Positions 1 to 64,000 of a DNA stretch of 64,000 nucleotides are shown here, piece after piece. The stretch spans positions 1 to 64,000 of the forward strand of contig JAVHLP010000006.1 in the NCBI GenBank assembly GCA_031082145.1. Reading direction: 5' to 3'. Both the position numbers and the translations under genes were made by a program. The DNA comes from a bacterium. GTDB lineage: Bacteria > Bacillota > Sulfobacillia > UBA995. The notes beneath the pieces are model-generated. The model made no database searches, was not told the DNA's origin, and saw only the letters and a list, made by a program, of their open reading frames with translations. Numbering within the stretch: the stretch's first letter is position 1; the number at the start of each line of letters is the position of its first letter.

Positions 1-159
1 TCCCACGACCACCGGTGGTGGAACTTCGTGCATGCAACTACAGCTCAAGCCCTCGACGAGGTCACGTTCGCGCTTCGGGTTAGTGGGGTGACCGTCCAGA
101 GCTTCCGGAGTACCATAGTCACCAACGTCGACGGCTGGGGCAACTCGTGGGCCTGGTAA
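1..159 (+). CDS. 3' end of an unidentified gene (partial)
   Basis: Frame 1 is open from the first base to a TAA at 157-159 and gives 52 codons, so this is the C-terminal end of a gene that starts outside the window. The fragment is rich in Trp, Thr, Val and aromatic residues and ends in NVDGWGNSWAW. That composition would suit a beta-rich secreted or surface protein, but I do not recognise a family. A possible Shine-Dalgarno (SD) site for the next gene follows 15 nt later. Confidence 0.5.
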   Translation, partial: SHDHRWWNFVHATTAQALDEVTFALRVSGVTVQSFRSTIVTNVDGWGNSWAW

Positions 160-189
160 CCGGTCCGATGCACTGGAGGATCTGACCGT

Positions 190-1092
190 ATGCCCGAGCA
201 CCTGCTGGCGTGTCAGGAGCTTACCCGGCGCTACGGCAGGAAGAAGGCGCTCGACGGCCTGACGCTGGCCATCCAGCCCGGCGAGGTGTACGGTCTGGCC
301 GGGCCGAACGGCGCGGGGAAGACGACCTTCCTCTCCCTGGCCTGCGGTCTGTTGCGCCCCAGTTCGGGCACCGTCTGGATCCTGGGCCAGCCGCCTGTCC
401 TTAGTCTCAGGGCTATCGGTCCCCACTTCCAGACGCGGGCGCTGTACCCCAATGAGACCGTCATGCGGAACATCCGCTTCCTCGCCGTCGCTCCGGAACG
501 GGTCCGCGCTAACCTGGAGCGGCTAGGAATAACCGCGCCGGAGCTGCGGCGGGAGGTCAGAACCCTGTCCTACGGGCAACAACAACGGGTGGGACTGGCG
601 ATCAGCCTGGCAAAACCGGCTAAGGTATTCTTGCTCGATGAACCTGGAAGCGGCCTTGATCACCCATCTGCCCGGGAATTGCAAGCCATGCTCCGCGAGT
701 TGGTCTCGGCCGGAGCGGCGGCGGTGGTGGCTAGCCACGAGTGGGTGCTGCTGAATCAGGCTTGCGATCGGGTGGGGATTCTGCTGGACGGGAAGCTCGA
801 GAGGGAACTGCGGGCCCGCGAGGAAACCCGCCGGAGTGCCTTCCTGCTGGTGACTGACCCCCGGATCTCCGCCCCCCAACTCCGGATCCCTCTCATCACG
901 GAAGCGCGGGCCCGCGGCGAAGGCCGCTGGGAGCTTGACCTCCCGGCGGCCGAGGCCGCCTCCGAGGTGATGTCCCGGCTTCTCGAAAACGGCATTCCCG
1001 TCGTTGAGTGGCGGCCGCTGGCGGTCACCGAGAACTGGCAGCGGGTATACCAGGAGCTGCTCGCGAGGAGAGAACACCCGTGCGCCGGGTGA
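190..1092 (+). CDS. ABC transporter ATP-binding protein
   Basis: This is the nucleotide-binding subunit of an ABC exporter, 300 aa. Walker A GPNGAGKTT is at residues 38-46. A Q-loop-like HFQTR, the signature LSYGQQQRVG, Walker B FLLDEPGSGLD and the H-loop residue in VVASHEW follow in order. About 80 residues after the ATPase core form the accessory C-terminal domain common in BcrA/CcmA-type ABC-2 exporters. An SD GGAGG lies 10 nt before the ATG. The next gene is its natural membrane partner but is frameshifted, so this ATPase may have no working permease. The substrate is not evident from sequence. Confidence 0.9.
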   Translation: MPEHLLACQELTRRYGRKKALDGLTLAIQPGEVYGLAGPNGAGKTTFLSLACGLLRPSSGTVWILGQPPVLSLRAIGPHFQTRALYPNETVMRNIRFLAVAPERVRANLERLGITAPELRREVRTLSYGQQQRVGLAISLAKPAKVFLLDEPGSGLDHPSARELQAMLRELVSAGAAAVVASHEWVLLNQACDRVGILLDGKLERELRAREETRRSAFLLVTDPRISAPQLRIPLITEARARGEGRWELDLPAAEAASEVMSRLLENGIPVVEWRPLAVTENWQRVYQELLARREHPCAG

Positions 1093-1160
1093 CTGTCAGG
1101 AGGCCTCAAGGCTCTGACCCGCGTGATCACAACCGCTGACAGTCGGAGGAGGATGCCGGG

Positions 1161-2142
1161 ATGGGCCGGGTGATCGTCCGGGAGTTCCTGAAGGCGCTGC
1201 CCCGAAGAACCTTGCTCTGGATCGTCACCCTCTGGTTTGTGTTCCTGGTGTGGATCCTGGTGTTCCAGGCAGGCAATTACTACACGCACATGCTCGAGAG
1301 CGCGTCCCGAGCCTTCAACCTGACCTCGGCCGAGCGGCTCCGCGAGTTCATCGAACTGGCGCCACCCCAGCACCCGGTGAAAGGGATGGCATTGCTCCTG
1401 AGCCCTCGACTTGCTCCGTCGCACGGGCTGGCATTGCTCACCTCCACGGCCGCGATCATCATGGTGATCCTGGCGTCGAGGCTGTTTGGCGACGAGTACG
1501 GTTTCGGCACCATCCGTCGCCTGTGGACGGAAGGCCCTCCCAGGGTGGTGCACCTGGCAGGGAAGGTGGGCGGCATCTGCCTGGTCATCCTGGCCGCCAT
1601 GGCCTTCACCTGCCTTGCCGCAGTGTTGCTGACACCGGTCGTGCGCTGGTTCTACCCGATCCCGTGGCTGCCGGGGGCCGAGTTCCCTCCCCTCGGGCAA
1701 CTGGCTCGACGCGTCGCGGTGCAGTTGCCGGTCTCCATGGCCATCGTCCTGTTCATGGCCTTGTTCGCAGGCGCCGTCGCGGCAGCTGCCCGGAGCGCAC
1801 TCGCAGGCGCGATAGCGGTGCCTAGTGTACACTCTGTCCTTCCCCGACTCTGCCCTGCCCGCGTCGCTGCAGCCGCTTTTCCCCGGATGGCATGTACGTG
1901 CTTTGCAGGCCCTGGCGTTCCCGGAGTTCGCCCGCGGACCGCATCGGCCCGCCACGGTGCAGATGGAGAACGCCATCAGTACCATGATGGTCGAGAGGGA
2001 GCTCCCCGCCATGGTCATCTTTGAGCCACCGCCGGCGGGCCCCGAACCGTCGCTGGCCGCAAGTATGATCGCCCTCGGAGTTTACCTGCTGGTGCTGATC
2101 GGCACACTTCACGCCATGTGGCGTCGTCAGGAAGCTCCGTGA
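1161..2142 (+). pseudogene. ABC-2 type permease, frameshifted
   Basis: This should be the membrane partner of the ATPase just upstream. The first frame runs from ATG 1161 and encodes hydrophobic segments near residues 17-36, 86-106, 130-155 and 185-210. Around 1816-1824 the homologous-looking reading moves to the +1 frame, which then encodes the rest, including a last membrane segment ([14 protein letters not shown]) and the stop at 2140-2142. Removing one C from the GTGCCTA at 1818-1824 restores a continuous 326-residue protein. The sequence therefore shows a single-base insertion. It could be a true inactivating mutation or a sequencing error. Without correction the first frame runs into unrelated sequence and stops at 2024. 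Confidence 0.75.
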
Positions 2143-2180
2143 GCAGCATTGCTCTCCGCCCACACCAGGCGCCTGGTTTC

Positions 2181-2209
2181 TTGCCCCGCCCGGCCCACCA
2201 TGCTATAAT
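2181..2209 (+). promoter_or_regulatory. Sigma-A promoter of rpmE
   Basis: The -35 TTGCCC (2181-2186) and a perfect -10 TATAAT (2204-2209) are separated by 17 bp. The -10 is extended by a TG at 2201-2202. It lies 40 bp upstream of the rpmE start. Confidence 0.75.
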
Positions 2210-2248
2210 GAACCCGCCGTTTCAGGCTTCCTAGCGAGGTGCTGGCCA

Positions 2249-2452
2249 GTGAAGGAGAAGATCCATCCCGCTTACCATGAGACAACGGTGACCTGTGCCT
2301 GCGGGGCCGCCTACCGGGTGGGCTCCACCAAGAAGAGCATCCGGGTCGAGATCTGCGCTAACTGCCATCCCTTTTACACCGGCAGCCAGCAGCGGATCGT
2401 GGACACGGCGGGGCGCGTGGAGCGCTTCAAGCGGAAGTACGGAATGAAGTAG
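2249..2452 (+). CDS. rpmE: 50S ribosomal protein L31 (zinc-binding form)
   Basis: This is a 67-residue protein of the large ribosomal subunit. Cys16, Cys18, Cys36 and Cys39 match the four-cysteine (C+) zinc-binding type of L31, and the usual motifs HPAYHE and [10 protein letters not shown] are present. The start is GTG 2249, preceded by GAGGT at 2236-2240. The gene has its own promoter and a strong terminator immediately downstream, so it is probably a single-gene unit. The rpmE-yqhQ-prfA-prmC order is typical of clostridial genomes. Confidence 0.95.
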
Positions 2453-2471
2453 GGACTTTCAACCGACCGGC

Positions 2472-2495
2472 GCCGGCCGCCCGGCCGGCTTTTTT
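2472..2495 (+). terminator. Intrinsic terminator of rpmE
   Basis: GCCGGCCG at 2472-2479 pairs with CGGCCGGC at 2482-2489, and a run of six T follows. It lies 20 nt after the rpmE stop. Confidence 0.85.
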
Positions 2496-2515
2496 GTGCG
2501 ACGGGGGGGTAGGTC

Positions 2516-3391
2516 GTGCCGGAGACCCCTTTCTACGGCGGCCAGGCCGTCATCGAAGGCGTCATGCTGCGCGGACCGGAGCTCATGGCGATAGCCGTGC
2601 GCCGTCCCGACGGGCAGGTGGTGGTGCACCGGGAGTCCCTGGTGGCTGCGGCCGACCGCTGGCCGGGCTGGCGCTGGCCATTCCTCCGCGGCGTCATCGC
2701 CCTGGCCGACTCCCTTTCCCTGGGCGTGCGCGCCCTCCTCATCTCGGCCGAGGTGGCCGGGGAGGAGAAGATGGAGCCGCACCAGGGAGTCCTGGTCGTG
2801 GCGACGGCGGTGGCCCTGGCGGTCGGCCTCTTCATCCTGCTGCCCACCGTGATCACCGGGTTCCTGGGCCGCTGGCTGCCGGCCGGGGTCCGGCACCTGG
2901 TGGAAGGCATGGTCCGGCTCGGACTGCTCGTCGGCTACATCGCTACCATCGCCCGCCTGCCGGACGTGAGGCGGGTCTTCGCCTACCACGGCGCCGAGCA
3001 CCGGGTGATCCACCTCTTCGAGGGGGGCGGCAGGCGGGACGTCGATCAGGCTCGGGCCTGGCCGCTCTTGCATCCCCGCTGCGGGACAAGTTTCCTGCTG
3101 TTCGTGGTGGCCATCAGCGTCCTCGTCTTCGCGTTTTTCGGCTGGCCCGTCCTCTGGCAGCGCGTCGCCCTCCGGCTGGTCCTGCTGCCGGTGGTGGCGG
3201 GCATCGCTTACGAGGCCATACGCCTGTCCGGCCGGTCGCGGCATCCGCTGGTCAAGGCTATGGCCGTGCCCGGCCTGGCCCTGCAACGCCTGACCACCCG
3301 CGAGCCGTCCGACGACCAGGTGGAGGTGGCCCTGGCGGCCCTGGAAGCCGTGCTGCCGCCGTGCTATAATCCGGCTGAGGACAACCCATGA
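2516..3391 (+). CDS. yqhQ: DUF1385 membrane protein (YqhQ family)
   Basis: This integral membrane protein of 291 aa has the family's hallmark N-terminus ([14 protein letters not shown]) and the conserved motifs [10 protein letters not shown] and HPRCGTSF. Hydrophobic stretches occur around residues 95-120, 130-155, 200-222 and 225-250. The family is widespread in Bacillota directly upstream of prfA, and its biochemical function is not established to my knowledge. The start is GTG 2516, with a G-rich SD at 2503-2512. The stop overlaps the prfA start as ATGA, suggesting translational coupling. Confidence 0.85.
3361..3370 (+). promoter_or_regulatory. Possible internal promoter for prfA (extended -10)
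   Basis: TGCTATAAT ends at 3370, inside the last codons of yqhQ and 18 bp before prfA. No convincing -35 is seen (TGGAAG at 3342-3347 is the best), so activity would depend on the extended -10. Confidence 0.4.
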
Positions 3392-4464
3392 TGCGATCCC
3401 TGGCCGATCTGGAAGCTCGCTACGAGGAGTTGACCGCCCTCCTCAGCGACCCCGCGGTCATCGCCCGCCAGGAAGAGTGGAGGAAACTGGCGAGGGAGCA
3501 TCGCCGGCTGACCACGGTGGTCGAGATCAACCGCGAGTACCGGGAAACCCTGCGGCGGCGGGAGGATGCCCGCCAACTGCTCAGGGACGACAACGACGAG
3601 GAACTCCGCGCCCTGGCCGAGGAGGAAGTGGCCGGGCTTGAGGAACGGGCGGCAGCGTGCGAGCGGAGGCTCAAGGAACTCCTGGTGCCCCGGGATCCGG
3701 CCGACGACAAGAATGTGATCATCGAGATCCGGGCCGGGACCGGCGGCGACGAGGCGGCCCTCTTCGCCGCCGATCTCTACCGCATGTATGCTCGCTTCGC
3801 GGAGGGCCGAGGCTGGCGGGTGGAGCTGCTCTCCAGCAATCCCACCGGGATCGGCGGCTTCAAGGAGATCATCTTCATGGTCCACGGCGACCGCGCCTAC
3901 AGCTACCTGAAGCACGAGCGGGGGGTGCACCGGGTACAGCGGGTCCCGGCGACCGAGGCCTCCGGCCGTATCCACACCTCCACCGCCACCGTGGCCGTGC
4001 TGCCCGAAGCGGAGGAAGTGGAGGTCCACATCGCCACCGAGGACCTGCAGGTCGACACCTTCTGTGCCAGCGGGCCGGGAGGCCAGCATGTCAACAAGAC
4101 CGAGTCGGCTGTCCGCATCACCCACCTGCCCACCGGCCTGGTGGTCACCTGCCAGGACGAGAAGTCCCAGCACAAGAACAGGGAGCGGGCCTTGCGGGTG
4201 CTGCGGGCCCGCCTCCTGGAGATAGCGACCGAGCAGCAAGAGGAAGAGGTTGCCCAGGCTAGGCGAGCCCAGGTGGGGACCGGCGAGCGGGCGGAGAAGA
4301 TCAGGACCTATAACTTCCCCGACGGCCGGATCACCGATCACCGCCTCAAGCAGACCTGGCACCGGCTGGAGGCCATCCTCGAGGGCGACCTGGGACCGGT
4401 GGTCGAGGCCCTGATGGCCCACGAACAGGCCCAGAGACTGGCCCGGGCCACCGCCTCGGGATGA
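3388..4464 (+). CDS. prfA: Peptide chain release factor 1
   Basis: RF1 recognises UAA and UAG and triggers peptide release. The protein has the normal length of 358 aa. The codon-recognition PAT tripeptide (PxT class, which marks RF1 rather than RF2) is at residues 187-189 within [10 protein letters not shown]. The catalytic GGQ is at 231-233 in [15 protein letters not shown]. The ATG at 3388 overlaps the yqhQ stop; a second ATG follows directly. The gene encoding its methylase (prmC) starts 4 nt before the stop, so enzyme and substrate are translationally coupled. Confidence 0.97.
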
Positions 4465-5309
4465 AGGTGGCCGGGGCGCTGGGGGAAGGCATCGACCGCC
4501 TGACCGGAGGCCCCAATCCCCGGCTGGACGCCGAGGTGCTCTTGGCTTGGGCCCGCGGGTGCACCCGGGCCGAGTTGCTGGGTGACCGGGAAGAGCGGTT
4601 GACCGCTCGGGAACTGGCCCGCTACCGCAGAGCCCTGGACCGCCGGGCCCGGGGCGAGCCGGTGGCCTACCTGCTGGGCCGGCGCGAGTTCATGTCCCTG
4701 GACTTTGAGGTCAACCCCGCCGTGCTCATCCCCCGGCCGGAAACCGAGGTGCTGGTGGAAGAGGCGTGCCGCCTGGTGGCCGGCCGAGGGGCGGTCCTGG
4801 CCGACGCCGGCACCGGCTCTGGCGCCGTGGCGGTGGCGCTCGCCCACCACTGTCCGGGGACCGTTGTCTACGCCACCGATTGCTCGGAAGCGGCCCTCGA
4901 GGTCGCCCGGCGCAATGCCCGGCGGCTGGGAGTGGGGGACCGGGTCCGGTTCCACGCCGGCGACCATCTTGAGCCATTGCAGGCGGCGGGGGTGGCGGGG
5001 ATCAGCGGCGTGCTCTCCAATCCTCCCTACGTGCCAACCGCCGATCTGGCCCGGCTTCCTGTCGACGTCCGCGCCTTTGAGCCTCTCCTGGCCCTGGACG
5101 GCGGCCCCGACGGTCTTCGTTCCCATCGCATCCTGGCCGCCGAGGCCGCCCGGCTGCTGGGCCCGGGGGGTTGGCTGGGCCTGGAGGTGGGCCCCGGTCA
5201 GGCCCAGGCGGTGGCCGCCATCATGGCCGGGGCGGGTTTCGGAGGACCCCGGGTGTTGCCCGACCTGGCCGGGCGCCCCCGGGCCGTCTTCGCGGAGCTA
5301 GGGTCATGA
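4461..5309 (+). CDS. prmC: Release factor glutamine methyltransferase
   Basis: PrmC is an S-adenosylmethionine-dependent methyltransferase that modifies the Gln of the release-factor GGQ loop. The 282 aa contain a helical N-terminal domain followed by a Rossmann-type methyltransferase domain. The SAM-binding [15 protein letters not shown] is near residues 113-127 and the catalytic NPPY is at 187-190. The RREFMSLDF and [12 protein letters not shown] signatures upstream of the SAM site are typical. The start ATG overlaps the prfA stop, and the stop overlaps the next start as ATGA. Confidence 0.95.
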
Positions 5310-6343
5310 CCAGGGTGCTGCGGGTCGATCCCCGGCAGCCCGATCCCGCCGCCCTGGCCGAGGGAGGGGCGGTCCTGCGGGCGGGTGGGCTGGTGGCCTT
5401 CCCCACCGAGACGGTCTACGGGCTGGGGGCCGACGCCACCAACGGGGAGGCCGTCGGGCGCGTGTTCACGGCCAAGGACCGGCCTGCCGACAATCCCCTG
5501 ATCGTGCACGTCGCCTCCCCCGGGGACGTGCCCGGGCTCGGCCGCCGGGGCCGTCTGCTGGTGGAGGCTTTCTGGCCCGGACCCCTGAGCCTGGTGCTGC
5601 CCCGCTGGCCGGGCATCGCCGCCGAGGTGGGGTGCGGCCTGCCGACGGTTGCCGTGCGCATGCCGGACCATCCAGTCGCCCTGGGCCTCATCGCCCGGGC
5701 CGGGGTGCCGGTGGCCGCCCCCAGCGCCAACCGCTCCGGCCGGGTGAGCCCCACCGCCGCCGGGCACGTCCTGGCCGACCTGCGTGGCCGGGTGGATCTC
5801 GTGCTGGACGGCGGCCCCACCCGGCTGGGCCTGGAATCCACGGTGCTGGACCTGACCTCTGATCCGCCGCGAGTACTGAGGCCGGGCGGGGTGACCCTGG
5901 AGGAACTCCAGCAGTTGGTCCCCGGGGTGGTGGCCGGGGCGCCCCTCGGGGAGCCTCTCCCGTCGCCGGGTACCCGCTACCGTCACTACGCCCCCCGGGC
6001 GCGGGTGATCCTGGTCGCCGCCGGCGGCGGGGAGTTGGCCGCGGCCATGCGGGAACTGGCCGGGGAGCATCGCAGGGGCGGGGCTCGAGTGGGGGCCCTG
6101 GTCCGGGGCAGCTGGGAACCTGGCCAACTGGGCGTCGACATCGTGCACAGCCTGGGCGAGAGCCTGGCGGAGGTCGCGGCGGGGCTGTACGCCGGTCTCA
6201 GGGCCCTGGACGCCGGGGGAGCGGACGTTATCCTGGCCGAGGCCGCCTTTCCCGGGGAGGGGTTGGGCCGGGCCATCGGGGACCGGCTGCGGCGGGCGGC
6301 GGGCACGCATTCTGGTAACCAATCGCCCCCTGGTATACAATAA
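5306..6343 (+). CDS. ywlC: L-threonylcarbamoyladenylate synthase (TsaC/Sua5)
   Basis: This enzyme makes threonylcarbamoyl-AMP from threonine, bicarbonate and ATP, the first step of t6A formation at position 37 of ANN-decoding tRNAs. At 345 aa it is the long two-domain Sua5 type. The YrdC domain (FPTETVYGLGADA, KDRPADNPL, PSANRSGRVSPT) occupies about residues 15-200, and the C-terminal Sua5 domain begins around SPGTRYRHYAP. ATG 5306 was chosen over an upstream in-frame start because it overlaps the prmC stop by 4 nt. The TAA stop overlaps an ATG (TAATG). Confidence 0.93.
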   Translation: MTRVLRVDPRQPDPAALAEGGAVLRAGGLVAFPTETVYGLGADATNGEAVGRVFTAKDRPADNPLIVHVASPGDVPGLGRRGRLLVEAFWPGPLSLVLPRWPGIAAEVGCGLPTVAVRMPDHPVALGLIARAGVPVAAPSANRSGRVSPTAAGHVLADLRGRVDLVLDGGPTRLGLESTVLDLTSDPPRVLRPGGVTLEELQQLVPGVVAGAPLGEPLPSPGTRYRHYAPRARVILVAAGGGELAAAMRELAGEHRRGGARVGALVRGSWEPGQLGVDIVHSLGESLAEVAAGLYAGLRALDAGGADVILAEAAFPGEGLGRAIGDRLRRAAGTHSGNQSPPGIQ

Positions 6344-6369
6344 TGGTTGAGAGTGGGGATTCCTGCTTG

Positions 6370-6840
6370 GTGAAGAACATCCTGGTGGTCTGTAGCGGCA
6401 ATACCTGCCGCAGCCCGATGGCGGCGGCTCTGCTGGCGACCCGGCTGGGAGCCGGCCGGCAGATACTGGCGGCCGGCACGGCGGCGGTGCCCGGCTCCGG
6501 GGCGTCCGCCCTGGCCATCCAGGTCATGGGCGAGCGGGGGCTGGATCTCGGCGGCCACCGGGCCCGGATTCTCTCGCGGGACCTGGTGGAACAGGCCGAC
6601 CTGGTCCTGACCATGACCCGGGCCCACCGGCAGGCGGTGCTGGACCTGGTTCCGGGAGCCGCCGATCGCACTTTCACCTTGAGGGAGTATGCCGGTTGCC
6701 CCGTCAACCCGCCGGTTGACGAGGAACTGGACATCTCCGACCCGCTGGGCCGGGGGTTGGAAGTCTACCAGGCCGTCGCGGGGGAGCTCGAGCGACTGGC
6801 CGACGAGGTGGGCCGGCGGCTGGGAGGTGGGGCGGGGTGA
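6370..6840 (+). CDS. ywlE: Low-molecular-weight phosphatase, protein-arginine phosphatase type
   Basis: This is a protein of about 156 aa with the phosphatase loop CSGNTCRSP starting at Cys8 and the general-acid motif DPLGR (Asp) near residue 120. Thr after Gly-Asn, where tyrosine phosphatases have Ile, is the feature that marks YwlE-type phosphoarginine phosphatases, which counter McsB. The start is uncertain. GTG 6370 and TTG 6367 both sit 8-10 nt after a GTGGGGA SD, while ATG 6343 overlaps the ywlC stop but lacks an SD and would add nine residues. The stop overlaps the rpiB start as GTGA. Confidence 0.88.
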   Translation: MKNILVVCSGNTCRSPMAAALLATRLGAGRQILAAGTAAVPGSGASALAIQVMGERGLDLGGHRARILSRDLVEQADLVLTMTRAHRQAVLDLVPGAADRTFTLREYAGCPVNPPVDEELDISDPLGRGLEVYQAVAGELERLADEVGRRLGGGAG

Positions 6841-7286
6841 GGGTGGCCATAGCCTGCGACCACGCGGGGCTTGAACTCAAGCAGGCCATCATGCGGGGAC
6901 TGCCCGCCGTCCAGTGGCAGGACCTGGGTACCTACGGCCCGGAGCCGGTAGACTACCCCGATCTGGCCCTGGCGGTGGCCGAGGAAGTGCGCCGGGGCGG
7001 GGGTCTGGGGATCCTGGTCTGCGGCACCGGGGCCGGCATGGCCATCGCCGCCAACAAGGTGCCGGGAGTGCGGGCGGCGGTGGCTCACGAGACCTTCACC
7101 GCCCGGGCGGTGCGCGAGCACAACGCCGCCAACATCCTGTGCCTGGGGGCCAGGGTGGTCGGATCGGGGTTGGCGCTGGAGGTGGTGCGGGCGTGGCTGG
7201 GAGCGGCTCCCCGGGAGGGCCGGCACCGGATCCGGGTGGACAAGATCGCGGCCATCGAGCGCCACTCGGGCGGGGATCAGCGGTGA
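6837..7286 (+). CDS. rpiB: Ribose 5-phosphate isomerase B
   Basis: RpiB interconverts ribose 5-phosphate and ribulose 5-phosphate in the non-oxidative pentose phosphate pathway. The protein has 149 aa with the family motifs [10 protein letters not shown], the active-site Cys62 in [13 protein letters not shown], and [14 protein letters not shown]. It starts at GTG 6837 overlapping the ywlE stop, and its own stop overlaps the GTG of the next gene. Its position between ywlE and comEB is standard in Bacillota. Confidence 0.95.
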
Positions 7287-7879
7287 GGCGGCAACCCCGT
7301 CCCAGTTGGGACAGCTACTTCCTGGAGATCACGCTGGCGGTTGCCCGCCGCTCCACCTGCCTGCGGCGACAGGTGGGGGCCATCGTGGTCCGGGACAAGC
7401 GGATCCTGACCACCGGCTACAACGGGGCGCCTTCGGGGCTGGAGCACTGCAGCCACGAGGGCTGCCTGCGGGAGCGCCTGGGGATCCCCTCGGGAGAGCG
7501 TCACGAGCTGTGCCGGGGCCTCCACGCCGAACAGAATGCCCTCTTGCAGGCGGCCCTGCACGGGATCGGGCTGCAGGGCGCCACCCTGTATTGCACCACC
7601 GCGCCCTGCGGGATCTGCGCCAAGATGATCATCAACGCCGGGCTGAAGAGAGTGGTTTTCCTGGACTCCTACCCTGACGAGCTGGCGCAGGAGTGCCTGG
7701 CGGAGGCCCAGGTGGAGCTGGTGAAGGGAGAGGAGACGCTTGCGGCCGATCAGCACTCGTACCATCGCCTTGCCGCGGCTGAACCGGCTGGAACCGACCC
7801 TGGAAGCGACCGCCCTGAAGCTGATGGAGGAAGCGGGGGAGCTGGCCAAGACCATTCTCAGCCTGGCCGGCGAGGGTAA
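7283..7879 (+). CDS. comEB: ComEB/dCMP deaminase family protein
   Basis: This zinc-dependent deaminase probably converts dCMP to dUMP. The zinc site is complete: His81-Ala-Glu83 (HAEQNALLQ) and Cys109/Cys112 (PCGIC). The GTG start at 7283 overlaps the rpiB stop. Recognisable homology ends at about residue 153 ([10 protein letters not shown]). The remaining 45 residues are Gly/Ser/Pro-rich and overlap the next gene out of frame for 140 nt. A normal family member would stop near 7740, so the tail may be a read-on caused by loss of the original stop. Catalysis should not be affected. Confidence 0.88.
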
Positions 7880-8051
7880 GCAAGGTCCCGCCCTCTCCCG
7901 GGCGGCCCTCGACCTCCTGGACGTGGCGCAGACGGCCATAACCATGATGTATGTGCTTGAGGAGCAGTACGGGGTCGACGTGTCCGGGGCCCTCGACCGG
8001 CACCTGGCCAAGCTCCTCGACAAAGGGTACCTGAGCCTGGAAGCGGATTAG
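7740..8051 (+). CDS. MazG-like nucleotide pyrophosphohydrolase domain protein
   Basis: This small all-alpha protein of 103 aa carries the acidic metal-binding motifs of MazG-type NTP pyrophosphatases: [10 protein letters not shown] near residues 28-37 and [13 protein letters not shown] near 58-70. Such proteins hydrolyse NTPs or dNTPs to the monophosphate, and the adjacent dCMP deaminase is consistent with a nucleotide-pool role. The TTG start at 7740 is supported by GGAGAGGAG ending 5 nt upstream. The start lies inside the comEB reading frame. Confidence 0.75.
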
Positions 8052-8128
8052 TCCGGCCAGCTCAAGAAGGTGAAGCTGGACGAGGCGTCGAAGTGCGGGG
8101 CGCCTATTTGAGTGAGCGGAGGAAGGCT

Positions 8129-9172
8129 GTGTTGCCCGATCATGTCCTGGGTCTCCTGATAGCGGCGGCCGCCGCCCTGTCCGTCACCCCGGTCGTGAAG
8201 CGCTTGGCCGTGCGGGTAGGAGCGTTCGATCAACCGGTGCCCCGCAGCGTCCACACCCGCGCTGTACCTCACCTGGGAGGACTGGCCATCTACATCGCCT
8301 TCGCCGCCGGCGCGCTGGCGACCGCGGGTCCGGCCAATCGTGACGTCCGGGCGATCCTGTTAGGTGGCCTGCTCGTGCTGGCCCTGGGCGCCCTGGACGA
8401 CTTCCGCAACCTCCGTCCGGCCTGGAAGCTGCTGGGCCAGATCGTGGCGGCCGGCGTGGTTGTCAGCTTGGGGTGCCAGATCCGCTTCTTCTCCCATCCC
8501 GTGGGCGACGGCCTGATCTTCCTGGGTTACTGGAGCGTCCCCGTCACCATCCTGTGGATCGTGGCCGTGATGAACGTCGTCAACCTCATGGACGGGCTGG
8601 ACGGTCTGGCTGCCGGAGTGGCCTCCATCGTGGCCCTCACCCTGCTGGTCGTGTCCTTGCGGCACGACCAGCCGCTGACCGCCCTCTTCACCGCAGTGCT
8701 GGCCGGGAGTGCCCTGGGCTTCCTCCCCCACAACTTCAACCCGGCCAAGATCTTCATGGGTGATGCGGGGGCCATGTTCCTCGGCTTCGCCCTGGCCGTG
8801 GTCGCCATCGGGGGACCGCTCAAGCAGGCCACCACCATCGCCCTGGCGGTCCCGGTGATCGCCCTGGGGCTACCCATCGTGGATACCACCTGCGCCATAG
8901 TCCGCCGGGTCTCCAACGGCCGCCCCTTCCACCAGGCTGATCGGGGCCACCTGCACCACCGGCTGCTGCGGCTGGGTCTCAGCCAGCGCCAGGCGGTGGT
9001 GGTCCTCTACGGGGTAAGCGCCTGGCTTGGCCTCAACGCCATCATTGTGAGCGAGGTGCCCCGTCGCCAGGGGGCCGGGCTGCTCCTGCTGGTAATCGGT
9101 CTGCTGCTATACGCGGCGATCAGGGTTGGCGCTCTCGACGAGTCGGCCGACGGTCGCGAGTACGGTGGCTGA
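8129..9172 (+). CDS. wecA: Polyprenyl-phosphate glycosyl-1-phosphate transferase (WecA/TagO-like)
   Basis: This multi-spanning membrane enzyme transfers a sugar-1-phosphate, probably GlcNAc-1-P, from a UDP-sugar to undecaprenyl phosphate, the first step of wall-polymer synthesis. The 347 aa have the MraY/WecA family landmarks: PHLGGLAIY, DDFRNLRPAWK, VNLMDGLDGLAAG, NPAKIFMGDAGAMFLGF and the HLHHRLL histidine motif that separates WecA/TagO from MraY. GTG 8129 has GGAGG 6 nt upstream; TTG 8132 is equally possible, and an in-frame GTG at 8093 lacks an SD. The next gene makes UDP-ManNAc and overlaps it by 8 nt. Confidence 0.88.
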   Translation: MLPDHVLGLLIAAAAALSVTPVVKRLAVRVGAFDQPVPRSVHTRAVPHLGGLAIYIAFAAGALATAGPANRDVRAILLGGLLVLALGALDDFRNLRPAWKLLGQIVAAGVVVSLGCQIRFFSHPVGDGLIFLGYWSVPVTILWIVAVMNVVNLMDGLDGLAAGVASIVALTLLVVSLRHDQPLTALFTAVLAGSALGFLPHNFNPAKIFMGDAGAMFLGFALAVVAIGGPLKQATTIALAVPVIALGLPIVDTTCAIVRRVSNGRPFHQADRGHLHHRLLRLGLSQRQAVVVLYGVSAWLGLNAIIVSEVPRRQGAGLLLLVIGLLLYAAIRVGALDESADGREYGG

Positions 9173-10355
9173 TCGACAACGCGTCCTGGTCGCCTTCGGC
9201 ACCCGCCCGGAGGCCATCAAGATGGCCCCCGTGGTGAGAGAACTCGAGGCCCGGGCCGATCGCTTCCGAACCGTGGTGGCGGTTACCGGCCAGCACCGCG
9301 AGATGCTGGACCAGGTACTGGAGCACTTCGGCATCACCCCGGACCACGATCTGCACATCATGACTCCCCGCCAGACGCTCACCGAGATCGCCCTGCGGGG
9401 TTTGGCCGGGCTGGACCGGGTGCTGGCCGGAGAACGATTCGACCTGGTCCTGGTGCACGGTGACGCCGCCACCTCCTTCCTCGGGAGCCTGGCCGCCTTC
9501 TACCACCGGGTACCGGTCGGTCACGTTGAGGCCGGGCTCCGTACGCACAAGCGGTACTCGCCGTTCCCCGAGGAGATGAACCGGCGCCTGGCCGACGTGC
9601 TGGCCGACGTGCACTTCGCTCCCACCACCGGCGCCCGTGACAACCTGCTGCGGGAAGGGATCGGCCCCCGGGGGATCTACGTCACCGGCAACACCGCCAT
9701 CGACGCCCTGCTGTGGACGGCCGGGGATGATCGCCGCCCGGCGGAGCCGGGGGAGCCCCGGCTGATTTTGGTGGAGTGCCACCGCCGCGAGAACTGGGGA
9801 CCTCCGCTGGACCGGATCTTCGGGGCCCTGGCCGAACTGGCGCGGCGGCGCGATGACATCCGGCTGGTAGTATCGGTTCACCGCAACCCCGAGGTGGCCG
9901 GCACCGCCGGCCGCCGCCTGGGGGGCCAACCCCGGGTCGTCTTGCGCGACCCCCTGCCTTATCCCGAGTGGGCGGCCCTGCTGGGGCAGGCTCACTTCCT
10001 GGTCACCGACTCCGGCGGCGTGCAGGAAGAAGCCCCGGCCCTGGGGGTGCCGGTCATCCTGTGCCGCGAGGACACCGAGCGGCCCGAGGCCAGGGACGCC
10101 GGTACCGTTCGCCTGGTGGGATCGGATGCCGGGGCTCTCCTCGACCTGGCCGAGACCTTGCTGGACGACGCCGCCGAGCACGACCGGATGGCCCGGGCAG
10201 TGAACCCGTACGGAGACGGACAAGCCGCCCGGCGGACGGTCGACGGCCTTGAGCACTTCCTGGGATTGCGGGCCGAGCCCCCCGAGGATTGGCGCCCAGT
10301 AATTGCCAGCCGCCGGATCTCCCCCGGCCCGCATGGGACGGCCACCGGCGGGTGA
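9165..10355 (+). CDS. wecB: UDP-N-acetylglucosamine 2-epimerase (non-hydrolysing)
   Basis: WecB (MnaA) converts UDP-GlcNAc to UDP-ManNAc for the teichoic-acid-like linkage unit. The protein has 396 aa with [13 protein letters not shown] at the N-terminus, [52 protein letters not shown] and [15 protein letters not shown], all characteristic. GTG 9165 was chosen because it puts FGTRPEA at residues 10-16 and overlaps the upstream gene by only 8 nt. Together with wecA here and tagA at 37.4 kb it can supply the GlcNAc-ManNAc linkage disaccharide. Confidence 0.95.
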
Positions 10356-10383
10356 CTACAGTAAGGGGTCGGGGGGCCGGGAC

Positions 10384-11637
10384 ATGGGATCGATGGTGGT
10401 GCGGGGCGGGCGCGCCCTCGAGGGCAGGGTGGCCGTGGAAGGTGCCAAGAACTCGGTGCTGCCCATCCTGGCGGCATCGCTCCTGCCGGGCGGACCTAGC
10501 CTGATCCACAACGTCCCCGCCGTCAACGACGTCTTCACCGTGATCGAAGTGCTGACCAGCCTCGGCGCCCGAGTTGAGTGGCGAGGCACGGCGGTCGCCG
10601 TCGACGCCGGTGGGGTCGGCTCCCGCCAGGCCCCTGAGGCACTGGTCCGCCGCATGCGGGCTGCCTTCTGGGTGCTGGGACCCTTGTTGGCGCGCTCCGG
10701 TCAGGCCGCCATCTCCCTCCCCGGCGGCTGCGCCATCGGCAGCCGGCCCATCGATCTCCATGTCAAGGGGCTGGCCGCGCTGGGGGCGGACATCGAGTGC
10801 GGGCACGGCTCCATCTTGGCCCGGGCCCCCCGCCTGCGGGGAACCCGCGTCTACCTGGATCTTCCCAGCGTGGGCGCCACCGAGCACCTCATGGTGACGG
10901 CCACGCTAGCAGAGGGAACCACCATCATCGAGAACGCCGCCGAGGAGCCGGAGATCGTCGATTTGGCCGCCTACCTGGCGGCCCGGGGGGCCCGCATCAG
11001 CGGCGCCGGCACCCGGGTGATCCGGGTGGAAGGGGTGACCGAACTCGGGGCGGCCGAACACACCGTCATCCCCGACCGCATCGAGGCCGGCACCTTCATG
11101 ATCGCGGCGGCCATCAGCGGTGGCGAGATCGAGGTCGCCGGAGTCATCCCCGAGCACCTGAAGGGCGCCACCGCGAAGCTGCGGGAGGCCGGGGTCACCG
11201 TCGAGGAGGGCGAGGGGCAGCTGACGGTGCGGGCCACCGGCCGGCCCCGGGCGGTGGACGTGAAGACCCTGCCCTATCCCGGGTTCCCCACCGACCTGCA
11301 GGCGCCCATGATGGCCCTGATGGCGGTGGCCGAGGGGACCAGCTTGATCACCGAGACCGTGTTCGAGAGCCGGTTCGCCCACGTGGACGAGTTGAAGCGG
11401 ATGGGAGCCGACATCGTCATCGAGGGCCGCAGCGCCCTGGTGCGGGGACGGCCGGGACTGACCGGGGCAAGCGTCCGCGCCACCGACATCCGCGCGGGAG
11501 CAGCCCTGATCCTGGCCGCCCTGGCCGCGGAGGGCTCGAGTGAGGTGGGCGCGATCCACCACCTTGATCGCGGTTATGCCGGCCTGGAGCACAAACTCCA
11601 CTCGCTGGGGGCGGACATCCGGCGCCGGGAGGATTAG
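10384..11637 (+). CDS. murA: UDP-N-acetylglucosamine 1-carboxyvinyltransferase
   Basis: MurA adds enolpyruvate from PEP to UDP-GlcNAc, the first committed step of peptidoglycan synthesis. The protein has 417 aa. Lys22-Asn23 in GAKNSVLPI and the catalytic Cys116 in [11 protein letters not shown] are present, so the enzyme should be of the fosfomycin-sensitive type. The C-terminal domain has the usual [16 protein letters not shown] 10384 follows a G-rich SD; the frame is open further upstream without a better start. As in Bacillus, spoIID follows. Confidence 0.96.
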
Positions 11638-11684
11638 GCAAGCTCCCGCCCCGTGCCTCATAGGATGCGGCGGAGGGGTCGTCC

Positions 11685-12677
11685 TTGCGCTACCTCCTGG
11701 CCGCCGTTGTTCTCTTCCAGATCCTCGTGGTACTGGTCCTGCCCGCCCTGGTCGTCCGGTCGTGCGACTCCGAGGGCCCGCTCCGGGGTCCCTCACCTCC
11801 CGCCGGGGAGGACGGCCTGTGGGTCCGGGTGCTGGTGGACCCCACCGGCGCCACTCTCCGCTTGCCCCTAGAGGAGTACGTCAAGGGAGTGGTGGCCGCC
11901 GAAATGCCGGCCAGTTTCGACCTGGAGGCCCTAAAGGCCCAGGCGGTGGTAGCCCGAACCTGCTCGGTGCGGCGGATGCGGGCGCTGGGAGGCGCCGGGG
12001 TTCCCGGTGGAGCGGACGTCCGCACCTCGGTGGAACAGGGAGGACAGGCCTGGCTGAGCCGGGACGATCTCCTGGACCGGTGGGGTCGGGTTGACTTCGA
12101 CGCCAACTGGGCCCGCATCGAGGAGGCGGTCCAAGCCACCCAGGGCCTCATCGTGACCTACAGTGGCCTGCCGGTGGACCCCCTGTACCACTCCACGTGT
12201 GGCGGGCGCACCGAGAACTCCGAGGACGTCTGGCAGGAAGCCCTTCCCTACCTGCGGAGTGTCTTGTGCCCGGCCGACGGGCACTCCCCGCACGCCGCCC
12301 GTACGGCCTACACCTTCTCCCTGACGGATATCGCGGCTAACCTGGGGGGCGAAGTGGGCGCCCTCCGGGTAGCCGCCGGCAACCGGCCTTTCCTACAGGT
12401 GGTGGCGGTGACGGCCGCCGGCCGCGCCCGGACGGTGAGGGTTGGCGACCAGATGTGGCGGGCCACCGATTTTCGCCTGCTCCTGGGCCTGCCCTCAACC
12501 GCCTTCACGGTCGAACTCACCGGCGACCAGGCCCGGTTCCAGGTCACCGGCTGGGGTCACGCGGTGGGGCTTTGCCAGTACGGAGCGGATGGCCTCGCCC
12601 GGGCGGGGAAGGACTACCGCGCGATCCTCCGCCACTATTACACCGGCGTCGAGATCGAGCCCCTGCAGACCTATTGA
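11685..12677 (+). CDS. spoIID: Stage II sporulation protein D (peptidoglycan lytic transglycosylase)
   Basis: SpoIID cuts septal and peripheral glycan strands from the mother-cell side during engulfment. The 330-residue protein has an N-terminal membrane anchor (about residues 3-23). The SpoIID domain follows, with the catalytic Glu73 in VAAEMPASF and with the conserved HSTCGGRTE and GWGHAVGLCQYGADG blocks. The start is TTG 11685, with GGAGGGG ending 6 nt upstream. It lies between murA and a spoIIQ-like gene, the canonical order. Mother-cell sigma-E control is expected from family knowledge, but I do not see a convincing promoter. Confidence 0.93.
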   Translation: MRYLLAAVVLFQILVVLVLPALVVRSCDSEGPLRGPSPPAGEDGLWVRVLVDPTGATLRLPLEEYVKGVVAAEMPASFDLEALKAQAVVARTCSVRRMRALGGAGVPGGADVRTSVEQGGQAWLSRDDLLDRWGRVDFDANWARIEEAVQATQGLIVTYSGLPVDPLYHSTCGGRTENSEDVWQEALPYLRSVLCPADGHSPHAARTAYTFSLTDIAANLGGEVGALRVAAGNRPFLQVVAVTAAGRARTVRVGDQMWRATDFRLLLGLPSTAFTVELTGDQARFQVTGWGHAVGLCQYGADGLARAGKDYRAILRHYYTGVEIEPLQTY

Positions 12678-12745
12678 GTGCTGTCCCCGCATAACCCGCC
12701 GGCACTTGGAGAAAACTGGAGGGAGGGACGGGAGGGGGTAGTCGG

Positions 12746-13489
12746 GTGTCGGAGCGCTGGGCAGGGACGGTAGATCGGTGGCGCCGTCGCTTGGCGGCGG
12801 CGGGGGAGCGGGTCCACCGATCCGGCTCGGCCGCCGCCGGCGCCATCAGAGAGCGCTGGGGTTACCTCAGCCTGGTCCTGGTGGTGGTCCTGACCCTGGT
12901 CACGGTGGACCTGGCCCGGGACAACGGGAGCCTCCGGAGACGGGTTGACTGGTATGCCGGCCGGGAGAGTGTGGACTGGCCCGGCGCCCTGACCGAGCGG
13001 ACCCCCGAGCCTCCACCCGCCGCACCGGTGGCCATCGCCGCCGAGGTGGCGGTGGAGCCGGCCACGGTGACGGCGATGGCCGCGGCCCCCCGCCCCGAGG
13101 ACGCCCGCTGGCCGGTGGCCGGGCAGTTGCAGCAGGGCTTCGGCTGGGCCTGGTCTCCGACCTACCAGGACTACCGTTTCCATCAGGGTGTCGACTATCG
13201 TGTCGCCGACGGGGCTGAGGTCCGGGCGGCCTTGCCGGGTGAGGTCAGGCACGTCGGCCAGGACCGCCTCTGGGCCTACCGGGTGGAGTTGGACCACGGG
13301 CAGAACCTGCGGACCGTCTATGCCCATCTGGGCCAGGTGAAGGTCCGGGCCGGCGATTGGGTCGAGGCCGGTCACGTCATAGGCCGGATTGGCCCCCCGG
13401 GCGAGGCAGAACTGGCGGACGGCATTCACCTTCACTTTGAGCTGCACGTGGGGGGCAAGGCGGTGGATCCCGGAGTCTACCTGAAGTGA
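12746..13489 (+). CDS. spoIIQ: SpoIIQ-type membrane-anchored M23 (LytM) endopeptidase
   Basis: This forespore protein is expected to form the channel or zipper with SpoIIIAH and to cut peptide cross-bridges. The 247 aa contain a basic cytoplasmic head, one membrane segment near residues 39-57 and a C-terminal M23 domain. The zinc and catalytic residues are intact: His146 and Asp150 (HQGVD) and His228/His230 (HLHFE). The Bacillus subtilis protein is known to have lost one of these, so this one resembles the active clostridial form. The start is GTG 12746 after GGAGGGGG. Position between spoIID and spoIIID supports the name. Confidence 0.85.
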   Translation: MSERWAGTVDRWRRRLAAAGERVHRSGSAAAGAIRERWGYLSLVLVVVLTLVTVDLARDNGSLRRRVDWYAGRESVDWPGALTERTPEPPPAAPVAIAAEVAVEPATVTAMAAAPRPEDARWPVAGQLQQGFGWAWSPTYQDYRFHQGVDYRVADGAEVRAALPGEVRHVGQDRLWAYRVELDHGQNLRTVYAHLGQVKVRAGDWVEAGHVIGRIGPPGEAELADGIHLHFELHVGGKAVDPGVYLK

Positions 13490-13499
13490 CAGGGCACTC

Positions 13500-13526
13500 A
13501 TGTTTGGTCCCGGCGGCACATATATA
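13500..13526 (+). promoter_or_regulatory. Possible sigma-E promoter of spoIIID
   Basis: ATGTTT (13500-13505) and CATATATA (13519-13526) are 13 bp apart and resemble the sigma-E elements (ATATT and CATACANT). spoIIID is a sigma-E gene in known spore formers, which makes the assignment plausible but not proven. Confidence 0.4.
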
Positions 13527-13545
13527 GGGGCGGGAGGAGCCCCTC

Positions 13546-13812
13546 ATGAAGGAGTACATCTGGCGGCGAGTGCTCGAGGTCTCTAACCACATCATCGATC
13601 GCGGGTCCACCGTGCGGGACACGGCGCATACTTTTGGGATCTCCAAGAGCACCGTGCACAAGGACGTAACGGAGCGGCTGCCCCGGGTAAACCCCGGTCT
13701 CGCCGAGCGGGTGCGGGAGATCCTGGCCTACAACCGGTCCCAGCGGCACCTCCGCGGAGGCGACGCTACGCGGAAAAAGTATCAACTGCGCGATCAGGCG
13801 CCCTACCAGTAG
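13546..13812 (+). CDS. spoIIID: Sporulation transcription factor SpoIIID
   Basis: This mother-cell DNA-binding regulator modulates sigma-E genes and prepares for sigma-K. The 88 aa match the family from end to end. A helix-turn-helix spans about residues 20-45 (VRDTAHTFGISKSTVHKDV), followed by TERLPRVNPGLAERVREIL. The basic C-terminal tail is typical of the second DNA-contacting helix. ATG 13546 is preceded by GGGAGGAG at 13532-13539. mbl follows after about 100 nt. Confidence 0.93.
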   Translation: MKEYIWRRVLEVSNHIIDRGSTVRDTAHTFGISKSTVHKDVTERLPRVNPGLAERVREILAYNRSQRHLRGGDATRKKYQLRDQAPYQ

Positions 13813-13920
13813 CAGGAATACTCGCAGCATCGGGAGAAACTCCCAACCGGTCGACACTGAATCCCTGTCTCTGCCCGGGGCATGGTTGACCGCCTTTTCT
13901 TCTGGAAGGGGAGGGGCGCC

Positions 13921-14946
13921 TTGCTCGTGATGACCGCCGACATCGGCATCGACCTGGGGACGGCCAGCGTGAAGGTGTACGTCCGGGGTAAGGGGATTGT
14001 CCTGCGGGAGCCGTCGGTGGTGGCCATCGAGAAGCAGTCGGGCAAGGTGGTGGCCATCGGCACCGATGCCAAGGAGATGGTGGGGCGGACCCCCGGCAAC
14101 ATCGTCGCCCTGCGGCCCCTCCGGGAAGGGGTCATCGACCACTTCGACCTGGCCCTCCACATGCTCAAGCACTACGTCGGCCGCGTCTGCGGGCGGGCCA
14201 TGCTGCTCCGGCCACGGGTCGTCATCTGCGTCCCGTCCGGCGTCACCTCGGTCGAACGGCGGGCCGTCCTCGAGGCGGCTACCCAGGCCGGGGCCAGGCG
14301 TACTTACCTCATAGAGGAACCCCTCGCCGCCGCCCTGGGCGCGGGTATTGACATCGGTCCTCCTTCCGGTTCCATGGTGGTCGACATCGGCGGCGGCACC
14401 AGCGATATTGCCGTCCTGTCGCTGGGGGGCATTGTGCACAGCATCTCCATCCGGGTGGGAGGAGATCGTTTCGACGAGTCCCTCATCCGTCACGTCCGCC
14501 GGGAGCACAACCTGCTGATCGGCGAGCGAACGGCGGAGGAGGTCAAGATTGAGGTGGCCACGGCTTTCCCCGACGGCCGGGCCGAGCAGGCCGAAGTCCG
14601 TGGCCGCGATCTGGTTACCGGACTGCCTCGTACCATCATCATGACCTCCGAGGAGTGCCGGCAGGCACTGGAAGAACCGCTGCAGGCGGTCCTCGTGGCC
14701 GTCCGTGAGGTCCTGGAAGCGACCCCGCCCGAGTTGGCGGCCGACATCATCGACCGGGGCATGATGTTGACCGGAGGCGGCGCCCTGCTGCACGGCCTCG
14801 ACCGCTACCTGGCCGAATCCGTCGGCGTCCCGGTACTGGTGGCCGAAGACCCTATCTCCTGCGTGGCCCTCGGAACCGGTAAGGCCCTGGAATCGCTGAC
14901 GATCTTGCAGAGCCTGGTCGAGCGGCGGGTGCCAGGCGCCGGTTAG
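13921..14946 (+). CDS. mbl: MreB/Mbl actin-like cell-shape protein
   Basis: This is a bacterial actin that directs lateral-wall synthesis. The protein has 341 aa with phosphate-1 motif [14 protein letters not shown] near the N-terminus, the adenosine motif [12 protein letters not shown], and [17 protein letters not shown]. Position after spoIIID favours Mbl over MreB. TTG 13921 was preferred because GGAGG (13910-13914) ends 6 nt before it. GTG 13927 and ATG 13930 are in frame, and an ATG at 13882 without an SD would add 13 residues. Confidence 0.9.
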
Positions 14947-14959
14947 GGAGGTAGTCGTC

Positions 14960-15409
14960 TTGGAAGCCGAGGCCATCATGAAGATCCTACCCCACCGCTA
15001 CCCTCTCCTCCTGGTGGACCGGGTGCTCGAGGTGGAGCCCGGCCGGCGAGCGGTGGGGCTCAAGAACGTCTCGGTGAACGAGCCGTTCTTCTCCGGACAT
15101 TTCCCGGGCAATCCGGTGATGCCGGGCGTCCTTATCGTAGAGGCTTTGGCCCAGGTGGGAGCGGTGGCCCTGCTGGCCCCGGAAGAGAACCGGGGCAAAC
15201 TGGGACTGCTCACCGGCCTGGAGCGGGTCCGCTTCCGCCGGATGGTCCGGCCCGGCGACTGCCTCCGGTTGGAGGTAGAGCTGGTGCGGCGCCGCGGGCC
15301 ACTGGGCCGGGGCACCGGCCGGGCGACGGTGGATGGGAAACTGGCGGCGGAGGCGGAGATCCTGTTCGCCCTGGTCGACCCGCCCGATCGCGCCGGGCAG
15401 CCGGTTTGA
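14960..15409 (+). CDS. fabZ: 3-hydroxyacyl-[acyl-carrier-protein] dehydratase
   Basis: FabZ dehydrates beta-hydroxyacyl-ACP in fatty-acid elongation. It is a single hot-dog domain of 149 aa with the catalytic His12 in [13 protein letters not shown] and the catalytic Glu in [16 protein letters not shown]. The start is TTG 14960, with GGGAGGT about 8 nt upstream. It follows mbl by 13 nt, as in many Bacillota, suggesting cotranscription. Confidence 0.95.
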
Positions 15410-15451
15410 CGGCGGTACCCGGCGGTCCCCGACGGTGTCAAGGGAACAGGC

Positions 15452-15866
15452 GTGAGGTGGGTCCCGGTGCGGGAGGAGAGCAGGCGCTGGCTCAAGCAGG
15501 CGGAGGCCGACCGCGAGGCGGCCCGGTCGCTGGGGGCCGGACACTACCACATGGGCGCTTTCGCCTGCCACCAAGCAGTGAAGAAGGCCATGAGGGCCGC
15601 CTTCATCGAACTCAGACGCTCGCTGGCGCCGAAGACGCATAATCTTCTCGAGTTGGCGCGGGAACTCAACGCACCCGAGGAGGTGCTGAGCGATCTGCGC
15701 TTGCTCAACCCGGAGTACGCAGTATCGCGCTTATCCAGACGCGGCCACCGGGATCCCGGCCGAGATGTACGACGAGCCGAAGATCAGACTCCTGTTGGCG
15801 GCGGCGGAGAGGACGTGGCAATGGGTCATCTCGGCGTCGACGGGGGAGGTCTTGACCGATTCCTGA
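15452..15866 (+). pseudogene. HEPN-domain protein, frameshifted
   Basis: The first part (ESRRWLKQAEADREAARSL, FACHQAVKKAMRAAF, KTHNLLELA) is a HEPN domain of the kind paired with minimal nucleotidyltransferases. Homology continues in the +1 frame after 15731 (YPDAATGIPAEMYDEP and onward to a TGA at 15864-15866). One extra T in the CTTA at 15730-15733 explains the shift, since removing it gives a smooth AVSRYPDAATG. In the uncorrected frame the ORF runs on to 15970 with low-complexity sequence. The gene is probably inactive unless this is a sequencing error. Confidence 0.7.
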
Positions 15867-15875
15867 CCCCGGGGG

Positions 15876-15950
15876 CAGGCCCGTTATCCGCTGCAGGTGG
15901 CGATCATCTTCGGCTCCCGGGCGAGAGGGGCCGATCTGACCCACAGCGAC
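15876..15950 (+). pseudogene. Remnant of a MNT-type nucleotidyltransferase
   Basis: In the same frame as the corrected HEPN end, and directly after its stop, the sequence reads QARYPLQVAIIFGSRARGAD and then LTHSD. This is the start of a minimal nucleotidyltransferase (GSRARG, then Ser-Asp before the metal-binding Asp). After SD the match stops and the sequence becomes Gly/Pro-rich, running into the SAM riboswitch promoter. The catalytic aspartates and the rest of the domain are missing, so this is a 5' stub. Confidence 0.55.
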
Positions 15951-15987
15951 GGTGCCGCCGGCCGGCCTGACCCGGCCACCCCGCCGG

Positions 15988-16016
15988 TTGACGCCGGCGC
16001 CAGTGGATGCTATCCT
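15988..16016 (+). promoter_or_regulatory. Sigma-A promoter of the SAM riboswitch operon
   Basis: The -35 TTGACG (15988-15993) and -10 TATCCT (16011-16016) are 17 bp apart. The predicted start near 16023 is about 20 nt before riboswitch stem P1. Confidence 0.65.
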
Positions 16017-16043
16017 TGCCTTGACAGTTGAATAGGGATCACT

Positions 16044-16178
16044 CTCTTATCAAGAGCGGGGCGAGGGACTGGCCTGATGAGCCCCCGGCAACCGGCCCGC
16101 CCGGGCAGCGGTGCCAAGTCCAGACAGAAGGTGGTTATCCGGGCCCGCGCCCGAATCGCCAATTCTGGGAGATGAGAG
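16044..16178 (+). ncRNA. SAM-I riboswitch (S-box aptamer)
   Basis: P1 is formed by CTCTTATC (16044-16051) and GATGAGAG (16171-16178) with one G-U pair. The conserved S-box core follows in order: CAAGAGCGG, GAGGGACTGGCC, TGATGAGCC, CGGCAACC and GGTGCCAAGTCC. All match the SAM-I consensus. SAM binding stabilises P1 and allows the terminator downstream to form, which would switch off the methionine/SAM genes at high SAM. Confidence 0.93.
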
Positions 16179-16185
16179 CCGGTGC

Positions 16186-16218
16186 GCCTCCTCCAGAGTT
16201 GGAGGGGGCTTGTTCGTT
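16186..16218 (+). terminator. Riboswitch-controlled terminator
   Basis: GCCTCCTCCA (16186-16195) pairs with TGGAGGGGGC (16200-16209) around a GAGT loop and is followed by the T-rich TTGTTCGTT. It lies 7 nt after the aptamer and 16 nt before the start of the coding region, the expected place for the SAM-I expression platform. Confidence 0.75.
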
Positions 16219-16233
16219 AGAGGGGGAGTGACG

Positions 16234-17250
16234 GTGCCCTTCCGCCCGGCCTTGCTGCCCACCGCCATAGGCAGCCTGCCTCACCGGGATCCGGTCGCGG
16301 CGATGGCGGTTGTCCGCCGCCACCTGCCGGAGTGTCCGTACTGGCCCCAGTTGCCCCGGCGCGACCGCCGGGAGCAGATGGATCTGCAGTTCAGCGAGGG
16401 CTTGCCCGGCCTAGCGGACGGCGACCGGGGCTCGGACCTGGCGGCCGCGGGAGAAGCCATCTACCGCCGTTACCTGGAAGCGGATCCGGTCCTGGCCATC
16501 GGCCCGGAGCGGGCGGCGGGGCTCTACGCCCTGGCCGGCTCCGGCCCGCTGGGGCGGGCGGTGGCCGTCAAGGGGCAGATCACCGGACCGCTGACCCTCG
16601 GCCTCTCGCTCGAGGATGGATCGGGCCGGCCCTTGCTCTATCGCGAGGATGCCATGGATCTGGTGGTCAAGGTGCTGGCCATGCGGGCCCGCTGGCAAGA
16701 GCGTTTCCTGGCCCGGCTCAACCCACGGACCATCATCTTCGTCGACGAGCCGTCGCTGGCCACCTACGGCTCGGGCTTCTTCGCCTATGACCGGGCGGCC
16801 GTGATCGCCTGGCTCACCGAGGTGCTAGAGGCCCTGACGGGACTCAGGGGCATTCACTGCTGCGCTAACACCGACTGGCCGGCCGTGCTGGCCACCCCCG
16901 CCCACATCGTCTCCTTCGACGCCTGGGGCTTCGCCCGCCAACTGGCCCTCTACGCGGCCGAGGTGGGGGCGTTCCTCGACCGGGGGGGCATGCTGGCCTG
17001 GGGCATCGTCCCCGCCTCGGCCGAGGTGGCGACCTTGGGCGCCTCGGGGATCGCCGATCGCCTGGAGCAGTCCCTCGATCTCTTCAGTGCCCGGGGGCTC
17101 GACCGGCGTCTCTTGCTGGAGCGGGCCCTGGTCACTCCCTCCTGCGGCCTGGGGTCGCTGGAGGAGGCGACTGCCGCCCGCGCCCTGGAGTTGACCGGCC
17201 AGGTCGCGGGCATCATGCGGGAGCGACATGGACTCGGAAGGGAGGACTAG
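16234..17250 (+). CDS. Short MetE-like (core) methionine synthase
   Basis: This protein of 338 aa corresponds to the catalytic C-terminal barrel of cobalamin-independent methionine synthase, without the N-terminal half of full MetE. The zinc ligands appear intact: His208-x-Cys210 (IHCCAN) and Cys304 (TPSCGLGS). The N-terminal ATAIGSLPH-like motif (PTAIGSLPHRDP) and DEPSLATYG are typical of the family. Core MetE proteins are known or proposed to use a methyl-corrinoid protein rather than methyl-folate as donor. The GTG at 16234 is preceded by AGGGGGAG. Regulation by the SAM riboswitch and the adjoining metK support a role in methionine synthesis. Confidence 0.8.
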   Translation: MPFRPALLPTAIGSLPHRDPVAAMAVVRRHLPECPYWPQLPRRDRREQMDLQFSEGLPGLADGDRGSDLAAAGEAIYRRYLEADPVLAIGPERAAGLYALAGSGPLGRAVAVKGQITGPLTLGLSLEDGSGRPLLYREDAMDLVVKVLAMRARWQERFLARLNPRTIIFVDEPSLATYGSGFFAYDRAAVIAWLTEVLEALTGLRGIHCCANTDWPAVLATPAHIVSFDAWGFARQLALYAAEVGAFLDRGGMLAWGIVPASAEVATLGASGIADRLEQSLDLFSARGLDRRLLLERALVTPSCGLGSLEEATAARALELTGQVAGIMRERHGLGRED

Positions 17251-18501
17251 ATGATGGCTGACCTCACCATCTTCACCTCGGAATCGGTGACCGAAGGCCA
17301 CCCCGACAAGATGGCCGACCAGATCTCCGACGCCATACTGGACGCGATCCTGCAGCAAGATCCCGACGCCCGGGTTGCCTGCGAGACCCTGATCACCCGG
17401 GGCCTGGTCCTGGTGGCCGGTGAGATCTCCACCAGCGGTTACGCTGATATCCGGCGGGTCATCCGGGACACGGTGACCGACATTGGCTACGTGCGGGCCA
17501 AGTACGGGTTTGACGCCGACACCTGTTCGGTGCTGACCGCCATCGACCCCCAGTCGCCCGACATCACCATCGGGGTGGATCAGTCCCTGGAAGCCAGGCA
17601 AGCCCAGGCCAAAGAGGCAGACGTCGGGGATCGCCTGGGAGCCGGCGACCAGGGGATGATGTTTGGGTTCGCCTGCCGGGAGACTCCCGAGCTAATGCCG
17701 TTGCCCATCGCCCTGGCCCATCGCCTGGCCCGGCGGTTGGCCCAGGTGCGGAAAGAGCAGGTCTTGCCTTACCTGCGACCGGATGGGAAGACCCAGGTGA
17801 GCGTGGAGTACCGGGACGGCCGGCCGGCGCGGGTGAGCGCGGTGGTGGTTTCCGCGCAGCACAAGCCCTCCGTCTCCCTGGACAAGATCCGGGCCGACAT
17901 CCGGGAGGAGGTGGTGGAGGCGGTGATCCCCGCCCCTCTCCTGGACGAGGGTACCCGGCACTTCGTCAACCCGACGGGGCGGTTCGTGATCGGCGGGCCG
18001 CTCGGCGACACCGGCCTGACCGGGCGCAAGATCATCGTGGACACTTACGGTGGCTACGCCCGGCATGGCGGGGGCTGCTTCTCGGGCAAGGATCCCACCA
18101 AGGTGGATCGCTCCGGGGCCTACGCGGCCCGTTGGGCGGCCAAGAACGTCGTAGCGGCCGGCCTCGCCGATGTCTTCGAGCTGAAGCTGGCCTACGCCAT
18201 TGGCGTCGCCCGGCCGGTCTCGGTATCGGGAGACAGCTTCGGAACCGGCAGGATGGCCGACTGGCGGATCGTCGAACTGGTGGAGGAGCACTTTGACCTG
18301 ACCCCCGGCGGGATCATCCGCCAGCTCGACCTGTGGCGGCCGATCTACCGGCCCACTGCCTGCTACGGGCACTTCGGCCGGCCGGACCTGGACCTGCCCT
18401 GGGAGCGGCTGGACCGGGTGGAGGCCTTGCGGCTGGCCGCCGGGCTGACCGGCGACCCACCCGCCACCCCCGCCTGGTCGGAGGTGGCCTCGGGAGGGTA
18501 G
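17251..18501 (+). CDS. metK: S-adenosylmethionine synthetase
   Basis: MetK makes SAM from methionine and ATP. The 416-residue protein has all signatures: [12 protein letters not shown] near the N-terminus, [11 protein letters not shown], and [18 protein letters not shown]. The ATG at 17251 follows the stop of the MetE-like gene without a gap, so the two are cotranscribed under the SAM-I riboswitch. The pairing of product-sensing RNA, methionine maker and SAM maker forms a simple feedback unit. Confidence 0.97.
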
Positions 18502-18506
18502 CCCGG

Positions 18507-18543
18507 GGAACCCCCCGCCTCATATGATGGTGTGGGGGGTTCC
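18507..18543 (+). promoter_or_regulatory. Stem-loop covering the SD of the next gene
   Basis: GGAACCCCCC (18507-18516) pairs perfectly with GGGGGGTTCC (18534-18543) around a 17-nt loop. It follows the metK stop by 6 nt. The G-run in its 3' arm is the only SD for the ATG at 18546. There is no T tract, so it could act on translation of that gene or as a 3' end for metK mRNA. Confidence 0.5.
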
Positions 18544-18545
18544 GG

Positions 18546-19040
18546 ATGATGGGTGAACCCTGGCTGTTTCTGGTCTCGCTGTTGGGCGTCTTGGCCGCCG
18601 CCTACTTCATGGTATGGGTGGGCGGCCGGGTGAGGGAATTGGTCTCGCCGGCCGGAGTGCCCTTGCTAAGCCTGCTGGTCGTCGCCCACAACGCTTCCTC
18701 CTGGGTGGAGGGACTGGTACGCGAGATCTACCGGGTGGAGGAGGCCTGGGGCGGGGGCCGTCTGCGCTTCGAGGTAGCTGCCGTTGACGCCGGTTCCACC
18801 GACGAGACGCCCCTCATCCTGGAACGCCTGCGGCGGGAGTACGCTTCCCTGAAGGTGCTGACGGCTGCTCCCGGAGGGCAGCCACCGCTGGAAGTGGGGA
18901 TGGAAGCCTGCCACAGCCCACTGGTACTGGTCCTCCGGGCCGGGGGAGAAGCCGAGCCGCGCTGGGTCCTGCGAACCGTCCATGCCTTGCTGGGGCGACC
19001 CCCGGCCCGGGCGGTGGAGGAGAAGCGCCCCGGACGGTAG
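18546..19040 (+). CDS. Membrane-anchored glycosyltransferase-2-like protein
   Basis: A 164-residue protein with one N-terminal membrane segment (about residues 5-27) followed by a partial GT-A fold. SLLVVAHNASSWVEGLVREI resembles the nucleotide-binding start of GT2 enzymes, and DAGSTDETPLILERL resembles their DxSxDxT loop. The fold ends before the acceptor-binding half and there is no DxD motif, so catalytic activity is doubtful. The SD lies in the stem-loop described just upstream. The role is unknown. Confidence 0.6.
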   Translation: MMGEPWLFLVSLLGVLAAAYFMVWVGGRVRELVSPAGVPLLSLLVVAHNASSWVEGLVREIYRVEEAWGGGRLRFEVAAVDAGSTDETPLILERLRREYASLKVLTAAPGGQPPLEVGMEACHSPLVLVLRAGGEAEPRWVLRTVHALLGRPPARAVEEKRPGR

Positions 19041-19066
19041 AAACCGGTGACCGGGGCGGTGGTTCC

Positions 19067-21319
19067 TTGCCCGAGACGATCCAGGGGACCGTCGAGCGTA
19101 TTACCTACCACAACGCCGACAACCACTACACGGTGGCCCGGCTCGTCCCCTCCGGCCCGCAGCGAGGCTCGCGACGGCGGGCGGTTCCCGACCACGATCT
19201 GATCACGGTGGTCGGCTACTTCCCGTCTCTCGGCGTCGGGGAGTCGATCCGCCTCCAGGGCGACTGGGTGGTCCACCCGGAGTACGGTCGCCAGTTCAAG
19301 GCTGAAGCCCACGAGCTGATCCTGCCCACCACCGCCGCCGGGATAGAGAAATACCTCGGCTCGGGGACGATCCGGGGGGTGGGTCCGGTCACCGCTCGCC
19401 GGCTGGTGGCAGCCTTTGGCGTGGCCACCCTGGACGTGATCGAGACCGAACCCGAACGGCTCACCGGGGTGGAGGGAATCGGTGCCGTGCGGGCCGAGGT
19501 TATCGCCCGCTCGCTGGCCGAACACCGCGACATTCGCGACATCATGATTTTCCTCCAATCCCATGGTGTTACCCCGGGCTACGCCGCCCGCATCCACCGC
19601 CACTACGGGCGAGACACGGTGGCGGTGATCCGTGAGAATCCCTACCGGTTGGCCGACGAGGTCTTCGGCATCGGCTTCCGGACCGCCGATCGGATCGCGG
19701 CCAGCCTGGGTGTGGAACCTGCCTCTCCCTACCGGGTGCGGGCGGGCGTCCGCCACGTGCTGGGCGAGGCCTCGGGCGACGGTCACGTCTACCTGCCCCG
19801 GGAGGTCCTGGTAGAACAGGCCGCGGAAGTCCTGGCCATCAGCCCCGACCTGGTCGAGGGGGCCCTGGACGGGCTGGCGGCTGAGGGCGAGCTTGCGATC
19901 GAGGAGGGGAGCCGGTCCCCCTGGCCAACCGGAGACGAGGCCCCGGGGCCGGCTGTCTACCTCACGCATCTATACCGGGCGGAGACGGGCGTCGCCGGCC
20001 GGCTGGCCGCGCTGGTGGCCGAGCGCCCCCTCTACGACGACCCCGGCGAGTTGCGGGCGGAGATCGGCCGGGCGGCGGCGGAGGCCGGCCTGGAACTCGG
20101 TCCTGAACAGGAGGACGCGGTTGAACTGGCCATGGTCTCGGGGGCGGCCGTCATCACCGGCGGGCCCGGTACCGGCAAGACCACTTGCGTGAACTGCCTG
20201 ATCCGCCTGCTCGAGGGCCGGGGACTGAAAACCGCCCTGGCGGCGCCCACCGGCCGGGCCGCCAAGCGCCTGGCGGAGGCCAGCGGGCGGCCGGCCCGAA
20301 CCATCCACCGCTTGTTGGAGTATGGCTACTCGCCAGAAACGTTCGCCCTGAGCTTCGGACGAGATGAGGACAACCCCCTGGAGGCCGATGCCATCATCAT
20401 CGACGAGGTCTCCATGGTTGACCTGCCCCTGTTCCATCACCTGCTCCTGGCGGTGCGCCCCGGAACCCGGCTTGTCCTGGTGGGGGACGTGGACCAGCTT
20501 CCCCCCGTGGGTCCGGGCAACGTGCTGCGGGACGTCATCCGGTCGGGCGCCGTCCCCGTGGCAACCCTGAACGAGATCTTCCGGCAAGCCCGGGAGAGCC
20601 TCATCGTGCTTAACGCCCACCGGGTAAACCGCGGTCAGATGCCATTGCTGAACGAGAAGGAAGGCGATTTCTTCTTCCTGCCCCGGGAGACCCCGGAAGC
20701 CATATTGGAGGAGGTGATCGCCTTGTGCTCGCGCCGGCTGCCGGCGCGGGCCAACCTGGACCCGGTGGCCGACATCCAGGTGCTGACCCCGATGCGGCGC
20801 ACCTTGATCGGGGTTGACAATCTCAACCAGGAACTGCAGCGAGTGCTCAATCCCGCCCGGCCCGGCCGTCCGGAGTTGTCGCACGGCGGCACCGTCTTCC
20901 GGCTGGGCGACAAGGTGATGCAGATCCGCAACAACTACGAGAAGGGTGTCTTCAACGGCGACATCGGCCAAGTCGAGACGGTTGACTTGGAGGCGGGGGA
21001 GATGGGGGTGGCCTTCCCCGACCCGGCAGGCCCCCGGGGAGTGCGGTACGACCGCCGTGACCTCGATGAACTGGTCCTGTCCTACGCTGTCTCCGTCCAC
21101 AAGAGCCAGGGCAGCGAGTACCCGGCGGTGGTGATCCCGGTGTCCACCCATCACTACGTGATGCTGCAGCGGAACCTTCTGTACACCGGGATCACCCGTG
21201 CCCGGCGCCTGGTGGTCCTGGTGGGTACGGCGAAGGCCCTGGCCATAGCCGTCCGTAACACCCGCGTCGATCAGAGGTGGTCGCGTCTGGCCACTCGCCT
21301 GGTGGCCGAGGTGCGGTGA
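19067..21319 (+). CDS. recD2: RecD2-type DNA helicase
   Basis: This is a 5'-3' superfamily 1 helicase acting outside RecBCD, as in Bacillus YrrC, probably in mismatch- or replication-linked repair. The 750 aa comprise an N-terminal OB-like domain (GTVERITYHN), helix-hairpin-helix repeats (EGIGAVRAEVIAR; FGIGFRTADRIA), Walker A GGPGTGKTT at 365-373, Walker B IIIDEVSMVDL, and the C-terminal UvrD-like motif VSVHKSQGSEYPAVV. The start is TTG 19067 with a weak SD. The stop overlaps comFC by 4 nt. Confidence 0.93.
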   Translation: MPETIQGTVERITYHNADNHYTVARLVPSGPQRGSRRRAVPDHDLITVVGYFPSLGVGESIRLQGDWVVHPEYGRQFKAEAHELILPTTAAGIEKYLGSGTIRGVGPVTARRLVAAFGVATLDVIETEPERLTGVEGIGAVRAEVIARSLAEHRDIRDIMIFLQSHGVTPGYAARIHRHYGRDTVAVIRENPYRLADEVFGIGFRTADRIAASLGVEPASPYRVRAGVRHVLGEASGDGHVYLPREVLVEQAAEVLAISPDLVEGALDGLAAEGELAIEEGSRSPWPTGDEAPGPAVYLTHLYRAETGVAGRLAALVAERPLYDDPGELRAEIGRAAAEAGLELGPEQEDAVELAMVSGAAVITGGPGTGKTTCVNCLIRLLEGRGLKTALAAPTGRAAKRLAEASGRPARTIHRLLEYGYSPETFALSFGRDEDNPLEADAIIIDEVSMVDLPLFHHLLLAVRPGTRLVLVGDVDQLPPVGPGNVLRDVIRSGAVPVATLNEIFRQARESLIVLNAHRVNRGQMPLLNEKEGDFFFLPRETPEAILEEVIALCSRRLPARANLDPVADIQVLTPMRRTLIGVDNLNQELQRVLNPARPGRPELSHGGTVFRLGDKVMQIRNNYEKGVFNGDIGQVETVDLEAGEMGVAFPDPAGPRGVRYDRRDLDELVLSYAVSVHKSQGSEYPAVVIPVSTHHYVMLQRNLLYTGITRARRLVVLVGTAKALAIAVRNTRVDQRWSRLATRLVAEVR

Positions 21320-22176
21320 AGCTCCTCGATGGTCTGCTGGATCTCATCTATCCCCCCGGTGGGTGCCCGCTGTGCGGTCGGCCGTCTCCCGGGTTGTGCT
21401 TCCTGTGCCGGCAGGACATCGCCTGGACGCCCCCTGACCGCTGTGCCCGCTGCAGCCGCCCGCTGCCCTCCCCGGCCGCTTCGGGGGGCGGCCCGGTCCA
21501 CCTGGTGCGTTCGGTCTGCCCCGACTGCCTCACTGCTCCCGGACGGTTCTTCCTGGCCAGGAGTCTTGGTATCTACCGGGGCCTGCTTCGGCGGGCGATC
21601 CGGCGCCTGAAGTACGGCCGCGAGACGCACCTGGCCGGCTCCCTTGGAGATCGCCTGGCCCGGGAAGTGGTGGGCCAGCAGCACCGCCCGGCCACGGACG
21701 GCCGGGGTTACGGGTTGGGGCCGGGCAGTGCCTTCCAGCTTGTGGTGCCGGTTCCTCTGCACCCCGACCGCCTGGCCCGCCGGGGGTTCAATCAGGCGGC
21801 CCTGCTGGCCACCCCGGTAGCCCGGGCCCTGGGCATACCGTGCTCGCGGCGAGGTCTTGATCGCGTCCGCACAACACCCGCCCAGGCCGGCCTGACGCGG
21901 CGCCGTCGCCTGGCCAACCTCGCCGGCGCCTTCGTCGCCGACCCGGGGGCCGTCGGGGGACGGACGGTGCTCCTGGTGGACGATGTCCTGACCACCGGCG
22001 CGACCGCCGCCGGCTGCGCCGCCGCCCTCCTCGAGGCCGGGGCCTTCCGGGTCTACGTTGCCGTCCTGGCCGTCCGGGGCCGGGGCGGGCTCGACGGCAC
22101 CGCCCCCGGCCCGAGAGGACTTTCCGGCCCGGCGTCAGAGGAATCCGGCGGTCGCTATCCCCTTCCTTCAAGGTAG
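21316..22176 (+). CDS. comFC: ComF family phosphoribosyltransferase-like protein
   Basis: ComFC acts in DNA uptake or single-strand processing during transformation. The 286 aa contain an N-terminal zinc-finger region with Cys pairs (CPLCGR, CFLCRQ, CARCSR, CPDC). A phosphoribosyltransferase fold follows, with PVPLHPDRLARRGFNQ and the PRPP loop VLLVDDVLTTGATAAG near residues 215-230. GTG 21316 overlaps the recD2 stop. The C-terminal 30 residues after VLAVRG are not part of the usual domain. Confidence 0.9.
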   Translation: MKLLDGLLDLIYPPGGCPLCGRPSPGLCFLCRQDIAWTPPDRCARCSRPLPSPAASGGGPVHLVRSVCPDCLTAPGRFFLARSLGIYRGLLRRAIRRLKYGRETHLAGSLGDRLAREVVGQQHRPATDGRGYGLGPGSAFQLVVPVPLHPDRLARRGFNQAALLATPVARALGIPCSRRGLDRVRTTPAQAGLTRRRRLANLAGAFVADPGAVGGRTVLLVDDVLTTGATAAGCAAALLEAGAFRVYVAVLAVRGRGGLDGTAPGPRGLSGPASEESGGRYPLPSR

Positions 22177-22183
22177 GCGTTGC

Positions 22184-22217
22184 GACGGCGGGCCGGATAG
22201 GTATCCGGCCCGCCGTC
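22184..22217 (+). terminator. Strong hairpin terminator after comFC
   Basis: A perfect 15-bp stem (22184-22198 with 22203-22217) has a 4-nt AGGT loop and is followed by ATTTCCC. It starts 8 nt after the comFC stop. The T tract is short, but stem strength suggests transcription ends here. Confidence 0.7.
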
Positions 22218-22698
22218 ATTTCCCGGAGACCGCCCCGGGCGGATTCGACGCCTCAGCCGACCGCCCCCGACAGGCTGTGACATTCCACAGACTTGTCCAC
22301 AGGCGAAGGGTTGATATCAAGGCTTATCAACAGAGTTGTCCCCATTATCCACAGGGCGGAGGATCCACAAATGAGACTCCTGTCGAGGGGCTTTCGACAG
22401 TTGCGCTAGCCTCGAAGCGCTCCTCAACCGACTGATCCCTCCGCCCCACGCCCCGCCCTGAGCCTCGACCCATCTCTTTGACGCAAGAACGCCGCTTCAA
22501 AGCTCATGGCTACTCCCCGCCGTCAGCAAGGTTCACTCCTCCCTGAATACCCTGCTGCAAAGACCAACCCCCAGGCTCCAGCCACCCCGGTGCCCAGAGA
22601 ACTCCGCTCGAGAGCTTCGATTCCGATTTCACGTACCCAATCGCTGACAACGAAGCGGCGGCACTCTATATCGAAACTCCAGAGGAGCATTAGCGAGC
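22218..22698 (+). other. Non-coding stretch between comFC and cspA
   Basis: No gene with coding character is seen in about 480 nt. The first 180 nt hold the DnaA-box-like cluster (listed separately) and a 7-bp inverted repeat CTGTCGA/TCGACAG at 22380-22400. From about 22440 to 22698 the G+C content is visibly lower than in neighbouring genes. The open frames there have no SD and an unnatural composition. Confidence 0.6.
22281..22370 (+). promoter_or_regulatory. Cluster of DnaA-box-like 9-mers
   Basis: All boxes lie on the same strand: TTGTCCACA (22293-22301, one mismatch), TTATCAACA (22324-22332, one mismatch), TTGTCCCCA (22336-22344, two mismatches) abutting a perfect TTATCCACA (22345-22353), and weaker CATTCCACA (22281-22289) and GGATCCACA (22361-22369). 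The palindrome TTGATATCAA (22311-22320) sits between them. Such density suggests DnaA binding. dnaA and dnaN are not nearby, so a regulatory or titration site is more likely than oriC. Confidence 0.55.
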
Positions 22699-22699
22699 G

Positions 22700-22728
22700 T
22701 TGACAAGCTTTCCGGTGCGTGGTATATT
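22700..22728 (+). promoter_or_regulatory. Sigma-A promoter of cspA
   Basis: A perfect -35 TTGACA (22700-22705), 17-bp spacer and -10 TATATT (22723-22728). The leader to the ATG at 22768 is about 33 nt and contains AGGAGGAG at 22751-22758. Confidence 0.85.
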
Positions 22729-22767
22729 CAGTTCGTCCGAGTTTAAGTTTAGGAGGAGTGCCAGACA

Positions 22768-22977
22768 ATGCTCGGCCGAGTCAAATGGTTCAACCCGGAG
22801 AAGGGGTACGGTTTCATCGAGAGGGAAGACGGGGGCGGTGACGTTTTCGTCCACTTCTCGGCCATCCAGATGGAGGGTTTCAAGACCCTCAACGAGGGAG
22901 ACGAGGTGGAGTTCGAGATAGTTGATGGGGCGCGCGGCCCGCAGGCGGCCAACGTTGTCCGACCCGGACAGAGCTAG
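22768..22977 (+). CDS. cspA: Cold-shock domain protein (RNA chaperone)
   Basis: A single cold-shock domain of 69 aa that binds single-stranded RNA or DNA and melts secondary structure. RNP1 KGYGFIE is at residues 13-19 and RNP2 VFVHFSAI near 26-33. It has a near-consensus promoter, a strong SD and its own terminator, so it should be highly expressed as a single-gene transcript. Confidence 0.95.
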
Positions 22978-23004
22978 GCTCACTGCGAGACGGCAGAACA
23001 AATT

Positions 23005-23031
23005 CCCCCGGGGGACCCCCCCGGGGGTTTT
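23005..23031 (+). terminator. Intrinsic terminator of cspA
   Basis: CCCCCGGGGG (23005-23014) pairs with CCCCCGGGGG (23018-23027) around ACC, followed by TTTT. Confidence 0.85.
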
Positions 23032-23041
23032 GTCTGGGCGC

Positions 23042-23066
23042 AGGATTCTGCCCGCGGCGGGGGAAT
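23042..23066 (+). promoter_or_regulatory. Possible sigma-H promoter of hpf
   Basis: AGGATTC (23042-23048), 11 bp, then GGGGAAT (23060-23066) fits the sigma-H consensus (AGGAWWW, 11-12 bp, RNNGAAT). Sigma-H control of hpf/yvyD is known in Bacillus, which supports the reading. Confidence 0.45.
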
Positions 23067-23116
23067 ATCCTGAGTAGCAGGTCCCCCCAAGTGAGCGCCG
23101 GGAAGAGGTGAACTTC

Positions 23117-23635
23117 TTGCGAATCCGGATCAGTAGCCGCAACCTGGAAGTTACCGCCGAGGTCCGCAAGTACGTTCAGAAGAAGGTCGGCAAGCTCTCC
23201 CGCTACTTCGACGAAACCCCCACCTGTCAGGTCACCTTGGCCGTGGAGCGGGACCGGCACATCATCGAGATCACCATGGCTCTCAACGGTATGATCCTCA
23301 GGGGCCAGGAGGCCGCCGGCGACATGTTCAGTTCCATCGATCTCGTCACCGACAAGCTTGAGCGCCAGATCCGCAAGTACAAGACCCGGATCAACCGTCA
23401 CATGCGCAAGGTAGCCCTGCCCGAGGAGCTCCTCCCTGCCCCCGAGGAGGAGGACCAAGTCGTAAAGGTGAAGCGTTTTGCCATCAAACCCATGCCGGTG
23501 GAAGAAGCCGTGCTGCAGATGAACCTCCTGGGACATGACTTCTTCGTGTTCGCCAACTCCGACGACGAGCGCATCAACGTGGTTTACCGGCGGAAGGACG
23601 GCGCTTACGGCTTGATCGTGCCCGAGTGGCGCTAG
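23117..23635 (+). CDS. hpf: Long-form ribosome hibernation promoting factor
   Basis: HPF binds the 30S subunit and, in its long form, dimerises ribosomes into inactive 100S particles. At 172 aa it has the N-terminal S30AE domain (IRISSRNLEVTAEVRKYVQ, about residues 1-100). The C-terminal dimerisation domain is VKRFAIKPMPVEEAVLQMNL to IVPEW (about 118-172). TTG 23117 was chosen because GGGAAGAGG ends 9 nt upstream; the in-frame GTG 23108 lies inside that SD. In Bacillus secA follows directly; here four genes intervene. Confidence 0.92.
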   Translation: MRIRISSRNLEVTAEVRKYVQKKVGKLSRYFDETPTCQVTLAVERDRHIIEITMALNGMILRGQEAAGDMFSSIDLVTDKLERQIRKYKTRINRHMRKVALPEELLPAPEEEDQVVKVKRFAIKPMPVEEAVLQMNLLGHDFFVFANSDDERINVVYRRKDGAYGLIVPEWR

Positions 23636-23660
23636 CCCGGGGCACCAGGGGGTGCCGGCG

Positions 23661-24788
23661 ATGTACCCCGAGCGCGTTACCGCCCTCATCTTCGAGGGCG
23701 GTCAGCCCCGCCCCGGCGTCGAGCAGGTCATGGCCGACCTCCGCAAGCTGGTCGTCCTGGACAACCTCGAGAAGCTCTCGCGGGTGGGAACCATTGATCA
23801 GGCCATCCTGGTCACCAACTACCCCGACCTGGCCCAACAAGCCCGTGAGCTGGGGGTGCTGGTGGAGGCGCCCCTCCCCGGACCCTTCCATTTCGGCCGC
23901 ACACTGAAGTCCATCATTTACGCGCGAGGACTTGAAAACGTCCTCTGCATGGGAGGCGCCGCCGCCCCTCTCATCCGACCCGAGGAAATCGCCTGCCTGA
24001 CCGGCCTGCTCCGGGAACGCAAGAACGTGGTGGTGGTCAACAACGTACAATCGGCCGATATCATCGCTTTTACTCCCGCCCGGGCCATCGACCGCGTGGA
24101 ACTGCCGGCGGAAGACAACTTCCTGGGCCATCTGCTCCGGGAGGCCGGCCTCCAGCGCGTCCTCCTGCCCAACAGCGCCTGGATCAATTTCGACCTGGAC
24201 ACCCCGGCCGACCTCATGGTCATGGCGCTCCTGCCCGGACTGGGCCGGCGGACCGCCGAGGGGCTCCGCCGCCTCAACCTTGACCTCAGCCGGCTGGCAC
24301 TGGTGAAGAAACTCCTCCTGATCAAGGGGTCCGAGCTCGGCCTGATCGGCAGGGTCTCTCCGGCCGTGGTCAGCTTCATCAACCAGAACTTCGAAGCCCG
24401 GGTGCGGGTGTTCTCCGAGGAGCGCGGGATGAAGGCCCTGGGCCGGGCCGGCCGGGGCGAGGTCATCTCACTCATCGGCCTGGTCCTCGAGCGCCTGGGA
24501 CCGGCCGCTTTCATCACCTATCTGTCTCGGGTCTGCCAGGGCGCTCTTTTCGACACCCGCGTTGTCTTTGCCCAGCTGGCGCCGGGCCTGACCGACGAGG
24601 ACCGCTTCTACTCCGATCTCGGGGAACACGAGCGGATCGGGCATCCCTTCGCCCGGGAGCTGACCCGGGCCGCCGGCGAGGCCCCGATCCCCGTCGTCCT
24701 CGGCGGGCATACCCTGGTCTACGGTGGCTTGTGGGCCCTGGCGGAGACGGTTCTGGCGGAGGGAAGGGCAGGACCCCCCGGGCGGTGA
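23661..24788 (+). CDS. Uncharacterised protein with a nucleotidyltransferase-like N-terminal region
   Basis: A 375-residue protein. The start (RVTALIFEGGQPRPGVEQVM) and the downstream pattern (VLCMGGAAAPLI, VVVVNNVQSADIIAFTPA, FDLDTPADLMVMALL) resemble the MobA/GlmU-type nucleotidyltransferase fold. However, the glycine-rich signature is altered to FEGG and the basic residue is displaced, so nucleotide transfer is uncertain. The C-terminal half is helical and contains ARVRVFSEERGMKALGR. ATG 23661 has AGGGGGT 7 nt upstream. I do not know a function; it sits in a four-gene insert between hpf and secA. Confidence 0.6.
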   Translation: MYPERVTALIFEGGQPRPGVEQVMADLRKLVVLDNLEKLSRVGTIDQAILVTNYPDLAQQARELGVLVEAPLPGPFHFGRTLKSIIYARGLENVLCMGGAAAPLIRPEEIACLTGLLRERKNVVVVNNVQSADIIAFTPARAIDRVELPAEDNFLGHLLREAGLQRVLLPNSAWINFDLDTPADLMVMALLPGLGRRTAEGLRRLNLDLSRLALVKKLLLIKGSELGLIGRVSPAVVSFINQNFEARVRVFSEERGMKALGRAGRGEVISLIGLVLERLGPAAFITYLSRVCQGALFDTRVVFAQLAPGLTDEDRFYSDLGEHERIGHPFARELTRAAGEAPIPVVLGGHTLVYGGLWALAETVLAEGRAGPPGR

Positions 24789-24924
24789 CCTCCCTGGCCC
24801 TCCCGGGTTCACGGCTTCGCCGAGCCTGGATGCGCACTGGCACCGATTCTGCCGCTCCTCTGGAAGGAAATGGCCCGGCGACCTCGAAGCACGTACACCG
24901 GGCAGGGAATGGGTGAGGTCCTCG

Positions 24925-25614
24925 ATGGCGAAGGGGCCCCGGCAGACAGATGCCGCCGCTTACGAAGAGGTGATCCGCAGCATCCGGGAGGTGCTTGCCG
25001 CTCGGGTGGTAACCGGCCCCTCCGGCGCCATCGAGGAGGTTCACGTCCTGGCCGGCCCGGGCCGCCACGCCAAACAGATCGTCCGCGACATCGAGTCGGC
25101 CTGCACCGCCCAGTTCGGCGTGGCCCTGGATCACAAGAAGATCAGCGTAGCCCAGGTACGTGGCCCCGAAGGAGGAAGCCGGGGAACCCGGTTGAAACTG
25201 AAAGGGATACACCTGGGGACCGAGGGGATCCGGGTAGCGGCCAGGGTGGACCTGGAGTGGGACGGGAAGATCTTCACGGGCGAGGCGGCCGGTCACGCCT
25301 CCGGCGGCAACCGGAAGCGGCTGCTGGCGCAGGCTACCCTGGACGCGGTGGAGGAGTGCTTTCAGACCGGCGGGGCCTTTGCCCTGGAGGACGTTCACCT
25401 CTGCCCGCTGGGTCACCGCATGGTGGCCCTGGTCGGGGTCAGCCTGTTCACCCGCGAGGGTGAGGAGATGCTCACGGGATCCTCGGCGGTACGGGAGGAC
25501 GAGCGAGAAGCGATCGTCCGAGCGGCCCTGGACGCCATAAACCGGCGCCTCGGCTGGGTCTGCCGGCCCGCCCGGGAGACGCTGAACCCGTCCGGGGAGG
25601 GTGACAACGGGTAG
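24925..25614 (+). CDS. Uncharacterised conserved-looking protein
   Basis: A soluble 229-residue protein without signal peptide or membrane segment. A first block (YEEVIRSIREVLAARVV to LDHKKISVAQV, residues about 13-75) alternates helix and strand and contains GRHAKQIVRDIES. A second block (residues about 90-200) contains DGKIFTGEAAGHASGGNR and LLAQATLDAVEE. Similar proteins are found in Bacillota near secA, but I cannot assign a function. ATG 24925 has GAGGT 5 nt upstream. Confidence 0.6.
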   Translation: MAKGPRQTDAAAYEEVIRSIREVLAARVVTGPSGAIEEVHVLAGPGRHAKQIVRDIESACTAQFGVALDHKKISVAQVRGPEGGSRGTRLKLKGIHLGTEGIRVAARVDLEWDGKIFTGEAAGHASGGNRKRLLAQATLDAVEECFQTGGAFALEDVHLCPLGHRMVALVGVSLFTREGEEMLTGSSAVREDEREAIVRAALDAINRRLGWVCRPARETLNPSGEGDNG

Positions 25615-25912
25615 AAACACGATGGCGAAGGGTGGGATAGTACGGCCAGGCACCGATTGTATTCCGGACCGGCGGCTACACGCAGCAATCATCTTACTCG
25701 TACGGGAGCGGGCCCCCAGCGGAGCGGAACATCCCGGCCACCCCTAGCGGAAGGGGCCGGAGTCCACCGCAGACGGGGGGACGACTCTAACATGGCACGC
25801 CTGATGAGGGCGATCCTGGCTTTGCTGGCTTTGGTTTTGGCCGGCGGGGCTCACTTCCAGTGGGGGTAGAACCAGGAGCTGCCGGTCCGGATCCTCATCT
25901 CGGGAGGCCACT
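25615..25912 (+). other. Intergenic region before the HD-GYP gene
   Basis: About 300 nt without a conventional gene. It contains only the 25-codon hydrophobic reading frame at 25792-25869, described separately. I see no convincing sigma-A promoter or terminator here. Confidence 0.5.
25792..25869 (+). CDS. Candidate micro-ORF, hydrophobic 25-residue peptide
   Basis: ATG 25792 opens a 25-codon frame: a basic start (MARLMRA), a hydrophobic core ILALLALVLAGGA and a short aromatic tail HFQWG. A G-run (25775-25780) lies 11 nt upstream. It looks like a bare signal peptide or a small membrane peptide just ahead of the membrane-bound HD-GYP protein. The short length and imperfect SD spacing make it tentative. 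Confidence 0.3.
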   Translation: MARLMRAILALLALVLAGGAHFQWG

Positions 25913-27181
25913 ATGCCCGCCATGACCCTAGCGGCAAGCAGGAGGGGCATCACAACCGTCTACGTGTACTCCGTGATCCTCGCCGGGGCCCTGCTCTTGT
26001 GGTTTTTGGGGTTGCCCGAGCGCGTGTGCCTCGGGATGGCGCTGTTCGCGCTGCTCACCTTCATCGCCGAGGCCTTCCCGGTCACCTTGCCGCACCAACC
26101 GGTAACCGTCTCTGTGGGCCTCGCGGCTCATCTCCCCATCATCATTCTGTTCGGCCCCCAAGCCGCGGTATGGTCGGCTACTCTGGCCACCATACGCTGG
26201 CGGGAACTGAAAGGGCAGGTCTCGCTCGAGAAGGTTCTCTTCAACCGCGCCCAACTCGCCATCTCGGCCGGGCTGGCATCCTGGGTGTATCTCACCTTGG
26301 GGGGCAGGCTGGGCACGGTTGACCTGGGCCAGCAGGTGCTGCCGACGCTGCTTGCGGCCACCACCTATCTGGTGGTGAACATGACCGCGATCTGCGGCGT
26401 CGTCTGCCTGAGCCTGGGCAAGCCTTTCGTCGCCACCTGGCGCAGCAGCTTCCGGCATGTCATACCCCAGGCGGTAGGGTTGAGCTGTCTCGGCGTGCTG
26501 TTCGCCATCGTCTACGCTACGGCCGGCCCGCTGGGAGTGGTGCTCTTCACCCTGCCCCTGGCCCTGGCCAGGTACGCCCTGCAGCAGTACGTCGATCTGC
26601 GCGACATCTTCCTGGCGACCATCAACGCCCTGGTCTCCGCCATTGAGGCCAAGGATCCATATACCCACGGCCATTCCACCCAGACCATGGAGTACGCGCT
26701 GGCCATCGCGCGACGCCTGGGCTGGAGCCACGAGCTGCTGGAGCGGCTCCAGTACGCCTGCGTGTTGCACGACATCGGCAAGATCGGCATCCCCGACGCC
26801 ATCCTGAAAAAAGAGGACAGCCTCACCCCGGAAGAATACGAGGTGCAGAAGCGGCATCCGGTGGTGGGGGCGGACATCGTCCGGGCCGTCAAGTTCCTCA
26901 GCCGGGTCGTGCCCTGGATCCGCCACCACCACGAGCGCTACGACGGCCGGGGCTACCCGGACGGCCTCCAGGGCGAGGTCATCCCCCTGGGAGCCCGGGT
27001 CATCGCCGTCGCCGATGCTTTCGACGCCATGACTTCCGTACGGCCCTACCGGCCGGCCCTCAGCGCCCAGGCGGCCCTGGAGGAACTGCGGAGGAACACC
27101 GGCGCGCAGTTCGACCCGCAGATCGTGGAGGCTTTCCTGCAGGTTGCCCCAGGGCTCGACCTGCCCGGGAAGAGGAAGTGA
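25913..27181 (+). CDS. Membrane HD-GYP domain protein, putative c-di-GMP phosphodiesterase
   Basis: A 422-residue protein. The N-terminal half has about seven hydrophobic segments (residues 15-220) forming a membrane sensor domain. A complete HD-GYP domain follows. The catalytic His286-Asp287 lies in VLHDIGKIGIPDAIL, the HPVVGADI and HHHERYDGRGYP metal ligands are present, and the GYP motif is at 347-349. Known enzymes of this class degrade cyclic di-GMP, so the protein probably couples a membrane signal to c-di-GMP level. The start is ATG 25913 with GGGAGG upstream. Confidence 0.88.
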   Translation: MPAMTLAASRRGITTVYVYSVILAGALLLWFLGLPERVCLGMALFALLTFIAEAFPVTLPHQPVTVSVGLAAHLPIIILFGPQAAVWSATLATIRWRELKGQVSLEKVLFNRAQLAISAGLASWVYLTLGGRLGTVDLGQQVLPTLLAATTYLVVNMTAICGVVCLSLGKPFVATWRSSFRHVIPQAVGLSCLGVLFAIVYATAGPLGVVLFTLPLALARYALQQYVDLRDIFLATINALVSAIEAKDPYTHGHSTQTMEYALAIARRLGWSHELLERLQYACVLHDIGKIGIPDAILKKEDSLTPEEYEVQKRHPVVGADIVRAVKFLSRVVPWIRHHHERYDGRGYPDGLQGEVIPLGARVIAVADAFDAMTSVRPYRPALSAQAALEELRRNTGAQFDPQIVEAFLQVAPGLDLPGKRK

Positions 27182-27185
27182 GCGG

Positions 27186-27755
27186 GTGCTGATCTACGCC
27201 GTCCTAGTCTCCCTGCTGGTGGGGTTCCTCCGCGGGGGCAGGCTGAGTGGCTTGGCGGAAGCGCCTCTCCGCGCCGTACCCTTGATCTTCCTGTCCTTTG
27301 GCATCCAGTTGGCCCTGCACCTTCCCGTCGCCTCCAGCCTGGTCCCGCTCGAGGACTGGGCCGGCAAGCTGCACTTACTCTCGTACCTGCTCTTGTTCTC
27401 GGCCTTCGTGGTGAACTGGCGGCTGCCGGGGATGCCGTGGATGGGATTCGGCGCCGCCCTGAACTTCACCGTCATCGCCTTCAACGGGATGCGTATGCCG
27501 GTGGCCGAAGCCCCGCTGAGGGGAGTGGGGCTGGACAGGCTGGCCGACGCGCTGGTGGCCGACACGGTGCTGACCCACCGCCTGCTAACAGCGGAGACGC
27601 GGCTCGCTCTCCTGGCCGATGTCTTCCCCTTGCCCCCTCCGTTCCCGCGACCGGCCGTCTTCAGCCTGGGCGACGTGGCCCTGATGGTGGGAGCGTTCAT
27701 CCTGGTGCAGCGACTCATGCTGGCGCGGGGGAGGCCGGCGGCGGGAAGAGGTTGA
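27186..27755 (+). CDS. DUF5317 membrane protein
   Basis: A 189-residue membrane protein with segments near residues 2-17, 27-46, 60-77, 80-98 and 160-178. NGMRMPV and VFSLGDVALMVGAFI match the DUF5317 family as I know it; function is not established. GTG 27186 follows the HD-GYP stop by 4 nt, with GAGGA 9 nt upstream. The two genes are therefore probably translated from one mRNA, and this protein may serve the same signalling unit. Confidence 0.75.
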   Translation: MLIYAVLVSLLVGFLRGGRLSGLAEAPLRAVPLIFLSFGIQLALHLPVASSLVPLEDWAGKLHLLSYLLLFSAFVVNWRLPGMPWMGFGAALNFTVIAFNGMRMPVAEAPLRGVGLDRLADALVADTVLTHRLLTAETRLALLADVFPLPPPFPRPAVFSLGDVALMVGAFILVQRLMLARGRPAAGRG

Positions 27756-27768
27756 CATAAACCGCGAA

Positions 27769-27797
27769 TTGAACCCCGCCCGCGTTCGTGTTAGAAT
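27769..27797 (+). promoter_or_regulatory. Sigma-A promoter of secA
   Basis: TTGAAC (27769-27774), 17-bp spacer, TAGAAT (27792-27797) with an extended TG at 27789-27790. A nearby TTGACA at 27752-27757 has no matching -10. Confidence 0.7.
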
Positions 27798-27811
27798 CCA
27801 CAATGGAAAGG

Positions 27812-27839
27812 CCGGAGGAACCTCAAGCGGTTCCTCCGG
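27812..27839 (+). promoter_or_regulatory. Hairpin in the secA leader
   Basis: CCGGAGGAACC (27812-27822) pairs perfectly with GGTTCCTCCGG (27829-27839) around a 6-nt loop. It lies between the predicted transcription start (about 27804) and the secA ATG, and its 5' arm contains a decoy GGAGG. Confidence 0.55.
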
Positions 27840-27868
27840 GTCGCTATAGGCCCAGCCAGGTGAGGATC

Positions 27869-30574
<2,706 letters not shown>

Positions 30575-30581
30575 AGGAGCC

Positions 30582-31689
30582 ATGTACGAAGAGGTAAGAC
30601 GGGGTGTCGAGGCGGCCCGGCGGAAGCTCGTAGAAATGGGGGACTCCCTTTGACCTGACCCGGCGTGAGACCCGGGCGGCGGAGATTGAGGCCGCGATGG
30701 CCGTGAGCGGGTTCTGGGAAGACCGCGCGAGGGCTCAGGGATTGGTGCAGGAACTCCGGATCATCAAGATCGGGCTCGAACGCTACCGGACCTTGGAGCG
30801 CGTGGCGGGGGACCTGCAAGCTCTCCTTGAACTGGGAGAGGAGGCCGGCGACGAGTCCATGCTGGCCGAGACCGGCAGGGAACTCGCCGGCCTGGAGCGG
30901 GGAATTGAAGACTTGGAACTGACGACCCTGCTCAACGGCGAGTACGACGCCCGCCATGCCATTCTGGCCCTGCACCCGGGGGCCGGCGGGACCGACGCCC
31001 AGGACTGGGTGGAGATCCTGGGCCGCATGTATTCCAGGTGGGCCGAGGAACACGACTACCAGGTGGCCATCCTGGACTGCCTGCCCGGTGAGGAAGGCGG
31101 CCTCAAGAGCCTGACCCTGCAGGTGGCGGGTCCGAACGCCTACGGTTTCCTGAAGGCCGAGAAGGGGGTCCACCGGCTCGTACGCATCTCGCCCTTTGAC
31201 GCCTCCGGGCGGAGGCATACTTCCTTCGCTTCCGTGGACGTGGTCCCTGAGATCGAGGATGACGTGGAGGTTGAACTGGACCCCGAGGAGCTACGGGTGG
31301 ACACCTTCCGCTCCGGTGGGGCCGGAGGCCAGCACGTGAACAAGACCGATTCCGCCGTCCGGATCACCCACTTGCCGACGGGGATCGTGGTTACCTGCCA
31401 GAACGAGCGTTCGCAGCACGCCAACCGGGAGACCGCCCTCCGTATCCTGAAGTCTCGTCTCCTGGAAGTGCGGCAGGAAGAGCAGGAGGAAGAACTGGCG
31501 CGACTCCGGGGTGAACAGCGGGAGATCGCCTGGGGCAGCCAGATCCGTTCGTACGTGTTCCAGCCCTACACGCTGGTCAAGGACCACCGCACCGGCGAGG
31601 AACGGGGCAACGTTCAGGCAGTGCTGGATGGGGACCTGGACGGGTTCATCTATGCCTACTTGAAGCAACAGGCCAGGGCGAACGGGTAG
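30582..31689 (+). CDS. prfB: Peptide chain release factor 2, with programmed +1 frameshift
   Basis: RF2 terminates at UGA and UAA. The short first frame (MYEEVRRG to MGDSL, 23 codons) ends at an in-frame TGA (30651-30653) in CTTTGAC. Skipping the T at 30651 continues into the main frame, giving 368 aa. This is the classical autoregulatory frameshift, where scarce RF2 lets ribosomes slip. GGGGG (30638-30642) upstream can act as the stimulatory SD. The SPF codon-recognition motif (RISPFDASGRR) marks RF2 and GGQ is at 248-250. The gene should be annotated as join(30582..30650,30652..31689). Confidence 0.95.
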
Positions 31690-31707
31690 ACGGAGGGGGG
31701 TAAGGCG

Positions 31708-32415
31708 ATGGGACGGCGGCTGATCGTCCTCTTCCTACTGATCCTGCTGGCCAGCGCGCTGGCCGAGGTGTTCCTGCCCCGGACGGTGGAGCGCGGCCTG
31801 GAAGTGGGTCTTGCCAACATGCTCGGGGGTGATCCCGAGGTCGAACTGCGTTCCTTTCCCGCTCTGAAGCTATTGCTGGGTAGGTTCGACCGTATCACCG
31901 TGGACAGCCAGAACGTGCCCGCCGGACGCCTCCTCGTCGACCACCTCACTTCCACCTTGGAGGACGTGGCCATCAACATGCCGGCCCTGCTCCTCGATCG
32001 GACTCTGGTCGTGGAGCGAGTGAGCCGGCAGACGGTGACCCTCCGGCTCTCCGAGGAAAGTCTGCGGCGTTACCTGGCGGAGGCCGTTCCCGGGCTGGAC
32101 GAGCACCAGGTGACGCTGCAGGGCGGCGTCGCCAGCCTCCGAGGCCGCCTGGACCTTCGCCCGCGGGCCGTCCGGCTTGGCGTGGAGGGTGGGTTCCGCA
32201 TCGACGCGGATGATCCCTCCCGGGTGCTCTATGACATCCAGCGCCTGAGCTTCGACGGGGTACCGGTCGAAGGGTCGTTCCTGCCCAAGCTGGTGGAGAT
32301 GCTGGGCGGGCCAGAGGTATTCATCGATCTCGATCGTTCACCGATGCCCTTGCGGGCCACCGCTGTCCGGGTAGATGCCGGCTGGCTAATCATCGAGGGC
32401 CAGGTCGTCGAGTGA
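31708..32415 (+). CDS. DUF2993 domain protein
   Basis: A 235-residue protein with an N-terminal membrane or signal segment (about residues 4-20). A DUF2993 domain follows, marked by the repeated pattern of alternating hydrophobic residues (GRFDRITVDSQNV, VEDVAINMPALL-like, FRIDADDPS). The family includes LmeA-type lipid-binding envelope proteins in actinobacteria; no function is known in Bacillota. ATG 31708 has a strong GGAGGGG upstream. It lies 18 nt after prfB and overlaps the next gene by 4 nt, at the head of an envelope gene run. Confidence 0.75.
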   Translation: MGRRLIVLFLLILLASALAEVFLPRTVERGLEVGLANMLGGDPEVELRSFPALKLLLGRFDRITVDSQNVPAGRLLVDHLTSTLEDVAINMPALLLDRTLVVERVSRQTVTLRLSEESLRRYLAEAVPGLDEHQVTLQGGVASLRGRLDLRPRAVRLGVEGGFRIDADDPSRVLYDIQRLSFDGVPVEGSFLPKLVEMLGGPEVFIDLDRSPMPLRATAVRVDAGWLIIEGQVVE

Positions 32416-34346
32416 GACCGCTGGCGCTCCTCACGGGGCTGCTGTTGCTTGCCGGCGCTGCTGCCGGCGGCGTCGCAGCCTGCCGGCGGGCCAGCGGCCT
32501 GAAGGGCCCCCGGGAGGTGGCGGTGGTCCTGGACTACGCCGCCTGCCTGGTCCTGGCCGGTAAGCTTGGCTACGAGCCGCTGGACCTGATCGAGAGCATC
32601 GCCGGGGGAGGGGCTTCGGCGCTCGGGATCTCCGAGGTCAGCCTGGACGACCTCCGCTACCGGCCTGGTATAAGCGTGCTACAGGGGCACGAGTTGCTCG
32701 CCGAACTGGCCGGCGAGGCGGATAGCCTCCGTTCCCAGGGTCTCCTGGAGCCGTGGTACACGTACATCCTGACCGGCGACCGGACCTTTGCCGCCTTCCT
32801 GGGGGAGTGGGCCGGCCGCCACCTGGGACCGGGCCGGTCCGAGGTAGCCGATCTTCCCGGAGGGCTCCACGCGGTGGTGCTGCGGGGCGTGCCCACCGCC
32901 GAACGGGCCGACCCTCGCCACCCGGAGACGCCCCGCCTTGAGCCCACGCTGCGCTTCGGCTTCTGGCCGGGCGATCTGGCGGCTGCCCGCGAGCTGGACC
33001 TCGACGCGGTGGCCGTCCTGCGGCAGGAAGTTCACCTGAGCCCCGAGGACCTCCGGGCGTTGCTCTCTCCTGTGGCTGAGGAGGGCGTGGGGACGGCCAT
33101 GCTCGCGGTGCGTGAAGTGCCCGGCCATCCCACCCGTTCGGGTGAGACGGCAGACCTCTTCCGCGAGCTGGGGTTGCTGCCGGCGGTGGTGAAGGGCGCT
33201 TCTCCGAAGGGGTTCGAGAGCCTGTTCGCCGCCCTTGACTACCGGGGCCTGAAGTTCACCGAGTTCCGGCAGGACCGGCCCCTGGCCGACTACGCCGACG
33301 CTGTTCGCGAGCGCCACGTACGGGGTGTGTACTTCGTGCCGGCCCTGTTTCCCGGGCCGGCCCCGGCAACCGTCGAGGGCAATCGGAGCCAGCTGGCGGA
33401 CTTGGCCGCAGCGCTCACCCGGGCCGGCCATCCGCCGGGGCAGGTCCACCCGGCCGAGTACCATGAGACCCACCCGGCCCTGCTGGCCCTGATCGGAGCC
33501 GGGGTGGGGGCGGCCGCCTTCGCCCTGGCCAGCCTGCTGGCCGGCTACTGGGGGCGCCCCCTGCCGGGAGGGGCAGGACTCGCGGCGGCGGCCGGCGTCC
33601 TGGCGGCAGTGGCCGTTCTCTGGCCGGGAGCGGGGCGCGAAGGGCTGGCCTGGCTGGCCGCAATTGTGTTCCCCGCCGGAGCCGTCCTGGTGGCCGTGGA
33701 AGGACACCGCCGTTGGCGGTCGCCCCGGCCGAGCCGGACGGCCCTGGGGTGGGCTCTCTCGGCGACCGTTCTCGCCGTGGCCGGTGGCCTGCTCATCGTC
33801 GGGTTGCTCGGCGACGGCAGCTACATCCTGGAGGCCCGGCTCTTCCGGGGAGTCAAGGCGGCTCACGCCCTCCCGCCGGTCATCGTGGCCGGCGCCTTGC
33901 TGGCCGGCCGGATGGGGGCCTTGAGCCGGCGCTCGCTCACTGCGGGCGAGTTCGCCCTGGCGCTTGGCCTGGCGGTGGCAGCCGTGCTGTACGTCGTCCG
34001 CACAGGCAACCAGCCGGTGGTGGCGCCCACCGAATACGAGCTGGAGTTGCGGGCCGTGCTGGAGCAATGGCTTCCCGTGCGGCCGCGGTTCAAGGAGTTC
34101 CTGGTCGGTCACCCGGCTTTGTTCCTGTTGCCCCTGGGCGTCCGGGCCGGGCCGGCCTGGACGGCGGCCCTGGCCCTGCTGGCCACGGTGGGTCAGGTGT
34201 CGGTGGTCAACTCCTTTGCCCACCTGCATGTCCCCTTGGAGTTGAGCCTGATCCGCACGGGCCTGGGCTTGCTCCTGGGATTGGCCCTGGGCCTGGCGGC
34301 CATGGGTGTCCTGGCCCGCTTGATCAGGAAGGGGGTTGGATCATGA
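32412..34346 (+). CDS. DUF5693 membrane protein, copy 1
   Basis: A 644-residue protein. It has a signal or membrane start, an extracytoplasmic region to about residue 345 (DYAACLVLAGKLGYEPLDLI, SVLQGHELL, FARELGLLP-like blocks), then eight or so membrane segments. The C-terminal part contains PRFKEFLVGHPALFLLPLG and VNSFAHLHVPLELSLIRTG. These blocks recur in the next gene, so the two are paralogues in tandem. The family is commonly next to csaB and may handle wall-polymer precursors; that is inference from context. GTG 32412 overlaps the preceding stop. Confidence 0.75.
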   Translation: MRPLALLTGLLLLAGAAAGGVAACRRASGLKGPREVAVVLDYAACLVLAGKLGYEPLDLIESIAGGGASALGISEVSLDDLRYRPGISVLQGHELLAELAGEADSLRSQGLLEPWYTYILTGDRTFAAFLGEWAGRHLGPGRSEVADLPGGLHAVVLRGVPTAERADPRHPETPRLEPTLRFGFWPGDLAAARELDLDAVAVLRQEVHLSPEDLRALLSPVAEEGVGTAMLAVREVPGHPTRSGETADLFRELGLLPAVVKGASPKGFESLFAALDYRGLKFTEFRQDRPLADYADAVRERHVRGVYFVPALFPGPAPATVEGNRSQLADLAAALTRAGHPPGQVHPAEYHETHPALLALIGAGVGAAAFALASLLAGYWGRPLPGGAGLAAAAGVLAAVAVLWPGAGREGLAWLAAIVFPAGAVLVAVEGHRRWRSPRPSRTALGWALSATVLAVAGGLLIVGLLGDGSYILEARLFRGVKAAHALPPVIVAGALLAGRMGALSRRSLTAGEFALALGLAVAAVLYVVRTGNQPVVAPTEYELELRAVLEQWLPVRPRFKEFLVGHPALFLLPLGVRAGPAWTAALALLATVGQVSVVNSFAHLHVPLELSLIRTGLGLLLGLALGLAAMGVLARLIRKGVGS

Positions 34347-36373
34347 CCCGCGCTCTGGCCTGGGGTCTGATCGCCGTCTCGCTTCTGGCAGCAGGCCCTA
34401 TCCTGGCCGGCCGGGCGACCCTGGAGCAACCCAACCGCTCGGTGGAACTGGCCCTGGACCTCGAGGAGGCCCGCGTTCTGGCCCGCACGGTGGGTCTGGC
34501 GGTGGAAGACCTCCTGGCCCAGCTGGCGGGAACGGGACTGACCTCGCTCGCGGTCAAGGAGGCGACCCCGCTGAGCCTGGCCGAGACAGGCCGGCTCAGC
34601 ATGGTCAGCGGGACCGAACTGGCGCGCCGGGTGCGGACCGGGCGGTGGCGGCACGAGTTCCTGGTGGACCTGGTGGCGGGCGGGGCGATCCTCCCCACCC
34701 ACACCTACCTGGTGGTGGACGACGCGGAGACCGCCGCCTGGCTGGCCGCCAGCCTGGAACTGAGGCTTGACCGGGTGACCTGGCACGCCGGTGAAGGCCT
34801 CCACTTGCTGGGCGTGGCCGGCGGTCCTGAGCGGGTGGAAAAGCTGGAGCTGGGGATGGACGCCAGGGACCTGGCCCTTGCCCGCCAGGCCGGTCTGGCC
34901 CTGATGCCCCGGTTTGCGAACTACCGGGGGGTGACGGCAGAGGATATCGACGAGGCCTTCCGGACGGCCCTGGCCGCCGGCCGGGTGAAGACGGTCGTCT
35001 TCACCGGCTACGAGGTGATGGGTTACCCTGACCGGCTGGCTGCCACCGCCCGCAACCTCACCCAGGCCGGCATCACCCTGGGCCTGGTGGAAACACCGGT
35101 GCAGCGGGCCTTCATACGCCAGGATGGTCATCAGGAACTGGCGGCGTGGACTGGGTACGGCGTGGCCCGGGTCTACAGCATCGCCCGGCGGGAGATGGAC
35201 AAGCACCTCAACCCGCCGCGGGCCATCGAGATGTGGGTGCGGGCGGTCAAGGAGCGCAACATCCGGGTTCTTTACCTGAGACCCTTCCTCCGGCCGGTGG
35301 CCGGCTTCGAGGACTGGGACTTGCTTGATCTGAACCAGACCTACTTCCGTGGGCTGGCGGCGGAGCTGTCGATGGCCGGTTTTGAGCCTGGTCCGGCCGA
35401 GCCTTTCAGGCCCCGCCGGGTGACGCCGTGGGCGGCCGGCCTGGCCGGTGTGGGCGTGGTGGGAGGCCTGCTCTTGTTGGTCGGTGAGTTCATCGACCCA
35501 GGCCCCCGGTGGGGACCGGCGGGGGCGTTTCTGGGCATCGCCGGGGCGGCCGCGCTCCTCGCCGTCAGGTCGGGCCTGGCCATCAAGGGCCTTGCCCTGG
35601 GATCGGCCCTGGTCTTTCCCATGCTGGCGGTGGCGGTCCTGGTCCGCCGCTGGGCCGGCCGGCCCGGACGGGGGAGCGCCCTAGTCCCCGCGCTTGTCGA
35701 CCTGGCCCTGGCCTCGGGCCTGTCCCTCCTGGGAGGGTTACTGGTGGCCAGCGTTATGGGCGACATCCGCTTCCTCCTCGAGCTCGACTACTTCCGGGGG
35801 GTCAAGCTGGCTGCTCTAGGGCCGCCGGCCGTCGGTGTGCTGGCTTACCTCCGGCACTTCCCGCCGGGCGGGCAACTCCGGCCGGACGGGCTGAGGGGGC
35901 TGGGCGGGTCGATCCGGGCCATGCTCCGGGAACGGGTGACCATCCAGCACCTGGTCATCCTGGCCCTGGGGGCGGGTGTTGTATTCCTGTACCTGGGCCG
36001 CACAGGGCACGAAGCCGGTATTCCGGTGGGGGATTGGGAAGTCCAGCTCCGCTCCTGGCTGGAGCGGGCCCTGTACGCCCGCCCCCGCATCAAGGAGTTC
36101 CTCATCGGCCACCCCGCGGTGTTGCTGGGCGGTCTCGCTGCCCGCCGCGGTTACAGGGCTTTCCTCCTCCCGGCGGCGGTCCTGACCGCCGTCGGGCAGG
36201 CCTCCCTGGTGAACTCGTTTGAGCACCTGCGCACCCCCGTCGTCCTCTCCCTCCTCAGGACCGCCAATGGCCTGATCGTTGGCGCCCTGGTAGGAGCGGC
36301 TCTCCTGGTCCTGACCGATCTGGCCTTGCGCCGGCTAGAGAGGTGGGGCCTGCCGGGGAGGTCACCCCGGTGA
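34343..36373 (+). CDS. DUF5693 membrane protein, copy 2
   Basis: A 676-residue paralogue of the preceding protein: signal-like start (ALAWGLIAVSLLAAGPILAG), extracytoplasmic domain to about residue 350, then multiple membrane segments. Shared blocks are PRIKEFLIGHPAVLLGGLA and VNSFEHLRTPVVLSLLRT. Its outer domain (EVMGYPDRLAATARNL, VYSIARREMDKHLNP) looks closer to the usual family form than copy 1. ATG 34343 overlaps the copy 1 stop, and the stop overlaps csaB. Confidence 0.8.
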   Translation: MTRALAWGLIAVSLLAAGPILAGRATLEQPNRSVELALDLEEARVLARTVGLAVEDLLAQLAGTGLTSLAVKEATPLSLAETGRLSMVSGTELARRVRTGRWRHEFLVDLVAGGAILPTHTYLVVDDAETAAWLAASLELRLDRVTWHAGEGLHLLGVAGGPERVEKLELGMDARDLALARQAGLALMPRFANYRGVTAEDIDEAFRTALAAGRVKTVVFTGYEVMGYPDRLAATARNLTQAGITLGLVETPVQRAFIRQDGHQELAAWTGYGVARVYSIARREMDKHLNPPRAIEMWVRAVKERNIRVLYLRPFLRPVAGFEDWDLLDLNQTYFRGLAAELSMAGFEPGPAEPFRPRRVTPWAAGLAGVGVVGGLLLLVGEFIDPGPRWGPAGAFLGIAGAAALLAVRSGLAIKGLALGSALVFPMLAVAVLVRRWAGRPGRGSALVPALVDLALASGLSLLGGLLVASVMGDIRFLLELDYFRGVKLAALGPPAVGVLAYLRHFPPGGQLRPDGLRGLGGSIRAMLRERVTIQHLVILALGAGVVFLYLGRTGHEAGIPVGDWEVQLRSWLERALYARPRIKEFLIGHPAVLLGGLAARRGYRAFLLPAAVLTAVGQASLVNSFEHLRTPVVLSLLRTANGLIVGALVGAALLVLTDLALRRLERWGLPGRSPR

Positions 36374-37449
36374 CGCGTCTCGTCATCTCCGGGTACTACG
36401 GATTTGGCAACGCCGGGGACGAGGCCATGCTGGCCTCCATGGTCCGGTCGTTCCGGTCCCTGGACCCCGGCGTTGGCCTGACCGTGCTCTCGGCCGATCC
36501 GGGCAAGACCAGGGCGAATCATGACGTCCGGGCGGTGGGCAGGCTGGCCTTCCCCCGCATTGTGGCCGCCCTGGCATCGGCCGACGCCCTGGTCAGCGGC
36601 GCCGGTAGCCTGCTGCAGGATGTGACCAGCCGGCGTAACCTCTTCTACTACCTGGGACTGATGCGCCTGGCCCAAGCCTTGCGCAAGCCGGTCATCGTCT
36701 ATGCCAACGGCATTGGCCCCCTCCGGTCGAGCAGCGGCCGCCGGGCGGTGGCCGAGGTGCTGGCCCGGGCCCGCCTGATCACCGTACGGGACCGGCAGTC
36801 ACTGGCTGAACTGGAGTCGATGGGCCTGACCGGCATCCTGAGCGCCGATCCGGCCCTGGCCATGACTCCTCCCCCACCCGACCGGGGACGGGAGATCCTC
36901 GAGGCCTACGGGTTGGCCCAGGGAGGTCCCCTGGTGGTGGTGGCCCCGCGAACGTTCGCGGGGGCTTCCGGAGCCACCCGGGCCATGGCGGGAGCTTGTG
37001 ACTACCTGGCCCGGACCTTGCGGGCCCGTATCCTCCTGGTGCCCATGCAGTCGCCGGGCGACGATCGGGCGGCGGCAGCCATCGGCGAGGCCATGCGCGA
37101 GCCGGCGGCCATGCTACGGGGAGGCCTCAGTCCCGCCGAACTCATGAGCCTGGTGGGTGAGTCCGAGTTACTGGTGGGAGTGCGACTGCACGCCCTGATC
37201 TTCGCCGCCGTCATGGGGGTACCGGCCCTTGGTATCGCCTATGACCCCAAGATCCCCGGCTTCGCCGCCAGCATCGGCCTACCGGCCCTTGATCCGCAGG
37301 GCCTCACGATGGAGGATCTCCTCATCAACCTGGAGTCCCTGCTGCGGGACAGGATCAAGATCCGACAGGACTTGGCGGTCAGGGTCGAGAAGTTGCGAGA
37401 ACAGGCTGAGAACAGCGCCAGGCTGACCCTGGAGCGACTGGGCAGATGA
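36370..37449 (+). CDS. csaB: Polysaccharide pyruvyl transferase CsaB
   Basis: CsaB adds pyruvate ketals to the secondary cell-wall polymer, creating the ligand for SLH-domain surface proteins. The protein has 359 aa with GYYGFGNAGDEAML at the N-terminus, ANGIGPL, DPALAMT and the C-terminal GVRLHALIFAAVMGVP block typical of the family. GTG 36370 overlaps the DUF5693 stop, and tagA begins 4 nt before the stop. The presence of csaB predicts an S-layer or SLH proteins encoded elsewhere. Confidence 0.93.
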   Translation: MTRLVISGYYGFGNAGDEAMLASMVRSFRSLDPGVGLTVLSADPGKTRANHDVRAVGRLAFPRIVAALASADALVSGAGSLLQDVTSRRNLFYYLGLMRLAQALRKPVIVYANGIGPLRSSSGRRAVAEVLARARLITVRDRQSLAELESMGLTGILSADPALAMTPPPPDRGREILEAYGLAQGGPLVVVAPRTFAGASGATRAMAGACDYLARTLRARILLVPMQSPGDDRAAAAIGEAMREPAAMLRGGLSPAELMSLVGESELLVGVRLHALIFAAVMGVPALGIAYDPKIPGFAASIGLPALDPQGLTMEDLLINLESLLRDRIKIRQDLAVRVEKLREQAENSARLTLERLGR

Positions 37450-38201
37450 GCGGCGGTAGCGTCGAGGTCCTGGGCATCCGGGTAGACCGTCTGACAATGC
37501 GGGAGGCGGTGGACCGGGCCATCCGCCTCGCCTGCGAGAACCCCGGCAGCCTGGCCGTCACCCCCAACGCCGAACTGGTGTGGGCGGCCCAGGGCGACCC
37601 CGAGTTGCGGCGGGCGCTGAACGCCGCCCGGCTGGCGGTGGCCGACGGGGCGGGCGTGGTCTGGGCGTCGCGGCTGCTCGGGCGGCCGGTCCCCGAGCGG
37701 GTGGCCGGCTATGACCTCATGCGGGAGTTACTGGCCGGTGCCGCCCGGCGGGATCTCAGTGTCTTCTTCCTGGGCGGCCGGCCCGGGGTAGCCGACCGCG
37801 CCGCCCGGCGGGCCGTTGAGCTCCACCGGGGCTTGCGGGTGGCCGGGACGGCCCACGGCTACTTCTCGCCCGCCGAGGAGCCGGGGCTCCGAGAGGCCGT
37901 GCGCCGGGCGAGTGCGGACTTCCTGTTCGCCGGTCTGGGCGCTCCCCGCCAGGAGAAATGGCTGGCCCGGAACCTCGCGCGGCTCGGCGTGGGACTGGCC
38001 ATGGGGGTGGGTGGGAGCCTGGACGTGCTGGCCGGGTCGTCGCGACGCGCGCCCGCCTGGATGATCGGGGCCAACCTGGAGTGGCTTTACCGTCTTGTCA
38101 ACGAACCAAAGCGGCTTGGGCGCCAGTTGGCCCTGCCCCGCTTCATCCTGGCGGTGGTAGGGCGGCGCCTGGGGCTGGGGGGTGACGGCGACGACAGCTG
38201 A
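37446..38201 (+). CDS. tagA: WecG/TagA/CpsF family N-acetylmannosaminyltransferase
   Basis: TagA transfers ManNAc onto undecaprenyl-PP-GlcNAc, completing the linkage disaccharide of wall polymers. The 251 aa show TPNAELVWAAQGDPELRRAL, ADGAGVVWASRLLG, VFFLGGRPGVAD and APRQEKWLARN, all characteristic, and the C-terminal basic region EPKRLGRQLALPRF expected for membrane contact. Its donor, UDP-ManNAc, is made by WecB encoded at 9-10 kb. ATG 37446 overlaps the csaB stop. Confidence 0.95.
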   Translation: MSGGSVEVLGIRVDRLTMREAVDRAIRLACENPGSLAVTPNAELVWAAQGDPELRRALNAARLAVADGAGVVWASRLLGRPVPERVAGYDLMRELLAGAARRDLSVFFLGGRPGVADRAARRAVELHRGLRVAGTAHGYFSPAEEPGLREAVRRASADFLFAGLGAPRQEKWLARNLARLGVGLAMGVGGSLDVLAGSSRRAPAWMIGANLEWLYRLVNEPKRLGRQLALPRFILAVVGRRLGLGGDGDDS

Positions 38202-39006
38202 AGAACTCGGGGAGCTGCGGGACTTATGTCGCCGGGTGAGAATCCACATCCTGAGGATGATCGGGGAGGCCGGATCGGGCCACCCCGGAGGGTCCCTGTC
38301 GGCGGTGGAGATCCTGGTTTCCCTGTATTTCCGGGTCCTGCGGGTGAAGCCCGGGGAGCCGGACTGGTCGGACCGGGACCGCTTCATCCTGAGCAAGGGC
38401 CACGCCGCCCCGGCCCTGTACGCCTGTCTGGCCGAACGCGGCTACTTCGACCCCGCCGAGCTCCTCACCTTGCGCCGGACCGGATCCCGCCTGCAGGGCC
38501 ACCCCGACCGCACGCTGACCCCGGGAGTGGAGGCGTCCACCGGCTCTCTGGGGCAGGGCCTCTCCCTCGCCGTGGGGATGGCCTTGGCCGGACAGCTGGA
38601 CGGCGCTTCCTGGCGCGTGTTCACGCTGCTTGGGGATGGAGAGAGCCAGGAGGGACAGGTCTGGGAAGCGGCCATGGCGGCCGCCCACTACCGCCTGGAG
38701 AACCTGACCGCCTTCCTGGACCACAACCGCCTGCAGATCGACGGACCGGTGACCGAGGTCCTGTCGCCGGAGCCGGTGGCTGAGAAATGGGAGGCCTTTG
38801 GCTGGCGGGTGCTGGCGGTGGACGGCCACGATCCGGCGGCCATCATCGAGGCCTGCCGGTCGCCGGCCGGGGGGCGTCCCACCATGATCGTCGCCGAGAC
38901 GGTGAAGGGAAAGGGCGTTTCCTACATGGAGGGACGGGCGGAGTGGCATGGCAAGGCCCCCGACGCCGGGCAACTGGCCCAGGCTCTGGCGGAGCTCCGA
39001 GCATGA
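38182..39006 (+). CDS. Transketolase, N-terminal subunit
   Basis: This is the thiamine-pyrophosphate-binding half of a two-subunit transketolase, 274 aa. SGHPGGSLSAVEILV, SKGHAAPALYACLA and the TPP motif from GDGESQEGQVWEAAM to the Asn of DHNRLQIDG are present, along with EWHGKAP at the C-terminus. GTG 38182 lies 20 nt inside the tagA end. Split transketolases are typical of anaerobes, and together with rpiB it serves the non-oxidative pentose phosphate pathway. Confidence 0.92.
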   Translation: MTATTAEELGELRDLCRRVRIHILRMIGEAGSGHPGGSLSAVEILVSLYFRVLRVKPGEPDWSDRDRFILSKGHAAPALYACLAERGYFDPAELLTLRRTGSRLQGHPDRTLTPGVEASTGSLGQGLSLAVGMALAGQLDGASWRVFTLLGDGESQEGQVWEAAMAAAHYRLENLTAFLDHNRLQIDGPVTEVLSPEPVAEKWEAFGWRVLAVDGHDPAAIIEACRSPAGGRPTMIVAETVKGKGVSYMEGRAEWHGKAPDAGQLAQALAELRA

Positions 39007-39983
39007 GCGCGGGCTGGAGGCCTCCGGGAGGTGAGTCGGGGCTGGTGATGGGAGCTTCCACCCGCGAGGCGTACGGCGACGCCCTGGTGGAACTGGGCCG
39101 GGAGCGCCCGGAGGTGGTGGTCCTGGACGCCGACCTCTCCGCCTCCACCCAGACCCGGAAGTTCGCCCGGGTTTTCCCCGAGCGCTTCTTCAACGCCGGC
39201 ATCGCCGAGCAGAACATGGTCGGCATGGCAGCCGGGTTGGCGCTAGCGGGCAAGCTACCTTTTGCCAGCAGCTTCGCCGTGTTCCTGCCGGGGCGCTGCT
39301 ACGATCAGGTTCGACTCGCCATCTGCTATCAGGATCTGGCTGTCAAGCTGGTCGCCACCCATGGCGGGATCACGGTGGGTGAGGACGGCGCCTCGCACCA
39401 GGCCCTGGAGGACCTGGCCCTGGCCCGCGCCCTGCCCAACCTGACCGTGCTGGTCCCCGCCGACGCGGTGGAGGCCCGCCAGGCTACCCTGGCCGCGGCG
39501 GACTGGCCCGGCCCGGTATACCTCCGGCTGGGCCGACCGGCAGTACCGGCGCTGTTCGAGGACGGTCACCGGCTCGTCATCGGCCGGGCCCAGACGCTCC
39601 TCGAGGGCGCCGACGTCACCCTGGCGGCCTGCGGGATCATGCTCAGCCGGGCCCTGGATGCCGCCGCCGAGCTGGCCGCCGAGGGGGTGTCGGCCGCCGT
39701 CATGAACGTATCGACGCTGAAGCCACTCGACACGGTCGCGCTGGTGGAGGCGGCCCGGCGCACCGGCGCCCTGGTGACCGCGGAGGAACACAGCGTGATA
39801 GGGGGTCTTGGTAGTGCCGTGGCCGAGGTCCTGGCCGAACACTACCCGGTGCCGGTCATCCGGGTTGGCGTGGAAGATCGCTTTGGCAAGTCCGGCCCTC
39901 CGGGAGAGTTGATGGAGCACTTCGGCTTGACCGCGACGGCGATAGCGCGGGCGGCTCGACAGGCCCTCGCCCGGAAGCGCTAG
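39003..39983 (+). CDS. Transketolase, C-terminal subunit
   Basis: This is the pyrimidine-binding and C-terminal half of the split transketolase, 326 aa. VVLDADLSASTQTRKF, FFNAGIAEQNMVGMAAGLA (with the catalytic Glu), THGGITVGEDGASHQ and EEHSVIGGLGSAVAEVL mark the family. ATG 39003 overlaps the N-subunit stop, as expected for stoichiometric synthesis; an internal ATG at 39048 fits the usual N-terminus (MGASTREAYGDALVELG) equally well. Confidence 0.92.
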   Translation: MSAGWRPPGGESGLVMGASTREAYGDALVELGRERPEVVVLDADLSASTQTRKFARVFPERFFNAGIAEQNMVGMAAGLALAGKLPFASSFAVFLPGRCYDQVRLAICYQDLAVKLVATHGGITVGEDGASHQALEDLALARALPNLTVLVPADAVEARQATLAAADWPGPVYLRLGRPAVPALFEDGHRLVIGRAQTLLEGADVTLAACGIMLSRALDAAAELAAEGVSAAVMNVSTLKPLDTVALVEAARRTGALVTAEEHSVIGGLGSAVAEVLAEHYPVPVIRVGVEDRFGKSGPPGELMEHFGLTATAIARAARQALARKR

Positions 39984-40239
39984 CGCGCTCACCACCCTCC
40001 TCTGGCGCCCCTCTTCCCGACCAGCTTCACTTTTCTTTTACATAAAGCGGGTGCGGTCAGGAGGAATCAGGCGGCAAATGTCGAACCAGGTGGGTTAAAC
40101 GGTCCGGTTACATAAGGCCCGCCTCGAGATGGGCCGCGAACCGGACCGACGCGTCCCCTCCGGGCTGCAGGGCGAGCATCGGGAAGCACCGGAGACTTAG
40201 CATCCGCCGGGGGGGAACCCCCGCCGGGAGTGGACGCTC
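39984..40239 (+). other. Intergenic region upstream of ftsE
   Basis: About 256 nt without a gene. It contains two copies of TTACATAA (40038-40045 and 40108-40115), an AGGAGGAATC (40060-40069) followed by AATGTCGAACC, and a hairpin CGGGGG/CCCCCG (40208-40223) just before the ftsE SD. No clear sigma-A promoter is seen, although a promoter for the ftsE operon should lie here. Confidence 0.5.
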
Positions 40240-40929
40240 GTGTTCGATCTCCAGAATGTCACCAAGGTCTACCCTAACCAGGTGGTGGCCCTGTCAGGGG
40301 TCACCCTCCGGATCGAGCGGGGAGAGTTCGTCTTCCTGGTCGGGGCAAGCGGGGCCGGCAAGTCCACACTGGTCAAGCTCCTGTACCGTGAAGAACTGCC
40401 CACCCGTGGTCGCCTCTTCTTCAACGGCCGCAACATAACCGGCTTGCGGGCTTCGCAGGTTCCCTACCTGCGCCGGCGAGTGGGTGTTGTCTTTCAGGAC
40501 TGCAAGCTCCTGCCGCACAAGACGGCCCAGGGCAACGTGGCTTTCGCACTGGAGGTCACTGGCGCCGGTGCCTACCTGATCCGGCGCCGGGTCCCCGCCG
40601 TCCTGGAACTGGTCGGCCTGGCCGACAAGGCCAGAGCCTACCCCCACGAGCTGTCCGGCGGGGAGCAGCAGCGGGTGGCCCTGGCCCGGGCCATCGTGAA
40701 CAACCCCTCGGTGGTCATTGCCGATGAGCCCACCGGCAACCTCGACCCCCAGACGGCCTGGGAGATCGTGCGCTTGCTGGGGGAGATCAACCGGCGCGGC
40801 CGCACCGTGATCATGGCCACCCACGCCAAGGCCATTGTGAACCGGATGGGCAAGCGGGTGGTGGCCCTGGACCGGGGACGCATCTTCCGCGACGACGAGA
40901 ACGGGGTATACGACGATGGCCTTCTTTAG
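40240..40929 (+). CDS. ftsE: Cell division ATP-binding protein FtsE
   Basis: FtsE is the ATPase of the FtsEX complex, which activates peptidoglycan hydrolases across the membrane. The protein has 229 aa with Walker A GASGAGKST (35-43), the signature LSGGEQQRVALARA and Walker B VVIADEPTGNLD. GTG 40240 is preceded by GGGAG. ftsX begins 14 nt before its stop. The likely target, a coiled-coil M23 protein, is encoded two genes downstream. Confidence 0.96.
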   Translation: MFDLQNVTKVYPNQVVALSGVTLRIERGEFVFLVGASGAGKSTLVKLLYREELPTRGRLFFNGRNITGLRASQVPYLRRRVGVVFQDCKLLPHKTAQGNVAFALEVTGAGAYLIRRRVPAVLELVGLADKARAYPHELSGGEQQRVALARAIVNNPSVVIADEPTGNLDPQTAWEIVRLLGEINRRGRTVIMATHAKAIVNRMGKRVVALDRGRIFRDDENGVYDDGLL

Positions 40930-41806
40930 GTCGCTGGGGCGCGGGGTCCTGGAAGCCCTGGGCGGGGTCGTCGCCAACTCGGTGATGAGCCTGGCTTCGA
41001 TAAGCACGGTTGCCCTGACCATGCTGATCCTGGCCGGGTTCCTGCTGGCGGCGGTAAACCTGGATCATCTGGCCACCGTCGTGGAGTCGCAGATCCAGCT
41101 CCGGGTGTATCTGGCCGACGGCCTCGCCGAGGAGGACTTCCGGCAGCTGGAGGCCCGGATCGCCGGTCTGCCGGGAGTGGTGAGCCATGCCTACGTTGAC
41201 CGGAAGGAAGCCTTGGAGCGGTTCCGGGGATACCTGGCCGACGATCAAGGTCTCCTCGAGGCGGTGGAGGAGCTGGACGCCCTTCCCGACTCCTTTGAGA
41301 TCCACGTCCTACGCCCCGACTTGGTGGAGCGGGTGGCCTATGAGCTGAAGGGACAGCCGGGTATTGCCAGTATCAGCTACCCGGCGGAGACCGTGCGGCG
41401 GCTAATCGACGTCACCAACCTGTTGCGGCTGGGTGGCCTGGCGGTAGCCCTGCTGCTCACGGGGGTGGCCGTGTTCATCATCGCCAACACCATCCGCATT
41501 ACGGTCTTCGCTCGCCGGGACGAGATCACCATTATGAAGCTGGTCGGGGCGGCCGACTGGTACATCCGGTGGCCGTTCCTCCTGGAAGGCACTCTGCTGG
41601 GAATGGTGGGGGCCGGGCTGGCCGCCCTGGCGGCCGGGGCGGGCTATCGCTGGCTGATCGCTCTCTTCTTCCAGCGCCTGCCCTTCCTGCCCCTGGTGGC
41701 TCCCGAACCGCTGCTCGGAAAGCTGTCACTGGTGCTGCTGGTCCTGGGCGCCCTGGTCGGAGTGGTCGGCAGCCAGATCTCGGTGCGGCGGCTCTTGCGG
41801 GTCTGA
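40916..41806 (+). CDS. ftsX: Cell division protein FtsX
   Basis: FtsX is the membrane partner of FtsE. The 296 aa show four membrane segments (about residues 20-45, 165-190, 215-245 and 265-285). A large extracytoplasmic loop lies between the first two ([18 protein letters not shown] to [14 protein letters not shown]), which in known systems docks the hydrolase activator. ATG 40916 overlaps ftsE by 14 nt. Confidence 0.95.
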
Positions 41807-41819
41807 GAGGAGGTGTGAC

Positions 41820-42959
41820 ATGCGGCGGCTGCTCGGCTTGGGCTTATTGCTGGTGCTGGCGGTGACCCTGCTGGCGCCTGCCCCGGTGCTGGGCAGCGAG
41901 CTCCAGGAGAAGCAGCGTGAGTTGGAGGCGATTCAGCGTAGCATCCAGCAGCAGCAGGAAAGACTCCGCCAGGCCGAAGGCCAGCGGCAGACCCTGCTGA
42001 CTCAACTCCGGAACCTGGACGCGCAGCTCAGGCGCACCCAGCAGGAGCTCACCGAGATCGAGCGGCGCCTCCAGGCCACCGAGGCCGAGGTGGTCCGGAC
42101 TACCGGCGAGCTGGAGGTGGCCGAGGCCGCCGTGGCCTACCGGACGTCGCTCCTGGTCACCCGGGTTATCGCCATCTACCAGCGGGGGCACGTTTCATAC
42201 CTGGAGGTCTTGTTAGGGGCGGCCGACTTCGCCGACTTCCTGGCCCGGCTCGAACTTCTTCGCTTCATCCTGGCCAAGGACGTGGAGTTATTCCACGAGG
42301 TGCGCTCGGAACGGCACCAGATAGCGTTGACAAAGGCCTACCTGGAAGAGCAGCGCCGGCAGATCGCCGGGCTGCGCCGGGATGCCCAGACCAAGAAGGC
42401 CAGTATTGAGCGGCAGACTGCCGACCGCACCACCCTGCTGAGCCAGACCGAGCTTAACATCGACGCCTATCGCGCGGCCCTGGACGACCTGGAAGAGCAG
42501 AGCCAGCTGGTAACCCGCTACATCCAGGAACTGCTGGCCAGGGAAAGGCGAGCCTACCAGGGTCAGTTGCGGGCCTTGTGGCCGGTTCCCGGATACACCC
42601 GGATATCGTCTCCGTTCGGGATGCGCTTCCACCCCATCCTTCGAGCCGACCGGCTTCACACCGGCATCGACATCCCCGCGCCCAGCGGCACGAAGGTCGT
42701 AGCCTCCGAGCTGGGCCTGGTGATCCTGGCCGGCTGGCTGGGCGGTTACGGCAACACCATTATCATCGACCACGGTGGCGGCTTCTCCACCCTGTATGCC
42801 CACCTCTCCCGCATGGAGGTGGTCCTCGGCGCCGAGGTCAGCCGGGGACAGACCATCGGCCGGGTGGGCAGCACCGGGTACAGCACCGGCCCCCACCTCC
42901 ACTGGGAAGTGCGGGTGAACGGTGTCCCGGTGGAACCACGCGCCTACCTGGTTCCCTGA
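41820..42959 (+). CDS. Secreted coiled-coil M23 peptidase (EnvC/PcsB-type murein hydrolase)
   Basis: A 379-residue secreted protein. A signal peptide ([22 protein letters not shown], cleavage near residue 24 is plausible) is followed by a long Gln/Glu-rich coiled coil to about 235 and a C-terminal M23 domain. The catalytic residues are present: His280 and Asp284 (HTGID) and His359/His361 (HLHW). Position after ftsEX indicates that FtsX controls it through the coiled coil, as established for EnvC, PcsB and CwlO. SD AGGAGGTG lies close to ATG 41820. Confidence 0.92.
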
Positions 42960-43048
42960 AACCATTTCCTGCTCCCGGGGAAGGTTACCGGGGTCACGCC
43001 ATAGTATTAGGAGGGAGATCAGGGGCCGGGGGAGATGACGTCAAGGAC

Positions 43049-44290
43049 ATGACCCGCCGCAAACTAGTTCTGCTCCTGGTGGCCGCCCTCGTACTCTCCA
43101 ACCTGACGACCTTCGCGCTGGCGGCCGGCTATGTCCCCATCCTGGGGATCCGGTGGGGTTTGGGACTGGGCCTGCGAAACCAACTGCCCCCCTACTTCGA
43201 CCGGCTACTGCGCGCCTACGCCATTATCGAGTCCGGCTTCGTCGACCCGGAGCAGGTACAACCAGACCGCCTGATCGAGGGAGCCATCAGCGGGATGGTA
43301 CGGACGCTCGACGACCCCTACTCCTATTACCTGGACCCGGCGTCCTACCGGGACTTCGTTACCCATAGCGTTGAAGGGGAGTACCAGGGGATCGGCGTCG
43401 TGGTGGAATACCGGGATCCCCATACCACAGTGGTCCATCCCTTCCGCGATAGCCCGGCCGAAGAGGCGGGAATGTGGCCGCGAGACCGCATTGTCAAGGT
43501 GGATGGGCGGGACGTGGTCGGCGTCCCGCTGGATATCGTGGTCGACCTGATCCGGGGCCCGGCGGGGACTCCCGTCACCCTCACGGTGGAACGGTCCACG
43601 GCTGAGGGCGATCGGACGCTGGAGTTCACCATCAACCGGGCCCGGATCCCGTTGAACCCTTCCCGGGCCACCATCCTGGACGCCACTCTGGGCATCGGCT
43701 ACCTGCACCTGACCGGTTTTGACCAGCGCACCCCGGCCGTCGTGCGCCAGGCCCTGGCCAGCCTCCGCAGTCAAGGCCTGCAAGCTCTCGTGCTTGACCT
43801 CCGCCACAACTCAGGGGGACTCCTGGAGGAATGCGCCGAGGTGGCGCGTGAATTCGTGCCCCGGGGCAAGATCGTCGAGGTGGTCTACCGGGACGGCCGG
43901 CGCGAGGTCTACGAGTCGAGGAGCGAGGGACTGGGTCTGCCCCTGGTTGTGCTCGTCGACGGCGGCACGGCGAGCGCAGCCGAGATTCTCGCCGGGGCCA
44001 TCCGCGACCGCGAGGCGGGCACTGTGGTGGGCACTCGCACCTTCGGCAAGGGTTCGGTGCAGTCCCTCCCCTCGGTGGGGGGAGGGGCGGCCCTGCGCAT
44101 CACAACCGCCCGCTACTACCTGCCGGGCGGTGACACCCCGGACCAGACCGGGCTGGAGCCGGACGTGTGGGTGGACAACGAGGAGCCGCGGGAAGGTGAG
44201 CCGCCGATCCGGTTGGAGGCCGCCGAAGATCCACGGAACCGGCAACTCATAGAAGCCATGGCGATCCTCCGGCAAGAACTGGGCCGTTAG
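43049..44290 (+). CDS. ctpA: C-terminal processing peptidase, S41 family
   Basis: A membrane-anchored or secreted serine protease of 413 aa. It has an N-terminal hydrophobic segment (about residues 5-24), a PDZ domain (about 100-185; GIGVVVEYRD, SPAEEAGMWPRDRIVKVDG) and a catalytic core with Ser309 in GGTASAAEIL and Lys334 in FGKGSVQSL. In Bacillus the corresponding CtpB cleaves SpoIVFA in sporulation signalling. ATG 43049 is the only start near the membrane segment; its SD is weak (AAGGA very close, GGGGGAG 14 nt away). Confidence 0.92.
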   Translation: MTRRKLVLLLVAALVLSNLTTFALAAGYVPILGIRWGLGLGLRNQLPPYFDRLLRAYAIIESGFVDPEQVQPDRLIEGAISGMVRTLDDPYSYYLDPASYRDFVTHSVEGEYQGIGVVVEYRDPHTTVVHPFRDSPAEEAGMWPRDRIVKVDGRDVVGVPLDIVVDLIRGPAGTPVTLTVERSTAEGDRTLEFTINRARIPLNPSRATILDATLGIGYLHLTGFDQRTPAVVRQALASLRSQGLQALVLDLRHNSGGLLEECAEVAREFVPRGKIVEVVYRDGRREVYESRSEGLGLPLVVLVDGGTASAAEILAGAIRDREAGTVVGTRTFGKGSVQSLPSVGGGAALRITTARYYLPGGDTPDQTGLEPDVWVDNEEPREGEPPIRLEAAEDPRNRQLIEAMAILRQELGR

Positions 44291-44308
44291 CCCCAAGGGG
44301 GCGGTTGA

Positions 44309-45577
44309 TTGTTCCCGTTCATGGAAATAGCCAGGGCTATCGCGACCTTTCTACCCGATATGCTGTTCAACCCCGTTTCCCCCCGTTTCTTCCTGTTCTG
44401 GCTCTTCGCCCTGGTTGTCTCCTTTCAGTACGCACGCATTGCCGAGAACGAACGCCGGGTCTACGGGCAGGTCAGGAACCCCGCCTTTACCCAGACCGTG
44501 CATGCTCTCATCCAGGGTATCCTGGCCGGAACGGTAGGCAGCTTCCTCCTGGTGTTCATCGGCGTCACCTTCACTCCGGAGGCCAACCTGGGCTACCTGA
44601 TCCTCCTGGCGGTTCTGCTGATGCTGGTCAGCCCCCGGTTCGTGTGCTTGGCCTACGCTGGTGGCCTGGTATCACTGAGCCACCTGGCTTTCGGCTTCCC
44701 CACGGTCAACGTGGCCGCCCTGATGGCCCTGGTGGCGATCCTTCACCTGATGGAGAGCGGCCTCATCCGCCTGAGCGGCGCGCGTTCGGCCACCCCCCTG
44801 TTCATCCGCAATCGCAACCGGCAGGTCGTGGGCGGCTTCAGCCTTCAGAAGTTCTGGCCGGTACCTCTGGTCGTGCTCTTCCTCCTCTCCGTTCCCCGGG
44901 AGATCCTGGAGCAGGGAATCCAGATGCCGGATTGGTGGCCCTTGATCCCGGTTGCCGCCTCCTACCTGGAGGAGCCCAACGTCATCTTCCAGATGTTACC
45001 CGTAGTGGCCATCATGGGCTACGGTGACGTGGCCATCAGCAGCAGTCCCCGCACCCGGACCCGGCGCACCGCCGGTCATCTCTGCCTCTACAGTCTCGGC
45101 CTGCTGGCCCTGGCACTGCTGGGAGGCCGCGTACCGGCCTTCCTGTGGGCGGCCGCTCTCTTCTCCCCCCTCGGCCACGAGTTGGTGATCCAGCGCAGCG
45201 GCAAGCGCGAGCTCTCCGGCCTTCCCCTGGTCTCGGCCGGCGACCGCGGGGTCACCATCCTGGACGTCCTGCCGGACTCGCCGGCGGGGCGGGCCGGTCT
45301 GGCCACGGGGGACCTGGTGCTGGCCATTAGCGGCCTTCCCGTGCACAGCCGGCGGGAGGTTCGTGCCGCCATGGAGGCCCACCCCCACAACATCGAGCTC
45401 CTGATCGAGCGGGTCGGGGGGCAGACCATGGTCTTGGCCCTGGCCCGCCCCCAGGAGCACCTTCCCTTTGGTATCATCCTGGCGCCCGAGCCCGGCGACC
45501 CTGCCCACGTGGAGATCGGCCAGGCCGGCATGCTCCTGAGCATCATTCGCAAACTCCGCCACCGTTTTGGGCGGTGA
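44309..45577 (+). CDS. Polytopic PDZ-domain protein, MinJ-like
   Basis: A 422-residue membrane protein with about eight segments over residues 20-290 and a C-terminal PDZ domain (SAGDRGVTILDVLPDSPAG, GLATGDLVLAISGLPV). The same architecture, and the same place beside ftsEX and ctpB, is found for MinJ in Bacillus subtilis, which links DivIVA to MinD. Direct sequence similarity to MinJ cannot be judged here, so the name rests on architecture and context. TTG 44309 follows a G-run by 8 nt. Confidence 0.75.
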   Translation: MFPFMEIARAIATFLPDMLFNPVSPRFFLFWLFALVVSFQYARIAENERRVYGQVRNPAFTQTVHALIQGILAGTVGSFLLVFIGVTFTPEANLGYLILLAVLLMLVSPRFVCLAYAGGLVSLSHLAFGFPTVNVAALMALVAILHLMESGLIRLSGARSATPLFIRNRNRQVVGGFSLQKFWPVPLVVLFLLSVPREILEQGIQMPDWWPLIPVAASYLEEPNVIFQMLPVVAIMGYGDVAISSSPRTRTRRTAGHLCLYSLGLLALALLGGRVPAFLWAAALFSPLGHELVIQRSGKRELSGLPLVSAGDRGVTILDVLPDSPAGRAGLATGDLVLAISGLPVHSRREVRAAMEAHPHNIELLIERVGGQTMVLALARPQEHLPFGIILAPEPGDPAHVEIGQAGMLLSIIRKLRHRFGR

Positions 45578-45599
45578 CCTTCCTGGCGAGGTGAATCCC

Positions 45600-47723
45600 T
45601 TGGACGCCTTCTTCATGCCCCGGGGCTGCGCCGTGGTCGGGGCTTCCCGCGACCCCGGCAAACCCGGTCACCAGGTCCTCCGCAACATGCAGGCGGCCGG
45701 CTACCGGGGCCAACTGTACCCGGTGAACCCCCGGGAGAAGGAGATCCTCGGGCTGCCCTGTTACCCCGATCTGCTCTCCATAGAAGGACTGGTGGACCTG
45801 GCCGTCGTCTGCGTTCCCGCCGCCGTCGCCGCCGCCGTACTCGATGACGTCGCTCGCCGGCGGGCTAGTCGGGGAGATCTGGGGGCCCTGATTAGCACGC
45901 CGGGGGGCTATGCGGAGACAGGAACCAACGAAGGACGGACCCGCCAGGCAACCCTGGAGCGATTCTGCCGCGAGCGGGGTGTTCTCCACCTCGGACCCAA
46001 CTGCATCGGCGTCATCGACAACCTCAACCGGGTGGACACCACCTTCCTTCTTGGCACCGCTCACGTCCCCGGTGGCATCAGCTTCATCTCCCAGAGCGGG
46101 GCGTTGGGGGCATGGTTACTCCAGAGCTGGTCGTCCCGCCCCCGCCCGACCGGCTTCAACCGCTTCATCAGCCTGGGCAACATGGTCGGCGTTGACCTGG
46201 TGCAGGCTCTCGAATACCTGGGGGGCGACCCAGCCACAGCGGTGATCGGGCTGTACCTGGAAGGATACGCCGACGGGCGCCTCCTCCTGGAGACCGCCGC
46301 CGCGGTGGACAAGCCCGTGGTGGTCCTCAAGGTGGGGGTCACGCCCGCCGGCCGGACGGCGGCCCAGTCCCACACCGGGGCGCTGGCCGGCGAGGATGAG
46401 CTCTATGATGCCGCCTTCCGCCAGTACGGCCTGGTGCGGGCCAGGACGATGGAGGAACTCATGGACACCCTCCAGGCCTTTGACACCCTGCCCTCCCCCC
46501 GCGGCAACCGGGTGTTCCTGATGACCCATGCCGGCGGTCCCGGGGTATACGCCACCGACGCCCTGGCGGCCCTACCGGAACTCGAGTTCGCCCGGGTGGC
46601 GGACTCCACCCGGCGGGAGTTGGAAACCATACTGCCACCCTTCTCCTCCATCTGCCGGCCCGAGGGGCACCTGGACATGACCGCCTCGGGCACCGTGGAC
46701 CAGCATGCCCGGGCCCTGGAGACCCTGCTGGCGGACGACGGGGTGGACGCGGTACTCCTGCTCGACCTGCCGACCCTCTTCCTGTCGGCCGAGGACCTGG
46801 CGGCAGGACTGGTCCGAGCCTACCGGAGGGCCTCGGCCCGGCTGGATGCTCCCAAGCCCTTCCTGCCCTGCCTGATGGCTGGCAAGTGGGTGGCCCAAGG
46901 CCGTCGCTTGCTGGAGGAGGCGGGGATACCCACCTTTGAGACTCCCGATCGGGCGGCTCGGGCTCTGGTCAACCTATTGCGCCACCGCCGGCTGGGCGAG
47001 GGCGCCCGGCGCACCCTGGCGATGCCTCGCCCGGCCGCCACCCCGGAACCGACCGGCCGGCGGGTCCTGACCGAGCCCGAAGCCTACCGGCGCCTGGAGG
47101 AGCAGGGGATTGCCGTCGCCCGCTGGCGGGAGGCGGGCGATGCCGCGGCGGCGGCCCGGGTGGCGGCCGCGATCGGCTTCCCGGTGGCTCTCAAACTGGT
47201 CTCGCCGGACCTCCCCCACAAGTCCGACGCCGGGGCGGTGGTCCTCGGATTGCGGCGGCCGGAGGAGGTGAGCCGGGCCTGGAGGCAGGCGGAGGTGGCC
47301 GCCCGCGCCCACCTCCCCCGGCTGCGCTTGCGGGGCGCAGTGTTGCAGCGCATGGCCCGCGGTCGGGAGATGATCGTCGGTGGCCTGCGCGACCCCCAGT
47401 TTGGTCCCGTGGTGATGGTTGGCATGGGCGGTGTTCTGGCCGAACACTTCCGGGACGTCGCTTTCCGGCTAGCGCCGGTGGACCATGCGGGAGCCCGCGC
47501 GATGATCGGCGAACTGCAGGGCTTGCCGGTCCTCATGGGGGCCCGGGGTACGCCTCCGGCCGACCTCGATGCGCTGGCGGGGATGGTGGCCGTCGTCTCC
47601 CGCTTCCTGGCATCGGCTACGGACGTGCTGGAGCTGGACCTGAACCCGGTAATGGCCGGCGTCCCGGCCGACGGCTGCCAGGCGGTGGACGCGCTGTTGG
47701 TGGTGACGGAGAGCAGCCGGTAA
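45600..47723 (+). CDS. ADP-forming acyl-CoA synthetase (fused alpha-beta)
   Basis: This enzyme interconverts an acyl-CoA plus ADP and phosphate with the acid, CoA and ATP, conserving energy as ATP in fermenting anaerobes. The 707 aa contain a CoA-binding Rossmann domain (RGCAVVGASRDPGKPG, about 1-130), the succinyl-CoA ligase-like domain with phosphorylatable His258 in QSHTGALAG, and a C-terminal ATP-grasp domain (ALKLVSPDLPHKSDAGAV, about 480-700). TTG 45600 has GCGAGGTGA about 6 nt upstream; GTG 45591 is in frame. Whether acetate, propionate or an aryl acid is the product cannot be read from sequence. Confidence 0.88.
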   Translation: MDAFFMPRGCAVVGASRDPGKPGHQVLRNMQAAGYRGQLYPVNPREKEILGLPCYPDLLSIEGLVDLAVVCVPAAVAAAVLDDVARRRASRGDLGALISTPGGYAETGTNEGRTRQATLERFCRERGVLHLGPNCIGVIDNLNRVDTTFLLGTAHVPGGISFISQSGALGAWLLQSWSSRPRPTGFNRFISLGNMVGVDLVQALEYLGGDPATAVIGLYLEGYADGRLLLETAAAVDKPVVVLKVGVTPAGRTAAQSHTGALAGEDELYDAAFRQYGLVRARTMEELMDTLQAFDTLPSPRGNRVFLMTHAGGPGVYATDALAALPELEFARVADSTRRELETILPPFSSICRPEGHLDMTASGTVDQHARALETLLADDGVDAVLLLDLPTLFLSAEDLAAGLVRAYRRASARLDAPKPFLPCLMAGKWVAQGRRLLEEAGIPTFETPDRAARALVNLLRHRRLGEGARRTLAMPRPAATPEPTGRRVLTEPEAYRRLEEQGIAVARWREAGDAAAAARVAAAIGFPVALKLVSPDLPHKSDAGAVVLGLRRPEEVSRAWRQAEVAARAHLPRLRLRGAVLQRMARGREMIVGGLRDPQFGPVVMVGMGGVLAEHFRDVAFRLAPVDHAGARAMIGELQGLPVLMGARGTPPADLDALAGMVAVVSRFLASATDVLELDLNPVMAGVPADGCQAVDALLVVTESSR

Positions 47724-47726
47724 GGC

Positions 47727-49130
47727 CTACCGCCCCGCCTCCTCCAGGATCGCCCGCACCTTCTGGCCTGCGTCCCGCAAGGCTTCGGCGGGGGTCTTCT
47801 CCCCGCGCAGGGCCAGGCCGAGTTCCACCTGGACGGCGGTGTCGATGCGGGGCCACTCGGGGTGGGCAGGGGTCGCCTGAGCCCAGGCGGCCATCTCCAG
47901 TGCGCGGCCGAGGGCAGGGTTGCCGGCAAAGGGCGCCAGGCCGGCCACCGATGGCCGGGCCGGCAGTGCCGAGTGAGCCACCGCCAGCAGGTGCTGCTGG
48001 TGGGCAGAGGCCAGGAAGTTGCCCAGTTCCATGGTCACCCTACGGCGGCGGGCGGCCATGGCCAATCCCTGGCCCCGATCCTGGGCGAGGACGGCGAACG
48101 CGGTCACCCGCCCCAGGGTGACCGGCAAGCCCGTCGATCCCAGCGGGTACTCGGCCACCTCAAGATCGACCCCAAAGGGGTCTCCACCCTGGCAGGTCAG
48201 AATGGCCCAGGTAGAGAAGGGCTGGATGGCTATTGCCTGGCGGTCGCCGAGGGCGAAGTCCCGGAACAGCCGCCCGGTGGCCGTCGTTCCCGTGTCCGGA
48301 TGGGCCGTTCCCTCCGCCACCAACTCCACCAGACGGGTTAGAGCCTCCACCGCGGTGGGGTACAGCGTATACCTGGACAGGTCCGGGCTCAGCGGCCGGG
48401 CGCCGTCAAGATACAGGAAGGGCCAGAGTTCAGGGCAGCCACGCAGGGCGGGTACGGCGAAGCCCCAGACGTCGGTGGCGCCGTCGCCATCCCGGTCGAA
48501 GGTCAGCTTCCGAGCCGCTTCGACGAACTCTTCCCAGGTCCAGCGGCCGTTCTGGGGCAACGGCACGCCCCGCTCGGCAAAGAGCTCCCGGTTGAGGAGC
48601 ATGACCGGCAGGTCCAGGTGCACGGGGAAGCCTACCAGCCGGCGGCCAATACGGACGGCGTCCAGCGCGGCCGGGTAAAAATCGGTCTGGTCCTCAAGGA
48701 AGCGATCGACGGCTTCCAGCAGACCCCTCCCCCACCAGGTGAGGGGGACCCCGTCGCCCAGGCCCGTATCCAGGGGGGCCAGATCCGGCAGGTCGGCCGG
48801 ATCGGTTGCCCGCTGGAGAGCCCCGGCCAGATCCGGCCAGTTCATCTCCACCAGTTGAACTTGAACGCCGGGATGTAGAGCCTGGAACTCGGCCAGGACT
48901 CCCTTGAGCCAGGAGAACCGATCCCCGGGGGTCCACCGGGGGTCGTGACCGGGCTGTCCCGGAAGGGGGTTGGGCCAGCGGGGGCCGTCCCAGACCACTA
49001 TCGTCAAGGGTTCGGCCGGGCCCCGGCAGGCGGCGACCAGCAGCGCCACTCCGAGCAAGACGGCTGCCCAACGCAGGTTTGCTCTCCCCCCGGCAGCTGC
49101 TTTCGCCAGACACCATATATTTCCTGCCAC
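47727..49130 (-). CDS. ABC-type solute-binding lipoprotein (extracellular binding protein family 1)
   Basis: A sugar-type periplasmic/extracellular binding protein anchored by lipid. Near the N-terminus is a hydrophobic stretch ending in the lipobox LVAAC, and the domain contains [47 protein letters not shown] and [14 protein letters not shown]. The start is unclear. GTG at 49130 gives a usable signal peptide; a CTG at 49076 has the best SD (GGGGGGAG); an ATG at 49175 lies in the uvrB promoter. No permease or ATPase gene is adjacent. Gene and uvrB are divergent, and the 5' end overlaps the LexA box region. Confidence 0.8.
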
Positions 49131-49131
49131 T

Positions 49132-49143
49132 GAACATATGTTC
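49132..49143 (+). promoter_or_regulatory. LexA (SOS) box of uvrB
   Basis: GAACATATGTTC is a perfect palindrome matching the Gram-positive LexA site GAAC-N4-GTTC. It lies 22 bp upstream of the uvrB -10 and overlaps the -35 region, so LexA would block uvrB transcription. Confidence 0.85.
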
Positions 49144-49161
49144 GCCTTTGGCGCCGGGGTG

Positions 49162-49170
49162 TGGTATAAT
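49162..49170 (+). promoter_or_regulatory. Extended -10 promoter of uvrB
   Basis: TGGTATAAT with a perfect -10 TATAAT (49165-49170) and TG extension. The -35 is weak (TTCGCC, 49141-49146, 18-bp spacing) and shares bases with the LexA box. Confidence 0.65.
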
Positions 49171-49204
49171 CTCATTGATCCCGGTTCCCGAGAAGGTGAC
49201 GGCG

Positions 49205-51205
49205 ATGGGCTCGTTCGACCTCAAGGCGCCCTTCAAACCCAGCGGTGACCAGCCCGCGGCGATCGAGCGGCTGGTGGCAGCAGTCGAGGAAGGGCATCGT
49301 CACGTGGTGCTGCTGGGGGTGACCGGGAGCGGCAAGACCTTCACGGTAGCCAACCTGGTGGCCAGGATCAAGCGGCCCACGCTGGTCATATCCCACAACA
49401 AGACGCTGGCCGCCCAATTGTGCGGGGAGTTCAAGGAATTCTTCCCCGAGAGCGCGGTGGAGTACTTCGTCTCCTACTACGACTACTACCAGCCCGAGGC
49501 CTACTTGCCCCAGACCGACACCTTCATCGAGAAGGAGGCCTTGATAAACGACGAGATTGACAAGCTGCGCCATTCCGCCACCTCAGCGCTGCTGGAGCGG
49601 CGGGATGTCCTGGTGGTTGCCAGCGTCTCCTGTATCTACGGCCTGGGTTCGCCCGCCGACTATCGCCAGCTCATGCTCTCGTTGCGGGTCGGCCGGGAGC
49701 TGGACCGCGATCAGGTTCTCCGGGACCTGGTACAAGTGCAGTACCAGAGGAACGACGTCAGCCTGGTCCGGGGCAGTTTCCGGGTCCGGGGCGACGCCCT
49801 GGAGATCTTGCCCGCCGGTTCGGGTGAGAAAGCCCTGCGGGTGGAGTTCTTCGGCGATGAAGTGGAGCGGATCGCCGAGATCGACGTGTTGACGGGGGAG
49901 GTGCTGGGGTACCGCGAGCACGTCGCCATCTACCCCGCCAGTCACTACGCGACCATGCAGGACAAGCTCCGGTGGGCCGCCGAGGCCATTGAAGTCGAGT
50001 TGGTGGAACGCCTCGCCTGGCTCCGCGGCCGGGGCCGACTCGTAGAGGCGCAGCGGCTGGAGACGAGAACCCGGCATGACCTGGAGATGATCCGGGAGGC
50101 GGGCTACTGCGCCGGCATTGAGAACTACTCCCGGTACTTGACGGGGCGCCAGCCCGGCGAGCGGCCCTACACCCTGATGGACTTCTTTCCCCGGGACTTG
50201 CTGGTGGTGGTGGACGAGTCGCACCAGACCATCCCCCAGATCCGGGCCATGTACCATGGGGATCGATCGCGAAAGGAGTCTCTGGTGGAACACGGTTTCC
50301 GGCTCCCCTCGGCCTACGACAACCGCCCCCTGACCTTCGAGGAGTTCGAGGCCCAGGTGGGTCAGGTCGTGTACATCTCGGCCACCCCCGGCCCGTACGA
50401 ACGGGAACGGGCGGGAGTGGTGGTGGAACAGATAGTCCGGCCGACGGGCCTGGTCGATCCGGCAGTCGAGGTCCGGCCCACCGCCGGGCAGATCGACGAC
50501 CTGGTAGGAGAACTCCGGGGCCGCGTCCGGGCGGGCGAACGGGCCCTGGTCACCACCCTCACCAAGAAACTGGCCGAGGACCTGACCGACTACCTGACCG
50601 ACGTTGGGATCAAGGCCCGTTACCTCCATTCGGAAGTGGACACCCTGGAACGGATGGAGATTCTCCGGGACCTGCGGCTCGGCAGCTTCGACGTTCTGGT
50701 CGGCATTAACCTGCTACGCGAGGGTCTGGACCTTCCCGAAGTCTCGCTGGTGGCCATCCTGGATGCCGACCGCGAGGGCTACCTGAGATCCGCCACTTCC
50801 CTGATCCAGACTACCGGCCGGGCCGCCCGCAACGTCAACGGGAAAGTGGTCATGTACGCGGATACGATGACCGATTCCATGCGGCAGGCCATCGCCGAGA
50901 CCGAGCGGCGCCGCAGTATCCAGGGCGAGCACAACCGGCGGCATGGGATCACCCCGGAGACCGTCCGCAAGGCGGTACGGGAGGTGATCCAGGCCACCCG
51001 GGTGGCGGAGCGGAAGTCTGTCTACTTGCCGGAGGATCTCAGCCGGCTGAACCGGCGGGAGATCCCCGGCCTCATCGAGCGGCTGCACAAGGAGATGAAG
51101 GAAGCCTCCCGACGGCTTGAGTTCGAGCGGGCGGCCGATCTCAGGGACATGATCTTCGAGCTCGAGGAACTGGCCCGGCGACCGGAGAGGAGAACGGGGG
51201 CTTGA
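49205..51205 (+). CDS. uvrB: Excinuclease ABC subunit B
   Basis: UvrB is the damage-verifying helicase of nucleotide excision repair. The 666-residue protein has Walker A GVTGSGKT (38-45), the beta-hairpin region [17 protein letters not shown], helicase motifs VVDESHQT and QTTGRAARN, and a C-terminal UVR motif for UvrC ([17 protein letters not shown]). ATG 49205 follows AAGGTGA; a longer in-frame start would lie upstream of the promoter. Transcription should be SOS-induced through the LexA box. Confidence 0.97.
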
Positions 51206-54045
51206 GCGACCGCATCATCATCCGCGGAGCGCGGCAACACAACCTCAAGAACATCGATTTGGAGCTCCCGCGGGACAGCCTGGTGGTCATCACCGGACTC
51301 TCCGGGTCGGGCAAGAGCTCGTTGGCCCTGGACACGATCTACGCCGAGGGCCAGCGGCGCTACGTGGAATCGCTGTCCGCCTATGCCCGTCAGTTCCTGG
51401 GCCAGATGAACAAGCCCGACGTCGACTACATCAGCGGTCTGTCGCCGGCCATCTGCATCGACCAGCGCAGCGCCGGGCGCAATCCCCGGTCCACGGTGGC
51501 TACGGTTACCGAGATCTACGATTACCTGCGGCTCTTGTACGCCCGCATTGGCAGGCCGCATTGCCCCCAGTGCGGGCGGCCTATCAGCCAGCAGACGGTG
51601 GACCAGGTAGTCGACCAGTTGACGGCCTTGCCCGCCGGCACCCGGGTACATCTTCTGGCGCCGCTGGTGAGGGGGCGCAAGGGCGAGCACGAGCGGGTAC
51701 TGGAGGATGCCCGCCGGGCGGGCTACGTTCGCGTCCGCGTCGACGGCGAGGTGCTGGAGGCAGCCTCCGCGATCCAGCTCGACAAGCAGAAGAAACACAC
51801 CATCGAAGTGGTGGTGGACCGGCTGGTGATCCGGGAGGGCATCGCGCGCCGGCTGGCCGACTCGGTCGAGGCGGCCATGAAGCTGTCCGGGGGCCTTGTC
51901 CTGGCCGACACCGGCGAGGGGGAGATCCTCTTCAGCCAGCGTTTCGCCTGTGCCGAGTGCGGCGTGAGCCTTGAGGAACTGTCCCCGCGAATGTTCTCCT
52001 TCAATAGCCCCTATGGCGCCTGCCCTACCTGTCACGGTCTGGGCACCCGGATGGAGATCGACCCCGACCTCGTCATCCCCGATCGGCGCAAGACCGTTGA
52101 CGACGGCGCCATCGCTCCCTGGAGCAGGGGCAATCATACGTACTACCCGCAACTGCTGGAGGCCGTGGCCGCCCACTACGGATTCCCTACCGACCGCCCG
52201 ATGGCCGACCTCGATCGGCGGCACATCGAGATCCTGCTCCACGGTTCGGGGGGAGAGAGCATCCGGTTTCGCTACTTGAATCCTTACGGCCGGGTGCGGC
52301 AGTGGAAGGTGGCTTTTGAGGGGGTCATCCCCAACCTGGAGCGCCGGTACCGCGAAGCCCAGAGCGACGGGGTGCGGCTGGAGATCGAGGAGTACATGAG
52401 CACCACCCCTTGCCCGTCCTGCCGGGGCGCCCGGCTGAAGCCGGCGACCCTGGCGGTCCGGGTCGGCGGGCTGTCGATCGCTGAGTTGGCAGCATCATCG
52501 GTCACGGCGGCGCGGGAGTTCTTCCGGCGGCTGGAGCTCGGCGATCGGGACCGGCTCATAGCCCGCCAGGTGCTCAAGGAGATCGATGCCCGGCTGGGTT
52601 TCCTGGGCAATGTGGGCTTGGGCTACCTCACTCTGGACCGGCCGGCCGCCACCCTGGCCGGAGGCGAGGCCCAGCGCATCCGCCTGGCCACCCAGATTGG
52701 TTCCAGCCTGGTCGGGGTCCTCTACGTCCTCGACGAGCCCAGTGTGGGTCTGCACCAGCGCGACAACCTGCGGCTGCTGGACACCCTGCGGGCGCTGCGC
52801 GATCTGGGCAACACCGTCATTGTGGTCGAGCACGACGAGGAGACCATCCGGTCCGCCGACCACATCGTGGACATCGGTCCGGGGGCCGGAGAGCACGGGG
52901 GAAGGGTGGTCGCCCAGGGAAGCCTGCCCGACATCCTGGCCTGCCCGGAGTCTATTACCGGGCAGTATCTCTCCCGCCGGCTGGAGATACCCCTGCCCGG
53001 GCGGCGCCGGCCGGCCGGCGAGAAGCGGTTGGTGGTCCGCGGAGCCCGGCAGCATAACCTCAAGGACATCGATGTCAGCTTCCCGCTGGGGTTGCTGGTG
53101 GCCGTCACCGGAGTCAGCGGCAGCGGGAAGTCCACGCTGGTCAACGAGATCCTCTACCGCCGGCTGGCGCAGGTTCTCAACGGCGCCCGTAGCCGGCCCG
53201 GCGATCACCGGGCAGTAGACGGGACCGAGCACCTGGAGAAGGTGGTCGACATCGACCAGTCCCCCATCGGCCGGACCCCCCGATCCAACCCGGCCACCTA
53301 CACCGGGGCTTTCGACTTCATCCGGGAGTCCTTCGCCCAGACGGCGGAGGCGCGGGTGCGAGGCTACCGGCCGGGGCGCTTCTCCTTCAACGTCCGCGGG
53401 GGCCGCTGCGAGGCGTGCCGGGGCGACGGCATCATCAAGATCGAAATGCACTTCCTGCCCGACGTCTACGTCCCTTGCGAGATCTGCAAGGGCCAGCGGT
53501 ACAACCGGGAGACGCTGGAGGTCCGCTACAAGGGCCGTACCATAGCCGAGGTTCTCCAGATGACGGTGGAGGAGGCCCTGGAGTTCTTCCGGCCCATCCC
53601 GCGCATCCGCCGCAAGCTCCAGACCTTACACGACGTCGGATTGGACTACATCCGGCTCGGGCAGCCGGCCACCACCCTGTCGGGAGGCGAGGCCCAGCGC
53701 GTCAAACTGGCCACCGAGTTGTCTCGCCGGTCCAACGGCAAGACCCTCTATATCCTGGACGAGCCCACAACCGGGCTGCACCTGGCCGACATTCACCGCC
53801 TGCTGGAGGTGCTAAACCGGCTGGTCGAAGCCGGCGACACGGTGCTGGTGATCGAACACAACCTGGAGGTCATCGCCAGTGCCGACTGGGTGGTGGATCT
53901 CGGGCCCGAGGGGGGCGATGCCGGCGGCCGGGTGGTGGCCGAGGGATCGCCGGAGCGGGTGGCCGAGATGCCGGGATCCCACACCGGGCGGTTCCTGCGG
54001 GAGCGATTGGCCCGCCGGCCGGCCCTGGCGGCGGCCGAGCGGTGA
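51202..54045 (+). CDS. uvrA: Excinuclease ABC subunit A
   Basis: UvrA is the damage-sensing dimeric ATPase. The 947 aa contain two ABC modules: Walker [10 protein letters not shown] (32-40) and GVSGSGKST (637-645), each with its signature ([26 protein letters not shown]). The zinc-finger cysteines ([32 protein letters not shown]) are present. TTG 51202 overlaps the uvrB stop as TTGA, the usual coupling in this cluster. Confidence 0.97.
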
Positions 54046-55880
54046 ACGGGGAACTCAGGGAACAGGCTGCCGGGCTGCCGGATCGGCCCGGAGTCTACCT
54101 GTTCCTGAACGAAACGGGCGAACCCCTGTATGTGGGGAAGGCTGCCTCGCTGAGGGAGCGTGTGCGCAGCTACTTCCAGAAGGGCGCGGCGGCCCGCACC
54201 CGGCTGATGTTGTCGCGGGCCGCCGCCCTGGACTACATCGCCACCGACTCCGAGACGGAAGCCCTCATCCTGGAATGCAATCTCATCAAGAAGCACCGGC
54301 CCAGCTTCAACGTACGGCTGCGGGACGACAAGCACTTCCCCTACCTCAGGGTGGGACTGCACCAGGAGTGGCCGGCAGTCTCGGTGGTCCGGAGCGTCGC
54401 CCGCGACGGCGCCCGTTACTTCGGTCCCTACACCCGCCCGCAGGCCCTGGCGGAGACGGTACGAGCCGTGCGCCGCGTCTTTCCCTTTCGAACCTGCAGT
54501 GATCACCGGTTGGCCACCACCCGCCGTCCCTGCCTGCACTATGATCTGGGCCGGTGTCCCGCCCCCTGCGGGGGGACGGTCACCCCCGAGGACTACCAGG
54601 CCAGCATCAGGGAGTTGTGCCTGTTTCTGGAGGGGCGCGGGGGCCACGTCCTGAAGCGCCTGCGGGAGCGGATGGAGGGGGCGGCGGAGAGACTGGACTT
54701 CGAGAAGGCGGCCGCGTTGAGGGACCAGCTCCGGTCGGCCGAACAGGTGGTCGAGCGCCAGAAGATGATATCGCCGGCCGGGGAAGACCTGGACGCCTTG
54801 GGCGTGGCTCAGGAAGGAGAAGAGGCCTGCGTCCAGGTCTTCCTGGTCCGGGATGGTAAGCTGGTAGGCCGGGAGAACTTCCTCCTGAGCACCGGCGGGG
54901 CCTCGCCGGCCGACATCGTGGCAGCCTTCCTGAAGCAACATTATGCGGAGGTCTCCTCGGTACCCCCCCTGATTCTGGTTCCCGTTAACGTGCCCCCGGG
55001 TGAGCGCCGGCTGATCGAGGAGTGGCTGGCCGGCCGCCGCGGCGCCCGGGTACGGGTGGCGCGGCCGGTGAGAGGGGCCAAACGGGGCATGGTCGAGCTG
55101 GCCGCCGGCAACGCGGGCCTGGCTCTGGAGGAGGCCGGGGCAGCCGGGCGCAGGGAGGACGAACTCACCACCGGCGCGGTGGTGGAGTTGGGCCGGGTAC
55201 TGAATCTGGAGCGTCCCCCGGCCAGGATCGAGGCTTTTGACGTCTCGGGCTTCCAGGGGAGGGAAGTGGTGGCCTCGATGGTGGTCTTCGAGGATGGCCG
55301 TCCCCGCAAGGAAGGCTACCGCTGTTACCGTATCCGGGGCCCGGACCGGCGCGACGACTACCGGATGCTGCAAGAGGCTCTTCACCGGCGCTACCGGCGG
55401 GCGGTGTCCCTGCCGGACCTGGTGATGGTGGACGGGGGGCGTGGACACCTCGCAGCCACCCGAGAGGTGCTGGAGCACCTTGGTCTCGGCCACCTCCCCA
55501 CGGTGGCCTTGGCCAAGGAACGGGAGCACCTGTACGTGCCCGGCCGGGAGGAACCCCTGGCCCTGGGTGACGCCTCACCGGCCCTGCGCTTGCTCCGGCG
55601 GGTGCGGGACGAGGCTCACCGTTTCGCCGTCGCCTATCATCGCCGGCTGAGGGGGCGGGGCGCCACGCGCTCGGGGCTGGACGGGGCCCCGGGGATCGGC
55701 CCCGCCCGGCGCAAGGCCTTGCTGCGCCACTTCGGATCCCTGGCCGCCATCCGGAAGGCGGCGACGGAAGAGCTGGCCCGGGCGCCCGGGATGGGCTCCC
55801 GGCTGGCACAAGAGCTGTACCGCTATCTACATCCGAAAACCGAAGGGGGAAGCGGCAATGGAGGATCACCGCAAGCGTAG
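54042..55880 (+). CDS. uvrC: Excinuclease ABC subunit C
   Basis: UvrC makes both incisions around the lesion. The 612-residue protein has the N-terminal GIY-YIG nuclease ([18 protein letters not shown]), a UVR motif ([16 protein letters not shown]) near residues 205-240, an RNase-H-like C-terminal nuclease ([18 protein letters not shown]) and tandem helix-hairpin-helix motifs ([19 protein letters not shown]). GTG 54042 overlaps the uvrA stop. The end overlaps ogt by 23 nt. Confidence 0.96.
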
Positions 55881-56379
55881 CCGTTCCCGGAGGTCCGCCC
55901 CGGCGAGCCATGACTCGGCGTGGAGAGTTTTCCCCACTCCCCTGGGCTCCTTCACCGTAGAGTACCGGGAACGCGGTGTCACCCGGGTGCTCTTGCCGGG
56001 GCAACAACCCAGGCCGCCCGCGGCCACCGGTCCCTGCCCGGCCTTTCTGGTGGACCTGGAACGGGAACTGGACCGTTATTTCGCCGGCCAGCGGGTAGCC
56101 TTCACGGTTCCGTTGCTCCTGGAAGGAATGACCCCTTTCCAGACCCGGGTCCTGGAGGAGTGTCGCGGCATAGGCCACGGCGAGGTGCGCACCTATGGCT
56201 GGCTCGCCACCCGGGCTGGCCGGCCCGGGGCGGCGCGGGCGGTGGGTCAGGTCATGGCCCGCAACCCGGTGCCCCTGCTGATTCCCTGCCACCGCGTAGT
56301 CGCGGCCGGGGGCGGCCTGGGCGGGTTCGGTGGCGGTCTCGCCCTGAAGGCTCGGCTGTTGGCCATCGAGGGCCGCTAG
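55858..56379 (+). CDS. ogt: Methylated-DNA-protein cysteine methyltransferase
   Basis: This suicide enzyme removes alkyl groups from O6-alkylguanine. It has 173 aa, with the acceptor Cys144 in the invariant PCHRVV and the helix-turn-helix GEVRTYGWLATRAGRPGAAR before it. The N-terminal 20 residues are basic and Ser/Arg-rich, outside the conserved fold. ATG 55858 lies inside the uvrC end with GGGGGAAG upstream. Its place in the uvr operon suggests that it shares SOS induction. Confidence 0.93.
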   Translation: MEDHRKRSRSRRSAPASHDSAWRVFPTPLGSFTVEYRERGVTRVLLPGQQPRPPAATGPCPAFLVDLERELDRYFAGQRVAFTVPLLLEGMTPFQTRVLEECRGIGHGEVRTYGWLATRAGRPGAARAVGQVMARNPVPLLIPCHRVVAAGGGLGGFGGGLALKARLLAIEGR

Positions 56380-56400
56380 CAGGTCCGTTCCATGCCCACG

Positions 56401-56437
56401 GAGGGGAGCCTCCTTTTCCCGAGGCTCCCCTCACATT
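56401..56437 (+). terminator. Terminator of the uvrBAC-ogt operon
   Basis: GAGGGGAGCCTC (56401-56412) pairs perfectly with GAGGCTCCCCTC (56421-56432) around an 8-nt loop; ACATTTT follows. Confidence 0.8.
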
Positions 56438-56452
56438 TTCCCAGGGGGCCCC

Positions 56453-56481
56453 TTGACATCTGGGGGAATGCAGCCTAAACT
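56453..56481 (+). promoter_or_regulatory. Sigma-A promoter of the DUF2089/SHOCT operon
   Basis: A perfect -35 TTGACA (56453-56458), 17-bp spacer and -10 TAAACT (56476-56481). It has the same flanks and spacing as the promoter at 61172-61200. Confidence 0.8.
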
Positions 56482-56499
56482 TAAGGTGATCCCTTAACG

Positions 56500-56518
56500 A
56501 TATCAAGGCTAACCTCAA
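56500..56518 (+). promoter_or_regulatory. Putative operator or leader element, copy 1
   Basis: ATATCAAGG, 4 nt (CTAA), CCTCAA. It starts 18 nt after the -10, so it lies within the first 30 nt of the transcript or downstream promoter DNA. The same element at the same distance is found at 61219-61237. Confidence 0.5.
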
Positions 56519-56544
56519 ACATGTTGGGAAGGGGGGGTAAACCC

Positions 56545-56934
56545 TTGGAACGCACCCATCGCCGGTCGGTGCTGGGAAAGTGCCCTGTCTGCGGTGAAGG
56601 CCTGGAGGTAACCCGGCTGCAGTGCTCCTACTGCGAGACTGGGGTGGACGGGCGGTTTCAGCCCTGCAAGTTCTGCCTCCTGAACCGGGACCAGAAGGAC
56701 TTCATCGAAATCTTCATCAGGTCCCGCGGCAACATCAAGGAAGTCGAGAGGGAGCTCGGCATCTCCTATCCGACGGTTCGGGGGCGACTTGACGCCGTTA
56801 TCGAGGCCCTCGGGTACAAGGTTGATCGCTCGGAGCTGGAAGACCGGAACCGGAGGCGCAAGGAGATCCTGGACGCGCTGAACCGGGGCGAGATGAACCC
56901 GGAACAAGCCATCAAGGAACTCCGGCAGGGATAG
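56545..56934 (+). CDS. DUF2089 zinc-ribbon/HTH protein, probable regulator
   Basis: A 129-residue protein. The N-terminus has a zinc ribbon (CPVCGEGLEVTRLQCSYCET) with a further CKFC. A helix-turn-helix follows (GNIKEVERELGISYPTVRGR, about residues 63-90). A C-terminal helical module (RRKEILDALNRGEMNPEQAI) is the SHOCT-like module shared with other proteins of this operon. These features match DUF2089, which I take to be a DNA-binding regulator of the operon it heads. TTG 56545 has a seven-G SD 7 nt upstream; ATG 56521 would include the SD in the coding region. Confidence 0.85.
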   Translation: MERTHRRSVLGKCPVCGEGLEVTRLQCSYCETGVDGRFQPCKFCLLNRDQKDFIEIFIRSRGNIKEVERELGISYPTVRGRLDAVIEALGYKVDRSELEDRNRRRKEILDALNRGEMNPEQAIKELRQG

Positions 56935-56946
56935 GGGGTGACCGCT

Positions 56947-57951
56947 GTGGAGGAAGAGCGCCTGCTCATCCTCAAGATGTTGGAGGAAGGCAAGATCACT
57001 GCCGAAGAGGCGGCCCAGTTGTTCGCGGCCCTGGGAGAGGACCCTGGCCGCGGGGATGCCGGCGGCCGCCCTTGGCCCAGGCTAGGCTATCACTTCCGCT
57101 GGCGGCTGGAGGACATGGTCGGCAGACTGGCCCGCCCGCCGGGTGGAGAGCTGTTCTCGCTGGAGGAAGTGGTGACCGGCCGCTTCGACCCCGGGCTTCG
57201 CCCGCGACTACGGCTCCTGACCGCTAACGGGCGCATCGCCGTGATGGCGGCTGACGGCCCGGAATACCGGGTCGCCATCACCAAGGAGATCCGGGCGGCG
57301 AGCCGGGAAGAGGCCGAGGCTCAGGCGGCCGATCTGGTACGGGTCGCCCGCGACGGGCGAACGCTGGCGGTGGATGCCGGGCACTCCCGCCGCAGGCGGA
57401 GGTGGCACGGGGCGACCGTCAGCATCGAAGCCCGCCTGCCTCGCGAAGCTGTCTACGCGGCCACCTTCCTCTCCGCCAACGGGCAGGTCGAGGTGGACGG
57501 ACTCGAGTTCTCGGAGCTCAGGGCGGCCACTGTCAACGGAACCGTACGGCTCGAGGGAGTGGAGGCGGACGGCATCAGCTGCCGGACGGCCAACGGAAGC
57601 ATCCACGTGGCAGGCTTGGCCGCGAACCTCCGGGCGGGAACGGTCAATGGTAGCCTGGAGGTACACCCCCGCCCGCGCGGGCCCGAGGCCAGGGTCCGGC
57701 TGCACACGGTCAACGGCCCCATCCGGCTGAGCTTGCCCGACGGGGCCCACTGTGAGTTGGAGGCCTCGACGGTGGCCGGCCGCATACACCTTGAAGGTCC
57801 CGTCCTGGAGACGGTAGCCCAGGAACGCGGGCTGGTCGGCCGGAAGCTGAAGGTCCGCTCGAAGGGCGGGGGACCCCTGCTTGAGATACGGGCGGTCACG
57901 GTGAGCGGGAGCATTCGAGTAACCGCGCAGAGGGAGGGTGCTGATTCATGA
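56947..57951 (+). CDS. SHOCT-like/DUF4097 protein (YvlB/LiaX-type architecture)
   Basis: A 334-residue protein without signal peptide. The N-terminus carries the short helical module (RLLILKMLEEGKITAEEAAQ, residues about 4-25). The remainder is a DUF4097 right-handed beta-helix with repeated short strands (VNGTVRLEGV, ANGSIHVAGL, VNGSLEVHP, VNGPIRLSLP, VAGRIHLEGP). This order matches YvlB of Bacillus and LiaX of Enterococcus, envelope-stress proteins. GTG 56947 has AGGGGGT 6 nt upstream; GTG 56938 lies within that SD. Confidence 0.8.
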   Translation: MEEERLLILKMLEEGKITAEEAAQLFAALGEDPGRGDAGGRPWPRLGYHFRWRLEDMVGRLARPPGGELFSLEEVVTGRFDPGLRPRLRLLTANGRIAVMAADGPEYRVAITKEIRAASREEAEAQAADLVRVARDGRTLAVDAGHSRRRRRWHGATVSIEARLPREAVYAATFLSANGQVEVDGLEFSELRAATVNGTVRLEGVEADGISCRTANGSIHVAGLAANLRAGTVNGSLEVHPRPRGPEARVRLHTVNGPIRLSLPDGAHCELEASTVAGRIHLEGPVLETVAQERGLVGRKLKVRSKGGGPLLEIRAVTVSGSIRVTAQREGADS

Positions 57952-58280
57952 CCTACAGCCTGGTGGTGGACCGGACACTGGTACTGACGCTCTTCTTTGG
58001 CGTCCTGGGGCTCGTTTTCGCCCTGGGGGTGCTCAACCTGATCCAGGTAGCCGTACTGGCGGCCCGGGGCCTCTACAAGCCGCCCAAGCACCTTGTCGGG
58101 TGGTCGATCAGGTATTCCCGGGTCCGCGAGGGCCTGCGACTGCTGGTGGTGGGCGGCGTGGTGGCCTACGGGATCCACTTCAGCCTGGGGTTTTGGGTGA
58201 CGCTGTTCCTGGTGGTCGCCGGGGTGGGGTTGGTCCAAGTTCTGACCGGCCTGGCCGGGCGCTATCACCACTGCCGGTGA
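57948..58280 (+). CDS. Small membrane protein of unknown function
   Basis: A 110-residue protein with three hydrophobic segments (about residues 12-38, 62-78 and 80-102) and a basic loop between the first two (RGLYKPPKHLVGWSIRYSRVRE). I do not recognise a family. The ATG overlaps the stop of the preceding gene as ATGA, and the next gene begins 15 nt later. In Lia/Yvl-type operons small membrane proteins accompany the DUF4097 protein, so it may anchor the neighbouring beta-helix proteins; that is inference. Confidence 0.7.
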   Translation: MTYSLVVDRTLVLTLFFGVLGLVFALGVLNLIQVAVLAARGLYKPPKHLVGWSIRYSRVREGLRLLVVGGVVAYGIHFSLGFWVTLFLVVAGVGLVQVLTGLAGRYHHCR

Positions 58281-58295
58281 ACGGGGGGGTAGGCG

Positions 58296-59432
58296 ATGAC
58301 GGAAGAGGGACGGCGGGAGGAGTTCTTCCCCGCCTGCGGCGAGGTGAGCGTGGACCAATCGGGCGGGAGAGTGGAGGTCCACGGTTGGGCCGAGGATCGC
58401 GTCCGGCTGGTCTCCACGCCCCGGGGGGCCCCCGGCCAGGCCCGGGTGGTCGCTACCCACCAGGGTAGCCGGTTGAGGGTCACCGTTGAACGCGTGAATC
58501 ATCGTTGCTGGGGGCCGGCGGGAGGGCGAGTGGACATTGAGCTCTGGGTTCCCCGGGCCACCCGCCTCGACATCAACTCGGGTAGCGGTGAGGTGACGGT
58601 GGAGGGGATCAGGGGCCGGGTCCGGGTGGAGAGCGGTAGTGGTGGTATTGAAGCCCGCAAGTTGGCCGGCTCGCTGGCTCTCGAGGCGGGGAGCGGATCG
58701 GTACGGGTCGAGGATTGCGAGGGTGGCGGGCAGCTGAATGCAGGCAGCGGTGATGTCACTGTCATCCGGTCCAGCGGGACGTTTGAACTCGAAACCGGGT
58801 CCGGGGACATCACGCTGTCCGAGTTGACGGGGAATTTGCGCGTTGAGACCGGCAGCGGTGATGTGCAGGCGCACCGGCTGCGTGGCGACCTCGCACTGGA
58901 GGGCAGTCAGGGCGACGTGGTCATCCGGGACCTGGCCGCCGGCCGGGTGATGGTGGACCTGGCCTCCGGCGATCTGAAGCTGGAGGGTTACCCGCTGCCG
59001 GGGGCGCACTGGAACCTGGAGACCGCCTCCGGGGACGTCCTGCTGGCGATACCGGAAGCGGCGGCCTGCGCCATCGACGTCAGAACCAGTTCCGGCGGCA
59101 TCGACTGCCGCCTGCCACTGGAGGCCAGGGAGACGGGCCCCCACTCGCTCAAGGGAGTGCTGAACCGGGGCGGTGGCCTGATCCAGGTCGAGACCGCTTC
59201 GGGCTCGGTAATCCTGGGCCCGCTGGCCGGTCTGTGGCCGGTCGCCGAACCCGACAGCGAACAGGATGACGCCTCCCTGAGCGTACTGCGAATGGTGGAA
59301 GAGGGCAAGATCACCCCGGCCGAAGCCGAGGCCTTGCTGGCAGCCTTGTCCGACGCCCCCTCGGAGGCGGGGGACGAGGGTGCTCCCGCGGAGGAAGAGG
59401 CAACGGACAAAGAGGAGGGGGGCGGGGTCTAG
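58296..59432 (+). CDS. DUF4097 beta-helix protein with C-terminal SHOCT-like module
   Basis: A 378-residue protein with the reverse order of its relative two genes upstream. The beta-helix comes first (residues about 60-310, with repeated SGSGEV, AGSGSV, AGSGDV, TGSGDI, TGSGDV and ASGDL turns). The helical module follows (LSVLRMVEEGKITPAEAEAL, about 328-347), and then an acidic tail rich in Glu, Ala and Asp. There is no signal peptide. The regular Gly-Ser-Gly-Asp turns suggest a surface for oligomerisation or ligand binding. ATG 58296 follows a G-run SD. Confidence 0.78.
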   Translation: MTEEGRREEFFPACGEVSVDQSGGRVEVHGWAEDRVRLVSTPRGAPGQARVVATHQGSRLRVTVERVNHRCWGPAGGRVDIELWVPRATRLDINSGSGEVTVEGIRGRVRVESGSGGIEARKLAGSLALEAGSGSVRVEDCEGGGQLNAGSGDVTVIRSSGTFELETGSGDITLSELTGNLRVETGSGDVQAHRLRGDLALEGSQGDVVIRDLAAGRVMVDLASGDLKLEGYPLPGAHWNLETASGDVLLAIPEAAACAIDVRTSSGGIDCRLPLEARETGPHSLKGVLNRGGGLIQVETASGSVILGPLAGLWPVAEPDSEQDDASLSVLRMVEEGKITPAEAEALLAALSDAPSEAGDEGAPAEEEATDKEEGGGV

Positions 59433-59460
59433 GGACCCACCCCCCGGCGGAGGTCGACGC

Positions 59461-59826
59461 ATGATGAAAGAAGACCGCCTCCAAGTGCTCAGGATGATCG
59501 AGAGCGGGAAGATCTCGGCCGAAGAGGGGCTACGGCTGCTGGAAGCCTACGAGGGCGGCCGGGAGACCCCTCGGGGACGGGGGCGCTGGCTCCGGGTCAA
59601 GGTGAGCCACCTGTCCACCGGCAAGCACAAGGCCAACGTGAACGTGCCGCTGCACCTGGTTGAGACCGGCCTGCGCTTCGTGCCGGGCGGCGTCTTCCGC
59701 CTCGGTCAGGCGGGCGAGATCGACGTGGAGTCGCTACTGGAGATGGTACGTAGCGGGCTCTCGGGCAGGCTCTTGGACGTCACGGCCGAGGACGAGGACG
59801 TCAGGGTTGAGATTGACGTCGACTGA
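59461..59826 (+). CDS. Small SHOCT-like module protein
   Basis: A 121-residue soluble protein. The N-terminal module LQVLRMIESGKISAEEGLRL (about residues 7-26) is the same as in the neighbouring genes. A short alpha/beta region follows (RWLRVKVSHLSTGKHKANVNVPLHLVETG) with no DUF4097 repeat. Such proteins occur next to YvlB-type genes and may bind the shared module of their partners. ATG 59461 has GGAGGT 6 nt upstream. Confidence 0.75.
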   Translation: MMKEDRLQVLRMIESGKISAEEGLRLLEAYEGGRETPRGRGRWLRVKVSHLSTGKHKANVNVPLHLVETGLRFVPGGVFRLGQAGEIDVESLLEMVRSGLSGRLLDVTAEDEDVRVEIDVD

Positions 59827-61036
59827 AGCGACGGTCCGCGTCCGACCGGCCGCGGGGCGGGACTTCACGCTGGTGCTGGTAGGCCACACCCTGGCCCTGG
59901 TGGGCTCCTCGGTCTACCAGGTGGCCCTGATGTGGTGGGTGTTGGCTGTCACCGGGTCCACGACCGCGATGGCCACCGCCAGCACCTTCTCGCTCGTGCC
60001 AGCCCTGGTGATGGGCCCTCTGGCCGGGGTGTACGTCGACCGGCTGGACCGGCGCCGGCTACTGGTGGCGTCCACGCTGGTCCAAGGCTCTCTGATGTTG
60101 GTACCGGCGTTGCTCCTGGCGTCCGGGCGGCTGGAGGTCTGGCATACCTACCTGGTCGCGGCGGCCCTGGCGTTGGCCGCGACCTTCAGCTCTCCGGCCG
60201 TCGGCGCCTCCCTGCCCAACCTCGTCGCCGGTGACGGCCTGGTCCGAGCGAACTCCCTCCTTCAGTTGGCGGTGGGGCTCTCCGGCGTGCTCGGTCCCGC
60301 CCTGGGTGGCATGAGCGTGGCCTCCCTGGGGGAGGCGGGAACCATGGGCCTTAACGCCGCCATTTTCCTCACCGCAGGGGCCTGCATCAGCCTGGCCCGC
60401 TGGACCAGTCCCCTCGTCGGCGCCGGGCAGGGGGCCCCGGTGCTCGGGCAGTTGGCGGCGGGGTTGATCTTCATCGCCCGGCACCTCGTGCTGCTCTCGG
60501 TGGCCGCGGTGACCGCCTTGCTGAACTTCGCCGCCGCCCCCTTGGGCCTGCTGCTGCCCGTGATGGCCCGGGAAGTTCTGGGTGGAGGACCCGCCGCGTA
60601 CGGGACTCTGGGGGCGGCCTTGTCGCTGGGGGCCACGGCGGGCGCGGCGACCATGGCCGTCCGCGGCGCGGTGCGCCGGAAGGGAAGGGTGATCCTGTTC
60701 GCGGTGGCGGCCAGCGGCCTCGGCCTTGCCGGCTTCGGGATGAGCCGCGCCCTGCCGGCGGCGGTCGCCAACCTGGTGGCGATGGGTTGCTGTATTGGTG
60801 TGGCTAACGTGCTGTTCGCCACGGCGCTGCAGACCCTGATCCCCGATGACCGGCGGGGCCGGGTGATGGCGGCTTTCAGCACCTTCAACCAGGGGTTGCG
60901 GCCGTTGGCGATCATGCTGGTGGGCGTCCTGGCCGACCGCTACCCGGCTCCTCACATCCTGGCCCTATCCGGGGTGCTGATAGTCTTGGTCTGCGGGTCC
61001 GCCTTCCTGGTTCCCGGCATGCGCGACATTTCCTGA
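59813..61036 (+). CDS. MFS transporter, probable exporter
   Basis: A 407-residue major facilitator with about 12 membrane segments. The start FTLVLVGHTLALVGSSVYQVALMWWVL and the loop GPLAGVYVDRLDRRRLLV between segments 2 and 3 are typical of the MFS_3 (enterobactin/macrolide-exporter-like) group; GPALGGM marks the fifth segment. TTG 59813 overlaps the preceding gene by 14 nt with AGGG upstream; other starts in this region are worse. As last gene of the operon it could export the compound that the beta-helix proteins detect. Confidence 0.82.
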   Translation: MTSTEATVRVRPAAGRDFTLVLVGHTLALVGSSVYQVALMWWVLAVTGSTTAMATASTFSLVPALVMGPLAGVYVDRLDRRRLLVASTLVQGSLMLVPALLLASGRLEVWHTYLVAAALALAATFSSPAVGASLPNLVAGDGLVRANSLLQLAVGLSGVLGPALGGMSVASLGEAGTMGLNAAIFLTAGACISLARWTSPLVGAGQGAPVLGQLAAGLIFIARHLVLLSVAAVTALLNFAAAPLGLLLPVMAREVLGGGPAAYGTLGAALSLGATAGAATMAVRGAVRRKGRVILFAVAASGLGLAGFGMSRALPAAVANLVAMGCCIGVANVLFATALQTLIPDDRRGRVMAAFSTFNQGLRPLAIMLVGVLADRYPAPHILALSGVLIVLVCGSAFLVPGMRDIS

Positions 61037-61116
61037 TCTTTACTCTCCCGGGGACGAAACCCGGGGGCATCTCCCACCGTCTAACCCCTCGTGACCCTGG
61101 CACCGGGTAAGACTTC

Positions 61117-61159
61117 TCAGGTTGATCCTGAAAGTCGCGAGGATCAACCTGAAACTTTT
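61117..61159 (+). terminator. Inverted repeat and terminator after the MFS gene
   Basis: TCAGGTTGATCCT (61117-61129) pairs perfectly with AGGATCAACCTGA (61140-61152) around a 10-nt loop, followed by AACTTTTT. A weaker CCCGGG/CCCGGG hairpin lies at 61047-61065. The 10-mer AGGTTGATCC in the arms also occurs at the TetR promoter (63002-63011), so a binding-site role is possible too. Confidence 0.6.
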
Positions 61160-61171
61160 TGAAGGAACCCC

Positions 61172-61200
61172 TTGACATCCTAGGGGCACCCCTGTAATAT
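61172..61200 (+). promoter_or_regulatory. Sigma-A promoter of the small-gene pair
   Basis: A perfect -35 TTGACA (61172-61177), 17-bp spacer and -10 TAATAT (61195-61200). The spacer contains a small palindrome AGGGGCACCCCT (61182-61193). Confidence 0.82.
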
Positions 61201-61218
61201 GAACCCGGAACCTCACAA

Positions 61219-61250
61219 ATATCAAGGATCGCCTCAATGATATTGAGGCG
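61219..61250 (+). promoter_or_regulatory. Putative operator or leader element, copy 2, with palindrome
   Basis: ATATCAAGG, 4 nt (ATCG), CCTCAA at 61219-61237, exactly 18 nt after the -10 as in copy 1. The CCTCAA is also part of a perfect 9-bp inverted repeat CGCCTCAAT/ATTGAGGCG (61230-61250, loop GAT) just before the SD GGGGAGG. Confidence 0.5.
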
Positions 61251-61267
61251 AGGGGAGGTAGGGAACG

Positions 61268-61471
61268 ATGTTCGGGGGAGCTCTGACGGGAGACTACGGC
61301 GGGGGTCTGTTCCCACCGGTCCTGGAGAAGGTGGCCGAGGGAAACCCCGACTTGGCTGACGGGCACCGGGGAACCGCCGAAGACGCTGACAGCGCCCTTC
61401 GCCGCGCAGTGCCTTTCCTGCGCGACCCCGCCGTGCGGGCGAGCGTGGTCCGGGTGCGGCGGGGAGCCTGA
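61268..61471 (+). CDS. Small protein of unknown function, tandem copy 1
   Basis: A 67-residue protein (MFGGALTGDYGG start, RAVPFLRDPAVRASVVRV, RRGA end) with no signal peptide, membrane segment or known domain. It is a clear paralogue of the gene at 61522-61737. ATG 61268 has GGGGAGG (61252-61258) 9 nt upstream. The promoter and putative operator upstream match those of the DUF2089 operon, so both units are probably regulated together. Confidence 0.7.
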   Translation: MFGGALTGDYGGGLFPPVLEKVAEGNPDLADGHRGTAEDADSALRRAVPFLRDPAVRASVVRVRRGA

Positions 61472-61491
61472 CGCGGGAGGACCGCGTCAGG
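61467..61491 (+). other. Hairpin at the end of small-gene copy 1
   Basis: CCTGACGCGG (61467-61476) pairs perfectly with CCGCGTCAGG (61482-61491) around GAGGA. It includes the stop codon of copy 1 and has no T tract, so it may set the ratio of the two proteins or stabilise the upstream mRNA. Confidence 0.55.
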
Positions 61492-61521
61492 GCACTACCA
61501 AGGAAACGGGAGGCGAGACAG

Positions 61522-61737
61522 GTGTTTGAGGGTACGCTTACGGTGGACTACGGCGGAGTTCTGTCGCCGCTGCTCTTGGAGGATCTGACCGAGGCCAATG
61601 GCGCCTTGAAGGTGACCGGGCGCAAGCCCCTGACCATTCGGGCCGCCGATCTAGATCGGACCCTCTACCGTATCCTGCCTTTCCTCGGCGACCCCGCCAT
61701 GCGGGTAAACGGCGTACGGGTACGGCGGGGAGCCTGA
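61522..61737 (+). CDS. Small protein of unknown function, tandem copy 2
   Basis: A 71-residue paralogue of the preceding protein. Shared features are the start MF-G-LT-DYGG, a central Asp/Leu/Arg-rich helix (AADLDRTLYRILPFL) and the end DPA-R, VRVRRGA. About half of positions are identical by eye, with one 4-residue gap. GTG 61522 has GGGAGG about 8 nt upstream. There is no obvious terminator after it before the opposing gene at 61804. Confidence 0.7.
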   Translation: MFEGTLTVDYGGVLSPLLLEDLTEANGALKVTGRKPLTIRAADLDRTLYRILPFLGDPAMRVNGVRVRRGA

Positions 61738-61803
61738 TGTCGGGACAGGAGAGGTGTCAAAACCACGCCGGGGCCGGGGTGATCGGGCGGGGTACCCGTC
61801 TGG

Positions 61804-62364
61804 TCACCCACGGGGCCGGCAGATGGTCTCCAGCACCTGGGTCTTGAAGAAGTCGCGGGCATGGGCCGGACGGATCACCACCGCCGTGTCCGCCCCCCGC
61901 CCGGTCCCGCCAACCGCCAGCACGTCCACGCCGTGAGGAACCAGACCCGCGTCCAGAGCCATCACCGCGATCTCGACGCACACCTTCATGCCCTGGCCGA
62001 ACAGCCGCAAGGTGGCCGCCACGACACCTCCCGGGTACAAGCCGCCGAACTGGTTCGTGACCGCCCGTTCCACGTTGGCGAAGAGGTGCGTAGTGGTCAG
62101 GAGCTTGACGCCCTTGCTCTCAAGGTACTGCCGTTCCGCGGCCTCCATCTCGTCCAGACCCGGCTCCCGGAAGCCGACGTGATGGGTCACGCACACGATG
62201 TTGGAAGGAACTGCACCGGCCATCTCGGCCAAGAGGGCCCGCACGGTGGCTCCCGTGTTTGAGGCCACCACGAGGTGGGGCAGCCCGCATTCGCGCGCTC
62301 GCTCGAGAGCTGCCCGCAGTGTGGGCCGGGTGGCTTCCGGTCCGGCCTTCTCCCAGTAGAGCAC
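61804..62364 (-). CDS. Stand-alone pyruvate kinase C-terminal-domain-like protein
   Basis: A 186-residue protein resembling the allosteric C-terminal (alpha/beta) domain of pyruvate kinase. HLVVASNTGATVRALLAEM, IVCVTHHVGFREPG, VKLLTTTHLFANVERA and DVLAVGGTGRGADTAVVI fit that fold, while no catalytic barrel is present. Such free domains occur in Bacillota; they may bind a phosphorylated ligand, but the role is not known. GTG 62364 (- strand) has GGGAGGAG 7 nt upstream. The gene follows the TetR gene by 3 nt and is probably cotranscribed with it. Confidence 0.75.
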   Translation of the reverse strand: MLYWEKAGPEATRPTLRAALERARECGLPHLVVASNTGATVRALLAEMAGAVPSNIVCVTHHVGFREPGLDEMEAAERQYLESKGVKLLTTTHLFANVERAVTNQFGGLYPGGVVAATLRLFGQGMKVCVEIAVMALDAGLVPHGVDVLAVGGTGRGADTAVVIRPAHARDFFKTQVLETICRPRG

Positions 62365-62367
62365 GGC

Positions 62368-62949
62368 TTACTCCTCCCGTTCCGCCAGGCCGTTGAAGAC
62401 CAGCTCGGCGAAGATATCGGCTATCTCATCGGGGGTGAAACGACCGCTGGGGTTGTACCAGCGGTAGATCCAGTTGGTCATTCCCAGCAAAGCGTAGGTC
62501 ACCAGCTTGGAGTCCATCCGGCGGAGTTCGCCGGCTTTCATGCCCTCGCTGACGAGGCGCTGGAGCAGGCGCTCGTAGCGGAGACGATGGATGTCAATGA
62601 TCTCCTCCTGGGTGGGCGACAGCACCTTGGTCTCCCGCAGGAAGATGGTCAGCATATCCAGTCGCTGGGAGATGGCGTGGACATGGGCGGCGATCGCCTG
62701 GCGCAGTTTCTCGCGAGGGGAGCCGGGACCGGCGTAGATCTCCTCCAGCGTTCTGGCCATCGAGCCGATGGCTTCCTCAAAGATCTTGAACAGCAACTCC
62801 TGCTTGCTCGAGATGTAGTAGTAAAGACTGCCCTTCTGCATGCCAACGGCGTGAGCAATCTCCTGCATAGAAGCCGCGTGGTAGCCCTTCTCGCGGAAGA
62901 CACGCATGGCGACGGCCAAGATGTCGGCCTCCTTGGCTATGGGGTCCAC
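62368..62949 (-). CDS. TetR/AcrR family transcriptional regulator
   Basis: A repressor of about 190 aa. The N-terminal helix-turn-helix (SMQEIAHAVGMQKGSLYYYI, about residues 27-46) precedes helical ligand-binding and dimerisation segments. YYYISSKQELLFKIFEEA and the C-terminal TYALLGMTNWIYRWY resemble regulators of fatty-acid or acyl-CoA genes. The start is odd. GTG 62949 touches its own SD (GGGAGGT, 62950-62956), while an ATA codon 9 nt further on has ideal spacing and would give the standard N-terminus AKEADILAVAMRVF. A palindrome in the leader suggests autorepression. Confidence 0.85.
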   Translation of the reverse strand: MDPIAKEADILAVAMRVFREKGYHAASMQEIAHAVGMQKGSLYYYISSKQELLFKIFEEAIGSMARTLEEIYAGPGSPREKLRQAIAAHVHAISQRLDMLTIFLRETKVLSPTQEEIIDIHRLRYERLLQRLVSEGMKAGELRRMDSKLVTYALLGMTNWIYRWYNPSGRFTPDEIADIFAELVFNGLAEREE

Positions 62950-62958
62950 CTCCCAACC

Positions 62959-62970
62959 AAACGGCCGTTT
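62959..62970 (-). promoter_or_regulatory. Palindromic operator candidate of the TetR gene
   Basis: AAACGGCCGTTT is a perfect 12-bp palindrome just downstream of the predicted transcription start of the TetR gene, the usual place for an autorepression site. Confidence 0.5.
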
Positions 62971-62979
62971 TCCAAGCCC

Positions 62980-63008
62980 ATCATACCACTGGCTACCGGC
63001 TGGATCAA
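62980..63008 (-). promoter_or_regulatory. Sigma-A promoter of the TetR gene
   Basis: On the - strand TTGATC (63008-63003), 17-bp spacer, TATGAT (62985-62980). The transcript would start near 62973 and cross the palindrome. Confidence 0.65.
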
Positions 63009-63015
63009 CCTAAGC

Positions 63016-64000
63016 TCAGGGCCGCTCTCCACTCCGGGCGACGGGATTCCCACCCCAGCCCTCGGGGTTCACCGGGTGTGGCGGCTGCCGCCCGGACAAC
63101 GCCAGGAGCAGGTTGTCCACGGCCAGTTGGGCCATGCGGGTCCGGGTTGCCCCGGTGGCGCTGCCCAGATGGGGGAGGGCGACCACGTTGTCCAGGGTCA
63201 GGAGGGGATGACCGGGGTCCACCGGTTCCCGGTGGAACACGTCCAGGCCGGCGCCATGTAGGGCACGTGCTGCCAGGGCTGCGTAGAGCGCCTCCTCGTC
63301 CACGACCTCACCCCGGGAGGTGTTGATGAGGAACGCGGTCGGTTTCATGCGGGCCAACTCCTCTCGCCCGATCAGGCCCCGGGTGGCCGCCGTCAACGGC
63401 ACGTGCAGGCTCACGAAGTCGGCCCGGGCCAGCAGCTCGGTCAGGGTGGCGGGACGGACCCCCAGCGCTTCCTCCACGGCCGGCTTGCGGCTGGTGCTGG
63501 CGTATATGACCTCCATGGCGAACCCCTGAGCCCGCCGGGCGACCGCCTGGCCGATGCGCCCCAGTCCCACCAGGCCAAGGCAGGCCCCATGCACGTCCTG
63601 ACCCAACAGCAGCCCAGGATCCCAGGCCTGCCAGGCACCTGATCGGGTAAAGCGATCGCCTTCCACCAGCCGGCGGGCCACGGCGAGGATGAGGGCAAAG
63701 GCGAGGTCGGCCGTTGTCTCGGTTAGCACCCCGGGGGTGTTGGTCACCAGGATGCCTCTCTGGGTGGCTGCCGGCACGTCGACGTTGTTGTAGCCTACCG
63801 CACAGAGGCTGATGACCTTCAAGCGGGGGGCGGCGTCCATCAAGGATGCGTCCACCTGGTCGGTCAGTAGGCATAGCAGGCCGTCGGCCTGCTCCAGGCC
63901 GCGGACCAGTTCCTCGCGCGGCGGTGGGACCTCCCCGGGCCAGATCTCGAGTTCGACCGCCTGGGCCAGGCGCTGTCCGGCTTCCTCGGGCAAACGCCGC
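63016..64000 (-). CDS. D-2-hydroxyacid dehydrogenase (glyoxylate/hydroxypyruvate reductase type), 5' end missing
   Basis: An NAD(P)-dependent dehydrogenase of the D-isomer family, probably acting on glycerate/hydroxypyruvate or glyoxylate. The nucleotide-binding GLGRIG is followed by the catalytic Arg in NTSRGEVVDEEAL, Glu in DVFHREPVD and His in LPHLGSATGATR. The frame is open to the window end on the - strand and reads RRLPEEAGQ there, a typical start of the conserved N-terminus. A few residues including the true start are therefore outside; TTG 63993 is not the likely start. The TetR promoter follows the stop by only a few nt. Confidence 0.88.
   Translation of the reverse strand, partial: RRLPEEAGQRLAQAVELEIWPGEVPPPREELVRGLEQADGLLCLLTDQVDASLMDAAPRLKVISLCAVGYNNVDVPAATQRGILVTNTPGVLTETTADLAFALILAVARRLVEGDRFTRSGAWQAWDPGLLLGQDVHGACLGLVGLGRIGQAVARRAQGFAMEVIYASTSRKPAVEEALGVRPATLTELLARADFVSLHVPLTAATRGLIGREELARMKPTAFLINTSRGEVVDEEALYAALAARALHGAGLDVFHREPVDPGHPLLTLDNVVALPHLGSATGATRTRMAQLAVDNLLLALSGRQPPHPVNPEGWGGNPVARSGERP

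Follow-up and report, generated by a model that had tools for sequence, protein, structure and literature searches.

DUF2089 regulators composed of a zinc ribbon, a helix-turn-helix (HTH) and a SHOCT-like domain (ZnR-HTH-SHOCT) have been described next to Toastrack genes, and a Lia-like or PSP-like role was proposed for this context (Ravi et al. 2024, PMC11237479). The available parts of that paper present a four-gene set, proposed as an analogue of the lia operon, and contain no operator or regulon. SHOCT-like and Toastrack domains are also combined in LiaX of enterococci and in YvlB, encoded in the yvlABCD operon of B. subtilis. The yvl operon is controlled by sigma-W and is not known to include a DUF2089 regulator. 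For DUF2089 itself, neither an operator, a regulon nor a characterised member was found in the open-licence literature, and the same applies to reports of envelope-stress induction of a DUF2089 operon.

The locus analysed here lies in a window of 64,000 nucleotides from a member of Bacillota, and all of its features are on the forward (+) strand. An earlier note on this DNA had placed six genes at 56453-61036, and a single operon of six genes is indeed found there: a DUF2089 regulator, two Toastrack (DUF4097) proteins, a small membrane protein, a protein named SH, and an MFS exporter. Pfam families were assigned to five of the six, with gene 3 left without a family. The regulator (56521..56934) starts at 56521 or at an in-frame TTG slightly 3' of this position, and comprises a zinc ribbon (PF22747, 49.5 bits, cut-off 27.6), an HTH (PF09862, 88.1 bits, cut-off 33.4) and a C-terminal SHOCT-like hairpin; four Cys are invariant across the DUF2089 regulator alignment. 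Gene 2 (56938..57951, GTG start at 56938 or 56947) is YvlB-like, with an N-terminal SHOCT-like domain (PF22746, 41.7) and Toastrack (PF13349, 38.6), both above cut-off. The small membrane protein, gene 3 (57948..58280), has no match in Pfam or NCBIfam, and five class loci have a homologue in the equivalent position. Gene 4 (58296..59432) encodes Toastrack with a C-terminal SHOCT-like domain (Pfam scores 113 and 30.6). SH is gene 5 (59461..59826) and joins an N-terminal SHOCT-like domain (45.3 in Pfam) to a conserved C-terminal domain, here called SHC. The exporter, gene 6 (59813..61036; MFS_3, 93.4 bits), likely begins with the TTG at 59813, within the 3' end of the SH gene. A probable intrinsic terminator of the operon lies at 61117..61161 (perfect 13-bp stem, 10-nt loop, T run; fold -23.2 kcal/mol) and is absent from the output of the terminator scan, which permits loops of at most 8 nt. 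No histidine kinase or response regulator was found among the six operon genes with Pfam or NCBIfam.

As in the context of Ravi et al. 2024 (PMC11237479), a ZnR-HTH-SHOCT-like regulator gene is adjacent to Toastrack genes (by Pfam), which places the locus in that context. Unlike the four-gene set, as the available parts of that paper give it, the locus carries a pair of Toastrack genes together with an MFS gene and sp genes, and no Pfam match links its membrane gene to LiaI-LiaF-TM or PspC. However, these parts list such membrane genes as variants, and the unmatched gene 3 therefore does not exclude membership. The operon had been called undescribed in the earlier note, a description that has to be withdrawn, because even the available parts of that paper already give the DUF2089-Toastrack context and because the short helical module which the note had picked out is itself a Pfam family, PF22746 (SHOCT-like_DUF2089-C). 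The proposed link to YvlB- or LiaX-type envelope responses is plausible. Gene 2 has the YvlB-type architecture, with both domains in one protein. A further likeness to yvl is seen in several Clostridia, where the DUF2089 operon ends with a membrane protein of PF04020, the family to which YvlD belongs. With LiaX the locus shares both the domain architecture and Toastrack similarity, but the NCBIfam LiaX model reaches only 41.1 bits against a cut-off of 350, and LiaFSR genes are absent here. While the PF22746 module, Toastrack and the DUF2089-Toastrack context were known, the operator array described below is newly recognised.

The expectation that the gene set would be conserved in related genomes was borne out. 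DUF2089 is present in 41 of 61 genomes of the class, and the common order there is uvrA, uvrC, (ogt), (sp), regulator, SHOCT-Toastrack, (membrane protein), Toastrack-SHOCT, SH, (MFS). Gene content is kept across Bacillota: among 80 named loci, a SHOCT-like protein lies downstream of the regulator in 74, SH is nearby in 66 and is the regulator's commonest partner, and uvrC is found in 30. Toastrack is found in only 39, too few for it to be the sensor partner in general. Of 40 class loci, 12 had an MFS-family gene called nearby, and the exporter is, judged by gene content, accessory to the system. Among the matches listed, the closest named relative is a MAG labelled Symbiobacterium thermophilum, with a regulator 81% identical.

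Three promoter-like sites occur in 5.5 kb (0.2 expected), and two of them, P1 and P2, are the best promoters of the region and head its two transcripts. P1 (56453..56481) has a -35 box TTGACA at 56453-56458 and a -10 box TAAACT at 56476-56481; P2 (61172..61200) has TTGACA at 61172-61177 and TAATAT at 61195-61200. In each, 10 of 12 bases agree with the consensus and the spacer is 17 bp. Both are followed by an array of four half-sites CCTYAA/TTRAGG, alternating in orientation every 10-11 bp. Array O1 (56481..56518) consists of TTAAGG (56481-56486), CCTTAA (56492-56497), TCAAGG (56503-56508) and CCTCAA (56513-56518), and spans from -10 to about +30 of the operon. Array O2 (61211..61248) consists of CCTCAC (61211-61216), TCAAGG (61222-61227), CCTCAA (61232-61237) and TTGAGG (61243-61248). 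The sequence ATATCAAGGNTNNCCTCAA is exact at two places in the window, 56500 and 61219, just 3' of P1 and P2, and TATCAAGGNNNNCCTCAA has exact matches only twice in its own genome, at these same two promoters.

The probable terminator divides the MFS gene from P2, O2 and two further genes, which encode the small protein sp1 (61268..61471, 67 aa) and its tandem paralogue sp2 (61522..61737, 71 aa). These two genes stand behind a second promoter that carries the operator as well, so that the predicted unit reaches 61737, beyond the operon end at 61036, and sp1-sp2 (61268-61737) is a predicted part of the DUF2089 unit. The extent of 56453-61036 in the earlier note is therefore right for the six-gene operon and too short for the unit.

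Comparable arrays were found at DUF2089 promoters throughout Bacillota, as TTAA-cored palindromes with a period of 21-22 bp, one half-site per helical turn and alternating orientation. The palindrome takes the form CCTYAAnnnnnTTRAGG in high-GC genomes and TTAAn5TTAA in low-GC genomes. Across 40 promoters of the high-GC class, inverted CCTYAA/TTRAGG pairs at 11 bp number 18 (0.6 expected), everted pairs at 10-11 bp 23 (1.1 expected) and same-strand pairs at 21-22 bp 31 (2.6 expected). In 78 named, mostly low-GC Bacillota promoters the half-sites shrink to TTAA cores, whose spacing peaks at 9, 12-13, 21, 30 and 42 bp: TTAA-TTAA pairs were counted 72 times at 9 bp and 82 times at 21 bp, against 4.6 expected for each (z 32 and 37), with z values of 28 at 30 bp and 14 at 42 bp. 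The control, 622 other upstream stretches of the same loci, gave weak peaks of at most 2.5-fold. At least three cores in register are present in 77 of 110 promoters (1.4 in shuffles) and at least four in 53 (0 in shuffles); 33 promoters have fewer than three, and some of the regulators concerned are operon-internal or HTH-divergent. The phased operator array is thus almost certainly a real element, as far as comparison of promoter sequences can tell. Between distant loci the upstream DNA apart from the array is not alignable by eye, and for this reason the spacing looks maintained by selection, not merely inherited.

The arrays also mark other genes of the system. In flanking DNA, 12 further long arrays were detected, of which 10 precede small genes of SHC, SH or sp type belonging to the same operon, and the remaining two stand at regulator starts called too far upstream by the ORF finder. 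For example, in Tissierella-type loci an array precedes an SHC gene that itself precedes the regulator, and in three other loci (L176, L183 and L236) one precedes SH. Perfect four-core arrays in the 6.4-Mb genome G061 occur only at its DUF2089 promoter. A four-core TTAA search of 15 low-GC genomes with one mismatch allowed gave counts near background except at DUF2089 promoters; since the pattern reads almost the same when reversed, the control carries no information. With an N5 triple pattern, about 10 of 40 matches in 61 genomes lie just before a DUF2089 or sp gene. An N4-spaced pattern was tried for a genome-wide regulon and discarded as too noisy, apparently matching common codon strings.

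The association of the flanking arrays and of the G061 and N5 matches with DUF2089-system genes makes the local DUF2089 protein the likely binder, and binding of the array by DUF2089 is considered highly probable. The arrays could instead have nothing to do with DUF2089, being a general promoter feature, such as an AT-rich UP element or bendable DNA, or serving another global regulator. The arrays of low-GC Clostridia consist almost entirely of A+T, their cores fused with the -35 box, as such a feature might look, and the regulator was linked to the site wholly by genomic association. However, the same spacing is found with G+C-bearing CCTYAA half-sites in genomes of up to about 70% GC, the control stretches show little of it, and long flanking arrays occur only before genes of the DUF2089 system, which makes a feature unrelated to DUF2089 very improbable.

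For the DUF2089 protein as binder, the placing of the half-sites along one helical face and their repeat every two turns suggest that its HTH would sit on the array as several side-by-side dimers along one face of the DNA. The bound array would silence an otherwise near-consensus promoter, in the window P1 with its six genes and P2 with sp1-sp2. Since both promoters are near consensus, need no activator and are covered by an array, repression is argued for, and DUF2089 probably represses through the array. The position of the array varies, and this bears on the opposite proposal, that DUF2089 is an activator which, from arrays around or upstream of -35, acts on RNA polymerase by recruitment or remodelling, with the SHOCT-like tail as the contact. 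Of the 70 promoters scored, 54 have a -35 TTGA that doubles as an array core, and many of these arrays reach 42 or 63 bases further upstream than the -35 box, a position compatible with activation; fold searches, too, found the regulator HTH weakly similar to sigma region 4 and LuxR-type HTH domains. In 14 others, however, to which both window arrays belong, the array lies at or just past -10. In the window, and likewise at roughly a dozen further promoters, it runs from -10 into the transcribed region, and a position 3' of -10 excludes a classical activator there. Together with the consensus match and 17-bp spacer of both window promoters, this renders activation clearly unlikely.

With repression as the favoured mode, the locus is best read as an autoregulated Toastrack/SHOCT membrane-stress module under its own DUF2089 regulator, with a probability of roughly 0.7. 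Envelope stress as the signal is slightly favoured, by analogy, because of the known company of Toastrack and YvlB.

How such a loop would close depends on the SHOCT-like module, which was reported by the earlier note in four of the six genes and is now assigned to the same four. The copies in genes 2, 4 and 5 pass the 27-bit cut-off of PF22746, and as these are the only three passes in the 2.34-Mb genome, all inside this operon, their clustering is not due to chance. The remaining copy, at the C-terminus of the regulator, reaches 12.2 bits (E 0.54) and would be rejected if judged on Pfam alone. However, a family HMM detects the SHOCT-like tail on every named homologue (80 of 80), and an AlphaFold2 prediction for the regulator (pLDDT 91) contains a zinc ribbon, an HTH and a two-helix hairpin (H86-103, H109-118), so that by profile and predicted structure the tail is real. 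No experimentally solved relative of the regulator was found by sequence.

The predicted DUF2089 targets nearly always include SHOCT-like partners, through which the loop would close on the protein side. In the simplest closure, partners would bind or release the regulator via the shared hairpin once Toastrack or SH is engaged at a stressed membrane. Feedback through the tail is attractive since no regulator examined lacks the tail and a SHOCT-like partner usually lies behind the same operator, and module-mediated feedback is put forward as a tentative possibility. Contact through the module, as proposed in the earlier note, found no specific support in covariation: after correction for the HTH, the partial distance correlation is 0.11 for regulator-SH and 0.27 for regulator-Toastrack, and the 0.16 obtained for the regulator with SHC without the module marks such values as weak and nonspecific. 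For the related canonical SHOCT domain, a test of oligomerisation was negative (Eberhardt 2013, PMC3581485).

The fuller mechanism of the earlier note, in which ligand binding would make a beta-helix protein capture or let go of DUF2089 via the module, so that an envelope-active compound exported by the MFS pump is sensed, is unlikely. It would account for four modules in one operon and for the module on every regulator and most downstream partners, and it agrees with the finding in B. subtilis that YvlB interacts with PspA, LiaH and proteins of the yvl operon (PMC9239133). However, SH is a better candidate partner than Toastrack by its frequency among the named loci, the MFS gene is accessory, specific covariation between modules is absent, and the residues shared by the modules are also those that a hairpin requires for its own packing. 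The autoregulated module under DUF2089 can also be drawn more broadly, as a Bacillota-wide zinc-ribbon/HTH autorepressor bound as a cooperative row of dimers to tandem palindromes every two helical turns, with the SHOCT-like tail as a switch: on membrane perturbation, SH and Toastrack tails would compete with it or strip it off the DNA, giving a one-component alternative to LiaFSR. In this complete form the proposal is rather doubtful.

DUF2089 is a widespread regulator family: a single scan of genomes gave pattern matches in the hundreds at least, and beyond Bacillota the family occurs in Thermus, Deinococcus and Thermotoga. The locus is one copy of a gene set seemingly used by many Bacillota against cell-envelope stress. 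From the operator, a binding site and a local regulon (DUF2089 itself, SH/SHC, Toastrack and sp) can be predicted, by which the uncharacterised family becomes testable in culturable hosts such as Anaerocolumna and Desulfosporosinus, and the old question of what DUF2089/SHOCT/Toastrack operons do becomes approachable. No earlier report of the array motif was found in open-licence literature.

The envelope-stress toolkit also gains the SHC domain and sp, two families for which Pfam has no model. SHC has a predicted beta-beta-alpha/beta-beta fold, with no PDB match at E <= 0.001; sequence matches to designed TIM barrels are regarded as chance, and sp was rejected as an SHC relative (hhalign probability 0.2%). 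The sp family is present in 17 of 151 class genomes. In several genomes sp lies directly 5' of the regulator, sp2 homologues hold this place in other genera, and stand-alone sp genes elsewhere in the class often have no array.

Downstream of the DUF2089 operon, the window contains a tandem pair of paralogous small genes, sp1 and sp2 (61268-61737, plus strand), whose products of 67 and 71 aa belong to a family without a Pfam model. The pair is preceded by an operator of the same type as that of the DUF2089 operon. In several genera, sp homologues are located immediately 5' of the DUF2089 regulator. On the other side, the operon is preceded by uvrA, uvrC and ogt (51202-56379); of the 80 named Bacillota loci, 30 likewise have uvrC in the vicinity of their DUF2089 operon.

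In Clostridia and Halanaerobia loci, small genes adjoining the regulator or SH (the small SHOCT-like protein) resemble SHC, the C-terminal domain of SH, and lack the SHOCT-like hairpin (L191:7825-8136, L168:7741-8076 and L192:6637-6963). A Pfam scan of two of these three genes gave no match. Small DUF2089-annotated proteins of 89-98 aa are encoded in the leaderless bacteriocin clusters of enterocin DD14 and bawcin (PMC7332713, PMC10707071).

The window closes with a group of minus-strand ORFs (61804-63993). Among them are a TetR-family regulator gene (62368-62949; Pfam TetR_N and TetR_C_24) and an ORF resembling, as judged by eye, D-2-hydroxyacid dehydrogenases (63016-63993).
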